Shown one piece after another: positions 1 through 64,000 of a stretch of 64,000 bases of DNA. Origin of the DNA: Halobacteroides halobius DSM 5150 (GTDB lineage Bacteria > Bacillota > Halanaerobiia > Halobacteroidales > Halobacteroidaceae); assembly GCF_000328625.1 (NCBI RefSeq), contig NC_019978.1, forward strand, positions 1,426,001 to 1,490,000, given 5' to 3'. How positions within the stretch are numbered: the stretch's first letter is position 1; every line of letters starts with the position of its first letter. A program made the translations under genes and the position numbers. Under the pieces are notes generated by a model. That model worked only from the letters and a program-made list of their open reading frames with translations, searched no databases and was not told the origin of the DNA.

Positions 1-1018
1 CTCTTACTTCACTTCCATTTTCTCCAATTCCTGCTGTAAATACTATAGCATCTACTCCATTCATCTCTGCTGTATAAGAACCAATATACTTTTTAACTCG
101 ATTAGTAAACATATCTAAAGCTAATTGGGCTCTTTTATTGCCATCAGACGCAGCATCTTCTACATCTCTCATATCACTACTAACACCAGAAACTCCTAAC
201 AATCCACTCTTGTTATTCATTAACTGATCCATTTCTTGAGGAGATAAATCTTCCTTTTCCATAATAAATGGTACTGCTGCTGGATCAATATCTCCACAAC
301 GAGTCCCCATTACTAAACCTTCTAAAGGTGTTAAACCCATACTTGTATCATAAGCCTTACCATTTTTAACTGCTGTTACACTAGCCCCATTCCCTAAATG
401 GCAAGTGATAATCTTTAGATCTTCAACAGGTTGGCCCATCTCCTCAGCCACGCGTTGTGCCACAAATTTATGGGATGTTCCATGAAAACCATAACGACGT
501 ACTCTATGTTTTTCATAAAATTCATACGGTAAAGCATACATATAAGATTCTTTAGGAATAGACTGATGGAAAGCAGTATCAAAAGTAACCACTTGAGGCG
601 CATTAGGAATTAATTCCTCACAAACCTCAATCCCCATTAAATTAGCTGGATTATGTAGAGGGGCTAATTTTGCACATTCCTCAATTTTTTCTTTTACATC
701 ATCATCTACAACAACTGATCCATCAAAGTATTCTCCACCATGAACCACCCTATGACCCACAGCATCAATTTCTTCTACATCTGAAATAACTCCAGTCTCA
801 GTGTCAGTTAAAGTATCAATTACTAATTTCATACCTACTGAATGATCAGCAATTTCTTGTTCTATTTCAATTTCTTCTCCATTAACCTCTTGTTCTAATC
901 TAGATCCTTCAATACCAATTCTTTCTACTAATCCTTTAGCTAGTACTGATTCATCATCCATATTAAATAATTGGTATTTAATCGAAGAACTACCACTATT
1001 AATTACTAAAATCCCCAT
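1..1018 (-). CDS. ackA: Acetate kinase, 3' end cut by the window edge
   Basis: Converts acetyl phosphate and ADP to acetate and ATP in the cytoplasm, the ATP-yielding last step of acetate fermentation. Translated from the window, 339 residues are visible of a family length near 400, so only the C-terminus is missing. The N-terminus reads [18 protein letters not shown], the ASKHA phosphate-1 motif of acetate kinases. [16 protein letters not shown] and CHLGNGASV follow in the usual order. The ATG at 1018 is preceded by AAGGAGGAATTCAA, a strong ribosome site. It lies 46 bp after pta on the same strand, so the two form a pta-ackA operon. Identity is clear. Confidence 0.96.
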
Positions 1019-1064
1019 TTGAATTCCTCCTTAGTATCGATTATTAAAAATATTAATTTATAAA

Positions 1065-2063
1065 TTAACAATTCTGGGCTTGTACAACAGTAATAGCAAC
1101 TACATTAACAATATCTTGTACATTACAACCCCGTGATAGATCATTAACTGGTTTAGCTACTCCTTGTAAAATAGGGCCAATCGCTTCTGCACCTGCTAAT
1201 CGCTGTACCAATTTATATCCAATATTACCTGCTTGTAGATCAGGGAATACCAATACATTAGCATTACCAGCAATCTCACTCTCAGGATATTTCTTATCCG
1301 CTACTTTAGGTACCAAAGCTGCATCAGACTGCATCTCACCATCTATCTTTAGATCAGGATTTATCTCTTGGGCTTTATCTGTAGCTTCTTGTACTTTATT
1401 AACTAAATCATGCTGAGCACTACCATTTGTAGAAAATGATAACATACCCACTTTAGGATCAATATTAGCTAAATCTTGAGCAGTTTTTGCTGTAGATACA
1501 GCAATCTCAGCTAATTGATTAGTATCAGGATTTGGATTTACAGCACAATCCCCAAATAATAATAATCCATCATCACCAAAATCTTTATCTTGAACAATCA
1601 TTACAAATGCACCCGAGATAACAGAAATTCCTTCGGCTGTACCAATAATCTTAATAGCAGACCTTAAGACATTACCAGTTGGATTAGCAGCACCTGCTAC
1701 TTGTCCATCCGCATCTTCTTGCTTAACCATCATTGCTCCAAAATATAATGGTTCCTTAATCTTTTCTTGTGCCTCTTCTTTAGTAATTCCTTTATGTTTT
1801 CTTAACTTATAATAAACTTGAGCATACTCTTCTAACTTATCTGACTTAACTGGATTAATAATCTCTGCTCCAGATAAATCAACTCCATGTTCTAGAGCAA
1901 TATCTTGAACTTCTTGCTTATCACCTAATAAGACAACCTCAGCAATCCCTTTTTCTATAATTAAAGGAACAGCCTTAATCATTCTTGGTTCAGTGCCTTC
2001 TGGAAGAACTATTTTTTCTTTACCATCACGAGCTTGAGCGTGCATTCTTTTAATAAAACTCAT
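1065..2063 (-). CDS. pta: Phosphate acetyltransferase
   Basis: Interconverts acetyl-CoA and acetyl phosphate, feeding the acetate kinase encoded immediately downstream. At 332 residues this is the short single-domain Pta of Firmicutes, without the N-terminal regulatory domains of the enterobacterial enzyme. Visible family signatures include KIVLPEGTEPR near the N-terminus, GAANPTGNVLRSAIKIIGT in the middle and VFPDLQAGNIGYKLVQRL near residue 275. A GGGAGG ribosome site precedes the ATG. The gene is first in the pta-ackA operon and is divergent from tmcAL. Confidence 0.96.
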   Translation of the reverse strand: MSFIKRMHAQARDGKEKIVLPEGTEPRMIKAVPLIIEKGIAEVVLLGDKQEVQDIALEHGVDLSGAEIINPVKSDKLEEYAQVYYKLRKHKGITKEEAQEKIKEPLYFGAMMVKQEDADGQVAGAANPTGNVLRSAIKIIGTAEGISVISGAFVMIVQDKDFGDDGLLLFGDCAVNPNPDTNQLAEIAVSTAKTAQDLANIDPKVGMLSFSTNGSAQHDLVNKVQEATDKAQEINPDLKIDGEMQSDAALVPKVADKKYPESEIAGNANVLVFPDLQAGNIGYKLVQRLAGAEAIGPILQGVAKPVNDLSRGCNVQDIVNVVAITVVQAQNC

Positions 2064-2172
2064 TATCCTACCTCCCTTTATGACTTTCCATTTATTTAAA
2101 TACTAGATGCCCTCTTTATTCTCCTTGTTTAATCTATTAATTCTAAAATTAATAATTATCTGACAGATTAAA

Positions 2173-2201
2173 TTGATATTTATTAATCTTCGAGCTATAA
2201 T
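2173..2201 (+). promoter_or_regulatory. Vegetative promoter of tmcAL
   Basis: TTGATA at 2173-2178 and a perfect TATAAT at 2196-2201 are separated by 17 bp, 20 bp before the tmcAL start. This matches the SigA consensus closely. It lies in the divergent gap between pta and tmcAL. Confidence 0.7.
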
Positions 2202-2221
2202 AAACAAAAAAGGGGGCAAAA

Positions 2222-3511
2222 ATGAAAGTACTCGGCATTATTACTGAATATAATCCTTTTCATCTAGGACATAAAATTCATTTGCAAAACTCACTAAATA
2301 AAAGTAAAGCTGATGCTACTATTTGTATCATGAGTGGCTGTTTTTTACAACGAGGAAGACCAGCCATTATAGACCAATGGAGCAGAGCTAAAATGGCACT
2401 TCAGGTAGGAGTAGACTTAATCCTCCAACTTCCTGTTGTCTATTCTACTCGTAGTGCTGAATATTTCGCTTGGGCAGCTGTAAGATCATTAGAAGCTACC
2501 AAGACCGTTGATTATCTTTCTTTTGGTAGTGAGTCAGGTAACATTAATTCTTTAAAAGAACTCGGAGAATTACTAGCTAAAGAACCACAACAACTAAGTT
2601 CATTACTGCAAGAAAAATTAAAAGAAGGTCACTCCTATCCTCAAGCGCGAACTAAAGCACTTACTAGTTATTTAAAGCTAAAATCAAGTGATTTTAAAGT
2701 ATCACCAACAAAAGCAGAAGAAATTATAAATAATCCTAATAATATTTTAGGTCTAGAATATATTAAAGCTCTAATTAATTTAAATAGCTCTATTACGCCA
2801 CTAACTATTAAAAGAGAAGGGGCAGACTATTACTCTAATAAACTTAATAATATTGCTAGTGGCTCTGCTATTAGAAATCGAATTAAAAAAAATCAACAAC
2901 AAAACAAACCATTAATTGATCAACAGATCAGGCAATCCTTGCCTAATTCAACAGTTGAAGTTTTAAAAAATAAGTTCAAGGATAATTTAGGGCCAATCTT
3001 TACTAATGATTTTAGTCAACAATTATTAACCCTACTTAGAAGAGTAGATAAAAACAAATTAAGAAACTATGAAAATATAACTGGAGGATTAGAAAATAGA
3101 TTTAAAGAAGCAGCTCTTAAAGCCACTTCATTACAAGAATTAATTAATTTAATTAAGACTAAACGCTTTACACAAACTAGAATTCAACGTATTTTAATTC
3201 ATCTGCTATTAGGGTTAACTAAAGATCAATTAACTAAATTCGATACTGCTTACGGCCCACAATATTTAAGAGTCCTAGGTTTTAATCAGCAAGGTAGGCA
3301 GTTACTTAAATTAATTAAGAAGAAATCTAACTTGCCTTTAATCACCAAAGTAGCTAACCACTTTAAATCAAAACAAACCCCACGTAATCTCCTACAGGAG
3401 ATGTTAGAATATGATCTATTAGCAAATGATTTATATACTCTTGCCTACTCTAACAACAAAGCAAAAAAAGGTGGGGTTGACTTTAGGCAAACACCTATTT
3501 TAAACTTTTAA
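2222..3511 (+). CDS. tmcAL: tRNA(Met) cytidine acetate ligase (YlbM/DUF795 family)
   Basis: Family members use acetate and ATP to form N4-acetylcytidine at the wobble base of elongator tRNA-Met. The protein has 429 residues. The nucleotidyltransferase fold is shown by MKVLGIITEYNPFHLGHKIHL at the start (the NPFHxGH motif) and by SGCFLQRGRPAIIDQWSRAKMAL near residue 38. An AAGGGGGC ribosome site lies just upstream. Its last 17 bp overlap the convergent protease gene. Linkage to pta-ackA, which make and consume acetate, is common in Firmicutes. Function is from the family. Confidence 0.9.
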   Translation: MKVLGIITEYNPFHLGHKIHLQNSLNKSKADATICIMSGCFLQRGRPAIIDQWSRAKMALQVGVDLILQLPVVYSTRSAEYFAWAAVRSLEATKTVDYLSFGSESGNINSLKELGELLAKEPQQLSSLLQEKLKEGHSYPQARTKALTSYLKLKSSDFKVSPTKAEEIINNPNNILGLEYIKALINLNSSITPLTIKREGADYYSNKLNNIASGSAIRNRIKKNQQQNKPLIDQQIRQSLPNSTVEVLKNKFKDNLGPIFTNDFSQQLLTLLRRVDKNKLRNYENITGGLENRFKEAALKATSLQELINLIKTKRFTQTRIQRILIHLLLGLTKDQLTKFDTAYGPQYLRVLGFNQQGRQLLKLIKKKSNLPLITKVANHFKSKQTPRNLLQEMLEYDLLANDLYTLAYSNNKAKKGGVDFRQTPILNF

Positions 3512-4505
3512 GATAATTAATAATATCAGTAAAGTTTTTGACAGAGACTATCTTAATCTCTGGAGTTTCCATCTCTTTGGCTGCTTTAGCATTTGCTTGA
3601 GGGGTAAAAAATATCTTGGCCCCTCGCTCTTTAGCTGCTGCTATCTTTTGTTTAACACCATCTATCCTACCGACTTTACCTTCTAAACTAATTGTTCCTG
3701 TTCCAGCAATTTTTAAACCATAGGTATAATCTTTTTTAGTTAATTGATTAAAAATCTGCAGGGCAAACATACTTCCAGCTGATGGGCCACCAATCCTTCC
3801 AGCATTAATATTAATCTTAATTGGAAAATCATATTCCCGCTTGTAAGAAGTTATTAAGACTCCAATAGATGGATTATCAGCATTATTTTGTATTTTCTTA
3901 GTTTTAATTGAATAAGTCTTCTTAACTCCATCCCTTTTTACAGTAACCCTTACTTGTGCTCCAACCTTTCTATCCTGAATCTCACTTACAACTTCTGTTA
4001 ATAAACCTACTGGCTCTCCATCAACCTTAATAATTATATCACCAGGTTTTAGCTTCCCTTTAGCATTGCCTTCTTTTAATACATGGGTTATTTTGGCCCC
4101 TTGCCCACTAACCTGGGGATTATAACCTGCTGCTTCTAAAGCTACGGCCTTAGCTTTCATCTGACTCTCTTTCATCATTTCACGCATAAATTTAAAGTAT
4201 TCCTCCATATTCATATTAGGAGGCAATAAATTTTTAGACTGCAATTCAATTAAATCTGGATTAAACAGCTTGACATACATATACTCTAATAAACTAGCAC
4301 TTTTCATAGAAACAGCAGTTAACATAACTTTACCTGTTTGAAGGTAAGTATCAGCCTTAATATTAACCATCGGTGATAAAGGTTTGGCTATACCAGGTGA
4401 AATAAGGTAATAATCACTTGGGTATACAGCTAAAATGCCCACTACCACTACTACAATTAAAGCTTTAATCCAAAAACTTCTTTTCTTAATTAAATCTATC
4501 CCCAT
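3495..4505 (-). CDS. PDZ and Lon-type membrane serine protease (SepM/YlbL-like)
   Basis: A membrane-anchored protease with a transmembrane helix near residues 10-28, a PDZ domain near 125-205 (KPGDIIIKVDGEPVG) and a Lon-type proteolytic domain at the end. The catalytic serine lies in GGPSAGSMFAL and the lysine in GRIDGVKQKIAAAK, giving the Ser-Lys dyad. SepM of streptococci processes a competence peptide; the substrate here is unknown. I chose the ATG at 4505 because GGAAGTGAG precedes it. An in-frame ATG at 4574 would add 23 residues but overlaps the patatin gene and has a poor ribosome site. About 336 residues, like B. subtilis YlbL. Confidence 0.87.
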   Translation of the reverse strand: MGIDLIKKRSFWIKALIVVVVVGILAVYPSDYYLISPGIAKPLSPMVNIKADTYLQTGKVMLTAVSMKSASLLEYMYVKLFNPDLIELQSKNLLPPNMNMEEYFKFMREMMKESQMKAKAVALEAAGYNPQVSGQGAKITHVLKEGNAKGKLKPGDIIIKVDGEPVGLLTEVVSEIQDRKVGAQVRVTVKRDGVKKTYSIKTKKIQNNADNPSIGVLITSYKREYDFPIKININAGRIGGPSAGSMFALQIFNQLTKKDYTYGLKIAGTGTISLEGKVGRIDGVKQKIAAAKERGAKIFFTPQANAKAAKEMETPEIKIVSVKNFTDIINYLKSLK

Positions 4506-4545
4506 TTCTATCTCACTTCCTTTCCCAACAATCAACTTAAAGAAT

Positions 4546-5340
4546 CTACTTAGCAGTCTCTTTATTATATTCATTAATCAATCTTTTTATTTCTGGTATC
4601 TTTTCCTTAGCTGCCTGATAACCTAATTGGATACATTCCTGGGCTTGACTTAAATCAGTAGAAGCAATATGACCTACTTCTGGAACAATTAGTATATCCG
4701 CCTCCACATTTTTATGTTGAGCAATCTCCTGTTGCATAATATCAATTGAACTCATAATTACATCAAAGATAGTATTGACATTATAACTTCGGACTAGATT
4801 ATAACTAACCTCTACCCCAATTGCAATATCAGCACCTTCCTCCTTTACAGCACTAACAGGTACTCTATTTAATACTGCCCCATCAACCAACTTTTTCCCT
4901 TCTAATTCATAGGGAATGTAAATACCAGGAATAGACATACTGGCTCTTAGAGCATCAGCTACTAACCCTTCTTTAATTACTACCTCTTCTCCTTTTTCAA
5001 TATCAGCTGCTACTGCTGAGAAGGGTAAATTTAAATCAGCAAAAGTCTTTCCTTTAGTTAATAACTGAAAAAATTCTTTAACTTTATTTCCTGCAACTAA
5101 TCCTTGCTTAGAAACTGTAATATCAGTAAAATGATCCCACTCTAAATGAATTGCTAATCGTTCTAACATATGTAAATCAGATCCAGCAGCATAGAATCCT
5201 CCTACCACACTACCAATACTAGCTCCTGCTAAATAATCTATAGCTATGCCTTCCTCTTGCAGAGCCTTTAAGACACCTATATGAGCAATACCTCTAGCTG
5301 ATCCAGCTCCTAAAGCTAATCCAATTTTAGCACTCACCAT
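4546..5340 (-). CDS. Patatin-like phospholipase (RssA/YlbK type)
   Basis: A 264-residue single-domain patatin. The oxyanion glycine-rich motif is LALGAGSARGIAHIG at residue 8, the nucleophile elbow is GASIG at about 40, and the Asp of the Ser-Asp dyad is in LVDGAVLNRVP near 152. These proteins are cytoplasmic serine acyl hydrolases; the lipid substrate is unknown. It lies directly upstream of the SepM-like protease on the same strand (40 bp gap to the chosen start), an arrangement like the ylbK-ylbL pair of Bacillus. AGAGGTGAT precedes the start; a GTG one codon later is a possible alternative. Confidence 0.88.
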   Translation of the reverse strand: MVSAKIGLALGAGSARGIAHIGVLKALQEEGIAIDYLAGASIGSVVGGFYAAGSDLHMLERLAIHLEWDHFTDITVSKQGLVAGNKVKEFFQLLTKGKTFADLNLPFSAVAADIEKGEEVVIKEGLVADALRASMSIPGIYIPYELEGKKLVDGAVLNRVPVSAVKEEGADIAIGVEVSYNLVRSYNVNTIFDVIMSSIDIMQQEIAQHKNVEADILIVPEVGHIASTDLSQAQECIQLGYQAAKEKIPEIKRLINEYNKETAK

Positions 5341-5424
5341 ATCACCTCTAGCTCAAATATCAAATAACTTACTTTATATGTTATTCAATAATGGTATAAA
5401 TTATCCTTATAAAATAAAAAGATC

Positions 5425-5460
5425 ATAAAATAAAAAGATCCCAGGGCATCCTGAGATCTT
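5425..5460 (-). terminator. Terminator after the ferredoxin gene
   Basis: An 11-bp stem with one G-U pair (arms 5435-5445 and 5450-5460) is followed on the minus strand by TTTTTATTTTAT. It sits 10 bp after the ferredoxin stop codon. Confidence 0.8.
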
Positions 5461-5469
5461 AACTACAAA

Positions 5470-5637
5470 TTAAGCTTCAATAGCCTCTACTGGACAAGCA
5501 CCAGCACAAGCACCACAATCAATACAAGCATCAGCATCAATTTCATATTTGTCAGTTCCTTCAGAAATAGCATCTACTGGACAAGTAGGTTCACAAGCCC
5601 CACAAGAAATACAACCATCAGTAATTGTATAAGCCAT
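5470..5637 (-). CDS. 2[4Fe-4S] ferredoxin, clostridial type
   Basis: A 55-residue electron carrier. It has two CxxCxxCxxxCP motifs, [16 protein letters not shown] at residue 9 and [16 protein letters not shown] at residue 38, with an acidic linker. This is the small soluble ferredoxin that serves pyruvate:ferredoxin oxidoreductase and hydrogenases in anaerobes. The stop is at 5470 and the ATG at 5637, with an AGGTGT ribosome site upstream. It is a single-gene unit with its own terminator. Confidence 0.95.
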
Positions 5638-5743
5638 TTCTTACACCTCCACATCTTATTTTATGTAGTAATTATCTTCCTTTAATATCATAACATAAGT
5701 TATCTAGTTTATCAATAAATATTCCTTGTTAGGTTAGAAAATA

Positions 5744-5775
5744 GAGACCTAATCCCCGATAAGGAATTAGGTCTT
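5744..5775 (-). terminator. Terminator after mgsA
   Basis: A stem of AGACCTAAT-type arms (5745-5755 and 5763-5774) lies right after the mgsA stop codon and is followed by CTATTTTC on the minus strand. Confidence 0.7.
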
Positions 5776-5779
5776 GCAA

Positions 5780-6151
5780 CTAATCAACTAAATTATCTAA
5801 TAAGATCATATTTGCAGTACCTAAATTAGTAGCTAAAGGTACATTATGCACATCGCAAACACGAAGTAAAGCACTTACATCTGGTTCATGGGGCTGAGCA
5901 GTCAATGGATCTCTTAGAAAAATAACTGCTGCTATATTGTCACTAGCAATTTCAGCTCCAATTTGTTGGTCGCCCCCTAAAGGACCAGAAGCCATTCTAG
6001 TTACTTCCAAATTAGTATTTTCATTTAATCTCTGACCAGTAGTCCCTGTAGCAATTAAATTAAAACCACTCAAAACTCTTTCATTCTCTTGAGCAAATCT
6101 AACTAAATCATCTTTTTTCTCATCATGAGCAATTAAAGCTATTTTCTTCAT
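5780..6151 (-). CDS. mgsA: Methylglyoxal synthase
   Basis: Converts dihydroxyacetone phosphate to methylglyoxal and phosphate, a bypass of lower glycolysis that relieves phosphate limitation. The 123-residue protein has [14 protein letters not shown] at the start, the phosphate-binding ATGTTGQRL, and [14 protein letters not shown] carrying the catalytic Asp, then [14 protein letters not shown] and [10 protein letters not shown]. Length and motif order fit the small methylglyoxal synthase family exactly. It is monocistronic, with terminators on both sides. Confidence 0.95.
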
Positions 6152-6233
6152 TTTGCCCCTCCCTTTCTAATTGTATTATTTCTATAAATTTTATTTTTTA
6201 CCTGCTTAATTGTTAAACTTTGTATCAATTCTA

Positions 6234-6275
6234 AAAAAGCCCCAGGTAGAGATTAATCTCTACCTGGGGCTTTTT
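6234..6275 (-). terminator. Strong terminator of the alpha-glucosidase gene
   Basis: A perfect 21-bp inverted repeat (6234-6254 and 6255-6275), GC-rich in the middle with A- and T-tracts at both ends, so it may work in both directions. It lies just after the GH31 stop codon. Confidence 0.9.
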
Positions 6276-6281
6276 AGCTTC

Positions 6282-8678
6282 TTATAATTTGACTTCTACT
6301 TTAGTAGTTTTAGCTGGAATAGTAACCTCTAATCTCTGAGCTTCATAATTCCAATCATCAACTTCTGCACCATCTACTATAACCGTTCTAGGTTTACTTG
6401 CTACATTATTAAAGGATAAGCAATAACTTTTATACTCCTGATAACCAGTCTGCTGATCATCAATTGTAAATTCTAAATTAGCAGCTTGATATTGATAAGT
6501 AAACTCTGTTAAACTATATTCACCATCTTGATAATTAAAGCTTAAACCATCATCATTATATAGTTTATAACTATCTGTTGTTACTTTTGAGTCTAAATAA
6601 ATATTAATATTCAATTCTTCTATATCCTTCTCTCCTACATAATTTACTACTGGAGCTAAAGGAAGGATACTACCTGCTTTAACATAAAGAGGTAGGGTAT
6701 CTAGTGGAGCATCTACAATTACATGCTGGTTGCCTTCATATTCTTCTCCCGTCCAGAAATCATACCAAGTTCCTTCTGGGAAGTAAACCATTCTTCTATC
6801 TCGATCTGGTTGATAAATAGGAGCTACTAAAATACTATCTCCTACCATAAATTGATCAGATAAGTTATGTGTTTCTTCATCAGATTGATACTCCATTACT
6901 AATGGTCTCATTACTGGTAAACCTGTCTGAGTAGCTTGATAAAATAAATTATAAATATGAGTTAAAAATTTATAACGTAATTCAATATATTCTGTAATAA
7001 TACTTTCATATTCTTCAGCAAAAGCCCATGGTTCTTGATAAATAGCTCTAATTTCACAATGATTTCTAAAAAATGGCACAAAAGATCCTAACTGGGTCCA
7101 ACGAGCTAAAAGTTCTCCACTAGTATCTCCAGTAAATCCTCCTACATCTGTTCCAGAGAAGGTAACACCAGATAAACCTAAATTCATTAACATTGGCATC
7201 GCTAACTTAATATGATCCCAAAAACTTCGATTATCTCCTGTCCAAACTGCTGAGTAACGTTGAATTCCTGCAAAACCAGCTCTAGTTAGCACAAAAGGTC
7301 GTTCATTAGATAAATGTTTCTTTAGTCCTTCATAAGTAGCCTGGTCTTCTAAAAATCCGTATAAATTATGGAATCTATCATGAGTTCCTAAATCACCATC
7401 ATTTTGATGAATGACATCAGTATCCATAGTATCTGTTTCATTAAAGACTGCTGGCTCATTCATATCATTCCAAATTCCTCTAACTCCTACATCAGTTAAC
7501 CTCTGGTGTAAATCTCCCCACCAATCTCTAACTGCTTGTTGAGTAAAATCAGGAAAGACACATCTTCCTGGCCATACTTTATCTATAAAATATTCTCCAT
7601 CAAGATATTTACAAAAATAATCATTTTCTATTCCTTCTTGATAAATATCATATTTAGGATCTCTTTTAACACCTGGATCAATAATAGTTATTGGTTTGAA
7701 GCCATCAGCACCTAAATCAGTTAATAACTGCTCTGGATTAGGAAATCTATTCTCATCCCAAGTAAAAATACGGTATTCATCCATATAATGAATATCAAAA
7801 TGAATAGCATCACAAGGAATCTCTTTTTCCCGGAAGTTCTGGGCTATTTCTCTTACTTCTTCTTCTGGATGATAACTATAACGAGATTGGTGATAACCTA
7901 ATGACCACTTTGGAGGTAAAGGCATCTTTCCTGTAAGAGTCGTATAACTATCAACAACTTCTTTAAGACTTGGCCCATTAATAAAGTAATAATCTAGATT
8001 TCCTCCTTCAGCCCAAAATGAATAATAATCTTTTTCACCTACACCTAAATCAAAGTGGCTTTTATAGGTATTATCAAAGTAAATACCATAAGCTTTATTT
8101 TGATTAAGACCAATTAAGAATGGAATTGATTGGTATAATGGATCAGTATCATCTACATGCGGACTAAATGTGTCATGATTCCACATTACATATTTTCCAT
8201 CTCTTTTATCTAGCCAACCTGTCTTTTCACCTAGACCATAAAATCTTTCTTCTTCCCTTAATTCCTTCCATGCTCTTACTTCATCCTTACTCCAACCTAA
8301 AGCTTTTTTGGAGTAGTCTCTATGAATTAAATTACCATCTAAATCATAAAAACTAATCCCTAATTTTTGTTTATTAATCTTTATTTTCAAATCTTGTGTT
8401 GTAACTTGTAAATAATCTCCTTTATCTTCAACTTCAAAATCTTGATACTTTAAATTATGTTCTACCAATGCTGGTGATGTAGATAAATCTGCTTTATCAC
8501 GTTGGCCCATTACTACCCTAACTATTTCTGAGGTAATAAACTCTAAAACTAATTCTCCTTCAGATAATTGTAAATATAAATAATTATCATCTTGATTATA
8601 TTCATTAATTTCACTTAAAACAAAGTATCTCTTTCTTTTATTTCCTTGGCCCTGGTCTATTATTTCTTCACTATTCAT
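6282..8678 (-). CDS. Alpha-glucosidase, glycoside hydrolase family 31
   Basis: A retaining exo-acting alpha-glucosidase of about 798 residues, with no signal peptide, so probably cytoplasmic. An N-terminal galactose-mutarotase-like domain (residues 40-260) leads to a TIM barrel. The nucleophile Asp is in GIWNDMNEPAVF near 405 and the acid/base Asp in VWTGDNRSFWDH near 480. Beta-sheet C-terminal domains follow (from about 590). The second ATG (8678) is better spaced from AGGAG than the one at 8684. The gene is transcribed after a LacI-type regulator and is preceded by two operator-like palindromes, suggesting substrate-induced and catabolite control. The exact disaccharide is not visible from sequence. 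Confidence 0.92.
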   Translation of the reverse strand: MNSEEIIDQGQGNKRKRYFVLSEINEYNQDDNYLYLQLSEGELVLEFITSEIVRVVMGQRDKADLSTSPALVEHNLKYQDFEVEDKGDYLQVTTQDLKIKINKQKLGISFYDLDGNLIHRDYSKKALGWSKDEVRAWKELREEERFYGLGEKTGWLDKRDGKYVMWNHDTFSPHVDDTDPLYQSIPFLIGLNQNKAYGIYFDNTYKSHFDLGVGEKDYYSFWAEGGNLDYYFINGPSLKEVVDSYTTLTGKMPLPPKWSLGYHQSRYSYHPEEEVREIAQNFREKEIPCDAIHFDIHYMDEYRIFTWDENRFPNPEQLLTDLGADGFKPITIIDPGVKRDPKYDIYQEGIENDYFCKYLDGEYFIDKVWPGRCVFPDFTQQAVRDWWGDLHQRLTDVGVRGIWNDMNEPAVFNETDTMDTDVIHQNDGDLGTHDRFHNLYGFLEDQATYEGLKKHLSNERPFVLTRAGFAGIQRYSAVWTGDNRSFWDHIKLAMPMLMNLGLSGVTFSGTDVGGFTGDTSGELLARWTQLGSFVPFFRNHCEIRAIYQEPWAFAEEYESIITEYIELRYKFLTHIYNLFYQATQTGLPVMRPLVMEYQSDEETHNLSDQFMVGDSILVAPIYQPDRDRRMVYFPEGTWYDFWTGEEYEGNQHVIVDAPLDTLPLYVKAGSILPLAPVVNYVGEKDIEELNINIYLDSKVTTDSYKLYNDDGLSFNYQDGEYSLTEFTYQYQAANLEFTIDDQQTGYQEYKSYCLSFNNVASKPRTVIVDGAEVDDWNYEAQRLEVTIPAKTTKVEVKL

Positions 8679-8715
8679 ATTCATCAGCTCCTATCTTAAA
8701 TATTAATTCAATCTT

Positions 8716-8729
8716 TGCAAACGGTTGCA
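8716..8729. promoter_or_regulatory. LacI-family/CcpA-type operator before the alpha-glucosidase gene
   Basis: TGCAAACGGTTGCA has palindromic TGCAA/TTGCA arms around a central CG and also fits the cre consensus of CcpA. It lies about 38 bp upstream of the GH31 start. Confidence 0.55.
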
Positions 8730-8762
8730 CAATCAAAAAGCACTTCTACTGATTGATTTTAT

Positions 8763-8776
8763 GTTAAGCGTTTAAC
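8763..8776. promoter_or_regulatory. Operator GTTAA-N-CG-N-TTAAC
   Basis: GTTAAGCGTTTAAC is a LacI-type palindrome between the regulator and the alpha-glucosidase gene. The same half-sites recur at 9873-9886 in front of the regulator itself, which points to one protein binding both. Confidence 0.6.
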
Positions 8777-8822
8777 TTACCCACATTATATACTTGCTAA
8801 AAAGTTTTGTCAAGGCGGTTTG

Positions 8823-9860
8823 TTAGTCCTTTCTCTGTTGTGTAGAATCTCGAATAACTAATTCTAAAGGTAATGTAATACTCTTTTTCTCTTTGGCTTG
8901 GGATTCTATTTCCTCTATTAATACTTCTACTGTTCTAACTCCTTTGTAAAAGATATCTTGTTTTATTGTAGTTAAAGCCGGAGTAACATATTGGCATGTC
9001 TTTAAATCATCAAAACCAACAATTGAAAGATCTTCAGGAATTTTTTTATCATGCTCTTGAAAAGCTTTTATAATACCAAATGCTAAAATATCTGCTACAG
9101 CAAAAACTGCACTAATATCATTTTGATCAGATAATAGTTCTGCTCCTACTTTATACCCCCCTTCAAAAGAAACTTCAGTCTCATAAACTAATTCTTCATT
9201 TTCAGTAATATTGTATCTTTTTAATGCTTTTTGATACCCTTGATAACGTCTATAATTAACTTCACTCAAATCTCTATTACCTGTTACAAAAGCAATATTT
9301 CTATGATCTAATTTTAATAAATATTCAGTAGCTAAATAACCCCCTTGTTGGTCATTAACACCAATATTATGAAACTGCCCAGTATAATCTTTATAAGTAT
9401 CAGTTAGTACAATAGGAACATCTATTTCTTCTATCTTTTTGGAGAGTAAGTTAGGATAGACCCCTAAAAAAATAATTCCATCTAAATTTCTTTTGATAAT
9501 CCAATCTTTACAACTCTCTTCCGGGCCAACCCCCGTAATCAAAATATCATAGTCTTTTTCTCTAGTCTTCATCTCAATTCCACTTATAAATTGACTATAA
9601 AAGGGATTATCTTGCAGTAAAGTATTAGCTTTATCTTGCTCAACTAAAGGAAGCATAATCCCAATTAGATGTGATTTTCTATTTGCTAAAGTACGAGCTG
9701 TAAAGTTAGGATAGTATCCTAACTTTTCTATTGCTTCTAAAACTTCTTGGTAAGTCTTTTGAGAGACTTTATGTTGATTTTCATTTAAAACATTAGATAC
9801 TGTAGCTACTGAAACCCCTACATAATCTGCCACATCACGAATTGTAACCTGTTTAGCCAT
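8823..9860 (-). CDS. LacI-family transcriptional regulator
   Basis: A 345-residue repressor. The N-terminal helix-turn-helix and hinge helix read VTIRDVADYVGVSVATVSNV and then LGYYPNFTARTLA. A periplasmic-binding-protein-like effector domain follows from residue 60, with the late family motif PEDLSIVGFDDLKTCQYVTPALTTI. It lies 144 bp upstream of the alpha-glucosidase gene on the same strand, and matching palindromes occur before both genes, so it probably controls the glucosidase and itself. The inducer is not known. Confidence 0.92.
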   Translation of the reverse strand: MAKQVTIRDVADYVGVSVATVSNVLNENQHKVSQKTYQEVLEAIEKLGYYPNFTARTLANRKSHLIGIMLPLVEQDKANTLLQDNPFYSQFISGIEMKTREKDYDILITGVGPEESCKDWIIKRNLDGIIFLGVYPNLLSKKIEEIDVPIVLTDTYKDYTGQFHNIGVNDQQGGYLATEYLLKLDHRNIAFVTGNRDLSEVNYRRYQGYQKALKRYNITENEELVYETEVSFEGGYKVGAELLSDQNDISAVFAVADILAFGIIKAFQEHDKKIPEDLSIVGFDDLKTCQYVTPALTTIKQDIFYKGVRTVEVLIEEIESQAKEKKSITLPLELVIRDSTQQRKD

Positions 9861-9872
9861 AATCCCCTCCTG

Positions 9873-9886
9873 GTTAATCGGTTAAC
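9873..9886. promoter_or_regulatory. Operator in front of the LacI-type regulator
   Basis: GTTAATCGGTTAAC shares GTTAA/TTAAC arms and the central CG with the site at 8763-8776. It lies 12 bp upstream of the regulator ATG, an autoregulation position. Confidence 0.55.
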
Positions 9887-9889
9887 TAG

Positions 9890-10159
9890 CTAATCTAATC
9901 TTTTGATCTTTTTTTCCTTTTTCTCTACTAACACTTGATATAAACCAGCTAACTCAATCCCCTTCTTATTTAATTTTCCTAATAATTTGGTTGTTTTAAC
10001 CTGCTTTTCTAGTTTAATTGCTATTCCACAATCAGCACTAATTTCAGGTAAAACTGGTACCATCATTATTTTATATCCTGCATCTTTTAAAATATCTTCT
10101 GCTGTTAAAGAATGGTGCGTTGAATCAAAAACAATTAATTTATATTCCTCTTCAAACAT
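9890..10159 (-). CDS. DUF3343 protein, putative Se/S carrier
   Basis: An 89-residue protein starting YKLIVFDSTHHSLTAEDIL, with VPVLPEISADCGIAIKLE in the middle. The conserved Cys-Gly of that motif is typical of DUF3343 proteins, which are often encoded beside selD and are proposed to carry selenium or sulfur. Its ATG overlaps the selD stop by one base, so the two are translationally coupled. This supports a role in selenium delivery, but the biochemical activity is inferred from family and context only. Confidence 0.8.
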   Translation of the reverse strand: MFEEEYKLIVFDSTHHSLTAEDILKDAGYKIMMVPVLPEISADCGIAIKLEKQVKTTKLLGKLNKKGIELAGLYQVLVEKKEKKIKRLD

Positions 10160-11211
10160 TAATTTCCCTCATCTCTAACTTTAATTTTTGGCCCTGTTCC
10201 TGTAACTTGGCCAATTAATGTAGCATCATCTAATCCTGCTTGATAAAGATCGCTTAATAAATCAGCAGCATCTTCTTTAGCAACAGATATTAATAAACCT
10301 CCTGAAGTTTGAGGATCAAATAATAAATCCTTTCTTGCTTCATTAATCTTTACCCCAAACTCAACTTGCTTTTGTAAATAATCCTGATTTCTATAAGCTC
10401 CTTCAGGAACTAGGCCTAAAGCAGCATATTCTTTTGCTTGAGCAAATAATGGAACTTGATTAGCATAAATAGTAACTTCCAAGCCACTTCCTGTGGCCAA
10501 CTCCCAAGCATGTCCTAATAAACCAAAGCCTGTAATATCAGTACAAGCATTAACATTATATTTATGCATCAATTCTACAGGCTTATTATTTAAAGTAGCC
10601 ATTGCTTTAACAGCAAGACTATTACCATCAACTTCAGCTATGCCCCCTTTAAAAGCTGTCGTCATAACCCCCATCCCCAAAGGCTTTGTTAAAATTAGTT
10701 GATCACCAACTTGAGCACCAGAATTAGTAATTAAATTATTATGTTCAACTACTCCAGTTACAGCTAATCCATACTTAGGCTCATCATCTTCAATAGTATG
10801 ACCACCAGCTATTATTGCTCCTGCATTAGCTACTTGATCAGCTCCTCCTTGCAAAATTTCTTCTAAGATTTGATTATCTAAACAAGTAGGAAAACCAGCA
10901 ATATTCATAGCTAACAAAGGAGTAGCTCCCATAGCATAAATATCACTTAAAGCATTTGCAGCAGCAATTTGACCAAATAAATAAGGATCATCAACTACTG
11001 GAGTAAAAAAATCAACTGATTGTACTATCACTTGCTCACCTTGAAGTTTATAAGCTACTGCATCATCCGCTTTATCAAATCCAACCAATAAGTTTTCATC
11101 AACTCCAGGAAATTCAACGCGTCGCAAAACTTGCGACAGAGCCTTAGGGCCCATTTTAGCTGCTCAGCCAGATGAACTACTATACTGAGTTAATTTAATT
11201 TCATCAGTCAC
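10159..11211 (-). CDS. selD: Selenide, water dikinase, itself a selenoprotein (in-frame UGA)
   Basis: Makes selenophosphate from selenide and ATP, the selenium donor for selenocysteine and 2-selenouridine. Reading from GTG at 11211 (AGAGGTGATATTA precedes it) gives an N-terminus with SSGUAAKMGP, where U is TGA at 11164-11166. This is exactly where SelD proteins carry the catalytic Cys or Sec, followed by the catalytic Lys. An ATG at 11154 would leave out the catalytic residue and is not the true start. Total 350 residues. FDKADDAVAYKL (Mg-ATP), TGFGLLGHAWE and DPQTSGGLL are family motifs. A stem-loop suited to a bacterial SECIS follows the UGA. It is coupled to the DUF3343 gene. Confidence 0.95.
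11121..11166 (-). promoter_or_regulatory. SECIS-like stem-loop after the selD UGA
   Basis: A 7-bp perfect stem (11131-11137 with 11121-11127) is capped by a GUU loop that begins about 34 nt into the message counted from the UGA. Bacterial SECIS hairpins sit within this distance and begin their loop with GU. Confidence 0.6.
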
Positions 11212-11375
11212 TAATATCACCTCTTTAAATTACTTGTAATTTCTTGATATATAGTTTTATTTAACTGCCCTTATTCTAAAGTATTTGTTAATAAGTTTCT
11301 ATTATGTCTATGATTATCCTTTTTTTATTTAAAATTAGTAGTCATAAGTGACTAAGTTAAAAATATATTAAGCCC

Positions 11376-11702
11376 TTAATCACTCCCTTCCTCTTTTTTT
11401 TCTTCTCGTTTATTAAACGGGCCAAAACTTATATAAAATACAAGAAAGACTAACAACCAAACAAATTGATCACTCACTCCTGTATCTTTTCTTTCTCCTG
11501 GCTTTTCTTGGGGCTCTAAATTACTTTCAGACTGATCCAAATCTTCTGGGAGGGGGAGATCTACTTCTTCTTTAAGTTCTGCAAAAGCTAACCAACTAGC
11601 TATAAAACCTACTCCACTTGAAAAAACACCTAGTCTATCAGATAATGAAATATCTTCTGTCTCTTCTTGAGATAATCTATTTGTTAATAAGTTAAATAAC
11701 AT
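11376..11702 (-). CDS. Small membrane protein of unknown function
   Basis: About 108 residues. I place the start at the ATG at 11702, because AGGAGTGATAATA precedes it; an upstream in-frame ATG at 11720 overlaps that ribosome site. A weakly hydrophobic stretch lies around residues 25-41, an acidic Pro/Glu-rich middle follows, and one clear transmembrane segment (FVWLLVFLVFYISFG) sits near the end with a charged KREEKKEE tail. I do not recognise the family. It is alone between selD and the dipeptidase gene. Confidence 0.6.
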   Translation of the reverse strand: MLFNLLTNRLSQEETEDISLSDRLGVFSSGVGFIASWLAFAELKEEVDLPLPEDLDQSESNLEPQEKPGERKDTGVSDQFVWLLVFLVFYISFGPFNKREEKKEEGSD

Positions 11703-11824
11703 TATTATCACTCCTTTCACTACTAGTATATTAATCTTGCCAACTTTTGTTACTTAATCTCCTTTTCTCTTATAAACTTTACATAAGATGAAGCATTTTA
11801 AGGTGATGAAAGATTCAATAAAAA

Positions 11825-12772
11825 TTATAAAACTTCTTTTATAACTCGCTCTGCATTTTTAAAGAATATTTTTTCTATTTCCTCAGTAGTAAATTGATTC
11901 TTTTTTAAAGTAGTAATCAATTTATCAATCTTAGCAATATTACTGATCTCTAACTCACAGTCGATTCCATCGAAATCAGAACCTAATGCTATAACTTCAC
12001 TACCTCCAACATTTCTAATATGTTTAATATGGCGTACTATATCTTCTACTTTACTTATTTTATTATCTCCTAAGAAACTAGCTGCAAAATTAAGTCCTAT
12101 TACTCCACCTTGTTTGGCAATTATTCTTATCATTTTATCAGTTAAGTTCCTATGATGATCTCTAAGCTCTCTAGCATTAGAATGAGAAGCTATAAATGGC
12201 TGTGAGGATAATTGAGCTACATCATAAAAACCTTGGTCAGATAAATGGGACACATCGATTAACATTCCTAATTTGTTCATTTCTTTAACTACTTGTCTCC
12301 CAAAAGGTGTAAGCCCTTGTTGTCTATACTGTAGTTTACTATTGGAATATCCCAATTGGTTGGGATAATTCCATGTTAGAGTTATTAATCTAACTCCTAA
12401 ACGATAAAAATTTCTTAATCTAGATAGTTGGCCCTCTAAAACTCCCCCCTCTTCTATAGTTAAAAAAGCTGATATCTTATTTTCTTGTTGGTTAGCTTTT
12501 AAATCTTGATAATTTTTTGCTATAGCTACTAGTTCATCATTAGCTTCAACCTCTTGGTAGAACCTATCTAACATACCTAAAGTGTGCTCAAAGGGATTTT
12601 CTCCATAAATAGCTTCTTCTTTATAATCTATAAATAAAGCAAAAAATTGGGCCCAGGAGTTAGCCTGTTGTAATTTCTCTAAGTCAACATGAAATGAATT
12701 TTTCTTTAAACTTGCTGTTTGATTATTACAAATGCGATATATAGTATCACAATGTAAATCTATTAAATTCAT
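11825..12772 (-). CDS. Membrane dipeptidase, peptidase family M19
   Basis: A zinc-dependent dipeptidase related to renal dipeptidase, 315 residues. Metal ligands are visible in order: DLHCDT near residue 5 (HxD), TIEEGG near 123 (bridging Glu), DVSHLS near 190 and ASHSNAR near 210. GSDFDGID near 285 completes the site. There is no signal peptide, so it probably acts in the cytoplasm on dipeptides. A GGAGGG ribosome site precedes the ATG. It is a single-gene unit, divergent from the FAD reductase gene. Confidence 0.92.
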   Translation of the reverse strand: MNLIDLHCDTIYRICNNQTASLKKNSFHVDLEKLQQANSWAQFFALFIDYKEEAIYGENPFEHTLGMLDRFYQEVEANDELVAIAKNYQDLKANQQENKISAFLTIEEGGVLEGQLSRLRNFYRLGVRLITLTWNYPNQLGYSNSKLQYRQQGLTPFGRQVVKEMNKLGMLIDVSHLSDQGFYDVAQLSSQPFIASHSNARELRDHHRNLTDKMIRIIAKQGGVIGLNFAASFLGDNKISKVEDIVRHIKHIRNVGGSEVIALGSDFDGIDCELEISNIAKIDKLITTLKKNQFTTEEIEKIFFKNAERVIKEVL

Positions 12773-12872
12773 AGTATCCCTCCATAATTTATTAATTAAT
12801 AGGCAAGAAATGCTTTTTTATAGAATAGGCTATAATAAAGCTCAATAATAAATTTTAATGGTGGTGGTCTAA

Positions 12873-14006
12873 GTGGTCTTTGATGTTATTGTTGTTGGAG
12901 CTGGACCAGCTGGTGCCTATACTAGTTATAACCTAGCTAAAGAAAATCTAAATGTATTATTAATCGAAGAAGAATCATTACCTCGTTACAAATCTTGTGG
13001 AGGCGCTATTTCTCTTAAAGCCAAAAAATACTTAGCAGATATTGATTTAACTAATATTATTGAAGATAAAATAACTAATATCACATTTGATTATAATCTG
13101 CAACCTGCAATTGAGATTGATTTTTCTAAACCGTTTGTTTATCTAGTAATGAGAGATAAATTTGATAATCTATTAGTTAATAAAGCTAAAGAAGCAGGAG
13201 CTAAAGTAATTAGTAATAGTAAAGTTCTTTCTATTACTAAAAATGATCGACTAGAAGTTACGACAAAAGATAATTTATTTAAAAGTAATTATCTTATTGG
13301 AGCTGATGGGGTAAATAGTTTAATAGCTAAAGAACTAGGACTAAAAACTAATATGAATCATGCTATAGGATTTGAAAAAGAAATAAAAGTCTCTACTCCA
13401 CAATTGGCCAACCAAAGAAGTAGGATAAAGCTAGATTATGGTGCTATTCCTAAAGGATATGGTTGGATTTTTCCTAAACAAGATCATTTGTCTGTAGGTA
13501 TTGCTAGTTATAAACAAGGATTAAACCTTAAAGAAAAATTAACAAACTATTTAAACAAAGAAAAAATATTTATTCAAGAAGAGTTAAATGCTAAAGGACA
13601 CTTATTACCTGTTTGGCAAAGTGAAAAAACTTTAAATACTAACCAGGGATTATTAGTAGGTGATGCTGCTAGATTAGTTGACCCACTATCTGGCGAAGGA
13701 ATCTTCTATGCTTTAAAAAGTGGTCAATTAGCAAGCAAAGCAATCATTGATAACTTAGAAAAAAATAAATCTCTAAATCATTACACAACACTAGTTAACC
13801 AAGAAATTATATTAGAATTTAAAAAAGCTAAGCTATTAAGCCAATTTTTCTTCCTAGCACCAAAACAGATCCACAAATTCTTAACTAGCAATCAATGGCT
13901 ACTAGAAGAATTCCTAAAAGTAATCTACGGCTTAAAAAATTATGATGAATTATACAATTATTTTATCTCAGAAATAAGTTTCTTAAAACATATTACCAAT
14001 AAATAA
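12873..14006 (+). CDS. Geranylgeranyl reductase-family FAD-dependent oxidoreductase
   Basis: A 377-residue flavoprotein. The N-terminal FAD-binding Rossmann motif is DVIVVGAGPAGAYTSYNLA, followed by RYKSCGGAIS, the family motif near the isoalloxazine. The second FAD motif is GLLVGDAARLVDPLSGEGI near residue 260. Family members reduce isoprenoid double bonds or act as oxidoreductases of unknown substrate; the substrate here is open. The start is a GTG with a weak GGTGGTGG ribosome site. It converges with the pseudokinase gene and shares its terminator. Confidence 0.85.
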   Translation: MVFDVIVVGAGPAGAYTSYNLAKENLNVLLIEEESLPRYKSCGGAISLKAKKYLADIDLTNIIEDKITNITFDYNLQPAIEIDFSKPFVYLVMRDKFDNLLVNKAKEAGAKVISNSKVLSITKNDRLEVTTKDNLFKSNYLIGADGVNSLIAKELGLKTNMNHAIGFEKEIKVSTPQLANQRSRIKLDYGAIPKGYGWIFPKQDHLSVGIASYKQGLNLKEKLTNYLNKEKIFIQEELNAKGHLLPVWQSEKTLNTNQGLLVGDAARLVDPLSGEGIFYALKSGQLASKAIIDNLEKNKSLNHYTTLVNQEIILEFKKAKLLSQFFFLAPKQIHKFLTSNQWLLEEFLKVIYGLKNYDELYNYFISEISFLKHITNK

Positions 14007-14008
14007 AA

Positions 14009-14035
14009 CAGAGAGCCATATCTATTGGCCCTCTG
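14009..14035. terminator. Shared terminator between two convergent genes
   Basis: A 9-bp stem with one mismatch (CAGAGAGCC and GGCCCTCTG) overlaps the last codons of the minus-strand gene. On the minus strand it is followed by TTTTATTTATT. Confidence 0.6.
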
Positions 14036-15419
14036 CTTTGTTCTTTCTAGCTTCTACCATAAAATTCTGATTAGTAATACTTCCTCTAATCTTAACTACC
14101 TTCCATTTTTTATTAACCCGCTTTAAGATTAAATAATCCTCCATAGGAATCTCAATTTGATTAGCTTGAGGTCGGTTAAAAATAAATTTATAACTAGCTT
14201 TAAATTTAGGAACTGGCTGCTTACTAATCAATTCAATACTAAGCCCTTCAATAGAGTAAATTACATCTTTTCCTGGTCTTTTAGAACCACCATAAGCCTG
14301 TTTCATCTTTTCAATTACTCTACCCCTGATTACAACTTCCTCCAAATAATCTATTTTTTCTGCATTCGATACTTCCTCTAATAAATTAATATTTTTATTA
14401 TTTAGTGATTTATAAAAGTACTTAACAACTTTTTTAGGAGTTGTATCCCGCTTAAGAATAGGTTGATAACCTCCAGTTGATAATAAAACAGTTAAAATTA
14501 TAATTCCAGCTATCATTCCAATTCCCACTCGCCAATAACGGTATAAAAACCAGAATGATCTTTCTTTTAGACTAAACAATTTCTTTTGTTGTTCTTGTTT
14601 TTCTTGTCTTTCCTTTATTTTTTCTTGAGAAGATATTAATTTATTCTCCTTTTCTAATTTCTCAAGCCTTTGATATACCTCTTTAAAACTTCCTGGTCTC
14701 TTATTCTTATCTTTTTTCAAACATTTAACTACTAAATTATTTAATTCAGTAGAAACTTGAGGATTTAAAAGTTTTGGCTCGATGGGTGATAAATGTTTTA
14801 TTTTAACAGTCAGCTCTCCTTTAGTATCAGTTTGAAAGAAAGTTTGACCAGTTAATAAATAATAATAAAATCCGATGATAGAATAAAGCTGGCTTTCTTT
14901 AGACCATGATCCATTCTTAATAATCTCAGGTGGTTGCAACCATATATTATCAAAAGAAAAGGAAATCTCTGATCTGTACTGAATAATTTTATTAATAATT
15001 ATTGGATCAAGCATAAATATTTTCTGATTAGGCCCAACCATCAAACTCTCTAGTAATAGCCCAGACCATAGATCATCTTTAGCATTAGCAAAAATATTTA
15101 ATATTGTCTTTAGCCAATTATTAGCTAATTTAATAGCCACTCTTTCTTTTTGTAAATAATCCGCTAATGGGATTAGCTCTATATTGGCCCTTAATAAATA
15201 ATATTCTCCATCAATAATCATAGTATCGTGATAAGAAAGATATTGCTGGTGATTAATAGACTTATCTTCCTTTATGATTGCTTTTATATCATCAAGAATG
15301 CTTTTAGCTACTCTACCTTTTGGTTTTTTAGTGGTAAATAATTTTTGGGCATAGTAACTAGTACCTACTTCATCTACAACATGCTTATAATTCTTTCCTT
15401 CTTCTTTAATTTGATACAT
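14022..15419 (-). CDS. Membrane-anchored protein with degenerate Ser/Thr kinase domain
   Basis: 465 residues. The first 260 resemble the C-lobe of a Hanks-type kinase: QPPEI is the APE-like motif, SQLYSIIGFYYYLLTGQTFF resembles the DIYSLG...LTG motif, and CLKKDKNKRP is the subdomain XI motif. I see no HRD loop, and the DFG position reads LDPII, so it is probably a pseudokinase. A charged coiled-coil-prone stretch (255-285) precedes one transmembrane helix near 297-315. A roughly 140-residue external domain follows. It could be a regulatory receptor, but no partner is visible nearby. Domain assignment is by motif reading. Confidence 0.65.
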   Translation of the reverse strand: MYQIKEEGKNYKHVVDEVGTSYYAQKLFTTKKPKGRVAKSILDDIKAIIKEDKSINHQQYLSYHDTMIIDGEYYLLRANIELIPLADYLQKERVAIKLANNWLKTILNIFANAKDDLWSGLLLESLMVGPNQKIFMLDPIIINKIIQYRSEISFSFDNIWLQPPEIIKNGSWSKESQLYSIIGFYYYLLTGQTFFQTDTKGELTVKIKHLSPIEPKLLNPQVSTELNNLVVKCLKKDKNKRPGSFKEVYQRLEKLEKENKLISSQEKIKERQEKQEQQKKLFSLKERSFWFLYRYWRVGIGMIAGIIILTVLLSTGGYQPILKRDTTPKKVVKYFYKSLNNKNINLLEEVSNAEKIDYLEEVVIRGRVIEKMKQAYGGSKRPGKDVIYSIEGLSIELISKQPVPKFKASYKFIFNRPQANQIEIPMEDYLILKRVNKKWKVVKIRGSITNQNFMVEARKNKAEGQ

Positions 15420-15584
15420 TACTTTATACTCACCCCCAACTTATAATTTCTAAGCCCATTTTTACTATATCATACTCCTGCTAAGTTAGCCAATTCATTT
15501 TATTAATTCCGATTAAGGTTTTTAATTCCTTCATATTTTCTGATACAATGTTAATAATAAACTTATAGATAGGAGTATATAATA

Positions 15585-16652
15585 ATGAAATCAATTACTT
15601 ATAAAGAAACTTTAGACTTAAAATCAACAGCTTACATTGACGTTAGATCACCAGGAGAGTTTAATGAAGCAACTATTCCGGGGGCAATTAATTTACCTAT
15701 TTTTGATAATCAAGAACGGGCCCAAGTAGGAACAGTATACACTCAACAATCACCTGCTAAGGCTCGCATACTAGGTATAGAAATTGTAGCACCTAAACTA
15801 CCTGATTTGGTTAAAAAAATTCAAAAGCTATCTAAAAAATACGAGAATCTTATCCTCTTTTGTGCCCGAGGAGGTATGAGAAGTGAAAGTATTGGTCTAG
15901 TAGCTAAAATGGCCGGATTTGAACTTTATAAATTAAAGGGTGGCTATAAAGCTTACCGGCATTTTATCCTAGATCAGCTAGAAGAATACAAACTAGATAG
16001 TAAATTACTAGTTATTCATGGTTATACTGGAGTAGGTAAAACTAAACTGCTCTATCAGCTACAAAATTTAGGTATTCCAATTATTGATCTAGAAGGACTT
16101 GCTAACCACCGTGGTTCAGCTTTTAGTAGTATCGGCTTAGGAGAACCTACAAACCAAAAACAATTTGATTCTTTATTATGGGAAAAATTAAATAAAATTA
16201 ATGGAGTACCAATCATTGCAGTAGAATCAGAGAGTAAAAGAGTTGGAATTTCTGTTATCCCAGACTTTTTTAAAGAAGCTATGGAAGAAGGAATACATAT
16301 TTTAATCGATAGGTCTATTGATAGTAGAATAGATGAAATTTTTAGTGAATACTCCGAAACTTATAATCAAAATAAAAAATCATTTATTAACCGTTCTTTA
16401 GAGTCCATCTCAGCTATTAAGAAGCATCTAGTTAAAAAAATAGGTAAAGCTGGTTACCAACAATTAATTAAAGAATGTAAACAGGGCCAATTTGATGACG
16501 TCATCAAAACATTATTAATTAAATACTATGATCCTCTATATCAACATTCCCTCAATAAATACCAAGATAAATTTACTTTAAAAATAAAACAAGATAACTT
16601 AAATCAAATATCCCAACAGATAACTACATTTATAGATAATTCGATAAATTAA
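15585..16652 (+). CDS. mnmH: tRNA 2-selenouridine synthase
   Basis: Replaces sulfur with selenium at the wobble 2-thiouridine of certain tRNAs using selenophosphate. The 355-residue protein has an N-terminal rhodanese domain (AYIDVRSPGEFNEATIPGAI) with the catalytic Cys93 in LFCARGGMRSES. A P-loop domain follows, with HGYTGVGKTKLL near residue 145 and IDLEGLANHRGSAF after it, the family signature. Together with selD about 4.4 kb away this shows that selenium is used both in protein and in tRNA. An IS is inserted 14 bp after its stop codon. Confidence 0.94.
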   Translation: MKSITYKETLDLKSTAYIDVRSPGEFNEATIPGAINLPIFDNQERAQVGTVYTQQSPAKARILGIEIVAPKLPDLVKKIQKLSKKYENLILFCARGGMRSESIGLVAKMAGFELYKLKGGYKAYRHFILDQLEEYKLDSKLLVIHGYTGVGKTKLLYQLQNLGIPIIDLEGLANHRGSAFSSIGLGEPTNQKQFDSLLWEKLNKINGVPIIAVESESKRVGISVIPDFFKEAMEEGIHILIDRSIDSRIDEIFSEYSETYNQNKKSFINRSLESISAIKKHLVKKIGKAGYQQLIKECKQGQFDDVIKTLLIKYYDPLYQHSLNKYQDKFTLKIKQDNLNQISQQITTFIDNSIN

Positions 16653-16666
16653 TCTTGAACTGAATA

Positions 16667-18032
16667 CTATAAATGAGCAAATTTGAACCCATATTATTCC
16701 AAGTCAAAAAATAAAACAAGACATTCCCAACATTTTGGTGTAGAATAAAGTTACCATACCAAACTCTCACCAGAAAGGATGTTGGAAATGTCTAATAACT
16801 TTATTCTACCTGATAATAAGCTAATTGACAAGTTTTTTGACGAAAATAATTTTAATCTTTATTATTCTAAACCAGCTTTAAAGCATATAAAAGAATTCAT
16901 TCTAGCAGGAATTTCTAAAGGGTTTTCATCTAAAACAACTGATATTGCAGAGTATAGTGAAAATCATAGAACTACAATTGGTCATTTCTTATCTAAAGGA
17001 AACTGGAATGAAGAATTCATTAAAGAAATTATTAAAAACCAAAGTTTAGAGTTTTCATTTGATTATGCAAAGAATAATGATGAACCAATCTTTATTCTTC
17101 ATGATGACACTGTTTCTGAAAAGACTAAGCCTTCGTCACAGGCAAAGTCACCAATTGAGAAAACTGATTTTTGCTACTCTCATTTAACTGGAAGAACTGT
17201 GTTAGGACATCAATTATTAACTACTATGATTCAATCTGGTGAGCATAATTTAGTTTATGACCTTCAACGCTATGATAGAGAAGGCAAAAGTAAAATTGAT
17301 ACTGTTTGTGATATTGCAGAATCTATGCCTACACCACCTACAAATGCTTATGCATTATTTGATTCATGGTATAATTGTCCTAAAATAATTAATGCTTATG
17401 CTAAAAAGGGTTATCATTGCATTGGAGCTCTTAAAAGAAACCGCATTATTTACCCTAAAGGTATTAGAATCGGTATATCTGATTATGCAAAATATATTCA
17501 AAAGAGTGATGTTCACCTTGTGACCGTGAACGGCTCTGAATATTGGGTTCACCGTTATGAGGGAAACCTGAATAATATAGAAAATGCGGTTGTAATTTTA
17601 TCTTGGCCTGTAGATGCTTTTAAGAATTCTAAGGCTTTAAGAGCATTCCTCTGCACTAATGTTTCTTTAGATGAAAAAACTATTTTAGAATACTATTCTA
17701 AACGCTGGTCTATTGAAGTATATTTTAGACAATCTAAAAGGATATTAGGTCTTGATAAATATCAAGTCAGATCTATCAAAGCCATAGATAGAATCTGGGT
17801 ATTACAAAATTTAGTTTATTTATTTTGTACCATTGGTTTAGATAAACCAATGAAATTTGGCAGAGGTGTTCTAGAAGCCAGAAAGCACAGTAAAAGAGAA
17901 TATATAGAATGGATTTATGAATGTGCTCAAACTGGCATACCATTAAATACCACTTTAGAGTTATTAAATGTTGCATAGAAAAACTATATCAAGTTGCTTC
18001 CATAAATTGGAACGGTTTTTGCTCATTTATAG
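16667..18032 (+). mobile_element. Insertion sequence, 1366 bp, IS4-like, with target duplication
   Basis: Terminal inverted repeats CTATAAATGAGCAAA (16667-16681) and its reverse complement (18018-18032) bound a single transposase gene. The 7 bp CTGAATA directly precede the left end (16660-16666) and follow the right end (18033-18039), a target-site duplication. Intact ends and an open transposase frame suggest a recent, possibly active copy. The IS4/IS701-like assignment rests on the transposase. Confidence 0.9.
16788..17978 (+). CDS. DDE transposase, IS4-like superfamily
   Basis: About 396 residues from the ATG at 16788, which AAGGATG precedes; an ATG at 16779 is also in frame but lies inside that ribosome site. 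The catalytic triad can be read as Asp in FILHDDTVS, Asp in YALFDSWYNC and Glu in RWSIEVYFRQSKRILGLD (a YREK-like motif). The start codon lies inside one arm of an inverted repeat (16720-16733 and 16779-16792) that would fold only in transcripts entering from outside. The precise IS family needs a database match. Confidence 0.9.
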   Translation: MSNNFILPDNKLIDKFFDENNFNLYYSKPALKHIKEFILAGISKGFSSKTTDIAEYSENHRTTIGHFLSKGNWNEEFIKEIIKNQSLEFSFDYAKNNDEPIFILHDDTVSEKTKPSSQAKSPIEKTDFCYSHLTGRTVLGHQLLTTMIQSGEHNLVYDLQRYDREGKSKIDTVCDIAESMPTPPTNAYALFDSWYNCPKIINAYAKKGYHCIGALKRNRIIYPKGIRIGISDYAKYIQKSDVHLVTVNGSEYWVHRYEGNLNNIENAVVILSWPVDAFKNSKALRAFLCTNVSLDEKTILEYYSKRWSIEVYFRQSKRILGLDKYQVRSIKAIDRIWVLQNLVYLFCTIGLDKPMKFGRGVLEARKHSKREYIEWIYECAQTGIPLNTTLELLNVA

Positions 18033-18067
18033 CTGAATAATTCTTTTCAATCTAACTTATACTAAAA

Positions 18068-18325
18068 ATGAACTCTAAGGAGGGATTAATTATTAAAAAC
18101 AAAATTAGAGAAGGACTTATTCCTACTGTATTAGGTACTGTAGTTACTACACTAGGAATTAACCTTCGTTCTAAAAGTTCTTCATTAGGTTGGGGGATAG
18201 CTGGCTTTGGTTTAGCACATCTACTATTAGGTGCTATTGACTTAACTCAGCATAAAGCTCCACAAGATGAATTATTTAAAATGAGTGAGAGGCAAGAAAG
18301 AAGAGAAAGACAACCTCAACAATAG
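18068..18325 (+). CDS. Small two-helix membrane protein, unknown function
   Basis: 85 residues if it begins at the ATG at 18068, with hydrophobic segments LIPTVLGTVVTTLGINL and WGIAGFGLAHLLLGAIDL and a charged tail (SERQERRERQPQQ). The start is odd. A perfect AAGGAGG ribosome site lies inside this frame after the ATG, and the only codons at proper distance are ATT, so initiation at ATT (18089 or 18092) is possible. The insertion sequence lies 36 bp upstream and may have separated the gene from its original promoter. I do not recognise the family. Confidence 0.55.
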   Translation: MNSKEGLIIKNKIREGLIPTVLGTVVTTLGINLRSKSSSLGWGIAGFGLAHLLLGAIDLTQHKAPQDELFKMSERQERRERQPQQ

Positions 18326-18336
18326 ATTAGAGTTCA

Positions 18337-18374
18337 TAATAAACAAGAATCCCACTTCCTGGATTCCTGTTTAT
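18337..18374 (+). terminator. Hairpin after the small membrane protein gene
   Basis: A 15-bp stem with one mismatch (18337-18351 and 18360-18374) follows the stop codon. There is no clear T-run, so it is a weak terminator call. Confidence 0.45.
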
Positions 18375-18431
18375 TACTTTCACCCTGATAGGCCAACATT
18401 GGCCATACACCTCTTTGACTTTTCTTACTCC

Positions 18432-18467
18432 TTTAATAGGGGAAACAATTTAGTTTCCCCTATTAAA
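18432..18467. terminator. Hairpin between convergent units, after ssb
   Basis: A perfect 15-bp inverted repeat, TTTAATAGGGGAAAC and its complement, with a 6-nt loop. It abuts the ssb stop codon. AT-rich stem ends stand in for a T-run in both directions. Confidence 0.6.
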
Positions 18468-18468
18468 A

Positions 18469-18816
18469 TTAAGCTGATGCTTCTGCAGAATTCTTAGGAC
18501 TATCTAAAAACTTAACTTTATTAGCAACTACTCCTGTCTTATATCTTCTCTCTCCAGTCTCCTTATCTTCCCAATTGCTAACTTCTATTTTTCCTTCAAT
18601 GCTAACTAATCTACCTTTAGTTAAAAAATCAGCACAATGTTTAGCTAATTTTCTCCAAGTTACTACATTGATAAAATCAGTTTCCCTTTCTCCTGCTTTA
18701 TTTTTATAATCTCTATCAACTGCTAATACCAAATTAGTCATTTTAGTGCCACTCGATAACTCTTTCATCTCTGGGTCTCTAGCTAGTCTGCCAACTAATC
18801 CTACCTGATTTAACAC
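18469..18816 (-). CDS. ssb: Single-stranded DNA-binding protein
   Basis: Binds single-stranded DNA during replication, repair or recombination. About 115 residues starting MLNQVGLVGRLARDPEM, the OB-fold start of bacterial SSBs, then FINVVTWRKLAKHCADFLTK and SIEGKIEVSNWEDKETGERR. I use the GTG at 18816, since GGGAG lies 8 nt before it; an in-frame GTG 9 bp upstream overlaps the ribosome site. The C-terminus ends NSAEASA, without the acidic DDDIPF-type tip that recruits partner proteins. This suggests a secondary SSB rather than the replicative one. Confidence 0.93.
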   Translation of the reverse strand: MLNQVGLVGRLARDPEMKELSSGTKMTNLVLAVDRDYKNKAGERETDFINVVTWRKLAKHCADFLTKGRLVSIEGKIEVSNWEDKETGERRYKTGVVANKVKFLDSPKNSAEASA

Positions 18817-18863
18817 AATAATCACTCCCTTTTAATTTGTTTGCTTAAGGTTATTTTTACCAA

Positions 18864-19091
18864 TTAAGTCTTAGTTATACACTTAATGTGTTTACTTTGC
18901 TTTTCTATATCATCTACTTTTCTATATATACAAGAATTAATCTGCCTATATAGTTCTACATCATTTTCAATTCTAAATTGATTCATCACTTCAGTAGCTA
19001 ACTGAACAAATTCTTCTGGGGAGATTCCAGCTTCTTGATGGGCTATATTCATATATTTTTCTATTAATAACTTCTTTTGTTCTCTTTTCAT
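18864..19091 (-). CDS. Hypothetical small helical protein
   Basis: 75 residues, charged and predicted helical, with two Cys (SCIYRK and HIKCITK). GGAGGGGGCGG before the ATG is a very strong ribosome site and supports a real gene. It is upstream of ssb on the same strand with a 47-bp gap. I do not recognise it. Confidence 0.6.
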   Translation of the reverse strand: MKREQKKLLIEKYMNIAHQEAGISPEEFVQLATEVMNQFRIENDVELYRQINSCIYRKVDDIEKQSKHIKCITKT

Positions 19092-19189
19092 TTTTCCGCC
19101 CCCTCCTATATGTTAATTTTATCCTTTATAGTAATAGATTATTATTCTAATCCTAAATTAGTTCAAAAAATACAGGAGGTTTGAAAAAC

Positions 19190-19225
19190 AAAAAAGAGTT
19201 AGAGCAATTGCTCTAACTCTTTTTT
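19190..19225 (-). terminator. Terminator of murC
   Basis: A perfect 18-bp inverted repeat starting with six A and ending in six T overlaps the last codons of murC; it could stop transcription in both directions. Confidence 0.9.
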
Positions 19226-20577
19226 GCCCATTTACGAGCAAATTGATCTATATCTCCAGCTCCTAAAAAAAGATAAATAGCATCATTACTGTAATTATAC
19301 TTAGTTAACCACTCTTCTAAATTAGACCACTGATTAATATAGGTAACAGGTTGGTCACTTACTAATTGACTTAACCTTTTTCCTAATCTTTCTAACTCTT
19401 TCTCTTCTACTCTCTCTCTTACTTTATAAATTTGGTAAATAACCCGTTCATCTAAGTTTTGATTAAGTACTTTTTGATAATCTTTTAATAAACTATTTGT
19501 TCTCAAATATTGGTGGGGCTGAAAGATTACTACTTTTTGTTTATCAGTCTCAATTCGGTCTAAATTATCAACGACAGCCTTTACTTCACTTGGGTGATGA
19601 GCATAATCAGTGATTATAATTTGATTATCATCATCAGATAATACTTCAAATCTCCTCTTAACTCCTTGCCATTGACCTAAAGACTCTTTCATAGTTTCAA
19701 AAGACAGTCCACAATACTTACCTACAGCAATTGCTTCTAAAGCATGTCTTATATTATAGTCTCCCAAAGCAGGCAGTCTAAATTGACCAATCTCTTGGCC
19801 CTGGTACTCCAAAATAAAATAAGATTCTAACTCTACTTCTGTAATCTTAACTGCATTAAAATCAGCTTGTTGGTCATTAATTCCTACCGTTAATACTTCA
19901 ATAGGTAAGCTAGTAGATTCTATTTCTAATTGTGCTAAAACCTTATTATTAGTAACTAAACACTCACTTAAACCTGCTACATATTCTTTATAGGTCGCTA
20001 CCATATCATCTAAATCACGATAAATATCTGGATGATCAAATTCAATATTCGTTACTACTCCAATATCCGACGGATACTTTAAAAAAGACTTTCCATACTC
20101 ATCACCTTCTAGGATAAAATAATCGCTTTCCTTAATCATAAAATTACTATTAAAATTATTTAAAATACCACCAATAATAAAGCTTGGATTCTTTTGGCCC
20201 CCCGTTAAAATTTGGGCCAATAGACCTGAAGTTGTTGTCTTACCATGAGTTCCAGAAGCCGATATAACCTTTTTGTTAGCTGTAATTAAAGCTAATGCTT
20301 GGGAACGACCTAATAACTCTATTCCATACTCTCTAGCTTGCTTAAGCTCAACATTTTCATCTGGAATAGCATCAGAATAAATTACTTTTTCTAAATTAGA
20401 ATCAATATTATCTGCTTGATGACCAATCTTAATCTGAGCACCTTTATTTTTTAATTCTTCAATTAATTCATTATTTTCTAAATCAGAACCTGTTACCTGA
20501 TATCCGATTGTCAAAAAATACTGGGCAATCGCAGACATAGCAATCCCACCAATACCTATAATATGAACTTTCTTCAT
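19213..20577 (-). CDS. murC: UDP-N-acetylmuramate--L-alanine ligase
   Basis: Cytoplasmic Mur ligase that adds L-Ala to UDP-MurNAc in peptidoglycan synthesis. About 454 residues. The N-terminal Rossmann domain is HIIGIGGIAMSAIAQYFL, the ATP-binding loop is SASGTHGKTTTSGLLAQIL near 110, then LEGDEYGKSF, and the C-terminal domain has ITDYAHHPSEVKAVVDNL. I use the ATG at 20577 with GAGGTGG upstream; a GTG 9 bp earlier is inside that site. It stands alone here, apart from other mur genes. Confidence 0.96.
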   Translation of the reverse strand: MKKVHIIGIGGIAMSAIAQYFLTIGYQVTGSDLENNELIEELKNKGAQIKIGHQADNIDSNLEKVIYSDAIPDENVELKQAREYGIELLGRSQALALITANKKVISASGTHGKTTTSGLLAQILTGGQKNPSFIIGGILNNFNSNFMIKESDYFILEGDEYGKSFLKYPSDIGVVTNIEFDHPDIYRDLDDMVATYKEYVAGLSECLVTNNKVLAQLEIESTSLPIEVLTVGINDQQADFNAVKITEVELESYFILEYQGQEIGQFRLPALGDYNIRHALEAIAVGKYCGLSFETMKESLGQWQGVKRRFEVLSDDDNQIIITDYAHHPSEVKAVVDNLDRIETDKQKVVIFQPHQYLRTNSLLKDYQKVLNQNLDERVIYQIYKVRERVEEKELERLGKRLSQLVSDQPVTYINQWSNLEEWLTKYNYSNDAIYLFLGAGDIDQFARKWAKKS

Positions 20578-20669
20578 AATATCCACCTCATTATCTATTT
20601 CTTAATCTCTGTTTAGCATTAAAATACACTTATCTTAATATATATGCAACCTAATTATATATTAAAATA

Positions 20670-22304
20670 TTATTTTTGATAAATATTAATTTTGCTTTCT
20701 TTATCATTTGCCATTAAAACTAATAATTCTAAAGATTTATCTTCTGTAATATCTCCTACTGCTAAATCTCTAATCTTTAAATCCAATGGCTTACTCTCCC
20801 AACTTTTAACAAGTTCATCCTGGGCCCAATTATAGACTAAAACTCGATTATCCTTTTTTGTCGTATGAACTACTAACTCTAATCTTCCATCTTTTTCTAA
20901 ATCAGTGACTAAAACTGCTGGCCCATATCTACCAGGCAATACTGTCTCTAGCTTTCCTGCTTTAGTATAAATTTTAATTTTATATTTACCTTTTCCTTGG
21001 TATGAAGTAAGCACTATTTCCTTCTTTTTATCTTGGTCTAAATCCCCCATTGCTAAACGATATCCTTCATTTTTATTAAGTTGTAATTTGAAATTTTTTT
21101 TATAATTATTCCTTGTAATTAAATTAAACTGGAGCTGGTGATTAATATTTCTAGTTATTAAATAATCTTTAGTAGCTAATTTAACTACTGCTTTAGGACG
21201 ACTACGTTTAAACCCTTTTATTCTTTGCTTGATATACTTATCCTTTTGCCAACTAAATTTAAATAAATAATTGAAGTTCTGGGCTATTAACTCTGATATT
21301 TGATCATTATTACTATCCACTACTACTAATTTGTAATCATCATATTTAGTTCTATAATAACTATCAATTCTACCTTCAGTTAACAACTCTTGTGCTTGAT
21401 AATTTAGTATATGCAAAGCTTGTCTAGTATTTAAAATAATCTCTTGGTCTAATTGTTGGTCAATATTAGCTACTACTAAATCTAAAAATTGATACTTAAA
21501 TAATTTACTTGTAGTTAATAATCTATAATCAAGTGTAGCCTCTTTAAATTGCTGTAAATAATAATTAATTAGCTTATTTTCTTTACTAATTGTCATTACT
21601 TCTTCTCTAACTAGACTATCTAACTTGGTACTATATAGCTCTCCTTTAATAAATAATTTTTTTTCTTCTTGAAAAATCTCTCCAGTTACTAACAGATCAA
21701 GTTTTAACTTATTACCTATTAATTGTAATTCATCTTGACTTAAAGTATTTTCTAACTTTAATTTATTAATTAGTTTCTCTAATTTATCTTTAGATATAAC
21801 CTTAAATTGGCCCTTTCTCTTTAGATTAGCAATTAGACTTTCTTGAAGTAAATTAACTATATCAATTGGTAGCTTTGTAGCATTAAACTTTAAAATTCCT
21901 ATTCTTTGCTTTTGCCTTTTTACCCGATCTCCTACCTGCAATTCTAAAGAAGATTTTTCGATAACTTGTGCTACAGAAAATTTTGCTTTAACTTCCTTGA
22001 CCTTTAATGTAGCTATCTTATGGTTTAGAGTTCCTAATATAACCCCAGTTATAGGATCTTTAAGTAAATCATACTCTCTTAATACACTAAATGTATCCCC
22101 TTTAAGTATCCCAGCTTGTAAACCTAAATTTAAATAAACAGATTCATCTTCTATTTTAGCTATATACCCTTGACTTTGCTTTAAATAATCACTAAATAAA
22201 TCAGCAGTCAATTGATCTATTTCATCTGTAAACAGCTGTTGTCCATAAGTTAATTGACTCATTAATACAATAAATACCAAACACAGAAAAAATATCTTTC
22301 TCAA
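20670..22304 (-). CDS. Exported protein with CsgG/FlgT-like middle and FG-GAP-like repeats
   Basis: 544 residues with a signal peptide (MRKIFFLCLVFIVLMSQLTYGQ). Residues 40-130 (QSQGYIAKIEDESVYLNLG...AGILKGDTFSVLRE) resemble the FlgT C-terminal type of fold. Residues 135-235 (IGILKFNATKLP..LLVTGEIFQ) look like the CsgG/FlgT nucleotide-free domain used in envelope lipoproteins. The C-terminal third has integrin-like or VCBS repeats: MGDLDQDKKKEIVLTSYQG, VTDLEKDGRLELVVHT and VGDITEDKSLELLVL. A periplasmic or surface role is likely; no function is established. It is upstream of murC with an 83-bp AT-rich gap. Confidence 0.6.
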   Translation of the reverse strand: MRKIFFLCLVFIVLMSQLTYGQQLFTDEIDQLTADLFSDYLKQSQGYIAKIEDESVYLNLGLQAGILKGDTFSVLREYDLLKDPITGVILGTLNHKIATLKVKEVKAKFSVAQVIEKSSLELQVGDRVKRQKQRIGILKFNATKLPIDIVNLLQESLIANLKRKGQFKVISKDKLEKLINKLKLENTLSQDELQLIGNKLKLDLLVTGEIFQEEKKLFIKGELYSTKLDSLVREEVMTISKENKLINYYLQQFKEATLDYRLLTTSKLFKYQFLDLVVANIDQQLDQEIILNTRQALHILNYQAQELLTEGRIDSYYRTKYDDYKLVVVDSNNDQISELIAQNFNYLFKFSWQKDKYIKQRIKGFKRSRPKAVVKLATKDYLITRNINHQLQFNLITRNNYKKNFKLQLNKNEGYRLAMGDLDQDKKKEIVLTSYQGKGKYKIKIYTKAGKLETVLPGRYGPAVLVTDLEKDGRLELVVHTTKKDNRVLVYNWAQDELVKSWESKPLDLKIRDLAVGDITEDKSLELLVLMANDKESKINIYQK

Positions 22305-22351
22305 TTGAACACCCCCTTTAGACTCATTTTTATTTATTCGCTATTTATACA

Positions 22352-22477
22352 CTAAATCCTGCTTAAATTAGGTTTCCTCTTAAAATAACGACACTTATCT
22401 GTTAAATAAACATGACACTTTAATTTAGAACAATAAAATCTATTATTAATAAAATGAATACAATTTTTACAAGTCAT
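22352..22477 (-). CDS. Cys-rich 41-residue protein
   Basis: Starts MTCKNCIHFINNRFYCSKLKC, with five Cys (C-x2-C-x9-C-x4-C-x7-C), so it probably binds a metal. TTTAGGGGGGC precedes the ATG at 22477. An in-frame longer reading to 22570 has no ribosome site and is unlikely. It is encoded upstream of the FG-GAP protein on the same strand. Family unknown. Confidence 0.55.
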   Translation of the reverse strand: MTCKNCIHFINNRFYCSKLKCHVYLTDKCRYFKRKPNLSRI

Positions 22478-22622
22478 TTTTAGCCCCCCTAAATTATAGA
22501 CATCAATATAATTCATATGATTAAATAAACAAAATATTTCTATGAAATAATTTCCTACGATATAATTCAAATCTTTGATACAATAGAGTATAAATCATCT
22601 AATTAATAACAGGAGGATAAAT

Positions 22623-23207
22623 ATGACTTATCATACTCATTCATTCTTTGGCTTTGCATTTGCATTACTAACAATTAAATTACTATCTACATTTCAAATT
22701 ATAGATCTTTCTTTTTTACTTACAGGCAGTCTATTTAATGATACACTCTTTCAATTTTATATCGCAGCGGTTATTGGGGCTTTAATACCTGATATAGACC
22801 ATGCAAATAGTAAAGCAGGTAGAAAGTTATGGTTTATTAGCAAACCACTTAAGTTATTTGGGGTTAAACACAGAGGCATTACTCATAGTTTATTAGGAGT
22901 CATTTTATTTGGGCTATTATGTAATCAATTAATAAGTCTAAACTGGATTAATTTAATAATTTGGCTAGGGTTGATAATTGGCTACTTTAGTCATTTGATT
23001 GCAGATATGTTTAATTCCCAGGGGATTCCTTTTTTCTATCCTAACCAACGTCGATTTAAATTTCATACTAACATTACTACAAATGGCTGGGGAGAACATA
23101 TTTTTTTCTTAATTATCTTTACCTTACTCTTCTTTTTTATCTGTATTGAACGAGGTTATATTGCATTTAAATTAGGTGGTTTTCCACAGATTTTTAATCT
23201 AAATTAA
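22623..23207 (+). CDS. YdjM-family membrane metal-dependent hydrolase
   Basis: 194 residues with about four membrane segments. His/Asp motifs are typical of the LexA-regulated YdjM family: TYHTHSFFGFAF at the start, PDIDHANSKAGRKLW near residue 58, KHRGITHSLLG near 80, and YFSHLIADMFNSQGIPFFYP near 125. These residues are thought to hold a metal at the membrane face. The reaction is not known. An AGGAGG ribosome site precedes the ATG. Confidence 0.87.
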   Translation: MTYHTHSFFGFAFALLTIKLLSTFQIIDLSFLLTGSLFNDTLFQFYIAAVIGALIPDIDHANSKAGRKLWFISKPLKLFGVKHRGITHSLLGVILFGLLCNQLISLNWINLIIWLGLIIGYFSHLIADMFNSQGIPFFYPNQRRFKFHTNITTNGWGEHIFFLIIFTLLFFFICIERGYIAFKLGGFPQIFNLN

Positions 23208-23236
23208 AAGAGTGGAGGCATTAGCCCCCACTCTTT
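23207..23236. terminator. Bidirectional terminator between ydjM-like gene and nrdJ
   Basis: A 13-bp stem with one mismatch (23207-23219 and 23224-23236) with AAAG/CTTT ends, between two convergent genes. Confidence 0.7.
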
Positions 23237-23243
23237 AGATCAA

Positions 23244-25511
23244 TTAACCACAACTACTATATCCACAATTTTTACAGGAATTACAACCTTGCTCAAAATG
23301 GATTTCCTCTCCACACTCTGGGCAAAGTGGCTTATCTCCTTCATCAGAAGCTGCTACTTTTGCTTTAGATTCTTCTATTTCTTGAATAACTTCTAAATCT
23401 GAACTTAGATGTCGAAAAGTTTTAGACTCCACTATTTCTTTTAAAGCCCTTGCTACTACATCAGGACAACTACGCCCCTCTAGTTTTTGGCCCTTGCCTT
23501 TTTCATACATAAAACTAGGGCATGTTGTTGTTGACTCTAATTGATCTATAATCTCTTCGGGAGCAATTCCACTTCTTAAGGCTAAACTAGTTAAACGACT
23601 TACAGCTTCAGTCATTACATGACAACCACCATCACTACCAGTTGTCAAGAAGGTTTCAATTGGATTACCTGCTCCATCAAAATTAATTGTTAAATATAAC
23701 TTCCCACAACCTGTATTATACATAATAGTCTCTCCAGCAGCTGCTAGAGGTCGTTCTTCTGGAAGGATAGTCTCGTTATTAACTTTTACTTCTTCTGTTG
23801 AGCTTTCTTCCTCCTCTGTACTTAAAACTTGAGCTGTTCTACTTCCATCTCTATAGACTGTTAATCCTTTACAACCTAACTCATGGGCCAACTTATAAGC
23901 CTCAGCTACATCTTCTTTAGTAGCTTGATTAGAAAAATTAATAGTCTTACTTACTGCATTATCAACATGTTGTTGGAAAGCAGCTTGAACCTTAATATGC
24001 CATTCTGGTTCAATATCCATAGCAGTAACTAGTGCTTCTTCTGGAGCTTCTTCTGTAAAGTCATACTCAAAGTAACTTACATTTCCATCAGCATCAGTAT
24101 GAGAATACTGAAAACTAAAGAATGGTTCAATTCCACCACTAGTACCACCTAAGAAACTAATAGAACCTGTTGGTGCAATAGTCGTTAAAGTAGCATTTCT
24201 TTGGGGGATTTCATATTCACTCTCATCAAAAGCAGGAAAAGCACCTTTCTCTGCTGCTAGCTCTTGACTATAATGATGAGCATTATCATTGATAAACTTC
24301 ATTACTTGCTCTGCCATTTCAACTGCTTCTTTACTATTATAAGCAATACCTAACCGAATAATTAATTCATGAAAGCCCATAACTCCTAAGCCAACTTTTC
24401 TATACTGTAATACCTTCTCTTCTATCTCTGGTAAAGGATATTTATTAACAGAGACCACATTATCTAAAAATCTAACTGCTAACTTAATAGTCTCTTCTAA
24501 CTCATCCCATAATACCTCTCCGTTAGCTACAAATTTAGATAGATTAATTGATCCTAAATTGCAAGCTTCATTAGGCAATAATGGCTGTTCACCACATGGA
24601 TTAGTAGCTTCTATCTCTTCTGGTAGTGGATGATCTTGATTAATCTCATCAAGAAAGACCATTCCTGGTTCACCATTTTTCCAAGCATAATTAACAATTA
24701 AATTATATACCTTACGTGCTGGAAGTTGATCTACCTTCTCCCCTGTCCGAGGATTAATTAAATCATACTCATTATCTTCTTTAACTGCATCCATAAAATC
24801 TTCTGTTACAGCTACAGATAGATTAAAATTAGAAAACTGATTATCTAATAACTTTCGTTTGTAATTATCTAACTTTTTATCAACCTTTATTAGAGACAAA
24901 TTAGTCCCTTCAATCGTCTCTTTATAGTCATCGTATAACTCTTGGTTTTCTTCTGTTAGCTCACCCTTAGCATGAATAAAGTCTAAAATATCAGGGTGGT
25001 CAACTCGTAACATCCCCATATTAGCTCCTCTGCGCTTTCCGCCCTGCTTTACAGTATCAGTAGCACGATTAAAGACCTTCATAAAACTTAGCGGACCGGA
25101 ACTAACTCCTCCTGTACTCTTTACTACATCATTTTTAGGTCTTAATCTACTAAAAGAAAATCCTGTTCCACCACCACTTTTATGAATTAAAGCAGCATTC
25201 TTCACTGCAGAAAAGATTCCTTCCATACTATCTTCAACTGGTAACACAAAACAAGCTGCTAACTGTTGTAGCTCTGCTCCAGCATTCATTAAAGTAGGTG
25301 AGTTTGGTAAAAACTTAAGTTCAGTCATTAAATTATAAAACTTTTCTTCGTATTCTTCTTTTAATTCTTTCTTCTCTTCAGCACTAGCAATATTTTTAGC
25401 TACCCTTTGAAACATTTCTGGGGGCGTTTCTTGTAAATTGCCTTCTTCATCTCGTTGTAAATATCTTTTTTCTAATAAGTTTATTGCATTTTCCGATAAC
25501 TCAGATACCAA
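23244..25511 (-). CDS. nrdJ: Adenosylcobalamin-dependent ribonucleotide reductase (class II)
   Basis: Makes deoxyribonucleotides using a B12-generated radical, so it works with or without oxygen. 755 residues. Motifs: [13 protein letters not shown] near 60, [41 protein letters not shown] near 310 (catalytic Cys and Glu), and [20 protein letters not shown]. The C-terminus has [20 protein letters not shown], a zinc-ribbon-like thiol tail found in this subfamily. The start is TTG with AGGAGG 8 nt upstream. I looked for a cobalamin riboswitch in the 190 bp upstream and did not find one. Confidence 0.95.
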
Positions 25512-25651
25512 TTACAAAACCTCCTAATTTAATTTAGACTTGTTTAAAAACTTCTCTTCGTGCAATATCAAATGGTCCTCTATAACTTTAAATACAATCT
25601 AAATTATAACTGTTAATCTTTTTATTTGCAAACTAAAAATTAATTGTTTCA

Positions 25652-25684
25652 TAAAAAACACCCTGCTATTTAACATTAGCAAGG
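25652..25684 (-). terminator. Terminator after the CstR-like gene
   Basis: A 7-bp stem (25662-25668 and 25677-25683) is followed on the minus strand by GTGTTTTTTATG. Confidence 0.7.
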
Positions 25685-25699
25685 TTAACTATACATCCA

Positions 25700-25987
25700 T
25701 TATTTTTTCTTTGTAAACTTTAAGACTGTATCTAAAGCTTCTTTGACAGCTAACTCTACATCTTCTTCTTCTTTAATTGATTCTACAATACACTGACAAG
25801 CATCATTCTCTAACAATGATAAGCCTATTCTGTTTACTGAAGACTTAATAGCCGAAAGTTGAATTAATATTTCTTGACAGCTTTTATCCTCTTCTAACAT
25901 CCTTTCTACACCTTCAACATGTCCCTTAACCGTTTTTAATCTGGTTAATAGATTTTGTTTTAATTCCTCATGTTCACTAGTTGCCAT
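25700..25987 (-). CDS. CsoR/FrmR-family repressor, CstR-like
   Basis: A 95-residue all-helical tetrameric repressor of the DUF156 family (TRLKTVKGHVEGVERMLEEDKSC, LIQLSAIKSSVNRIGLSLLEND). Copper-sensing CsoR uses Cys-His-Cys. Here Cys37 and Cys66 are kept with the spacing of 29, but the His position is Asp62. Two-Cys members such as CstR sense persulfides. A perfect palindrome lies 27 bp before the ATG and the trxA gene is just upstream on the same strand, so a redox- or sulfur-responsive unit is plausible. I use the ATG at 25987, spaced properly from AGGAG. Confidence 0.85.
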   Translation of the reverse strand: MATSEHEELKQNLLTRLKTVKGHVEGVERMLEEDKSCQEILIQLSAIKSSVNRIGLSLLENDACQCIVESIKEEEDVELAVKEALDTVLKFTKKK

Positions 25988-26013
25988 TAATTTCACTCCT
26001 GAGCAACAATATT

Positions 26014-26039
26014 TTAGGGATGGATATATCCATCCCTAA
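26014..26039. promoter_or_regulatory. 26-bp palindrome between trxA and the CstR-like gene
   Basis: TTAGGGATGGAT and its complement flank a central AT step, a perfect inverted repeat. There is no T-run on the minus strand, so it may be an operator for the CstR-like repressor as well as, or instead of, a trxA terminator. Confidence 0.5.
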
Positions 26040-26045
26040 TATGTT

Positions 26046-26369
26046 CTAAATATTCTCTATTTTAGCTTGTAAATCTTCTTTGCTTGAGAAACCTACTTGT
26101 CTATCTACAGGCTCTCCATCTTTAAAAAAGACAAGATTAGGAATACTTGTTACCTGATATTCTTGGGCCAATGATTGATTATCATCCACCATAACTTTAG
26201 CTATCTTAACATCATCCCCATATTCAGCTCCTAATTCTTCTAGTACTGGTGCAATCATTTTACATGGTCCGCACCAAGGCGCCCAGAAATCAACAACAAC
26301 TGGTACATCTGAATTTAGAACCTTTTCTTCAAAATCTTCCGCAGTTACTTCTACAGTAGTTTTACTCAT
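26046..26369 (-). CDS. trxA: Thioredoxin
   Basis: Cytoplasmic dithiol reductase of about 107 residues. The active site is FWAPWCGPCKMIAPVLEEL, and SIPNLVFFKDGEPV carries the cis-Pro loop. GAGGTGATAATA precedes the ATG at 26369; a GTG 9 bp upstream is inside the ribosome site. It is followed by the CstR-like repressor gene. It probably serves thiol balance; class II ribonucleotide reductase downstream also needs a thiol donor. Confidence 0.96.
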   Translation of the reverse strand: MSKTTVEVTAEDFEEKVLNSDVPVVVDFWAPWCGPCKMIAPVLEELGAEYGDDVKIAKVMVDDNQSLAQEYQVTSIPNLVFFKDGEPVDRQVGFSSKEDLQAKIENI

Positions 26370-26447
26370 TATTATCACCTCGAATTAATTTTGCCCCCCT
26401 ACCCTGGGGTGTGTATATTATATCTAATCTAAAAAAAGATGTCAAAT

Positions 26448-26891
26448 TTATTGGCCTATTAATAATAATCGAACACCTACAGCCAAAAATACTATCCCTA
26501 AACCATGAGTCCAGTGAAAAGAAATTTGCTTTAAACCCCACAAACCTAAATGATCAATTACTACTGCGGTTAAAATTTGAGCTGCTACAATAGCTGTAGT
26601 AGCATTACCTACTCCTAACTGGGAAATACTAAATAATACTCCATATAAAATTATGACATTTAAAATTCCACCTAAATAACTATACCAAGGGGCAGAAGAT
26701 AAATTGCTTAAATCACCTTTTCCTAAATTAAAAACCAATAAAGCTACTAATAATATAAGAGCTATAACATGAACAACAAAAGTTGCTTCTAATTGACCAA
26801 TTTCTTTACCTAAAACTGAATTTAAAGAACCTTGAATTGCCATCGACATTCCAGCAATTATAGCAACCAAAAAGAAAATGCCATTTTCCAT
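26448..26891 (-). CDS. DMT-superfamily membrane protein (DUF606/YdcZ)
   Basis: 147 residues with five likely membrane helices, starting FFLVAIIAGMSMAIQGSLNS, the conserved first helix of the DUF606 half-size EamA-related proteins. Such proteins often work in pairs as transporters. Only one copy is visible here and the substrate is unknown. Confidence 0.8.
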   Translation of the reverse strand: MENGIFFLVAIIAGMSMAIQGSLNSVLGKEIGQLEATFVVHVIALILLVALLVFNLGKGDLSNLSSAPWYSYLGGILNVIILYGVLFSISQLGVGNATTAIVAAQILTAVVIDHLGLWGLKQISFHWTHGLGIVFLAVGVRLLLIGQ

Positions 26892-26983
26892 ATCTCAACT
26901 CCCTTATAAGCTCTTTTAATATTAGTTTTAGTTTTTTTTATTATTTTATTCTTAATCCTATAATCTTTTTTGTTAATTGCAAA

Positions 26984-28450
26984 TTAAAGCAATTTAGAAA
27001 TTTTATCTTTAAGCTCAACACACTCTGGGCCAATCATTACCTGAACTCCTCCCCCCATCTTGACAACACCAACAGCTCCTAACTCTTCTAACCACTCATC
27101 ATCAACTTTAGAATCATCAACAAGTGATAATCTTAAGCGTGTAACACAAGCATCAACATCTTCAATATTTTCAATACCACCTAATGCTGTAATAAAAGCC
27201 TGAGTTCTATCATCTACTTTTATATCTTTTTTATTATCAACTTCTGTTTCTAATACTCTCTCTTCTGTTATTACCTCTATATCTTCCTCTTTTTCAGCCC
27301 GACCTGGCGTTTTAAAATCAAATAATGGAATTGTTATATAAAAGACTACAAAATATAATACTCCAATAATTGGCCCTACTATTAACCAAAACTCCAATTG
27401 ATTTTCAGCATTACTAATCCCTAAAACATAATCAATAATACTAGCAGAAAAGGTATATCCTAGTCTGATTTCAAAAAATTTAGTTAATAATCCAGACAAA
27501 AATGCTCCAAATATATGAAATATATATAATAAAGGAGCAATAAAAATAAATGAAAATTCAATTGGCTCTGTAATCCCTGTTAAAACAGAAGTTAACGCTG
27601 CAGTAGTCATTGCTCCTGCTACTGCCTTTTTATTACTAGGTTTGGCCCTTAAGTACATGGCTAAGCAAGCTGCTGGCAGACCAAATAACATTAATGGAAA
27701 TTCACTGGCCATAAAGTAACCAGCAGTTGGATCACCAGCAAAATACCTAGCCGTATCACCTCTTAAAACTTCACCAGCTTCTGTAGTGAATCTCCCAAAT
27801 TCATAAAGAAAAGGTGGATAATAGACATGATGCAAACCAACTGGTATTAAAGCTCTTTTTCCTGCTGCATAAAAGGCTGGTCCTAGTGGAGATTTCATAA
27901 CAAATCTAGCAAATTGGTTAATAAATATTTGAACTGGAGGCCAGATAAAAGATAATATAACTGCTGCTAACAAAGAAGCTATTGCAGTTATAATTGGTAC
28001 TAAACGCTTGCCAGCAAAAAAACCTAAGTATGGTGGTAATTCTGTTTCATGAAAATTAGTATATAATTTAGCTGCTATAACTCCAATTATAATTCCACCA
28101 AAAACCCCAGTATTAATCTCTGTAATATGGTTAGAATGTCTCTCTATAATGCCAATAAACTTAGCCATTGTATCTAAACTATTAGTATATACTAAATAGC
28201 CAACTCCTGCTGCTAAAGCGGCTATAGCTTCACTAGTAAATCCAATTGCTACTCCTAAAGCAAATATAAGCGGTAAATTCTCAAAGACTGCCATTCCACT
28301 TTCAAATAATAATTCACCTATCTTTGAGATAATACCACTCTGTCCTGCTAATAATCTACCTATAGCAACTAAAATACCAGCTGCTGGAAGTACCGATACA
28401 GGAATCATCAATGCCTTACCAACCTTTTGTAGTTTTTTAAAGATCTTCAT
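26984..28450 (-). CDS. PTS sugar transporter, EIIBC of the glucose/GlcNAc class
   Basis: 488 residues from the ATG at 28450 (AAAGGAGG upstream). The IIC membrane domain starts KKLQKVGKALMIPVSVLPAAGI and has the sugar-site motif [20 protein letters not shown] near 300. An acidic linker leads to the IIB domain at the end with the phosphorylated Cys in NIEDVDACVTRLRLSLVDD. It lacks a IIA domain, which the neighbouring free IIA proteins can supply. It is last in the PTS block, after a terminator. Sugar specificity cannot be fixed from sequence. Confidence 0.9.
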   Translation of the reverse strand: MKIFKKLQKVGKALMIPVSVLPAAGILVAIGRLLAGQSGIISKIGELLFESGMAVFENLPLIFALGVAIGFTSEAIAALAAGVGYLVYTNSLDTMAKFIGIIERHSNHITEINTGVFGGIIIGVIAAKLYTNFHETELPPYLGFFAGKRLVPIITAIASLLAAVILSFIWPPVQIFINQFARFVMKSPLGPAFYAAGKRALIPVGLHHVYYPPFLYEFGRFTTEAGEVLRGDTARYFAGDPTAGYFMASEFPLMLFGLPAACLAMYLRAKPSNKKAVAGAMTTAALTSVLTGITEPIEFSFIFIAPLLYIFHIFGAFLSGLLTKFFEIRLGYTFSASIIDYVLGISNAENQLEFWLIVGPIIGVLYFVVFYITIPLFDFKTPGRAEKEEDIEVITEERVLETEVDNKKDIKVDDRTQAFITALGGIENIEDVDACVTRLRLSLVDDSKVDDEWLEELGAVGVVKMGGGVQVMIGPECVELKDKISKLL

Positions 28451-28485
28451 TAGTAGATTATCCTCCTTTATAACGCTAATTAAAA

Positions 28486-28509
28486 ATCCCACCTCAAAAG
28501 AAGTGGGAT
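28486..28509 (-). terminator. Terminator after ptsH
   Basis: A 9-bp stem, arms 28486-28494 and 28501-28509, followed on the minus strand by TTTTTAATT, just after the HPr stop codon. Confidence 0.75.
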
Positions 28510-28516
28510 AATTACT

Positions 28517-28780
28517 TTATTCTCCAAAACCATCTTCAATTAAATCTACTAAAGCTTGTACAGCTTCTTCTTCATCACTACCTTCGGCTTTAATAGTTAC
28601 CTCAGTGCTTTGATTAACTCCTAGACTCATAATCCCCATAATACTCTTAGCACTAACCTCTTTATCATCTTTTACAATAAATACTTCAGAATCAAAATTA
28701 TTTGCTTCTTGAACAATCATAGAAGCAGGTCTAGCATGAATTCCTGTCTCGTTGTTAACCATTACTACAGATTTTTTCAT
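28517..28780 (-). CDS. ptsH: Phosphocarrier protein HPr
   Basis: Carries phosphate from enzyme I to IIA proteins. About 87 residues. The active His is in NETGIHARPASMIV and the regulatory Ser46 region is SAKSIMGIMSLGV, the target of HPr kinase in Firmicutes and the basis of CcpA control. The ATG at 28780 follows AAGGAGTGAATTGATC. It lies 32 bp after a IIA gene. Enzyme I is not in the window. Confidence 0.95.
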   Translation of the reverse strand: MKKSVVMVNNETGIHARPASMIVQEANNFDSEVFIVKDDKEVSAKSIMGIMSLGVNQSTEVTIKAEGSDEEEAVQALVDLIEDGFGE

Positions 28781-28812
28781 GATCAATTCACTCCTTAGTA
28801 CTTAATAATTGA

Positions 28813-29298
28813 TTAAATAGTAACTGTTAAAATCTCATCTTGGCCAGCAGTTATATCTGTTACATTGGCTAGTTCAATATCTTCAATATCATCCATATTA
28901 GTAATTAAAATAGGCGTCACTACCGCAGTAGCATTCTCACTAATATAGTCTATATCAAATTTAATTAATTCATCTCCAGGCTTTACTTTTGCGCCTTCAT
29001 CAATTAATCTTTCAAATCCTTCTCCATTTAGCTCAACTGTATTAATTCCAATATGCATTAATAATTCTACACCTTCTGGTGTTTCAATTCCTACAGCATG
29101 CTTAGTAGGAAATACCTGCTTAACTGTCCCTGCTACAGGAGCTACTAATTTTCCTTTGGCTGGTTTAATAGCTAAACCGTCCCCAACAACCTTATTAGCA
29201 AATACATCATCAGGTACTTCCGATAAATCTACCACCTCTCCTGTTAGGGGTGCTTTTAATGTAATTTCTTTAGTACTATTCCCAAAAAGATTAAACAT
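28813..29298 (-). CDS. PTS glucose-type IIA protein, copy 1
   Basis: Free-standing IIA of about 161 residues with the phosphorylated His in VELLMHIGINTVELNGEGF and the partner His in FPTKHAVGIET. It is nearly the same as the second IIA at 31307-31795, so one is a recent duplicate. It forms a unit with ptsH downstream. Shared IIA use by several IIBC proteins is known in Firmicutes. A GAGGAGG site lies upstream of the ATG at 29298. Confidence 0.92.
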   Translation of the reverse strand: MFNLFGNSTKEITLKAPLTGEVVDLSEVPDDVFANKVVGDGLAIKPAKGKLVAPVAGTVKQVFPTKHAVGIETPEGVELLMHIGINTVELNGEGFERLIDEGAKVKPGDELIKFDIDYISENATAVVTPILITNMDDIEDIELANVTDITAGQDEILTVTI

Positions 29299-29418
29299 AT
29301 AATTCACTTCCTCCTCTACTTATTATCTTATAAAATTATTTTTCAACAATAATAATTTTATAGTATTGCTAACTAAAAATCAAGGTATAATAAACTAATC
29401 GAGCAAAACTTTACTAAT

Positions 29419-29448
29419 AAAAAGACAGGCCAAATGGCCTGTCTTTTT
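29419..29448 (-). terminator. Terminator of the glucose-type IIBC gene
   Basis: A perfect 13-bp stem, AAAAAGACAGGCC and its complement, with an AAAT loop and a T5 end. It lies right after the stop codon. Confidence 0.92.
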
Positions 29449-29454
29449 ATCTAT

Positions 29455-30948
29455 CTACATTAATTTCTTGATTTTATCTTTAAGTGCATCAGATTTTGGC
29501 CCAAAGATAGCTTGTACACTACCTCCACCTGGTTTCATTACACCAGAAGCACCTAATTCTTTAAGTTTAGCTTCATCAACTTTAGAATCATCTACAAGAG
29601 CTAATCTTAATCTTGTAATACAGGCATCAATATCTTCAATATTCTCTGCTCCACCTAAGGCTTCTAAAATCTGAGCTGGTTTACTATCTCCATTATCTTG
29701 GTCAGATGGATTAGCACTTACTACTGAAGCAGCACCTCCATCAAATTCTCCTTCTTCACGACCTGGAGTCTTTAGATCCCACTTTCTAATGGCAAATCTA
29801 AATCCAAAGTAATAAAGGAATGCATATCCAATACCAACTATTATTACCCACCACCAAGCAGTCATACCTGGCATCACACCAAAGGTAATAAAGTCAATAA
29901 CTCCACCAGAGAAAGTCATTCCAATTCTTACTCCTAACATATTCATTAACATAAATGATAAACCAGCAAATAAACAGTGAATCACATATAATATTGGAGC
30001 TACAAATAAGAAAGAAAACTCAATCGGTTCTGTAATCCCCGTTAAAAATGAAGTCAAAGCGGCTGAGAATAAGATACCACCAACAACCTTCTTTTTACTT
30101 TCTTTTGCTTCATGATACATAGCAAGAGCAGCAGCCGGTAGTCCAAACATCATAAATGGAAACTTACCAGTCATAAACTTACCTGCACCTTGATAATTAG
30201 CAGTACTGAAATCTTTTACTCCATCTTGTAACATCTTCATAAAGATTGTTTGGTCTCCATGAACTACATTTCCTGCCTCAGTTACATATTTACCAAACTC
30301 AAACCAGAATGGAGAATAGAAAATGTGATGTAATCCAAATGGAATTAAAGCTCGTTCAAATACACCAAATATAAAAGTAGAAATATTAGTATTAGTTTCA
30401 TTAGCTAAATATGATAATGCTGCTAATCCTTCTTGGAACGGTTGCCAAACTGTTGGCATAATTAAACCTACTAAAAATGCTACAACAGCAGTGATAATAG
30501 GCACAAATCTCTTACCAGCAAAGAATCCTAAAAAATCTGGTAATTCAATATCATAAAATCTATTATACATTGTTGCTGCTATTACACCAGCAATAAGTCC
30601 ACCAAATACTCCAGTAGCCAGGGTTGGAATACCTAACACTTCTGCATAAGCTGGGCTTTCAGCTACCATCTTTGAAGTTACACCAGCAACTTGGCCCATA
30701 GTTTTATTCATAATTAAGAATGCCACTACTGATGCTAGACCAGCTACCCCTGCACCTCCAGCTAATCCAATTGCAGAACCTACTGCAAATAATAATGCTA
30801 AGTTTGAGAAAATAACTCCACCTGCTTGGGACATCATCGGTAATCCTAACTTAGTACCAAAAGCTAACAGTAATCCTGCGGCTGGCAAAATCGCTACAGG
30901 TGTCATTAATGCTTTACCTATCTTCTGTAATTTTTTAAATGCTTGCAT
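29455..30948 (-). CDS. ptsG: PTS EIIBC, glucose type, under RAT antitermination
   Basis: 497 residues. IIC begins [22 protein letters not shown] and has [20 protein letters not shown] near 305. IIB at the end has [16 protein letters not shown] with the phosphorylated Cys. It is paralogous to the IIBC at 26984-28450. The leader carries a RAT hairpin overlapping a terminator, the target of a GlcT/LicT-type antiterminator encoded upstream, so glucose or a related sugar is the likely substrate. A TTATAAATCCTCC-type ribosome site (minus strand GGAGG) precedes the ATG. The symbol is tentative. Confidence 0.88.
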
Positions 30949-31116
30949 ATTATAAATCCTCCTTATGATTTTTTATTATTTTACCTTTAGAGAAGGATTC
31001 TTATTAATATTATAATCTTCTATCCTTAAATATTTTTACTTAAAATCAAATTCAGAATCTTCAGAAAAATTAATACTGATCAGTATTAAAAAATTATGCT
31101 TTATAAAGCTCTTATA

Positions 31117-31209
31117 ATAAAAAAGAGCTAGAAGAAGACATAAATTCCTTGTATACAGGAAATGTATATCTTCTCCTAGCTCATGCCTGCTTAACCAGTA
31201 ACACGCTAG
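31117..31209 (-). promoter_or_regulatory. RAT antiterminator/terminator switch before the glucose-type IIBC gene
   Basis: On the minus strand, a hairpin with GTGTTACTGG...CAGGCATGAG (31176-31209) matches the RAT target of BglG/LicT/GlcT proteins. Its 3' arm (GAGCTAG) also forms the 5' arm of a terminator (31125-31182) that ends in a T-run. The two structures exclude each other, so antiterminator binding allows transcription into the IIBC gene. Confidence 0.85.
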
Positions 31210-31306
31210 TTAAAGGTTAGATTCAATTTTGATTTCAATTATATTATACATGTTAGTTACTCATTTGTCAACACATTTATCTGTTTTTTTATTATGTTCG
31301 ACAAAA

Positions 31307-31795
31307 TTAATCAATCTTAATTGTTAAAACTTCCTCTTGCCCAGCAGTTATTTCTTTAGTATCTACTGCTTCAACTGATTCAACCTCATCCATATTAGTA
31401 ATTAAAATAGGAGTCACTATTGCAGTAGCATTCTCACTGATATAGTCTATATCAAATTTAATTAATTCATCTCCAGGCTTAACTTTTGTGCCCTCATCAA
31501 TTAATTTTTCAAATCCTTCTCCATTTAACTCAACTGTATTGATTCCAATATGCATTAATAGTTCAACTCCCTCAGACGTTTCCATTCCTACAGCGTGCTT
31601 AGTAGGAAATACCTGCTTAACTACCCCTTCAACAGGTGCTACTAATTTCCCTTCTGATGGTTTAATAGCTATTCCATCTCCAACAACCTTGTTAGCAAAT
31701 ACATCATCAGGTACTTCAGATAAATCTACCACCTCTCCTGTTAGTGGTGCAACTAAAGTTATCTCTTTACTTTTACTACCAAACAGATTAAACAT
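31307..31795 (-). CDS. PTS glucose-type IIA protein, copy 2
   Basis: 162 residues with TKHAVGMETSEGVELLMHIG, carrying both active His. It is over 85% identical by eye to the IIA at 28813-29298. It follows the antiterminator gene by 34 bp and precedes the second RAT switch, so it is made with the regulator even when the IIBC gene is off. Besides transport, it may phosphorylate the PRD domains of the antiterminator. Confidence 0.92.
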   Translation of the reverse strand: MFNLFGSKSKEITLVAPLTGEVVDLSEVPDDVFANKVVGDGIAIKPSEGKLVAPVEGVVKQVFPTKHAVGMETSEGVELLMHIGINTVELNGEGFEKLIDEGTKVKPGDELIKFDIDYISENATAIVTPILITNMDEVESVEAVDTKEITAGQEEVLTIKID

Positions 31796-31829
31796 ATACT
31801 AGCTACCTCCCATAATTTAGTTTATTATT

Positions 31830-32702
31830 TTAAATTAGATCTTTTCTTAATCTCTGTAAGTGCATTGCTAAATACCCAATTTCATCCTCTGGGACTTGAT
31901 ATTCAAATTTATCTTCTATTAACTGTGTTAATTTAGCTGCCAATTGATAAGACCCTTTAAAATTATTTTTGATATCATCTAAAAAAGGATTTTTATTTAC
32001 CTCATCCTGTTCTATCCTTTCTAAAGCAAATCTTAAGTGAGTTACTAACCTTGCATAATTTAAGCTTTCATAAGAGATTTCAATATCTAACTCTTCTTTA
32101 ACACGCTCAACCATACTTTTAATTAAGGAAGTATACTCCACTGTCTTAGTCATCCCTCTATTTTCTCTAGCACCATGAATATGCAAAGTAATAAAACCAA
32201 TTTCACCTTCAGGAATAGAAATATTAGTTCTATCTTTAATTATCTTAGCGGCTTTTTGGGCTAGTTTATACTCTTCATTATACAAAGTCTTGATTTCATG
32301 TAAGAAGGGATTAGTAATTTTAGCTCCATCTTTAATTCTCTTTAAAGCAAAACAAATATGGTCAGCCAAAGCAATGTGAATATGCTTGTCTAACTCTTCT
32401 TCTATCTGAGATGATACCATTGCTATAATCTCTTCGGTTAAACCAATTACTTCTTCATCAACTTCAGCCACTAATTGCTGATATGTTTCTTTCTTTTCTT
32501 TATCAGCTGGTACAAACTCTTTTTCAACTTCAACTTCAGCTTTTGAAATAATATCTCCTTCACTTTTAGAAAATCCTAGTCCTCTTCCTACAAGAACAAC
32601 TTCTTCATGTTTATTATTAGCTTTTTTTGTTGCTAATATGACATTATTATTAAAAACTTTCTTCACTAAATATTGATAATCTTCTTTTCCAAGCTTGGCC
32701 AT
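31830..32702 (-). CDS. BglG/GlcT-family transcription antiterminator
   Basis: About 290 residues from the ATG at 32702 (AGGAGGAAGATTCGA upstream). An N-terminal RNA-binding domain (KVFNNNVILATKK and VLVGRGLGFSKSEGDII) is followed by two PRD domains. Each PRD has conserved His residues, for example HIALADHICFALKRI and GFITLHIHGARENRGM in the first and VTHLRFALERI and GYLAMHLQRLRK in the second. It binds RAT hairpins; one is in its own leader and one before the IIBC gene. Linkage to glucose-type PTS genes favours GlcT over LicT. Confidence 0.9.
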   Translation of the reverse strand: MAKLGKEDYQYLVKKVFNNNVILATKKANNKHEEVVLVGRGLGFSKSEGDIISKAEVEVEKEFVPADKEKKETYQQLVAEVDEEVIGLTEEIIAMVSSQIEEELDKHIHIALADHICFALKRIKDGAKITNPFLHEIKTLYNEEYKLAQKAAKIIKDRTNISIPEGEIGFITLHIHGARENRGMTKTVEYTSLIKSMVERVKEELDIEISYESLNYARLVTHLRFALERIEQDEVNKNPFLDDIKNNFKGSYQLAAKLTQLIEDKFEYQVPEDEIGYLAMHLQRLRKDLI

Positions 32703-32753
32703 TCGAATCTTCCTCCTATTTTGATGCAAATTCTGACCATAATCGATTAATTA

Positions 32754-32849
32754 ATAAAAAGCTAGAAAAAAATATAAATATACCACTCCCTAAAATGATA
32801 TACCCATATTTTCCCCTAGCTAATGCCTGATAATTCAGTAACACGCTAG
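32754..32849 (-). promoter_or_regulatory. RAT antiterminator/terminator switch before the antiterminator gene
   Basis: A minus-strand hairpin with GTGTTACTGA...CAGGCATTAG (32816-32849) overlaps a terminator stem (GCTAG at 32761 with CTAGC at 32816) ending in TTTTTATTAATT. The same architecture as at 31117-31209 means that the regulator controls its own gene. Confidence 0.82.
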
Positions 32850-32925
32850 ATAAATATTTATCATCACATGCACATTATAATAACTAATGTAATTAATGTC
32901 AAGGGAGATAAAAAATAAGATATAC

Positions 32926-32959
32926 AATTTTAAGCGGGGAATATTCCCCGCTTAAAATT
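32926..32959. terminator. Terminator after spoVT
   Basis: A perfect 17-bp inverted repeat with a CGGGG core and A/T-rich ends that overlaps the end of the spoVT reading frame. Confidence 0.88.
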
Positions 32960-33497
32960 ATAGACCTAACTTTTTACTAATCACTTTAGCTGTAATCTTA
33001 CTTATCTTTTTTTCAAAATTTCCTAATTGTTTTTTAGTTGAAGATAGTATTACAGCACCTAAAATATCTCCTTGTTTAACTACTGGAGTAACTAATAATG
33101 AACCTAAGTTTTCTTCTTTAGTCCGAAAATCAACACATAAATCTTCATCTTGAGCATTATTGATTACTCTTGTTTTTCTTGACTTAATTATATCTTTGAC
33201 CTTAGAACCTAATACATGACCAGAGTAATCTTTTAGTTGAGAAGAAGTCTCTAATATCTTATCAGTATCAGAAATAATAACTTTACAATCTGTTGTTTCT
33301 TCTAATGTATCTATATAGCTTTTTAAATTCCCAAGTTCTTTTACGGGACTATACTTTTTTAAAACAACCGTATCATCTTTATCAACAAATATTTCTAATG
33401 TATTCCCATTATCAATTTTCATTTTAGTTCTAATTTCTTTAGGAATTACTACTCTACCTAAATTATCAATTTTACGTACAATTCCTGTTGCTCTCAT
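32958..33497 (-). CDS. spoVT: Stage V sporulation protein T, AbrB-type regulator
   Basis: A 179-residue regulator of forespore gene expression. The N-terminal swapped-hairpin AbrB domain reads MRATGIVRKIDNLGRVVIPK, the start of SpoVT, and a GAF-like C-terminal domain follows (LLVTPVVKQGDILGAVILSS). Length matches B. subtilis SpoVT (178). It implies a sporulating organism or a recent sporulating ancestor. A GGAGGGGTAATA site precedes the ATG. Confidence 0.94.
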   Translation of the reverse strand: MRATGIVRKIDNLGRVVIPKEIRTKMKIDNGNTLEIFVDKDDTVVLKKYSPVKELGNLKSYIDTLEETTDCKVIISDTDKILETSSQLKDYSGHVLGSKVKDIIKSRKTRVINNAQDEDLCVDFRTKEENLGSLLVTPVVKQGDILGAVILSSTKKQLGNFEKKISKITAKVISKKLGL

Positions 33498-33697
33498 TAT
33501 TACCCCTCCTAGCTTTTTATATAGTATATTACTTTAGTCTTAATTTTATTCTAATTTTGGTTTTCAATCTAAAATATTATCTAATTATTCACTTTTTTCT
33601 ATTCTTGCAAAATTTATAATTTTAATTTATTGTATTTTATTTTTAAACATAAATAATAATAAGAAATGACGATAATAATCAAAGGAGTTGATAGAAT

Positions 33698-33820
33698 ATG
33701 AGTTGCCATACTAAAAATGACAATTCGATTAAACAATTTGTTAATCAAGAAATATCAATTCAAGAATACATCCAATCCTTATTTAGTTTAGCTAGAGAAC
33801 GTGATGATTATTATCAATAA
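33698..33820 (+). CDS. 40-residue protein of unknown function
   Basis: Begins MSCHTKNDNSIKQFVNQ and ends SLARERDDYYQ. An AAAGGAGTTGATAGAAT ribosome site precedes the ATG, and a strong terminator follows the stop by 12 bp, so this is probably a real small gene. Hydrophilic, helical, no recognised family. Confidence 0.55.
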   Translation: MSCHTKNDNSIKQFVNQEISIQEYIQSLFSLARERDDYYQ

Positions 33821-33832
33821 TTTAATATAGAT

Positions 33833-33864
33833 AAAATAATAGGGCCTTAAGGCCCTATTATTTT
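33833..33864. terminator. Bidirectional terminator between convergent small genes
   Basis: A perfect 16-bp inverted repeat, AAAATAATAGGGCCTT and its complement, overlapping the stop codon of the minus-strand gene. Confidence 0.88.
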
Positions 33865-34096
33865 AAATTCTTCTGTTCTCTTCTACTTGAGCATCTAATA
33901 ACTCTTTATCAATAGTAGAATGTTCTGGCTTAAGATCAATTAATCCTTCATCGGCTAAAATTTGACTTACTTCAGCTAGGCTATCTCTTTTATTAGCTGG
34001 TAACTGATTAATAAAATCTCTAACCTCTTGTTCGGAAGCTCTATACTCAAATTTTACTCCTCCATACTTTAAAAAATGATCAACATTACCCCTCAT
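33863..34096 (-). CDS. Hypothetical 77-residue protein
   Basis: Soluble and acidic, with EQEVRDFINQLPANKRDSLAE in the middle. GAGGGAGGAATATT before the ATG is a strong ribosome site. It lies 35 bp after another small gene on the same strand and probably shares its transcript. No family recognised. Confidence 0.6.
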   Translation of the reverse strand: MRGNVDHFLKYGGVKFEYRASEQEVRDFINQLPANKRDSLAEVSQILADEGLIDLKPEHSTIDKELLDAQVEENRRI

Positions 34097-34131
34097 AATA
34101 TTCCTCCCTCGTATAAGTTAAATTAGCTCTC

Positions 34132-34368
34132 TTAGATATCACTTTCACCAATCTCTTGTTCATATTCAATATAATATTTAAGATTATTAACTAGTCCTGC
34201 TATTAACTTTTTATCATCTGCTCTTTCTAATGTGTGATCATTACTTATTTCCTCAACATAAGGAATCTCATTATTTTCTAAACTAGGGACTATTATTTCA
34301 CTTCTTACCTCATTATAAAGATCTGGATATTTCTTTAATTCAGTAATTAATTCCTCTTTAAATTTCAC
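34132..34368 (-). CDS. Hypothetical 78-residue protein
   Basis: Acidic and helical, beginning with a GTG (VKFKEELITELKKYPDLYNEV). The ribosome site GGGG is weak. It is upstream of the 77-residue gene in the same direction. No family recognised. Confidence 0.5.
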   Translation of the reverse strand: MKFKEELITELKKYPDLYNEVRSEIIVPSLENNEIPYVEEISNDHTLERADDKKLIAGLVNNLKYYIEYEQEIGESDI

Positions 34369-34412
34369 TTTTTAGACCCCGATTTATATTATGACCAAAA
34401 TAAATTGATATT

Positions 34413-34445
34413 ATAAAAAAAGACCTACTTAATAAAAAGTAGGCC
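34413..34445 (-). terminator. Terminator after the large lipoprotein gene
   Basis: A 7-bp stem (34424-34430 and 34437-34443) followed on the minus strand by CTTTTTTTATAAT. Confidence 0.75.
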
Positions 34446-34456
34446 ATTTATTCATA

Positions 34457-36463
34457 TTAGTTTTTAGGTTTTCTGATAATTATAACGCCTATTTTGCCTT
34501 TAACTTCAGGAGGCTGATTAATAATTATCATACCTTCTTGATTAGTAATATTAAAGTGATTGACTCCTAGTACATTAATTTCTTTTTTATTTAATTTTGG
34601 TAACTGTTGTAAGTCAAATTTAGAATAATTATAAATTAGATTCTTAATTTCTTCTATACTATCAGCTAAATTTGTAGTTACCCAATTTAAATAAATCTTA
34701 TCAAAATCTCTAGCAGTATACTTTTCAATTACCTTCATTGGAGCTTGAGAACTAGTTATAATCTCCTTTATAATCTTTGCATCATATTGCTCTATTAAAT
34801 AGTTAACAAATAAAGAAGCTCCTCCCATAAAAGGTATACTACCATCTTGAACTAATAAATTAACCTGCGTGGTATTATTTAAATAACCATACTTTTTACT
34901 ATATACCCAACCATTCCCTTTATTTTTTGACCAACCTTTCTTTTCAGGATTGATATAACCTAATAATTGAGGTGCCAACTGGGCCAAGCCTTGATTAATC
35001 CAAGCATCATTGGCAACTCGCCCTGCTTTAGCTTTAGCTGCAAAGAAAACCATATGTTGATATTGGTGAGCAGCAGCTGTTAACAGAGTATTCTTTGCTC
35101 TATCAGCATTTAAATAAAACATAGGCAATTCATTTCCTAAATTAGAGTATAAGTCGGCTGGATCAAAATATCCTGTTCGATAATAATTATCAAAGTTACT
35201 TAGTAAAACTACCACTTTACCTTTTATATCCTGTCCTGTAATCTGAGGATATATTTTTCTATCAAATTCTGCTACAAGAGTATCAATTTTTTCTTGCTTA
35301 ACTTCTGTCTTATTATCTACAAAAACATAAATATGTTCTCCTACTGCTTCTAAAGTAGCAGTTATATCTTCTTTTTTAACCTTATTTGGTACTGTAAATT
35401 GCTTAGTTTGACCTAAAGAATAATCTAATTTAGAAATTGCAAAATTAGCTCCATACTTCTTAACTAATTTATTTCCTTTTTTTCTAACTTCATAGATTTT
35501 CTCCTTAGGTAAGTTGGCCCAATCTAAATAGGTTAAAGCCATTATAGCTTCTTCATCTTTAGCTAGATTTTCAATTACAATTTTTTGCTGCTTATCTTGA
35601 CTACTAATTAAATACTGGTGAACTCTACCACCTTTTAGAGATATATTTTTACTAATTTTATCTTGATCTAAGTTGATTGTCTTGGCCCAAGATTCATATC
35701 CTGATCTAGAGATACTAACTTTATACTTTCCAGTAGCTAAATCAGAAAATAAAACTGTTGAACCTTTCTTTTGCTTGATGTCATCTCCTTGTTTAATAAC
35801 AACTTTAGCAGCAAGTTTATTATTATTAACGTCAGTTATATTGAAACTTAAATCTCCTTGGCTAATCTGTTCAGACTTAATCTTTACTTCTTTCTTCTCT
35901 AAAGTTATTGGAAGTAATATATCAGCATCCTTAATTACCACATCTTTTTTTACATTATTATATCCTTCTTTTATAACCTGGATAGAATATTTAGTAGATT
36001 CTAAATCTTTAGCTTTAAATTCACCATTTCGACTCATACCTTTAATTAATGTGTTACTATCATTTGTAACTACTACTTTAGCATCTAATTTATTACCTTT
36101 TTCATCTTTAATCTCAACCTGTAAATCAAACTGTTCTTCCACCTTTAAAGTTATTGGAAGAGTTATATCATTATTTTTAACTACTATATTTACTTTCTCT
36201 GTTTTATAACCTTCTTTAGTAATTCTTACTGGATACTCTCCTGGAGCTATATTTTTAACTTGTAACAATCCATTCGTAACTTTTTTTGTTATTTCATTAC
36301 CCTCTTTAATTAGTGTTGCTTGGGCATTTATCTTCTCTCCCTGCTCATTTTTCACCTTAATAGTCACATTAGATAATTGTTTTTTATTACATCCTACAAA
36401 AATTAACATACCAACTAACAAAAGTATTCCTAAAATTAACCGACTATTCCGTTTCTTATTCAT
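34457..36463 (-). CDS. Lipoprotein with Ig-like repeats and a peptidase_MA-like domain lacking key Glu
   Basis: 668 residues. The signal peptide ends in a lipobox, MLIFVGC. About four tandem beta domains of 75-80 residues follow (residues 30-285), each with GYK- or GYN-type ends such as LASGKYKVSISRSGYES, like carboxypeptidase regulatory or PEGA domains. The last 300 residues resemble gluzincin metallopeptidases of the MA clan. However, the HExxH motif reads HQYQH and the downstream ExxxE helix reads WINQGLAQLA, so both expected Glu are Gln. It may be a binding protein rather than an enzyme. The cell-surface location follows from the lipobox. Confidence 0.7.
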   Translation of the reverse strand: MNKKRNSRLILGILLLVGMLIFVGCNKKQLSNVTIKVKNEQGEKINAQATLIKEGNEITKKVTNGLLQVKNIAPGEYPVRITKEGYKTEKVNIVVKNNDITLPITLKVEEQFDLQVEIKDEKGNKLDAKVVVTNDSNTLIKGMSRNGEFKAKDLESTKYSIQVIKEGYNNVKKDVVIKDADILLPITLEKKEVKIKSEQISQGDLSFNITDVNNNKLAAKVVIKQGDDIKQKKGSTVLFSDLATGKYKVSISRSGYESWAKTINLDQDKISKNISLKGGRVHQYLISSQDKQQKIVIENLAKDEEAIMALTYLDWANLPKEKIYEVRKKGNKLVKKYGANFAISKLDYSLGQTKQFTVPNKVKKEDITATLEAVGEHIYVFVDNKTEVKQEKIDTLVAEFDRKIYPQITGQDIKGKVVVLLSNFDNYYRTGYFDPADLYSNLGNELPMFYLNADRAKNTLLTAAAHQYQHMVFFAAKAKAGRVANDAWINQGLAQLAPQLLGYINPEKKGWSKNKGNGWVYSKKYGYLNNTTQVNLLVQDGSIPFMGGASLFVNYLIEQYDAKIIKEIITSSQAPMKVIEKYTARDFDKIYLNWVTTNLADSIEEIKNLIYNYSKFDLQQLPKLNKKEINVLGVNHFNITNQEGMIIINQPPEVKGKIGVIIIRKPKN

Positions 36464-36616
36464 CTAATCCCTCCTTAAATATATTATTATTCCTTATTAA
36501 CTAATATTAGATACTTATTACTCTTTTTCCTTCATTATAAGAAAAAAATTATGTTTGAGGGGAGATAGGGGTATTCTGCATTCCCCCATCTACAAATTTA
36601 AATAGACCTATCATAA

Positions 36617-36877
36617 TTAGAATAGATTTAATAGATCATCATCTATCATTTGAGATAAGTCATTTTCTATCTCTTCCCGACCAATTTTATAGCTATTATT
36701 AACTGTATTTTCAAATAAATCATCAAATAAAGATTTAATCATTAACATCTCTAAACTATTAAATCCTTTATTATCTAATTCAGCCTCTTTAAATCTATCT
36801 ATCATATCATAAGCCACTTGAAGACAATAATCTCCATCAACCAACCCTTGCATTCTTTCTTTATCACTAAGATTCAT
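36617..36877 (-). CDS. Hypothetical 86-residue protein
   Basis: Starts MNLSDKERMQGLVDGDYCLQ with TTTGAGGGGGGATAAA upstream. Acidic and helical, soluble. It lies downstream of the PadR-type regulator on the opposite side of a terminator. No family recognised. Confidence 0.6.
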   Translation of the reverse strand: MNLSDKERMQGLVDGDYCLQVAYDMIDRFKEAELDNKGFNSLEMLMIKSLFDDLFENTVNNSYKIGREEIENDLSQMIDDDLLNLF

Positions 36878-36932
36878 TTTATCCCCCCTCAAACTTATTA
36901 TTTGTAAAAAGAATAATATTATTAATAGAATA

Positions 36933-36961
36933 GAAAAGAGCTGCTAAAATAAAATCAGCTC
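36933..36961 (-). terminator. Terminator after the PadR-type gene
   Basis: GAGCTG and CAGCTC form a 6-bp stem with a 12-nt loop, followed on the minus strand by TTTTCTATT. Confidence 0.6.
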
Positions 36962-36971
36962 CATTCTTATC

Positions 36972-37358
36972 TTATATTTCATCATTATAAATTTCATCAA
37001 TTGCTGTATTTACTATTGCTCTTGCTTCTCTAAATGAACTTTTATACTTTATTTTCATTTTTTCTAAATGCTTAGCTCCATTTTCAGTTATTTTATAATA
37101 CCGAATAGACCTTTTATCAGGTTCATCCCACCATGCTTTTAGATAACCTTCTTCTTCCATTTCCCTTAATAATGGATAGACCATTCCTCGAGATGGTTTC
37201 CAGCGTGTACCCATCTGTTCATTGATTGTATCTAAAATTTTCTGCCCATACATCTTACCAAATTTGTTAGTTAAATGCAAAATATAGATTGAAGTAAAAG
37301 CAGTAGTACTAATTTTAGCTGGAAATTGTCTATTTAGTTTTCCTTTATAATCAGCCAT
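36972..37358 (-). CDS. PadR-family transcriptional regulator
   Basis: 128 residues with a winged helix. YILHLTNKFGKMYGQKILD leads to RWKPSRGMVYPLLREMEEEGYLK (recognition helix and wing), then KRSIRYYKITENGAKHL, the usual PadR wing end. These repressors answer to phenolics, drugs or other small molecules, often controlling transporters. No obvious target gene is adjacent. A TTGGAGGGATAAC site precedes the ATG. Confidence 0.9.
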   Translation of the reverse strand: MADYKGKLNRQFPAKISTTAFTSIYILHLTNKFGKMYGQKILDTINEQMGTRWKPSRGMVYPLLREMEEEGYLKAWWDEPDKRSIRYYKITENGAKHLEKMKIKYKSSFREARAIVNTAIDEIYNDEI

Positions 37359-37522
37359 GTTATCCCTCCAATAATTTTTAAAATTTAAACCCTATTTAAT
37401 GATATTAGATAGTTCTATGTAAAATCCTTCCTAAAGAAATTATAAATCATACTGTAATCATTTACTTATTATAAAGTACTAATCTCTTGAACAAACTATA
37501 AAAAAGAAAGGAGGAATTTAAT

Positions 37523-37801
37523 ATGGGAATGACAGAAGGGTCAGAAAAATATGAAGAGATAGATAATACTCATAAAGATAATCCAGCAGATCCTGCTAAT
37601 GACTTAGCTAGTAGTAAAGAATTTGTTGAACAAGTACTAGGGGCCAAGCAATACCAAGATGAAACTCCTAAAGGATATCCAGACGGCCATAGTATGCCAG
37701 CTTTATTTGGTTGGATTACCCAAGAGTATCAAAGGGAAGTATCTAAAGAATTAGTTGATATGGGTAAAAATATGGAATCAAAAAATAAATCTAAGAAATA
37801 A
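37523..37801 (+). CDS. Hypothetical hydrophilic 92-residue protein
   Basis: Rich in Asp, Glu and Lys, with a PKGYPDGHSMPALFGWITQEYQ stretch that looks conserved-domain-like but that I cannot name. AAAGGAGGAATTTAAT gives a very strong ribosome site, and a terminator follows. Probably a real, soluble, possibly spore-related small protein. Confidence 0.65.
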   Translation: MGMTEGSEKYEEIDNTHKDNPADPANDLASSKEFVEQVLGAKQYQDETPKGYPDGHSMPALFGWITQEYQREVSKELVDMGKNMESKNKSKK

Positions 37802-37813
37802 CTTCTAATAACT

Positions 37814-37849
37814 AAAGAATAGATCAGATTATCTGATCTATTCTTTTTA
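37814..37849 (+). terminator. Terminator after the 92-residue protein gene
   Basis: A perfect 16-bp stem, AAAGAATAGATCAGAT and its complement, then a T-run (TTCTTTTTAT). Confidence 0.88.
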
Positions 37850-37983
37850 TAAGTATTTACTTATTTGCCTATCTTTATGCACATATAACCATTAATTTAT
37901 CTAGTCTTTTGGAAAATATAACTTCTTTTATATTCTACTATATAATCTTGACCTTACTTCTGATATTTTAAGAAAAAGTTATT

Positions 37984-38295
37984 CTAATTTATTTCCTGCT
38001 CAATATTACTAATTAGTTTCTTATAGCGGTCAAAAATTCCTTCTTCTAAGCAATAACAGACCCTTGGCCCGTCTATTCTTCCTTTTATCCAACCAGATTT
38101 CTTAAGTATTTTTAAATGTTGCGAAACAGTAGATTGTGAAATAGGTAATTGATCGACAATACTACTTACCATACAATGATTATCAGCAGGTAAATCAGCC
38201 AAAATTTGAATTATTTTAATCCGATGAGGATGCCCTAATGCTTTAGATAATTGCGCAAAATTTTCTTGCCAAGTCGTATTAGTTTGTTGTGACAT
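37984..38295 (-). CDS. arsR: ArsR-family repressor
   Basis: 103 residues. The winged helix is ALGHPHRIKIIQILADLP then LPISQSTVSQHLKILKKSGW. Cys residues lie in DNHCMVSS and RVCYCLEE, candidate metalloid ligands but not in the standard ELCVCDL motif. It is encoded 19 bp after arsM, so it probably represses that pair. An inverted repeat upstream of arsM is the likely operator. Confidence 0.88.
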   Translation of the reverse strand: MSQQTNTTWQENFAQLSKALGHPHRIKIIQILADLPADNHCMVSSIVDQLPISQSTVSQHLKILKKSGWIKGRIDGPRVCYCLEEGIFDRYKKLISNIEQEIN

Positions 38296-38314
38296 TATAT
38301 CTCCCTTCTATTAT

Positions 38315-39115
38315 TTACTGTGGCTTTTGAGCAGTAATATAAGCAGAAAAAATGAAGCTCTCGGTATTAATTTCAGATGACCAGTCTTTAACAATTTCTT
38401 TACTATTATCTTTTTTTATAATTTTAATATTTTCTAAATCAGTTTTTTCTAATATTTTTCTTAATTTTTCAAGCGATAAAGCACCAGCAATACAACTACT
38501 ATAATTCCCTATATTATTTTTTACCTCTTCTGGAAATTCATCTTTCCTTAATACATCTGAAATAGCCAATGTCCCTCCAGGTTTCAATACTCTCGAAATC
38601 TCATTAAATACAGCTTCTTTATCAACCGATAAATTAATTACGCAATTAGAAATTACAACATCAACTGAATTATCTGCTACTGGAAGATGTTCAATTTCTC
38701 CTAATCGAAAATCAACATGTGTAAAATCATTCTTTTTAGCATTTTTTCTAGCTTTATTAATCATTTCTGGAGTCATATCTACCCCAATAACTCTTCCCTT
38801 TGAACCAACTTCTCGAGCAGCAAGAAATACATCAAAACCAGCTCCACAACCCAAATCAAGTACTGTCTGTCCTTGATTTAGATTTGCTATAGCTTTAGGA
38901 TTCCCACAACCAAGACCTTGATTAGCTTCAATAAAATCTGATTCTAAATCTTCTTTAAAATAGCCCAACTTCTCACCAACTTTAATTACATCTAAATTAT
39001 CAGAATTCTCACTACAACATCCACCACTATTACAACAACCTGTATTTTCCCCTTTAGCTACTTGAGAATAATTCTTCATTATTTCTTCTCTAATTTCATC
39101 TTTAGAATCAACCAT
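38315..39115 (-). CDS. arsM: Arsenite methyltransferase
   Basis: S-adenosylmethionine-dependent methylation of arsenite. 266 residues. Cys-rich start NTGCCNSGGCCSEN, then NQGLGCGNPKAIA before the SAM motif VLDLGCGAGFDVFLAA, and NYSSCIAGALS with the third conserved Cys. This motif order is diagnostic for ArsM. It is the first gene of an arsM-arsR operon. Confidence 0.93.
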   Translation of the reverse strand: MVDSKDEIREEIMKNYSQVAKGENTGCCNSGGCCSENSDNLDVIKVGEKLGYFKEDLESDFIEANQGLGCGNPKAIANLNQGQTVLDLGCGAGFDVFLAAREVGSKGRVIGVDMTPEMINKARKNAKKNDFTHVDFRLGEIEHLPVADNSVDVVISNCVINLSVDKEAVFNEISRVLKPGGTLAISDVLRKDEFPEEVKNNIGNYSSCIAGALSLEKLRKILEKTDLENIKIIKKDNSKEIVKDWSSEINTESFIFSAYITAQKPQ

Positions 39116-39146
39116 TTTTTATCCCTCCAAATTTAGAATAACATAT

Positions 39147-39173
39147 TAATCGTTAATCGTCAATGAACGATTA
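39147..39173. promoter_or_regulatory. Probable ArsR operator upstream of arsM
   Basis: TAATCGT (39147-39153), a second TAATCGT (39154-39160) and ACGATTA (39167-39173) form a perfect 7-bp inverted repeat with a 6-bp spacer plus one extra direct repeat. It lies 32 bp before the arsM start. Confidence 0.6.
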
Positions 39174-39270
39174 TGTAAGTTTGTTTTTTAGTCAAAATTA
39201 CCTTGTTGAATAATTAACTTAATAAATTTATTATGAATAAATCAAATAATATACCTAAAATATATCCTTA

Positions 39271-39924
39271 TCATTCATCAACTTTAACTAATTTGATTTT
39301 TTCAGGAGTTTCTCCAATTGGACAAATTCTAGCACATATTTCACAACTATGGGCAACATTTAATTGTTCTTGTCTTTCTTTACATCTTTGACTATTAAAA
39401 CTATTTTGAATTATAGCATTCACTGGACAAGCTTTAATACATTTTCCACAGTGAATACATACTTCATCTATAAAAGTCTCCTGGCTACTATTTATTTTGG
39501 TATCAGTTAATAAAACTCTCAAGTGAACCCAAGGTCCCCACTCATTATGCAAAAATAAAAAATTATCTCCTATCTCTCCTATTCTCGTTTTCATAGCAAG
39601 CTTTTTAAACCTTATCCCACTAACTCCTGGATAAGGAATTATTTTAGAATTATAACCTTCCAATTCAATAAAATTCTTGATTTCTTTTATAATATCTTTA
39701 GTATGTAAATCAGCTATAGATGTGCAATTTCCTCTTTCAGATTTCATTCGACTCCATATCCATTCACGAGAATCTCTAATGTGATGACCTAAAACAATAA
39801 TTGATTTAACAGAAGGTAAAAATTCTTCTAAAGATCTTTTTTCATTTTTATAGCATTTATTAATATCTATTTTAGCAACAGTACAACATTTGGGAATTAA
39901 CTTTTTAATTTCTGCTAAATTCAA
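39271..39924 (-). CDS. 4Fe-4S protein related to epoxyqueuosine reductase
   Basis: 217 residues. The N-terminal part (EFLPSVKSIIVLGHHI) resembles the cobalamin-binding region of QueG and reductive-dehalogenase-like proteins. CIHCGKCIKACPVNAI near 152 and CEICARICPIGETP near 195 form two cluster motifs. It is shorter than QueG (about 300 or more) and lacks its C-terminal HEAT part, so a related oxidoreductase of unknown substrate is the safer call. Single gene. Confidence 0.75.
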   Translation of the reverse strand: MNLAEIKKLIPKCCTVAKIDINKCYKNEKRSLEEFLPSVKSIIVLGHHIRDSREWIWSRMKSERGNCTSIADLHTKDIIKEIKNFIELEGYNSKIIPYPGVSGIRFKKLAMKTRIGEIGDNFLFLHNEWGPWVHLRVLLTDTKINSSQETFIDEVCIHCGKCIKACPVNAIIQNSFNSQRCKERQEQLNVAHSCEICARICPIGETPEKIKLVKVDE

Positions 39925-40026
39925 TATTAGCTCCCCCCCTTAATTTAAATATTATAATACAAATTTTTTATAAATATGTGTCTAATTAATTAGGATAATT
40001 TTAGAGTCATATAATTTAAAACATGG

Positions 40027-40113
40027 ATTGTCAATAGACTCCAATACTTAGACATTGCTATTCTACTACAAAGTTTTGACTTTTATGACGGGACTTGCAT
40101 CCGCTGGACATAC
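40027..40113 (-). mobile_element. Fragment of the GTATG-type group II intron (5' end)
   Basis: About 87 bp match the first part of the introns at 45251-47211 and elsewhere: TTGTCAATAGACT, GACGGGACTTGCA and the end GCTGGACATAC. The 5' exon junction with AACATCCCTGGG is kept. The rest of the intron is gone. Confidence 0.75.
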
Positions 40114-40142
40114 AACATCCCTGGGCTTAGCACAGCTTGTTT

Positions 40143-40886
40143 CTATTTTTTCACCACCCAAAATCTGCATTCTGTTGAAAACTCCTTAACCTTTTGGTCC
40201 TCCTCAAATAAATCAGCTCTATAAAAATCTTCTACAAGTTCCCAGTTGGTTTCATCTAAACACTCTAATACCTCTTCTCTATTTGGAAAATGAATAAATA
40301 AATCTCTGTTTTTATTTTCTGATTCTATAATTTTATCTCCATATTCATATAATCTTGTATCTTGTTTCCCTGCTTTCCATAATTTCTTTTCTTTTTCCCA
40401 AACCTCTTTGAATTTTTCATTACTTTTTCTATCATGAGTTGTAAATATAAAAATTCCATTTTCTTTTAATACTCTTCTGATCTCCTTTAGAGCTTTAATT
40501 CTATTCTCTTTTTTAGGAATTTGCATTATTCCATTAAATGAAAATAAAGCATAATCAAAAAAACAATCGTCAAACTTTAAATTAGTTGCATCTCCTACGA
40601 CAAAATCAATATTTGTCTCATCTTTTTTATTTATTTTTCTAGCTTCTTCTATCATCTCAAAAGTTAAGTCCAACCCTACAATATTAGTATAGCCCATTTC
40701 ATATAAGTTAAATGTTGTTCGTCCCGCTCCACATCCAATATCCAAAATGGATTTTTCCTTCTCAAAATACTTATCAAAAATATATTTTTCTGACTTCCAT
40801 AAACCAATATTTTTAGTAGCCTCACTATAATTAGTCCCTGCTTTTTTAAAAGATTCTCTTACAAAAGCTTTAGTAACTTTCTCCAC
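40143..40886 (-). CDS. Class I SAM-dependent methyltransferase
   Basis: 247 residues. The SAM-binding motif is SILDIGCGAGRTTFNLYEMG, followed by IVGLDLTFEMIEEARK and a post-I region FDYALFSFNGIMQIPKKENR. The fold is clear, but substrate is not. It begins the accessory region, next to a group II intron fragment whose exon looks like half of an attC-like repeat, so the gene may be a former cassette. Confidence 0.85.
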   Translation of the reverse strand: MEKVTKAFVRESFKKAGTNYSEATKNIGLWKSEKYIFDKYFEKEKSILDIGCGAGRTTFNLYEMGYTNIVGLDLTFEMIEEARKINKKDETNIDFVVGDATNLKFDDCFFDYALFSFNGIMQIPKKENRIKALKEIRRVLKENGIFIFTTHDRKSNEKFKEVWEKEKKLWKAGKQDTRLYEYGDKIIESENKNRDLFIHFPNREEVLECLDETNWELVEDFYRADLFEEDQKVKEFSTECRFWVVKK

Positions 40887-40949
40887 CTCTTTTCCTCCTC
40901 AAAGACCTACTCTATTAAATTCTCTAGACATTTTATTATATAAGCTTTC

Positions 40950-41085
40950 TCAGCTTATTTCTCTATCAAAGGAAAACCCTAAACCAGTAAGTAATTTCTT
41001 TACTTTAGTATTCTGCGGTTCTACATTTATAAAAAGGTTTTCCCCTATTTTAAAACTTAAATTTTTCCAAGCTTTCTCCTAGTCT
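40950..41085 (-). pseudogene. Possible C-terminal remnant of a GNAT acetyltransferase
   Basis: A reading frame without start contains GENLFINVEPQNTKVKKL and then LGFSFDREIS before a stop. This resembles the xLxVxPxNxxAxxLYxxLGF end of GNAT acetyltransferases. It lies in the 350-bp gap upstream of the methyltransferase. Short and uncertain. Confidence 0.3.
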
Positions 41086-41239
41086 TTTTATAACCTATTT
41101 AATTTCCCCATTTTAACTTTCTCGGTTCTCAACCCTTTTCTATTTAAATTTATTATTTTAATATAAACAAAGTAATCAAACTCAGAATATAATAAATAAA
41201 ATTAACTTATAGCTTACTTGAAAGGAAGTGATTCTAACA

Positions 41240-41839
41240 ATGGAGAAACAAACTTCTTCCCGGGAACCTAAAACTTGTCCACCCGGATTTCAAAGTCGTT
41301 ATACTGTCCAACCTGGCGATACTATGTATTTTATTGCTCAAACTTTTGACACTACCCTAAACCAATTAATTGAAGCTAATCCCCATATAGAAGATCCAGA
41401 TAGAATTTTTCCTGGAGATGTATTATGTATTCCCGGTGCCCCCTCTGTTCCACTGCCTTGTAGTATAGTCCTGGAGCCAAATTCACAGTTAGCAGAACAA
41501 GCAATTGGAGTAGCTCTAGCTAGACAAGTTAATCCTACTAGAAGAGCAGTAACTATTTCCGCAACCAATTTACCAGCCCCATCTGATTTTGGGGATTTTG
41601 ATACCTACGAAGGACTGATCACTATAAGATTTGTCGGCAGCTTTGGATTTAGACTTTATCCAACTCCTGAACTCCCCGACCAACCAGTAACCTGGAGTAA
41701 TACTTTAATTTTTCCCTTATTACGAGGCTTCCCTGTATTTCCAGCTGATACAAGGATTTTAGTTAGACCTGTAAATTCACAGACAGGAGTTTCAGGCAGA
41801 AAAAGCATTTTAGAGAATACATTAAGAGACTGCTTGTAA
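41240..41839 (+). CDS. LysM-domain protein
   Basis: 199 residues from the ATG at 41240 (AGGAAGTGATTC upstream). A LysM domain lies near residues 24-67: RYTVQPGDTMYFIAQTFDTT, then EDPDRIFPGDVLCIPG. A 120-residue C-terminal domain of unknown fold, rich in Pro and beta-prone, follows. There is no signal peptide; Firmicute proteins of this kind often coat spores or their cortex. It is on the plus strand, unlike its neighbours. Confidence 0.8.
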   Translation: MEKQTSSREPKTCPPGFQSRYTVQPGDTMYFIAQTFDTTLNQLIEANPHIEDPDRIFPGDVLCIPGAPSVPLPCSIVLEPNSQLAEQAIGVALARQVNPTRRAVTISATNLPAPSDFGDFDTYEGLITIRFVGSFGFRLYPTPELPDQPVTWSNTLIFPLLRGFPVFPADTRILVRPVNSQTGVSGRKSILENTLRDCL

Positions 41840-42158
41840 TAACAAAAAATAACAGCTATTCTAATTAAACTTCAAATACTGTAAAAAAACCTGCTTTATC
41901 TAAAAGTATGATATAATCACTAAGACGATTCATTTTTTATCAACCCCTTTGATTTTATAGAATTTATACTTGGTGGAGTGTCTATCCATTTAATCAAAGG
42001 AGTTCTTATTTTGCCAGGATAAATTTTGATACAAGGCTAGTAACTTTAAATCTTTATTTGCAATTTTTAAACTTCTTACCCTTTATTCTTGGTCCCCCGA
42101 AAGAATACAATACTATATCTAATTAACAATTTTCAATGGGTTTCCGATTTCATCTTTC

Positions 42159-42330
42159 GCATAACATTCCTAGTGTTTGCGACGTAGGCATGCCTAGCCA
42201 TCTACAGTTACATTATTTGCAGAAGGATTGGTACAGTATCCAACCTAACCCTGCAACCGCAAAAGATGTGACAAAGCCTATATTCACCAAGGTCCCCCAA
42301 TTTTTGATGCACACAAACACTATGTTTCAT
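42159..42330. repeat. attC-like site E, degenerate
   Basis: GCATAAC (42159-42165) and GTTTCAT (42324-42330) bound arms that share TAGTGTTTG with its complement CAAACACTA. A further TGCGACGTAGG is partly paired. It is less well kept than the other sites. Confidence 0.5.
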
Positions 42331-42391
42331 GAAGTTCCCTATCCCAAGGATACAATTTATGTTATTACCTCATCTAAGCCAAAATTAATTT

Positions 42392-42770
42392 TTACGGTAA
42401 ATATCTACTAGGAAACTCTTTTCTTGCTTGCTTTGTCCATTTTTTAATAAACTTTGTTTTTGCCTTAGTATATCCATCTCTATTATGCTCATATTGCTTT
42501 TTTAATTTTTGTTTTAATTCTCCATATTTATTAGCAACTTCTTCATAAATCATAAGATAATCCCTAAAATATAATTCATCCCAATTTCCTAAAAACCGGA
42601 CATGAAGATGAAATACCTTTTTAGCAAATCCTTCTGGTGTATACCCTTTATTAAATGACATTTTTAAATCTGGTTGCTTTTCAAACGACATAAGTCTCCA
42701 TCCGGAATTTTCTAGTCTTAATTTTAAATTATCAATATCAGTATTACAATCGACCTCTAATAAAATAAGT
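42392..42770 (-). pseudogene. GrpB-family protein, N-terminus missing
   Basis: The last 125 or so codons are highly similar to the complete GrpB gene at 44585-45178 (KVFHLHVRFLGNWDELYF, KQYEHNRDGYTKAKTKFIKK). The match stops upstream near ILLEVDCN, where unrelated sequence begins. The GIGSTA-type nucleotidyltransferase start is therefore lost. An internal ATG at 42691 leaves 99 residues open, but the protein would lack its active half. Confidence 0.8.
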
Positions 42771-42849
42771 AATCCAAAAGACTTTTAACTTAGATAGCCT
42801 AAGATATAAATTATTCCTATTATTTCAAAGGCTGGTCGCACTTTCAGAT

Positions 42850-43404
42850 GTAGAGTCGAAGCTGGTGCTTTAATTTAGATTGACATTTATTTAGATTAAA
42901 TTCCCAAACTCCGCCTCTGCAAACCGTACGCTTCTCCCGTAAACGGCTTTCCTATTAACTTCATCTTAAATCCTATAAGTATTTACATCTTAAATTTAAG
43001 ATGTATTCTCCTTCTCAAGTCTTGTAAATTAATGGATGCTTTTATCATTTCACCCTTACCTGCTGTATTGTTGGAGAGATTATTAAATAGTAGGGTTCCT
43101 TTGCTATATGAAGTTATATTTACTTCATAATCTTAGCTACTACAAACCCGTCCGCCACCCTCTTCTTTTCCAATTCTTCACCCAGACGTTAAAGGTTCGA
43201 CCACCAAATTTTACCCCTTTCGAAGCTAGTATGCGTTCACTGGTGTTATAGTCTGAATACTTGCTCGATATCCTAACGATATCTTTGTCAATAGACTTCA
43301 ATGCTTTGATCTCTCACCACACTGCTATTCTACTACAAGGCTTTGACTTTTACCTTGACGGGACTTGCACCCGTTGGATATGTCCAGCGAAGCTGGACAT
43401 ATCC
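42850..43404 (-). mobile_element. Group II intron, internally deleted (copy I1)
   Basis: Both ends of the 1961-bp intron are recognisable: the 3' end (from GTAGAGTCGAAGC at 42850) and the 5' part up to GACATATCC at 43404. Most of the reverse transcriptase gene is missing; only the region of its first codons remains. It has more base changes than the full copies, so it is older. It splits attC-like site A between GTT and ATCT. Confidence 0.85.
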
Positions 43405-43532
43405 AACGTCCCGCAGATTCACGACGTCCATGCTAATGCTCATTAACCTCTAATTAAAACTGCAATCTTGCATAAGTCAAACCAAACCTTCATTCATACT
43501 CATAAATGGGATGTAGCTATCTGCTGTTATCT
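43405..43532. repeat. attC-like site A
   Basis: Plus strand: AAC at 43405 and GTTATCT at 43526-43532, with arms CCGCAGAT... and ATCTGCTG pairing and CGACGTCC/GGGATGTAG continuing the stem. With the intron removed the left box is AGATAAC (AGAT at 42846-42849), the complement of GTTATCT. Confidence 0.65.
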
Positions 43533-43571
43533 GAAGTTGGACAATTCTCTATTAACTATAAATTCATGTCC

Positions 43572-44333
43572 TTAATATTGAAAAAATTCAATATTAAAAT
43601 TATCTTTCAATATTGTTGTTCCTTCTAAAGAATTAACAATTGCTTTTTTTATTAATCCAATTTTATCATAATTAAGATTAGTTTTATAAATTCCTTTTTC
43701 TTCTTCTGAATATATTAACTTTTCTTTAGATAAATCAAATAATTGATATGAAATTAATACAGAATAAAGATATTTTGTTTTAGAAGTAATATTTTTAGTT
43801 GAACCTAAATATAAATCAAAATTAAATATAGATTCTTGATATCTCGAACTAGATAATTTAATAGTTAAAAAATCAAAACAAGAAATTTTAATAAAAGATC
43901 CATAATTTTCATCTATCATAATTTCATTAAAATGATTAAAATATAAATTAGATAAATTAATAATACATAAATAATCTATTTTATATTTAGTTTGAATAAC
44001 ATTATAATCATAATTTTGTGAAGTAATTAATTCATTTTCATTACTCAAATTTAAAATTTCCATATTAGTATGTTTTTTAAAATGATTTCCTATAAATTTA
44101 AATGTTTTTTTTAATTCCTCTTTATTAAGCATATATTTATTTGTATTAAGATAACTTTTTTCTAAATTTTCATAATTAAATTTATCATCCATTTTAATAA
44201 TAATACCTAATTTTTTTCCTTTGAATTTATTCTGATTCAAATTAATATTAGAAGAATCAAATGAAAATACTACTGTACTACTGATTAATAAAAATAATAC
44301 CAAAATTAAAATGATTGCTTTTTTATTTTTCAT
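43572..44333 (-). CDS. Secreted protein of unknown function
   Basis: 253 residues with a signal peptide (KAIILILVLFLLISSTVVFSF). The rest is Asn-, Lys- and Tyr-rich with alternating beta-type segments; no motif is recognised. AGAGGTGA lies upstream of the ATG. Its upstream region contains a truncated IS3 end. It lies within the cassette array, between attC-like site A and the GrpB module. Confidence 0.65.
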   Translation of the reverse strand: MKNKKAIILILVLFLLISSTVVFSFDSSNINLNQNKFKGKKLGIIIKMDDKFNYENLEKSYLNTNKYMLNKEELKKTFKFIGNHFKKHTNMEILNLSNENELITSQNYDYNVIQTKYKIDYLCIINLSNLYFNHFNEIMIDENYGSFIKISCFDFLTIKLSSSRYQESIFNFDLYLGSTKNITSKTKYLYSVLISYQLFDLSKEKLIYSEEEKGIYKTNLNYDKIGLIKKAIVNSLEGTTILKDNFNIEFFQY

Positions 44334-44377
44334 ATTATAAACTCACCTCTGTATAATAATTTCTTCTTAATTTCTAA

Positions 44378-44450
44378 AAATCCAATTTAATTTATATTCT
44401 TTTATTATATCATGTCCGAGAAAAAACTGTATGATTAATTATAACCTATC
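44378..44450 (-). mobile_element. Remnant of the left end of the IS3-type element
   Basis: About 72 bp match, in reverse orientation, the left end and leader of the IS at 49366-50566, including ATGTCCGAGAAAAAACTG and the run up to its ribosome site. No transposase remains. Confidence 0.8.
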
Positions 44451-44584
44451 TATCCTGAGTTCTAGGGCGACTGCCCTTAGCGAAGGAATTTGGGTGGAAT
44501 GACGTTAGGAATGGAACCGGCAATATTTTGTTATATGAAGTTCCCGGCTCCCACGAATAATTTAATGATTTCTCCAGTCATCTT

Positions 44585-45178
44585 TTATGGTAGATATCTA
44601 TTAGGAAACTCTTTTCTTGCTTGCTTTGTCCATTTTTTAATAAACTCTGTTTTTGCCTCAGTATATCCATCTCTATTATGCTCATATTGTTTTTTTAATT
44701 TTTGTTTTAATTCTCCATATTTTTTCGCAACTTCTTCATGAATCATAAGGTAATCTCTAAAATATAATTCATCCCAATCTCCTAAAAATCGGACATGGAG
44801 ATGGAATACCTTTTCAGCAAATCCATTTGAAGTATATCCTTTATTAAATGACATTTTTAAATCTGGTTTCTTTTCAAACGCCATAAGTGTCCAACCTGCA
44901 TTTTCTAGCCTTAATTTTAAATTATCAATATCACTATTACAACCAACTTCTAACAGAATATCTACTGTTGGCTTTGCAATCAGTCCTTCAATTGCGCTAC
45001 TGCCAATATGATTAATTCGTTCAATCTTATTCAAACCTACTGTTTTTTCAATATTTTCTTTTTCTTTTAAATACCATTCTTTATACTCTGGATTATGTTC
45101 ACGTAAGATTATTGGGAACAATTCCCAAAGTTCTTCTAATGTCATTTCAGATAAATCTTTTCCCATAATAACCCCCAA
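44585..45178 (-). CDS. GrpB-family nucleotidyltransferase-like protein
   Basis: 197 residues, full length for the family. The nucleotidyltransferase region is RINHIGSSAIEGLIAKPTVDILLEV near residues 54-78, and LHVRFLGDWDELYFRDYL follows. GrpB-family proteins have an uncharacterised role; some are linked to CoA or stress. The module starts at box GTTATAT (44530-44536) and ends at ATAT (45247-45250) plus AAC after the intron. A second, truncated copy lies at 42392-42770. Confidence 0.87.
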   Translation of the reverse strand: MGVIMGKDLSEMTLEELWELFPIILREHNPEYKEWYLKEKENIEKTVGLNKIERINHIGSSAIEGLIAKPTVDILLEVGCNSDIDNLKLRLENAGWTLMAFEKKPDLKMSFNKGYTSNGFAEKVFHLHVRFLGDWDELYFRDYLMIHEEVAKKYGELKQKLKKQYEHNRDGYTEAKTEFIKKWTKQARKEFPNRYLP

Positions 45179-45250
45179 ATGTATTTTTTATGATAAATTC
45201 ACCGTTAACCTCCCACTTATATTATACTAGTATTACAGGGAATTTCATAT

Positions 45251-47211
45251 GTAGGGTCGAAGCTGGTGCTTTAATTTAGATTAACATTTATCTATATTAA
45301 ATTCCCAAACTCCGCCTCTGCAAACCGTGCGTACGGTTCTCCCGTACACGGCTTTCCTATTAACTTCGTCTTAAATCTCATAAGTTTTAAGCTGTACTAA
45401 CTTTCGCTATGGTTGATAATGAGCTACTTTATAATCATTAAATAAACCTACTTTATTGTACAACCAATCGCTACTCCATCTCTCCCAGCCATATCCTTGT
45501 TTTCCTCGCTGCTTCATTAGATACCTTCTTACTTTCTTTTCTACATAATCTCTGATATAAGAAAAACAATTTCTTGAATCTCCTATGGTAAAGTAATTAA
45601 TCCAACCCCTTAGTACAGAGTTTAATTCTTCTATCATACTTTCAAATATACCTGTTGTTCTATGCTTTTTAACTACTTCCCTTATTTTCTGTAGTAACTT
45701 TGTTCTCTTCTTGATTTGAGGTGTTGTCAATACTCCCCATTTTCCGCTGAAAGTCTTCCTTCTTTTTATAGTAAACCCTAAAAAATTTATTGAATCTCCT
45801 TCTTCTAAGTTCACTATCTTAGTCTTTTCTTTGTTTATCTTTACTTGTATCTTGTTAAATTCTTCTTTCAGCCTTTTCATTACTTTTGGAAGCAACCAAT
45901 TCATACTGTAATGGCTCGATACTGCTATTACAATATCATCTGCAAAGCGGGCATATTCTACCTCTGTATATCTCCCTTTACTCTTTGTCACCTCGGTTGC
46001 TCTTTCAAGCATTTTATCAACTTCATTTAAATAAAGATTAGCAAATAATGGAGAAATAACTCCACCTTGAGGTACACCTTCTTTCCCACTAGCTTTTAAT
46101 ATTAGCTTTATCAGATGCATTATATCTTTATCTATTACTCGCTTTCCCACTTTAGCTAGCAGAATATGATGTTTTACTGTATCAAAGTAATTTGATAAAT
46201 CTAAGTCTATTACTTTTCTTTTCCCCGTTATTATTGCTTTTTCTATTTTCTTTACTGCTTGATGAGCATTCCTTTTTGGGCGATATCCATAAGAACCTTC
46301 TTGAAAATCTGCTTCAAATATCGGCTCTAATATTAATTTTAAAGCTCCCTGTACTATTCTATCTTTAATAGTTGGAATTCCTAGCACTCTTACTTTCCCA
46401 TTTTCTTTTGGTATCTCTTGTTTTCGATTTATCTGTGGTTTATATGTCCTATTTACTAGTTCTTCTCTTATTTCTTTCAGATATTTTGTTACTCCTATTT
46501 CTTCAATATCTTCAAATGTCACTCTATCTATTCCTGAAGAACCAGCTTTCTCTTTTGCCATTATATATGCTTTCCTAAGTGTGTCCATTTTGCATACATG
46601 AACATACATCCCCCAGAATTTATGAGATTCTTCCTTTTTAGATTTAAGATATATTCTCCTTCTCAAGTCTTGTAAACTAATGGATGCTTTTATCATTTCA
46701 CCCTTACCTCCTGTATTGTTAGAGAAATTATTAAATAGTAGGGTTCCTTTGCTATATGAAGTTATATTTACTTCATAATCTTCGCTACTACAAACCCGTC
46801 CGCCACCCTCTTCTTTTCCAATTCATTTCCTAGGTCTTAGTTATAAAATCTTCTTTGCTCAAGTGATTTCTCACAGGAAGAAGTAGGGCTTCTCCAGTTC
46901 CAGACATATCCTTGTATCCATACTACCGCTAATACTCCGCTGGTGTATATAAATGTTTCAGTCATTTTCATTTATATATCCTGTCTTCACCCAGACGTTA
47001 AAGGTTCGACCACCAAATTTTACCCCTTTCGAAGCTAGTATGCGTTCACTGGTGTTATAGTCTGAATACTTGCTCGATATCCTAACGATATCTTTGTCAA
47101 TAGACTTCAATGTTTAGATCTCTCACCACACTGCTATCCTACTACAAGGCTTTGACTTTTACCTTGACGGGACTTTCACCCGTTGGATATGTCCAGCTTC
47201 GCTGGACATAC
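45251..47211 (-). mobile_element. Group II intron, full length 1961 bp (copy I2)
   Basis: On the minus strand it runs from GTATGTCCAGCG (5' end at 47211) to CACCAGCTTCGACCCTAC (3' end at 45251). Boundaries are fixed by the identical length of three copies and by a head-to-tail junction in copies I5-I4. Domain V lies near 45320-45353, with the AGC-containing AAAGCCGTGTACGG arm pairing with CCGTACGCACGGTTT. A domain VI hairpin follows. It encodes a reverse transcriptase and splits attC-like site B exactly between GTT and ATAT. Confidence 0.93.
45407..46696 (-). CDS. ltrA: Group II intron reverse transcriptase/maturase (copy I2)
   Basis: 429 residues. The RT palm has KVIDLDLSNYFDTV, GVPQGGVISPLFANLYLNE and the catalytic YARFADDIVIAV; GYRPKRNAHQAV is RT motif 2. 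A maturase X region (LNSVLRGWINYFTIG) follows and there is no HNH endonuclease domain. It promotes splicing and target-primed integration of its own intron. The protein is identical to the copy at 53685-54974 and differs by one residue (E for K in GYGWERW) from the copy at 51724-53013. Confidence 0.95.
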   Translation of the reverse strand: MIKASISLQDLRRRIYLKSKKEESHKFWGMYVHVCKMDTLRKAYIMAKEKAGSSGIDRVTFEDIEEIGVTKYLKEIREELVNRTYKPQINRKQEIPKENGKVRVLGIPTIKDRIVQGALKLILEPIFEADFQEGSYGYRPKRNAHQAVKKIEKAIITGKRKVIDLDLSNYFDTVKHHILLAKVGKRVIDKDIMHLIKLILKASGKEGVPQGGVISPLFANLYLNEVDKMLERATEVTKSKGRYTEVEYARFADDIVIAVSSHYSMNWLLPKVMKRLKEEFNKIQVKINKEKTKIVNLEEGDSINFLGFTIKRRKTFSGKWGVLTTPQIKKRTKLLQKIREVVKKHRTTGIFESMIEELNSVLRGWINYFTIGDSRNCFSYIRDYVEKKVRRYLMKQRGKQGYGWERWSSDWLYNKVGLFNDYKVAHYQP

Positions 47212-47341
47212 AACGTCCCGCAGCTTCGCGACGTCCCCACCAACGCACCCCAACCTCTAACTAAAATTACAACCTAACATAAGTCAGCCCCGCTTTCCAT
47301 TTATTCTCTCAAGTTGGGATGTCGCTAAGGTGCTGTTATAA
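47212..47341. repeat. attC-like site B
   Basis: AAC at 47212 and GTTATAA at 47335-47341. The arms CCGCAGCTTCGCGACGTCCC and GGGATGTCGCTAAGGTGC pair with compensated differences. Without the intron the left box is ATATAAC. Confidence 0.7.
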
Positions 47342-47405
47342 GGCGTTTTGCGTTCTCCAAACCTTACAATCTCCTACCAATCTTCAATTCCCATTTAAAT
47401 TTCTA

Positions 47406-47435
47406 TTGAATATTATGTAATACAAATGTTATAAT
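47406..47435 (+). promoter_or_regulatory. Promoter of the AbrB-Doc pair
   Basis: TTGAAT at 47406-47411 and a perfect TATAAT at 47430-47435, 18 bp apart, lie 18 bp before the AbrB start. A promoter inside a cassette is usual for toxin-antitoxin cassettes. Confidence 0.6.
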
Positions 47436-47453
47436 ATAAGTGAGGTGATAACT

Positions 47454-47678
47454 ATGCAAACTATAAAACTTCGTAAAGTTGGAAATAGTTATGGGTTTAC
47501 TATTCCTAAAGAAGTCATGGAAAAATATCATTTGAAAGAAGGAGAAGAACTCCATCTTATTGAAGAAAATGATGGTTTTACATTAACTCCTTATGACCCT
47601 GAATTTGAAGAATGGACTAAATCTTTTGAAAAAACAAATCAAAAATTCAAAAACACATTAAAGGAACTATCTAAATGA
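47454..47678 (+). CDS. AbrB/MazE-type antitoxin
   Basis: 74 residues with a swapped-hairpin DNA-binding domain, TIKLRKVGNSYGFTIPKEVM, and an acidic C-terminal tail that would bind the toxin (EEWTKSFEKTNQKFKNTL). GAGGTGATAACT precedes the ATG at 47454. It overlaps the toxin gene by 4 bp (ATGA), showing translational coupling. It is on the plus strand, opposite to most cassette genes. Confidence 0.88.
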   Translation: MQTIKLRKVGNSYGFTIPKEVMEKYHLKEGEELHLIEENDGFTLTPYDPEFEEWTKSFEKTNQKFKNTLKELSK

Positions 47679-48067
47679 AAAATGTAAATTTTATTCCTAA
47701 AAAGGTTATACTATATTTCCATGAGCAACTCATCCAAATTTATGGTGGTAGCACTGGAATAAGAGATGAAAAACTTCTTGATTCTGCTATAAAGCAACCT
47801 AAAAGCACTTTTGAAGGTAACTACTTGCATGATAGTATTTTCAAAATGGCATCAGCCTATGGATTTCACTTATGCAAAAATCATCCATTCATAGATGGCA
47901 ATAAACGGGTTGCCCTTGTTGCTATGGATACATTCCTTCAAAATAACGGATATGAAATAACTGCCTCTGAAAAAGAAACTTATAAAATAATGATAAAACT
48001 ATCATCTGAAAATCTTTCAAAAGATGAATTAACAAAATGGATAGTGCAAAATACTATCTCTATCTAA
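47675..48067 (+). CDS. doc: Doc-type Fic toxin (death on curing)
   Basis: 130 residues with the Fic motif HPFIDGNKRVALVAMDTFL near residue 70. Doc-type proteins phosphorylate elongation factor Tu and halt translation unless bound by antitoxin. GSTGIRDEKLLDSAIKQP is the usual N-terminal Doc signature. The frame is intact. A toxin-antitoxin pair in a cassette array stabilises the array by making its loss harmful. Confidence 0.92.
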   Translation: MKNVNFIPKKVILYFHEQLIQIYGGSTGIRDEKLLDSAIKQPKSTFEGNYLHDSIFKMASAYGFHLCKNHPFIDGNKRVALVAMDTFLQNNGYEITASEKETYKIMIKLSSENLSKDELTKWIVQNTISI

Positions 48068-48306
48068 CTTCTTGGTAATTTAATTTCTCTATCGAGAAGT
48101 TTTCTCATATTTCTCATAAGAATTAAATTCAAATTATTAGATTATACAGATGATAATTTAGTTTAACGATAAATGTAAAATATCCAAAACTAATTATTGT
48201 CTAAGAAATTCAAGAAGATATCATTTTACAGCATCTATCTCTCAGAACTATGAGTTTCTTTATTTTTAATCAAACCACAAAACTTCCATTTAGCAAAATG
48301 TCTTAT

Positions 48307-48851
48307 GTAGGGTCGAAGCTGGTGCTTTAATTTAGATTAACATTTATCTATATTAAATTCCCAAACTCCGCCTCTGCAAACCGTGCGTACGGTTCTCCCG
48401 GTACACGGCTTCCTATTAACTTCGTCTTAAATCTCATAAGTTTTAAGCTGTACTAACTTTCGCTATGGTTGATAATGAGCTACTTTATAATCATTAAATA
48501 AACCTACTTTATCGTACAACCAATCGCTACTCCATCTCTTCCAGACATATCCTTGTATTCATACCATCGCTAATACTCCGCTGGTGTATATAAATGCATC
48601 AGTCAATTTTATTTATATATTCTGTCTTCGCCCAGACGTTAAAGGCTCGACCACCAAATTTAGCCCTTTCGAAGCTACTATGCGTTCACTGGTGTTATGG
48701 TCTGAATACTTGCTCGATATCCTATAGATACCTTTGTCAATAGACTCCAATGCTTCGATCTCCCTCCACATTGCTATTCTGCTACAAGGCTTTGACTTTT
48801 ACCTTGACGGGACTTTCACCCGTTGGATATGTCCAGCTTCGCTGGACATAC
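48307..48851 (-). mobile_element. Group II intron, ORF-deleted (copy I3)
   Basis: 545 bp retain both intron ends. The deletion joins two places that in the full copies share CCAGNCATATCCTTGT, one near the reverse transcriptase end and one upstream of its start. It therefore arose by recombination between short direct repeats. It splits attC-like site C between GTT and ATAA. Confidence 0.9.
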
Positions 48852-48978
48852 AACGTCCCGCAGCTTCGCGACGTCCTCACCAACACTCTAACCTCTAATT
48901 AAAATTACAACCTCACATAATCAGTCCCAATCTTCATTTATACTCCCACACTGGGATGTCGCTAAGCTGCTGTTAGGT
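48852..48978. repeat. attC-like site C
   Basis: AAC at 48852 and GTTAGGT at 48972-48978. Arms CCGCAGCTTCGCGACGTCC and GGGATGTCGCTAAGCTGC pair. Without the intron the left box is TTATAAC (TTAT at 48303-48306). Confidence 0.72.
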
Positions 48979-49442
48979 GACGTACCCGTTTTAATACAAT
49001 AGCAATTCCACTTTAAATTTCTATAATCTAATAACACTAATTCCCTCTTTTATATATTCATTTTAAAAATATTTGCAAATTCCAAGATTAAATCTCCACC
49101 CACTCATATCAATTTCCAAACCATATGCATCCTCAAACTCTATTTGATCAATCTCTATATCTAAAAACCTATATTTTACTCCGGTCTTTAAATAACTATC
49201 ATTATTAAAAGGAATATTAATCTGACTACCAAGTAGATAACCTATTCCTTCTCCTCCATGTATTTGTGTTGATTGACGACTATAACTTTCTAGTGAAAAG
49301 TAACTTTTCATAAATTCGTATGAATACTTACCTAATCCAGCATTTAATTCTATTAAATCATAGATAGGTTATAATTAATCATACAGTTTTTTCTCGGACA
49401 TGATATAATAAAAGAATATAAATTAAATTGGGGGAGAATATC

Positions 49443-49715
49443 ATGGCCAAACGTTATAATGATGAATTTAAAAAGAAAATTGTTAACCTTGCTAATAACG
49501 GTAAAAAGATAAGTGATATTATTAATGAATATGGTATTGCAAGATCTACTGTCCATAAATGGAAAAAAGACTTTAATAATTCTGGTTCTTTTAAAGCTAA
49601 AGATAATAGAACTGATGAAGAAAAAGAACTATTAAAATTACGTAAAGAAATTAAACAACTTAAGATGGAGAATGATATTTTAAAGCAAGCAGCGCTGATA
49701 CTAGGACAAAAGTAG
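49443..49715 (+). CDS. IS3-family transposase OrfA
   Basis: 90 residues from the ATG at 49443 (GGGGGAGAATATC upstream). The helix-turn-helix is KRYNDEFKKKIVNLANNGKK followed by EYGIARSTVHKWKKDF, then a leucine-zipper-like end (ELLKLRKEIKQLKMENDIL). It ends at a run of A before TAG, where a -1 frameshift would fuse it to OrfB. Confidence 0.92.
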   Translation: MAKRYNDEFKKKIVNLANNGKKISDIINEYGIARSTVHKWKKDFNNSGSFKAKDNRTDEEKELLKLRKEIKQLKMENDILKQAALILGQK

Positions 49716-49756
49716 CTGTTGTTAAGGCAAATAAAGAGAAATACAGTATTAGCGCA

Positions 49757-50554
49757 ATGTGCAAGGTGCTTAATATTTCAAGAAGTTCTGTTTATTACGA
49801 ACCCAAGAAAAAGTCTTGTAATACCGAACTTGAAAATCTAATAATAACTATCTTTAAAAATAGTAGAAATAATTATGGGACTAGAAAAATCAAAAATAGA
49901 CTAGATAAAAAAGGTTATAAAGTATCTCGAAGACGAATATCTAAAATTATGAAAAAGTATGGTCTAGTCTCCAATTATACTGTTAAGCAGTATAAAGTTC
50001 ATTCTCCAAAATGTAATGAAGAAAAAATAGATAATATTGTTGATAGAGATTTCAATAAAAAGCAGGCCTTAGATGTTGTAGTTAGTGATTTAACCTATGT
50101 TAATGTTAATGGCAAATGGAATTATATATGCCTAATAATAGACCTGTTTAACCGTGAATTTATAGGTTGTGCTGCTGGTAAAAAGAAAGATGCTGAATTA
50201 GTAACTAAAGCCTTTTATAGTATTAAGAGACCAATTGATGAGATAAACATCTTGCATACTGACAGGGGTAATGAGTTTAAAAATAAAGCAATAGATCAGA
50301 TTTTAAGTACATTCGATATTGAACGATCTTTAAGTAAAAAAGGTTGTCCTTATGACAATGCAGTAGCAGAAGCCGCCTTTAAAGTAGTTAAAACTGAATT
50401 TGTATTTAATAGAAAATTTAACAGTTTTGAAGAATTAGAATATGAGCTCTTTGATTATGTTAACTGGTATAATAACCACCGAATTCACGGGTCACTTGAT
50501 TATCTTACACCTGTTGAATATAGGTATTTAATGTCCGAGAAAAAAGTGGCCTAA
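49757..50554 (+). CDS. IS3-family transposase OrfB (integrase core)
   Basis: 265 residues from the first ATG; the frame is open further upstream (VAVVKANKEKYSIS) and is probably made by -1 frameshifting at CAAAAG near 49706-49712. The DDE core is visible: Asp in VVSDLTYVNVNGKWNYICLI, Asp in ILHTDRGNEF and Glu in AVAEAAFKVVKTEF (DDE with 35-residue spacing). IS150-like by sequence style. Confidence 0.92.
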   Translation: MCKVLNISRSSVYYEPKKKSCNTELENLIITIFKNSRNNYGTRKIKNRLDKKGYKVSRRRISKIMKKYGLVSNYTVKQYKVHSPKCNEEKIDNIVDRDFNKKQALDVVVSDLTYVNVNGKWNYICLIIDLFNREFIGCAAGKKKDAELVTKAFYSIKRPIDEINILHTDRGNEFKNKAIDQILSTFDIERSLSKKGCPYDNAVAEAAFKVVKTEFVFNRKFNSFEELEYELFDYVNWYNNHRIHGSLDYLTPVEYRYLMSEKKVA

Positions 50555-51063
50555 AAAGTGTTGACAATCCATCATCGAAAAAACCTAATGTAACTTCCCC
50601 ATAAGGAGCAAATAAACTAACTTTTAAATCATCCTTTTCACTAGCTATATATTCAATACCTCCATTAATTCCTACTCGATCAGTAAACTTATATTTTACT
50701 CCACCATAAAAACCTACACCTCTTTGTAACTCTTCTTTATGTTTTGTCCATTTTAATCCATGTAATGTCATGGTAGTGTCAAAAGTATTCTGTGTAACAC
50801 CAGCAAACCACTTAAATCCTGTATTAGAATTATTAAATGATGTTTCTTCTTTTTCAGAAACATTTTGATCTTGTTGTTTTGGTTCTTTTTCATTCTCCTT
50901 TGAAGAATCATAAATTGATTTATTTTCTATAGTTGAATCAAAATACTTATTTAAATCTATTTTTTCTTCTGCCTCAATTTTAATATTTATTCCACATATT
51001 AAACTAAAAACGATTAAAATTATACTAAATGATAAATTTATTCTTTTCATTTTTATACTCCTT

Positions 51064-51471
51064 TTAATCAGAATAATTAATTTTAGTTATCTTATCCTTA
51101 TTTACATGAATCTTAGTTTCAATATAATCAGGATAATAATCTCCTTCAACTGGAATACTAATTTGAACCTCATAATCTCCTTCTTTCAATCTGCTTATTT
51201 TAAAATATCCTATTTGGTTTGAATAAGTTAATGTTGGTTCATAACTATAATCTCTTGCTTTAATCTTAGCAAAAACTGGAACTAAACTTGCATCATTTCT
51301 TCTTTCTCCACTTACTATATAGTCAATATAATTATCCTCATTTAAATCTCTATAAATATATCCTTCTATCCCTCCATTCTCTGTAGCATTATTAGAATCA
51401 CTACATCCAACCAAGAAGAAAACTAATATTAACAAAATAATAAATTTCCAATTTAGTCTTCTGCTAAACAT
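51064..51471 (-). CDS. Small lipoprotein with a carboxypeptidase-regulatory-like domain
   Basis: 135 residues. The lipobox is FFLVGC after a short signal peptide. The mature part has one Ig-like fold domain, GGIEGYIYRDLNEDNYIDYI leading to GYFKISRLKEGDYEVQISIP. It probably sits at the cell envelope together with the interrupted beta-barrel-like protein, whose gene follows by 13 bp. Function unknown. Confidence 0.75.
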   Translation of the reverse strand: MFSRRLNWKFIILLILVFFLVGCSDSNNATENGGIEGYIYRDLNEDNYIDYIVSGERRNDASLVPVFAKIKARDYSYEPTLTYSNQIGYFKISRLKEGDYEVQISIPVEGDYYPDYIETKIHVNKDKITKINYSD

Positions 51472-51567
51472 TCATCTTTCACCTACCTAAATTTAATATT
51501 ATATCGCTCTATTTTTTCATTATACTAATTACTCTTTATTAATTGATATTAACTTGGTATGTCACCT

Positions 51568-53528
51568 GTAGGGTCGAAGCTAGTGCTTTAATTTAGATTA
51601 ACATTTATCTATATTAAATTCCCAAACTCCGCCTCTGCAAACCGTGCGTACGGTTCTCCCGTACACGGCTTTCCTATTAACTTCGTCTTAAATCTCATAA
51701 GTTTTAAGCTGTACTAACTTTCGCTATGGTTGATAATGAGCTACTTTATAATCATTAAATAAACCTACTTTATTGTACAACCAATCGCTACTCCATCTCT
51801 TCCAGCCATATCCTTGTTTTCCTCGCTGCTTCATTAGATACCTTCTTACTTTCTTTTCTACATAATCTCTGATATAAGAAAAACAATTTCTTGAATCTCC
51901 TATGGTAAAGTAATTAATCCAACCCCTTAGTACAGAGTTTAATTCTTCTATCATACTTTCAAATATACCTGTTGTTCTATGCTTTTTAACTACTTCCCTT
52001 ATTTTCTGTAGTAACTTTGTTCTCTTCTTGATTTGAGGTGTTGTCAATACTCCCCATTTTCCGCTGAAAGTCTTCCTTCTTTTTATAGTAAACCCTAAAA
52101 AATTTATTGAATCTCCTTCTTCTAAGTTCACTATCTTAGTCTTTTCTTTGTTTATCTTTACTTGTATCTTGTTAAATTCTTCTTTCAGCCTTTTCATTAC
52201 TTTTGGAAGCAACCAATTCATACTGTAATGGCTCGATACTGCTATTACAATATCATCTGCAAAGCGGGCATATTCTACCTCTGTATATCTCCCTTTACTC
52301 TTTGTCACCTCGGTTGCTCTTTCAAGCATTTTATCAACTTCATTTAAATAAAGATTAGCAAATAATGGAGAAATAACTCCACCTTGAGGTACACCTTCTT
52401 TCCCACTAGCTTTTAATATTAGCTTTATCAGATGCATTATATCTTTATCTATTACTCGCTTTCCCACTTTAGCTAGCAGAATATGATGTTTTACTGTATC
52501 AAAGTAATTTGATAAATCTAAGTCTATTACTTTTCTTTTCCCCGTTATTATTGCTTTTTCTATTTTCTTTACTGCTTGATGAGCATTCCTTTTTGGGCGA
52601 TATCCATAAGAACCTTCTTGAAAATCTGCTTCAAATATCGGCTCTAATATTAATTTTAAAGCTCCCTGTACTATTCTATCTTTAATAGTTGGAATTCCTA
52701 GCACTCTTACTTTCCCATTTTCTTTTGGTATCTCTTGTTTTCGATTTATCTGTGGTTTATATGTCCTATTTACTAGTTCTTCTCTTATTTCTTTCAGATA
52801 TTTTGTTACTCCTATTTCTTCAATATCTTCAAATGTCACTCTATCTATTCCTGAAGAACCAGCTTTCTCTTTTGCCATTATATATGCTTTCCTAAGTGTG
52901 TCCATTTTGCATACATGAACATACATCCCCCAGAATTTATGAGATTCTTCCTTTTTAGATTTAAGATATATTCTCCTTCTCAAGTCTTGTAAACTAATGG
53001 ATGCTTTTATCATTTCACCCTTACCTCCTGTATTGTTAGAGAAATTATTAAATAGTAGGGTTCCTTTGCTATATGAAGTTATATTTACTTCATAATCTTC
53101 GCTACTACAAACCCGTCCGCCACCCTCTTCTTTTCCAATTCATTTCCTAGGTCTTAGTTATAAAATCTTCTTTGCTCAAGTGATTTCTCACAGGAAGAAG
53201 TAGGGCTTCTCCAGTTCCAGACATATCCTTGTATCCATACTACCGCTAATACTCCGCTGGTGTATATAAATGTTTCAGTCATTTTCATTTATATATCCTG
53301 TCTTCACCCAGACGTTAAAGGTTCGACCACCAAATTTTACCCCTTTCGAAGCTAGTATGCGTTCACTGGTGTTATAGTCTGAATACTTGCTCGATATCCT
53401 AACGATATCTTTGTCAATAGACTTCAATGTTTAGATCTCTCACCACACTGCTATCCTACTACAAGGCTTTGACTTTTACCTTGACGGGACTTTCACCCGT
53501 TGGATATGTCCAGCTTCGCTGGACATAC
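51568..53528 (-). mobile_element. Group II intron, full length 1961 bp (copy I4, tandem)
   Basis: Same ends and length as copies I2 and I5. Its 5' end (GTATG at 53528) directly abuts the 3' end of copy I5 with no base between. Its 3' flank is ACCT (51564-51567), the RRRY side of attC-like site D. Confidence 0.95.
51724..53013 (-). CDS. ltrA: Group II intron reverse transcriptase/maturase (copy I4)
   Basis: 429 residues, identical to the copies at 45407 and 53685 except Lys for Glu in GYGWKRWSSDW near residue 407. All RT motifs (FADD, PQGGVISPL) and the X region are intact, so it is probably functional. Confidence 0.95.
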   Translation of the reverse strand: MIKASISLQDLRRRIYLKSKKEESHKFWGMYVHVCKMDTLRKAYIMAKEKAGSSGIDRVTFEDIEEIGVTKYLKEIREELVNRTYKPQINRKQEIPKENGKVRVLGIPTIKDRIVQGALKLILEPIFEADFQEGSYGYRPKRNAHQAVKKIEKAIITGKRKVIDLDLSNYFDTVKHHILLAKVGKRVIDKDIMHLIKLILKASGKEGVPQGGVISPLFANLYLNEVDKMLERATEVTKSKGRYTEVEYARFADDIVIAVSSHYSMNWLLPKVMKRLKEEFNKIQVKINKEKTKIVNLEEGDSINFLGFTIKRRKTFSGKWGVLTTPQIKKRTKLLQKIREVVKKHRTTGIFESMIEELNSVLRGWINYFTIGDSRNCFSYIRDYVEKKVRRYLMKQRGKQGYGWKRWSSDWLYNKVGLFNDYKVAHYQP

Positions 53529-55489
53529 GTAGGGTCGAAGCTGGTGCTTTAATTTAGATTAACATTTATCTATATTAAATTCCCAAACTCCGCCTCTGCA
53601 AACCGTGCGTACGGTTCTCCCGTACACGGCTTTCCTATTAACTTCGTCTTAAATCTCATAAGTTTTAAGCTGTACTAACTTTCGCTATGGTTGATAATGA
53701 GCTACTTTATAATCATTAAATAAACCTACTTTATTGTACAACCAATCGCTACTCCATCTCTCCCAGCCATATCCTTGTTTTCCTCGCTGCTTCATTAGAT
53801 ACCTTCTTACTTTCTTTTCTACATAATCTCTGATATAAGAAAAACAATTTCTTGAATCTCCTATGGTAAAGTAATTAATCCAACCCCTTAGTACAGAGTT
53901 TAATTCTTCTATCATACTTTCAAATATACCTGTTGTTCTATGCTTTTTAACTACTTCCCTTATTTTCTGTAGTAACTTTGTTCTCTTCTTGATTTGAGGT
54001 GTTGTCAATACTCCCCATTTTCCGCTGAAAGTCTTCCTTCTTTTTATAGTAAACCCTAAAAAATTTATTGAATCTCCTTCTTCTAAGTTCACTATCTTAG
54101 TCTTTTCTTTGTTTATCTTTACTTGTATCTTGTTAAATTCTTCTTTCAGCCTTTTCATTACTTTTGGAAGCAACCAATTCATACTGTAATGGCTCGATAC
54201 TGCTATTACAATATCATCTGCAAAGCGGGCATATTCTACCTCTGTATATCTCCCTTTACTCTTTGTCACCTCGGTTGCTCTTTCAAGCATTTTATCAACT
54301 TCATTTAAATAAAGATTAGCAAATAATGGAGAAATAACTCCACCTTGAGGTACACCTTCTTTCCCACTAGCTTTTAATATTAGCTTTATCAGATGCATTA
54401 TATCTTTATCTATTACTCGCTTTCCCACTTTAGCTAGCAGAATATGATGTTTTACTGTATCAAAGTAATTTGATAAATCTAAGTCTATTACTTTTCTTTT
54501 CCCCGTTATTATTGCTTTTTCTATTTTCTTTACTGCTTGATGAGCATTCCTTTTTGGGCGATATCCATAAGAACCTTCTTGAAAATCTGCTTCAAATATC
54601 GGCTCTAATATTAATTTTAAAGCTCCCTGTACTATTCTATCTTTAATAGTTGGAATTCCTAGCACTCTTACTTTCCCATTTTCTTTTGGTATCTCTTGTT
54701 TTCGATTTATCTGTGGTTTATATGTCCTATTTACTAGTTCTTCTCTTATTTCTTTCAGATATTTTGTTACTCCTATTTCTTCAATATCTTCAAATGTCAC
54801 TCTATCTATTCCTGAAGAACCAGCTTTCTCTTTTGCCATTATATATGCTTTCCTAAGTGTGTCCATTTTGCATACATGAACATACATCCCCCAGAATTTA
54901 TGAGATTCTTCCTTTTTAGATTTAAGATATATTCTCCTTCTCAAGTCTTGTAAACTAATGGATGCTTTTATCATTTCACCCTTACCTCCTGTATTGTTAG
55001 AGAAATTATTAAATAGTAGGGTTCCTTTGCTATATGAAGTTATATTTACTTCATAATCTTCGCTACTACAAACCCGTCCGCCACCCTCTTCTTTTCCAAT
55101 TCATTTCCTAGGTCTTAGTTATAAAATCTTCTTTGCTCAAGTGATTTCTCACAGGAAGAAGTAGGGCTTCTCCAGTTCCAGACATATCCTTGTATCCATA
55201 CTACCGCTAATACTCCGCTGGTGTATATAAATGTTTCAGTCATTTTCATTTATATATCCTGTCTTCACCCAGACGTTAAAGGTTCGACCACCAAATTTTA
55301 CCCCTTTCGAAGCTAGTATGCGTTCACTGGTGTTATAGTCTGAATACTTGCTCGATATCCTAACGATATCTTTGTCAATAGACTTCAATGTTTAGATCTC
55401 TCACCACACTGCTATCCTACTACAAGGCTTTGACTTTTACCTTGACGGGACTTTCACCCGTTGGATATGTCCAGCTTCGCTGGACATAC
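53529..55489 (-). mobile_element. Group II intron, full length 1961 bp (copy I5, tandem)
   Basis: Runs on the minus strand from GTATG at 55489 to CCCTAC at 53529. Its 5' exon is GGGACGTT of attC-like site D. Its 3' neighbour is copy I4, not an exon, so two introns share one target site. Confidence 0.95.
53685..54974 (-). CDS. ltrA: Group II intron reverse transcriptase/maturase (copy I5)
   Basis: 429 residues with the same RT core (GVPQGGVISPLFANLYLNE, YARFADDIV) and X region as the copy at 45407-46696, to which it is identical in sequence. Begins MIKASISLQDLRRRIYLKSK. Confidence 0.95.
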   Translation of the reverse strand: MIKASISLQDLRRRIYLKSKKEESHKFWGMYVHVCKMDTLRKAYIMAKEKAGSSGIDRVTFEDIEEIGVTKYLKEIREELVNRTYKPQINRKQEIPKENGKVRVLGIPTIKDRIVQGALKLILEPIFEADFQEGSYGYRPKRNAHQAVKKIEKAIITGKRKVIDLDLSNYFDTVKHHILLAKVGKRVIDKDIMHLIKLILKASGKEGVPQGGVISPLFANLYLNEVDKMLERATEVTKSKGRYTEVEYARFADDIVIAVSSHYSMNWLLPKVMKRLKEEFNKIQVKINKEKTKIVNLEEGDSINFLGFTIKRRKTFSGKWGVLTTPQIKKRTKLLQKIREVVKKHRTTGIFESMIEELNSVLRGWINYFTIGDSRNCFSYIRDYVEKKVRRYLMKQRGKQGYGWERWSSDWLYNKVGLFNDYKVAHYQP

Positions 55490-55624
55490 AACGTCCCTGG
55501 GATTCGCGACGTCTGAGCTTACTTTCGATACAACTAATCTTCTCCTTTAAAACAATATCCTACTGATATAAGTCATCGCGGTCGATATTTCCACAGCTCA
55601 GATGTCGTTAAGCCCATGTTAGGC
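55490..55624. repeat. attC-like site D
   Basis: The best-preserved site. AAC at 55490 and GTTAGGC at 55618-55624. Arms TGGGATTCGCGACGTCTGAG (from 55498) and CTCAGATGTCGTTAAGCCCA pair over 20 or more positions with a few mismatches. Without the two introns the left box is ACCTAAC, a perfect RYYYAAC, and the whole site would be 139 bp. Confidence 0.78.
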
Positions 55625-55662
55625 GACGGACACGTCTTTAAAACGGATCAGCTTCGTTTCAA

Positions 55663-56291
55663 CTATAATCTCAGCATATTATAAATTTTTTCTGAAATTC
55701 TTTCCTCTATTGAATCTAATTTGCTTAATAAATGACTTGCAATTAAAACCATCTCAAAAGCTTCTTTAAATTCTAATTCTACTTTTCTATGACTATGTGG
55801 GTTTTTATATAATCCTATTGCTCCGGAAAAAAAGTGAGATATAGCTTCTTGTTCTGCTTTTGGTAAATCAAAATTTTGTAGCGGACCACTATCAACATTA
55901 AAAGCTTCTCTAATCAAAGCTACTCCTATTTTATCTTGCGGAAAATTTCCAATCTCTCTAACTCTTATTTCAACAAGCTTAAAAGCCTCAAATACAGCAT
56001 TGTCGTACTTCCCGATTTTCATACTTGGCCAAGCTTCTTCAGTTATACTTTGGTGAAACAATAATTCCGGAACCAATGTCCATTCCCCAATTAATTCCTG
56101 AAAATGATCTTCGCGAAATTGCACCCCTTTTTGGGTAGGGTAATATACTTTTTCACCATCCTCAAAACCTCTTTGAAATATTCTTATATCAATAAAAGTA
56201 TATGGATTATCCTGATCCGTACACGTTCATAATTCCTTCTTTCTGATTCAGCAATAACTTCATTTTTTATTATATTATCATCTTTCCCCAT
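55663..56291 (-). pseudogene. PC4-like plus TIGR02391-domain gene with a frameshift
   Basis: The ATG at 56291 follows AGGAGGAAAAATT. The N-terminus (SERRNYERVRIR) looks like a PC4/p15-type single-strand DNA-binding start, continued in another frame by DNPYTFIDIRIF and YYPTQKGVQF (PTxKGV motif). The change of frame is near 56217, probably a one-base loss. The C-terminal 153 residues hold the TIGR02391-type domain (ALIREAFNVDSGPLQ, FFSGAIGLYKNPHSHR). It lies in the first cassette next to a nuclease-like gene, so a defence link is possible but unproven. Confidence 0.65.
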
Positions 56292-56356
56292 AATTTTTCC
56301 TCCTATGAAAGTCAAATTACTTCCCTTATACTTTCGGAAAACCTTAGATCTAAAAT

Positions 56357-56965
56357 TTAATCATCTATCTCTAACAATTCCCTCCACAATCCTTCAATTC
56401 TTTCAACTCTATTTTTTGCCCTCCACCCCTTATTTCTATTCTCAACTTCGCAAACCTCATCAACTTTATTATATAAATCAGAAGCTTGTTCATTAATTAA
56501 CCTCATCTTGCAAAATGGAGATACATAATTATTTTCTTCTCTATTAATATCTTTTTTATTACCATTTTGATCAAAAACACAACCATTATAATCACCATTA
56601 TCATCAATATTTATATAGGCCCCATACCTATAATCTAATCTATTTCCCATCCAAAAATCTTCAATTTTTTCAATATCAGATTTTCCACTTTCTTCATTTC
56701 TTTTAATTTCTATAACTAGATAATCTAAAGAGTAACAGGTCCTTTTATGAAATATAATATCAGGTCTTTTATTTTCTAAATTTGTTTTAATTACCTCAAC
56801 ATCATTATCTAACCAAAAAAGATATTTTTTTATTTCATTTGCAAGATGATGTCCTAAATTCCATTCAGTTATATTAGTCTCTTCTGTATATTCCAAGATC
56901 CTGGATTGATTTACAAATAAATTCTCTAGAGATGAATATAAAATATCTGAAATGGTTTTCAACAT
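56357..56965 (-). CDS. PD-(D/E)XK-like nuclease-fold protein
   Basis: 202 residues. ENKRPDIIFHKR followed by LDYLVIEIKRNEES gives the D...(E)xK arrangement of PD-(D/E)XK nucleases, with WNLGHHLANEIKKYLFW before it as an N-terminal helix. GKSDIEKIEDFWMGNRLDY follows. The family cannot be named, but a restriction- or defence-type nuclease fold is likely. It is the first gene after box GCCTAAC (57024-57030) in the minus-strand direction of the array. An AAAGGAGAAAATT site precedes the ATG. Confidence 0.65.
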   Translation of the reverse strand: MLKTISDILYSSLENLFVNQSRILEYTEETNITEWNLGHHLANEIKKYLFWLDNDVEVIKTNLENKRPDIIFHKRTCYSLDYLVIEIKRNEESGKSDIEKIEDFWMGNRLDYRYGAYINIDDNGDYNGCVFDQNGNKKDINREENNYVSPFCKMRLINEQASDLYNKVDEVCEVENRNKGWRAKNRVERIEGLWRELLEIDD

Positions 56966-57023
56966 AATTTTCTCCTTTCAAATTAATTAAGCCAAGCGAA
57001 ATAATACATGTTTAGTGTCTGTC

Positions 57024-57100
57024 GCCTAACTCTTTTTTTTACGACATATTTCGTAAATCTAATAATTAATGTGGTATTAACGACATATGTCGTTAATACC
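57024..57100. promoter_or_regulatory. attI-like boundary with repeated palindromes
   Basis: GCCTAAC at 57024-57030 ends the first cassette. Then ACGACATATTTCGT (57041) and a 28-bp perfect palindrome (57073-57100, core TTAACGACATATGTCGTTAA) follow, between the array and the recombinase remnant. These could be recombinase-binding sites. No T-run suggests a terminator. Confidence 0.45.
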
Positions 57101-57119
57101 AACTATACCTCCATTATCA

Positions 57120-57856
57120 TTAATCCATTAATTTATCTAATGGACTTTCAATTTTACCAATACTTCGTTTGCTCACATGAGTATAGATTTCGGTTGTTCG
57201 TGAACTTTTATGACCAAGCAACTCCTGAATATAACGCAAATCAGTTCCTCTCTCTAACAAATGTGTAGCAAATGAATGTCTTAAAGAATGAACTGAGACA
57301 TCCTTAGTAATTTTAGCTTTGCAACAAGCTTTCTTAAAGATTCGTTGTACACTTCTTCTAGTCAAATGTGAATTTGGCTTTCCTCCTGGAAATAACCAGC
57401 CTGTTGGCTTGTATAATTTATAGTATTTACGTAATTGCTTAAGTCCACCTTTAGAAAGTATTGTATCTCTATCTTTTCTTCCTTTCCCTTGTCGAATTCT
57501 AATTAACATTCTATCACTATCAATATCTTCAATTTTTAATCTAACTACTTCACCTACTCTCAATCCAGCTGAATAAACAAGATATAAACTGAAATATTAT
57601 CTTTATTTAATATTTCATTAATCACAAATTTAATTGCGTTAATTGCTTGATTAACAAAGGAATGAGATAATCCTCTCTCCTCTAATAAATATAATAAATA
57701 TTTATTTACTTTCTTATTAGTAATTCGATCTAAGTTATTATCAAAAAACCGAATAAAACTTTTTACATGACTTAAATATACTGCTATCGTTTTTGGACTA
57801 TATCCTTTTAATTTTAACTGTCTTTCTACTTCCTCAATTGTGAAATTATCAGACAT
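57120..57856 (-). pseudogene. Tyrosine recombinase, broken by internal deletion and frameshift
   Basis: The N-terminal core-binding part (57856-57560, ERQLKLKGYSPKTIAVYLSH) and the catalytic part (57563-57120) are in different frames. Joining at VYSAGLRVGE shows that about 50-65 residues normally between INEIL and YSAGLR are missing. Catalytic residues remain: Arg in GLRVGEVVRL, Lys in QGKGRKDRDT, HSLRHSFATHLL, LLGHKSS and Tyr in TEIYTHVS. The end SPLDKL is shared with integron integrases and related Xer-like proteins, but the IntI-specific insertion is not seen. Probably inactive. Confidence 0.8.
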
Positions 57857-58069
57857 AAATTGGCTCCTTTCTTAAATAGATCTATAATTTGTATAACCAA
57901 TTTATGTATTGAATATGTAATATGGCATAATCTTTCCAATATAATATCTTATTTAATTGTTAAATGCAAATACTATAAGGTTTTCATTGAAAATAATACT
58001 AAATTAAGTAAGTAAATAAAACTTACAAAAGTCTATCTAAAATAAGATGATTAGAAAAACAAAAATAAA

Positions 58070-60165
58070 GTAGGACCAGCCTCACGGCTGGGACCTCTTG
58101 TCAAACTGCACGTACGGTTCTCCCGTATACAGCTTTCGGTCATTGTTGCTCCTTAACAGAGAGTAAGTTATCGTCTTTGTGTTGCCACAAATGTATATTT
58201 TACTCTTGTCTAAAGCACATCGGTAAGCAGTGATTCTAGTCCTAAATCTCTTAATATTTTATTAGGAAGGCGATAATTCTGCCCTTTCGCCTTCTTTCCT
58301 TCTATAAAACAACGTAATCTCATTCTTATCCAACCATCTAACCTTTTATATAGTCCTTTAACATTTCCTAGTAGAAAACTATTACCCCAACCTCTAATAA
58401 TTAAATTAAGCTCATCAATCATTACAGCTACTCCTATTGACCTATTCCTTTTAGTTTTCTTTCTTACTTTGTCCTTGAAACTTTTAATAGAGCTCTCTTT
58501 TGGCTTTTTGTAATCACAATTATAAAATTTAAATTCTAGAAATTTAAATCCATCATTAAAATTCGTAATTACTGTTTTCCGAGGATGTAGTCTTAAGTTT
58601 AATTCATTTTCTATAATCTGGCGAGTTACTTCCAAAGCACGTTCTGCTTTAGCTTTACTCTTAGCCATAATTATAAAGTCATCGGCAAATCTAACTATCT
58701 TATATCCTCGACACCTCATTTTCTTATCAAAATGATGTAGGTAGATATTTGCTAAAAGTGGAGAAATTACGCCTCCTTGTGGAGTTCCCTCCGTTGTTTC
58801 TTCTCTTCCTTGCTCAGTCATGACACCTATAGTAAGCCACGACCTAATAATATCTAATACCCAACCATCACTTACTTCCTCTGCTATCAGCTCCATTAAA
58901 ATTTCATGATCTATTGTATCAAAGTAAGATTTGACATCTGCGTCTAATACCCAATTATAACCTTGTTCTTTATATTCTTCTACTTTCTTAATTGCATCTT
59001 CGGTTGACCTATTAGGTCTAAAACCATAAGAACAGTCGCAGAATATTTCTTCAAAGTGTATCTCTAGAATCTGTTTCACTGCTTGTTGGGCAATTCGGTC
59101 TTTAATTACTGGAATACCTAGTGGTCTTTGTTCTCCATTTCCTTTTGAGATATACGTTCTTAGAACTGGTTGTGGCTCATATCTATCTTCTGTTAACTGG
59201 CGATATAAAGCACTCATATTCTTAGTGTAATTTTCTCTAAATTCTTCAACTTCTACACCGTCAATCCCTCCACAACCACCATTATTCAAAACTTTCTGAG
59301 CTGCACAATGTAAATGTCTTTTCTTAGTCACTAAATCTTTTATACTATATAGCGAACTAATTTTTTTTCACCTATCCTACCTCACGACTTACCAGTTCTT
59401 CCTATCCTGTCTTAATATCTAAACCCCTATATTCGTAGCATTCCTAAGCACGTCTTCTAAGCTCTCGCCAATCGCACCTCTTAGTTTACTACTACTTAGG
59501 TCATGGTTTTTCTTAAATTCATCACGCTTCCAGTTATGATTTTCTGTCCGCTATTTCTTTTAAGACTTATTGTCTTTAACAATGTTTAAACCATTTTGAT
59601 TTAAATACCATCAACACTCAATTCTAAACTTCAATAACCTGGCTATCCTTCACTGTAATCAACTTTCATTGATTTTTTTTCACTACTATGATAGCTTCTG
59701 AACTCTAATATTTCATCGCTTTGACTTTCCCTATTCAGGTTATATCATCACTTATCTTTATAGATTTCTATAAAGACCATATTAGAGCATCCTCTGGTCA
59801 CCTATGCTATATTCCAATCATTCCGACCATAATCACACTCATTAATCTAACATACTCCAATGGTCTGTAAGTCAGCTTTGGACTTCTCCATCCTTTTGGT
59901 AGATCGTCACTAATGAATGCCACCTTCAGTTCACATATTGTTCCGGACTGATTTTTCGCCTCAAACTCTTCAGATTACATCTCACGATGAACACCCTGTT
60001 ACTGTTGGCTTCATATCCTGTTCTTTATTAACTTAGGTTGACGTTTGTTTTCTCCGTTTGCTCACCCATTTCGTCTGTGAGTGCCACAATATCTCAACCA
60101 TATTATCCATTCTTCCAGAATAGGCAGGACTTACACCTACTATCAGCATAGACTACAGAGCACAC
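58070..60165 (-). mobile_element. Group II intron, GTGTG type, 2096 bp (copy I7)
   Basis: The minus strand starts GTGTGC at 60165, immediately after the T-run of the gltD terminator, and ends GGTCCTAC at 58070. Domain V is near 58109-58140 (AAAGCTGTATACGG pairing with CCGTACGTGCAGTTT) and a domain VI hairpin follows (CCAGCC/GGCTGG). Target choice after a terminator hairpin is the class C hallmark. It is a different lineage from the 1961-bp introns. The 830 bp at 59332-60165 are intron RNA domains without a gene. Confidence 0.9.
58210..59331 (-). CDS. ltrA: Group II intron reverse transcriptase (copy I7), N-terminus uncertain
   Basis: 373 residues from a GTG at 59331. Motifs: GFRPNRSTEDAIKKV, WVLDADVKSYFDTID, GTPQGGVISPLLANIYL and the catalytic RFADDFIIMA, then a maturase region (LIIRGWGNSFLLG). 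No endonuclease domain. Family members start further upstream: the frame continues as ISSLYSIKDLVTKKRHL but meets TGA at a run of eight A (59360-59367). With seven A a GTG with ribosome site would be in frame, so a one-base slip may have clipped the true start. Confidence 0.88.
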   Translation of the reverse strand: MTKKRHLHCAAQKVLNNGGCGGIDGVEVEEFRENYTKNMSALYRQLTEDRYEPQPVLRTYISKGNGEQRPLGIPVIKDRIAQQAVKQILEIHFEEIFCDCSYGFRPNRSTEDAIKKVEEYKEQGYNWVLDADVKSYFDTIDHEILMELIAEEVSDGWVLDIIRSWLTIGVMTEQGREETTEGTPQGGVISPLLANIYLHHFDKKMRCRGYKIVRFADDFIIMAKSKAKAERALEVTRQIIENELNLRLHPRKTVITNFNDGFKFLEFKFYNCDYKKPKESSIKSFKDKVRKKTKRNRSIGVAVMIDELNLIIRGWGNSFLLGNVKGLYKRLDGWIRMRLRCFIEGKKAKGQNYRLPNKILRDLGLESLLTDVL

Positions 60166-60202
60166 AAAAGAGACTAACCTCCCTAAGAAGTTAGTCTCTT
60201 TT
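60166..60202 (-). terminator. Terminator of gltD, target of the group II intron
   Basis: A perfect 13-bp stem (60166-60178 and 60190-60202) with an AAAAGAG/CTCTTTT base lies after the gltD stop. The intron follows directly. Confidence 0.9.
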
Positions 60203-60210
60203 ACCTATCA

Positions 60211-61671
60211 TTATTTATTTAAATATTTATTAACAGTTTTAGCAACTTCCCTACCTTCATTAATAGCTCTTACAATTAAAGAGGCTCCTCTTCTCATATC
60301 ACCAGCAGCAAAAAACTTATCTCGACTAGTCTGATAATCATTAGCTTTAACATTCTTGCGCTCATCCAATTCTAAGTCTAATTCTTCAATCATACCTTCA
60401 TGTTCTGGATGAACAAATCCAATAGCTAAAATTACTAAATCTACTGCTAAAGAAAATTCACTATTCTCAATCTCTTTCATTTCTTGTTCACCATTCTCAT
60501 CTGCAACCCATTCTACTCTAGCAGCATGATATTTTTCTACTTGGCCGTCATCATTACCACTAAATTTTTTGGTTAACACAGACCAATCTCGAACATTAAG
60601 TTCATCATCATTGGTATCTACTAAAGATTCTGCTTCTTGATGAGAACTAGATGTTTTTAAAGTCTGTGGATATTGTGGCCATGGATTATTAGCTGCTCTT
60701 TCTGTAGGTGGTTTTTCTAATAATTCAATCTGGTATACTTTTTCGGCACCTTGTCTAATAGCTGTCCCAACACAGTCAGAACCAGTATCTCCACCACCAA
60801 TTACAATCACTCGTTTACCTTCTGCATTAATTACTTCATCTTCAGAGATATCTTTACCTGCTACTCTCTTGTTCTGTTGTGTTAAATAATCCATAGCATA
60901 GTGAATACCATCTAGTTCACGACCGTAAACTGGAAGGTCCCTTGCTTTTCTTGAACCACCAGCTAACACAACAGCATCATATTCTCTCTCAAGCTCTGTA
61001 GCTAATAAATCTGTTCCTATTTCAGTATTAAGCACAAACTCAACGCCTTCTTCTTTAAGTTGATTAACTCTTCTAGCTACTACAGACTTATCTATCTTAA
61101 AATCAGGAATACCATAACTTAACATACCACCTGGCTTGGAATCACGCTCATAAACAGTAACATTATGTCCTTGTCTGTTTAACTGTTGAGCTGCTGCTAA
61201 ACCAGCTGGTCCTGAACCTACCACGGCTACTTGTTTATCAGTTCTAACTTTAGGAGGACGAGGCTTAATCCATCCTTCTTCCCAACCTTTCTCTGAAATA
61301 GCAAGCTCAATATTTTGCGTAGCTACTGCATTATCATCAATTCCTAAAACACATCCTCCCTCACAAAGAGCAGGACATAAACGCCCTGTGAAATCAGGAA
61401 AATTATTAGTTTTATGCAATAACTTTAAGGCTTTTTCCCAATCATTTTTCCTCACAAATGAATGCCACTCAGGACATAAATTACCAAGTGGACAAGAATA
61501 ATTACAGAATGGAGTTCCACAATCCATACATCGCTTAGCTTGTTTTTCTCCATATTCCTCGGTTGGAGATTCGTATACTTCATTATAGTCCTTTACTCGT
61601 TCTTTAACTGGTCGCTTAGGGACCTCTTCTCTATCAATTTCTAAAAATCCTTTTCCTCCTGATTTAGCCAT
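60211..61671 (-). CDS. gltD: Glutamate synthase, small subunit
   Basis: The NADPH-oxidising flavoprotein subunit that passes electrons to GltB. About 486 residues from the ATG at 61671 (AAGGAGGG upstream). Cys motifs for 4Fe-4S clusters lie in [20 protein letters not shown] near 46. The FAD motif [20 protein letters not shown] is near 142 and the NADPH motif [20 protein letters not shown] near 280. The start overlaps the gltB stop by 8 bp, so the two are coupled. Transcription order is gltB then gltD. Confidence 0.96.
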
Positions 61672-64000
61672 TACGCTTTCCCTCCTTGCGACTAGCAAGT
61701 ATTTCTTTATAACGTGGCGAAGTAACTTTTACAAACTTATTAATAGCTTGATCCCAATTATTTAGAACTTCTTGCCCACGCTTACTGCCAGTGTATTGCA
61801 CATGATTTTCAACTAATCTTTTAATAGTTTCAATATCTTCTTCTAATTCTACCTGCTCTGCTTCTACCATTAAATTATTAAGTCTATCTCTAAAATTACC
61901 ATCTATATCATAAACATAAGCAATACCACCGCTCATTCCAGCTCCGAAGTTACGGCCAGTCTTACCTAATACAACTACTCGACCACCTGTCATATATTCA
62001 CAACCGTGATCTCCAATACCTTCAACTACTGCATGAACACCAGAGTTTCTAACAGCAAATCTTTCACCAGCAACACCATTCATATATAATTCTCCTCTAG
62101 TTGCACCATACAAAATTGTGTTACCAGCGATAATATTTTCATGAGCTTTTCCAGTAGCTTCTTCAGGTTGTTGTACAATTAACTTCCCACCAAATAATCC
62201 TTTACCAACATAATCATTAGCTTGACCTGTTAGGTTCATAGTTAAACCTTGCATACCAAAGGCTCCAAAACTCTGTCCTGCATAACCATTAAATTTAATT
62301 TTAATGGTATCATCTGGTAAACCTTCTCCACCATATCTTTTAGCAATCTCACCACTTAACATTGTACCTGTAGTTCGATTAGTATTATTGATTTCAACAT
62401 CAAATTCTACAGCTTTTTGATCTTCTAAAGCAGATTTAGCTTGGTCAATTAGATCTCTATCTAAAATATCATCAATACCATGGTCTTGCTCTTCTACACA
62501 TCGCCCAACTACTCTATCTGGTAAAGTTGGCTTGTGTAAGATATTGGAGATATCTACACCTTCTGATTTCCAATGCTTGATAGCTTCATTCATATCTAAC
62601 TTATCAGTTTGACCAATCATTTCATCAACTGTTCTAAATCCTAATTCAGCCATAATTTCTCTTAATTGTCGAGCAATAAAAGTAAAGTAGTTAACTAATT
62701 GTTCTTTCTTACCCGCAAATCTTGCTCTTAACTCTGGATTCTGCGTAGCAATACCTACAGGACAGTTATTACTACTACAATCCCTCATCATAATACAGCC
62801 TAACACTACTAAAGCAGCTGTAGCAAAACCATACTCCTCTGCGCCTAATAAGGCAGCTACTGCTACATCTCGTCCTGTCTTCATTTGACCATCAGTTTGA
62901 ATTCTAAGTCGGCTTCTTAGATTATTTTTAGTTAATACCTGATGCGTCTCAGAAAGTCCTAATTCCCAAGGTAAACCAGCATGTTTTATAGAATTAAGTG
63001 GTGCTGCACCAGTTCCACCATCAAAACCAGAAACTAAGATCATATCAGCATGAGCTTTAGATACTCCGGCTGCAATAGTTCCAATTCCAATCTCAGACAC
63101 TAATTTAACACTTACTCTAGCATCTCGATTTACATTCTTTAAATCATAGATTAATTGGGCCAAGTCCTCAATAGAGTATATATCATGATGTGGTGGTGGT
63201 GAAATCAAATCGATTCCTGGCGTAGTATGCCTTACTTCAGCTATTGTCTCACTAACCTTTCGACCAGGTAAGTGACCACCTTCACCAGGTTTAGCACCCT
63301 GGGCCATCTTAATTTGTAACTCATCAGCATTAACTAAATAATGAGTAGTTACACCAAATCTTCCGGACGCTACCTGTTTAACAGCACTCCTTCTATCATC
63401 ATCAAACCGAGCTGGATCTTCTCCACCTTCACCAGAGTTAGACATACCACCAATTTCATTCATAGCTCTAGCAATTGTTTCGTGAGCTTCTTTAGAGATA
63501 GAGCCAAAAGACATAGCTCCAGTTACAAATCTTTGTCTAATCTCTTCAACTGATTCTACCTCTTCTAAAGGAATTGGATCTTTATCTTTAAACTCGAAAA
63601 GACCTCTAATAGTAGCTAACTGCTCACTTTGATCATCAATTAATGAAGCATACTCTTTATAAAGCTCATAGTCTCCTTGACGAGTAGCCTGTTGTAATTT
63701 AGCAATTGCTTCTGGACTAAATAAGTGATGCTCTCCTTGTTTACGCCACTTATACTCTCCCTCAGTCTCTAACATTTTTTCAGAATTATTATTCAATCCT
63801 TGATAGGCATCTTGATGATTAGTAATTACTTCTTTTTCTAATACATCTAGACTAATCCCTTCAATTCTAGTCGTTGTACCTGGGAAATATTTTTCTACAA
63901 ATTCTGAACTAAGACCTACAGCTTCAAAAATTTGCGCTCCCCGGTAACTTTGAATTGTAGAAATCCCCATTTTAGACATGATCTTAAACAAGCCTTTTTC
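61664..64000 (-). CDS. gltB: Glutamate synthase, large subunit, 5' end cut by the window edge
   Basis: Transfers the amide nitrogen of glutamine to 2-oxoglutarate. About 778 C-terminal residues are visible of roughly 1500; the frame stays open through the right edge. Seen are the FMN/TIM-barrel synthase domain ([39 protein letters not shown]), the 3Fe-4S cysteines in [19 protein letters not shown], and the C-terminal beta-helix of GXGXG repeats ([19 protein letters not shown]). The glutaminase domain is outside the window. Confidence 0.96.

Follow-up and report, generated by a model that had tools for sequence, protein, structure and literature searches.

The window that we analysed, a stretch of 64,000 nucleotides from Halobacteroides halobius DSM 5150, contains on its minus strand two full-length copies of one group II intron, I5 and I4, which lie directly next to each other at a site of the attC type. 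The features at this locus are as follows.

51558–51567, minus strand: 3′ exon AGGTGACATA, made up of the second half of a split R′ box and the start of the next cassette
51568–53528, minus strand: intron I4, 1961 bp, the downstream member of the tandem and probably its first occupant
51568–51673, minus strand: domains V–VI of I4 (RF00029)
51724–53013, minus strand: RT/maturase ORF of I4, 429 aa, with E405K relative to I5
53311–53316, minus strand: EBS1 of I4, identical in position and sequence to EBS1 of I5
53528–53529, minus strand: I5/I4 junction, CGACCCTAC/GTATGTCC, with zero bases between
53529–55489, minus strand: intron I5, 1961 bp, upstream within the tandem and probably the second to insert
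53529–53634, minus strand: domains V–VI of I5 (RF00029)
53685–54974, minus strand: RT/maturase ORF of I5, 429 aa (TIGR04416, 379 bits, over the cut-off; best PDB match 7uim, 184.6 bits)
55272–55277, minus strand: EBS1 of I5, AACGTC (intron positions 213–218), with 6/6 pairs to GACGTT
55481–55628, minus strand: attC-like cassette site whose body is the 5′ exon (the exon part ends in GACGTT at 55490); R1 match of 80.4 bits; the R″ box and inner arms pair
55663–56124, minus strand: cassette ORF (Hypoth_Ymh; PF09509, 96 bits), with 39 bp between its end and the R″ box

Both I4 and I5 have a D1 (RF02003, 105.7 bits), a DV–DVI (RF00029, 42.2 bits) and an intact 429-aa RT ORF, and by these features they are group II introns. 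Read along the minus strand, the layout is GGGACGTT/GTATGTCC...CGACCCTAC/GTATGTCC...CGACCCTAC/AGGTGACA or, with longer flanks, CCCAGGGACGTT as the 5′ exon, then I5, I4 and the 3′ exon AGGTGACATA. When positions 53529–55489 were compared with the window by BLAST, the full-length matches were 51568–53528, 53529–55489 and 45251–47211; I4 differed from I5 by 2 mismatches in 1961 (99.9% identity), and the third copy, I2 (45251–47211), was 100% identical to I5. A match over 1961 bp by chance is impossible. These findings bear out the initial annotation, which had described two full-length introns fused head to tail with no base between them. It had also held that the junction fixes both intron ends exactly; indeed, the preceding base is T for copy 1 and C for copy 2, and the following base is G for copy 1 and A for copy 2, so that the ends cannot slide. 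One of the two differences between I5 and I4 lies at intron position 1728 (G/A) and corresponds to E405K in the RT. The other, at position 1947 (C/T), lies within domain VI; C1947T alters one base of the DVI stem and leaves the predicted fold as it was. With so few differences, the annotation's view that the event was recent is supported in a relative sense. The genome assembly is a single contig of 2,649,255 bases, and the tandem is known from this one assembly.

We assumed at first that these introns belong to group IIC, and dropped the assumption once the catalytic triad was read. In particular, domain V of I4 and I5 reads GAAAGCCGU, with the triad AGC, whereas group IIC is marked by a CGC triad in domain V (PMC7923331). 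Set against the stem-loop in place of IBS2 and the short IBS1 (3–4 bp) that also mark IIC, a stem-loop was present, exon positions −7 to −12 were variable among sites and IBS1 paired over 6 bp. The introns are not clean IIC members. The best PDB matches of the RT were IIC RTs (184.6 and 166 bits), a result to be read with the proviso that several other En-less classes, for which we know of no solved RTs, perhaps had none available for comparison.

Further intron copies, and a recombinase gene, lie on the same strand of the window.

42850–43404, minus strand: intron I1, a derivative that has no ORF and whose 5′ hairpin is rearranged, within cassette site 43399–43536
45251–47211, minus strand: intron I2, full-length and identical to I5, within cassette site 47203–47345
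48307–48851, minus strand: intron I3, an ORF-less deletion derivative, within cassette site 48843–48982
57120–57856, minus strand: decayed IntI/Xer-like recombinase, upstream of the array and co-directional with it, with split ORFs and two in-frame TAA codons

I2 is 6 kb from I5, and a second intron cluster of the same genome lies at 992–999 kb of the contig. The rearranged 5′ end of I1 (window 43372–43408) is a perfect 17-bp palindrome, CGTTGGATATGTCCAGC/GCTGGACATATCCAACG, and is perhaps a repair product. An IS3-like transposase pair, recognised by eye from ORF translations at window 49428–50554, interrupts a cassette gene; the parts of this outer-membrane-like ORF lie at 50505–51050 and 49063–49311.

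The 5′ exons of I1, I2, I3 and I5, together with copies in related genomes, proved to be one ~140-bp element in which a box, ...TAAC, comes first, two inner arms then enclose a variable middle, and GGGACGTT/A follows. Its inner helix was 93.9% paired as judged by pair counts, six of the pairs having changed at both of their bases, and the whole-structure covariation of the site was 0.207 versus at most 0.065 for slid versions. RNAalifold returned only a short local hairpin for the site, and the long pairing was tested instead by the pair counts. The attC sites of integrons are marked by extrahelical bases on their bottom strand; in the present site the spacer is asymmetric (1 nt versus 5 nt) and there are mismatches, and the L box has no lone bulged base. 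The 3′ exon of the tandem, AGGTGACATA, is complementary to GTCACCTAAC, the R″ box of the following site.

In an integron, the first bases of a cassette are the final ones of the site before it, and the cassette closes with the first box of the site that follows; these two ends match because both form one site in the excised circle. A covariance model built for the site (R1) detected it in all 13 genomes of the order, with counts per genome between 1 and at least 78, and, at the stricter threshold applied class-wide, in 28 of the 59 genomes of the class. In site-rich genomes the sites form co-directional arrays with a spacing of ~1–2 kb. The relatives that carry such arrays are halophiles, and many of their arrays are extensive and unbroken. 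Among neighbouring pairs in relatives, the 7 bases after the GTT of one site were complementary to the box of the next at a mean of 6.45 of 7 positions, with 36 of 62 perfect, whereas the control comparison within a site gave a mean of 4.84 of 7 and 1 of 62 perfect. The summed score of 400 compared with a shuffled mean of 284 and a shuffled maximum of 311, and none of 5000 shuffles reached it. The longest ORF lay on the strand of the site in 59 of 64 cassettes. Within the window the same relation held from I5 to I3, I3 to I2 and I2 to I1 at 7, 6 and 6 of 8 positions, respectively. What these loci contain is what marks an integron: arrays of attC-type palindromes, and gene cassettes with matching ends. 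We note that the arrays of G006, G010, G011 and G012 (L080–L089), together with window 43399–55628, are probably of more interest than the tandem itself.

The recombinase of this genome is a pseudogene, and intact orthologues adjoin the arrays in relatives; in seven genomes the first site is preceded, at a distance of 0.9–3.3 kb and on its own strand, by a tyrosine recombinase. The insertion specific to IntI is thought to be necessary for the use of folded attC and is regarded as the hallmark of an integron integrase. Two intact relatives scored 213 and 210 bits against the integron-integrase model (cut-off 265), with profile positions 179–234 skipped, and in 0 of the 13 genomes was there a match to this model over the cut-off. 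Where the Vibrio IntI (2a3v) has 61 residues, the recombinase has 19, so that the IntI-specific insertion is missing from it; at its N terminus it carries an extension of ~80 aa, which in one case is weakly HARP-like. Judged from sequence, the arrays are integron-like by their footprint of matching cassette ends, and the recombinase is, by the defining insertion, not an IntI. The broken recombinase is adjoined by a different group II intron (window 58065–60000) with its own RT (58210–59331), the DV of which has many repeats in the genome.

Within the first 560 nt of the intron, no hexamer other than AACGTC makes 6/6 pairs with the 5′ exon GACGTT, and a loop is predicted at its position. We take it to be EBS1, an assignment supported by a relative locus with a different target (L049), where the hexamer at the same intron position, AGCGTC, has changed along with the exon, GGTGCT, and again pairs 6/6, wobble included. 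The end of I5 (CCCTAC) pairs with EBS1 at only 1/6 positions, so that insertion behind I5 would be unexpected; GACGTT in front of I4 was intact. Among the copies that could be compared here and in other genomes, I4, C2a, L053, L048 and L050x all have A at position 1728, and I2 and I5 alone have G. I5 therefore groups with I2 and not with I4 (G1728 being derived, and the A of I4 ancestral), and looks like a newcomer rather than an in-place duplicate. T1947 is private to I4 among the copies of this genome and lies 15 nt from the outer end of I4. The apparent order of arrival depends on a single shared base, a pattern that gene conversion between copies could also have produced. The first base of the 3′ exon is A at nearly all single sites and G in the tandem, both of which may be accepted if EBS3 is, hypothetically, U.

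We think it probable, with good confidence, that the tandem arose when an En-less mobile intron that targets the end of a cassette site through EBS1 was joined by a second intron, of the I2 lineage, which reverse-spliced in front of the first and gave I5–I4, at a site in a decayed chromosomal array of the integron type. According to this model, the intron would recognise the 3′ end of the cassette site by pairing of AACGTC with GACGTT and would insert at GTT/A on the coding strand. Everything that it requires on the 5′ side would still be in place after the first insertion; the old 3′ exon base A would have been replaced by the first base of the intron, G, with wobble pairing possible if EBS3 is U. 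The intact 5′ target would then have admitted the second intron, head to tail with the first, and occupied sites in the decayed array would no longer be able to form the split R box. The initial annotation had suggested that a second intron re-entered the same hairpin site in front of the first. Re-entry is indeed what EBS1 and base 1728 support best, and the part to be corrected is the hairpin, which is the ~140-bp attC-like cassette site split at GTT/A.

The tandem could instead have been made during repeat resolution from a site that holds a single intron. Three near-identical 1961-bp copies within 10 kb are hard to assemble, and in the draft relative G140 most intron starts lie at contig ends, yet the genome is in one contig and the two copies differ at two positions, one with an ancestral base that I4 shares with a distant copy and with other species and one private to I4; we therefore consider an assembly artefact unlikely. 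The adjacency and 99.9% identity of I5 and I4 would also fit duplication of one intron in place, by unequal recombination or replication slippage. We regard such a duplication as decidedly improbable: the duplicated unit would have to be exactly one intron without any exon base, and I5 equals the distant I2, not I4, at both variable positions, so that gene conversion would have to be added. Head-to-tail intron circles, which are known for Ll.LtrB (PMC6248898), raise the further possibility that an already joined RNA, circular or tandem, reverse-spliced in one event. From one RNA two identical copies would be expected, and although later mutation could explain why I4 differs from I5, we give this route very little credence.

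The EBS1 pairing also bears on how the introns would leave the RNA. While I5 is present, the sequence available to the 5′ end of I4 as IBS1 makes 1/6 pairs, versus 6/6 for that of I5. Since I4 is without a matching IBS1 before I5 leaves, ordered splicing is predicted and not free alternative splicing. I5 would leave first and re-create GACGTT/GTATG for I4, and the order expected from the sequence is thus I5 then I4; alternatively, both could be removed together, through the 5′ splice site of I5 and the 3′ splice site of I4. As the exon is a recombination site that lies between genes, splicing probably has little consequence for them.

The closest known systems are the group IIC-attC introns (PMC7923331), which are likewise En-less group II introns located in the R-box core of attC-type palindromes; their target includes the stem-loop upstream, and their 3′ exon is little conserved. 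However, IIC-attC introns use the bottom strand, at TTGT/T, in the orientation opposite to that of the cassettes (PMC7923331), whereas those described here are at ACGTT/A on the strand of the cassette ORFs, and they differ further in their AGC rather than CGC triad, the 6-bp EBS1–IBS1 pairing and tandem occupancy. I4 and I5 work like a IIC-attC intron and, given the AGC triad, the insertion at GTT/A and the orientation with the cassettes, are not classed as one. One IIC case with the same orientation, in Enterobacter cloacae, is reported; there it is an exception, whereas in the arrays examined here it is the usual state. The bacterial and archaeal twintrons of Trichodesmium (PMC4649490) and Methanosarcina (in PMC4424553) resemble the tandem in having one intron next to or inside another and in ordered splicing, which here is predicted. 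In a twintron one intron interrupts another; here the junction precedes base 1 of I4, so that the second intron stands exactly before the first and is not nested, and both ribozymes are uninterrupted. In C.te.I1 of Clostridium tetani (in PMC4424553), one 5′ splice site is likewise followed by several group II 3′ ends, but these belong to DV/VI repeats with coding exons between them, whereas here complete introns are separated by zero exon and no coding exon is involved. With chromosomal integrons (super-integrons) of the Vibrio type the arrays share their length and co-directionality, the ~140-bp imperfect palindromes, the complementarity of cassette ends and an adjacent tyrosine recombinase; unlike in the Vibrio type, the recombinase is without the IntI-specific insertion, carries ~80 additional aa at its N terminus and is encoded in the direction of the array.

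A scan of 398 genomes of the phylum with one exact 5′-end pattern revealed no other tandem, a scan of low power in which the denominator was 31 intron starts in 14 genomes, with many copies at contig ends; nor was the junction found in viral contigs. A generic IIC-tandem pattern applied to the genome collection gave L068 and L069, which we rejected, there being no domain V upstream and a 5′ exon that happens to end in CCTAT. The apparent heterologous tandems of G007 (L048 and L057) proved to be nested, with the other intron between bases 8 and 9 of the I-family copy. This nested twintron occurs in at least two places (L057:4359-6743 and L048:7763-9899), and its inserted member is a different group II intron with a 488-aa RT (RF02012). 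The open-access literature yielded nothing direct on bacterial group II introns in tandem, nor any paper on integrons in Halanaerobiia-type bacteria; integrons are listed for Firmicutes in general (PMC8618304).

All four cassette sites in the window hold introns, and in G002 introns occupy 4 of 7 sites, with another insertion in a fifth. In the sampled arrays of G006, G010, G011 and G012, 0 of 68 sites had an insertion after GTT. Within this small sample, these counts suggest that introns may accumulate where cassettes no longer move, or may lock the cassettes. On balance, we lean towards the view that the hosts of the arrays, which we take to be Halanaerobiia-type bacteria, have a separate branch of chromosomal integrons, with tens of cassettes, ~140-bp palindromes and a tyrosine recombinase able to act in the absence of the IntI-specific insertion, and with a dedicated sense-strand group II intron lineage that can stack head to tail and locks cassettes wherever the recombinase is defunct. 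Stacking at one site is possible for an intron whose target stays usable after insertion, and the tandem would be a clean natural case of this. Class-wide integron-like arrays whose recombinase is without the hallmark part let one ask how much of IntI cassette movement needs, and the presence of introns in sense-strand sites next to a dead recombinase suggests that they are able to freeze an integron.

Two further observations were made at loci of relatives. At L049:6791 and 7231 an I-family intron sits at a hairpin target that is not a cassette site, with a ~440-bp stretch repeated and EBS1 changed with the exon. The cassette sites L052:1426 and L052:3920 are both followed by the same AGTACGCCAAGCAAGT sequence, and this sequence precedes RF02005-type introns by ~230 bp.
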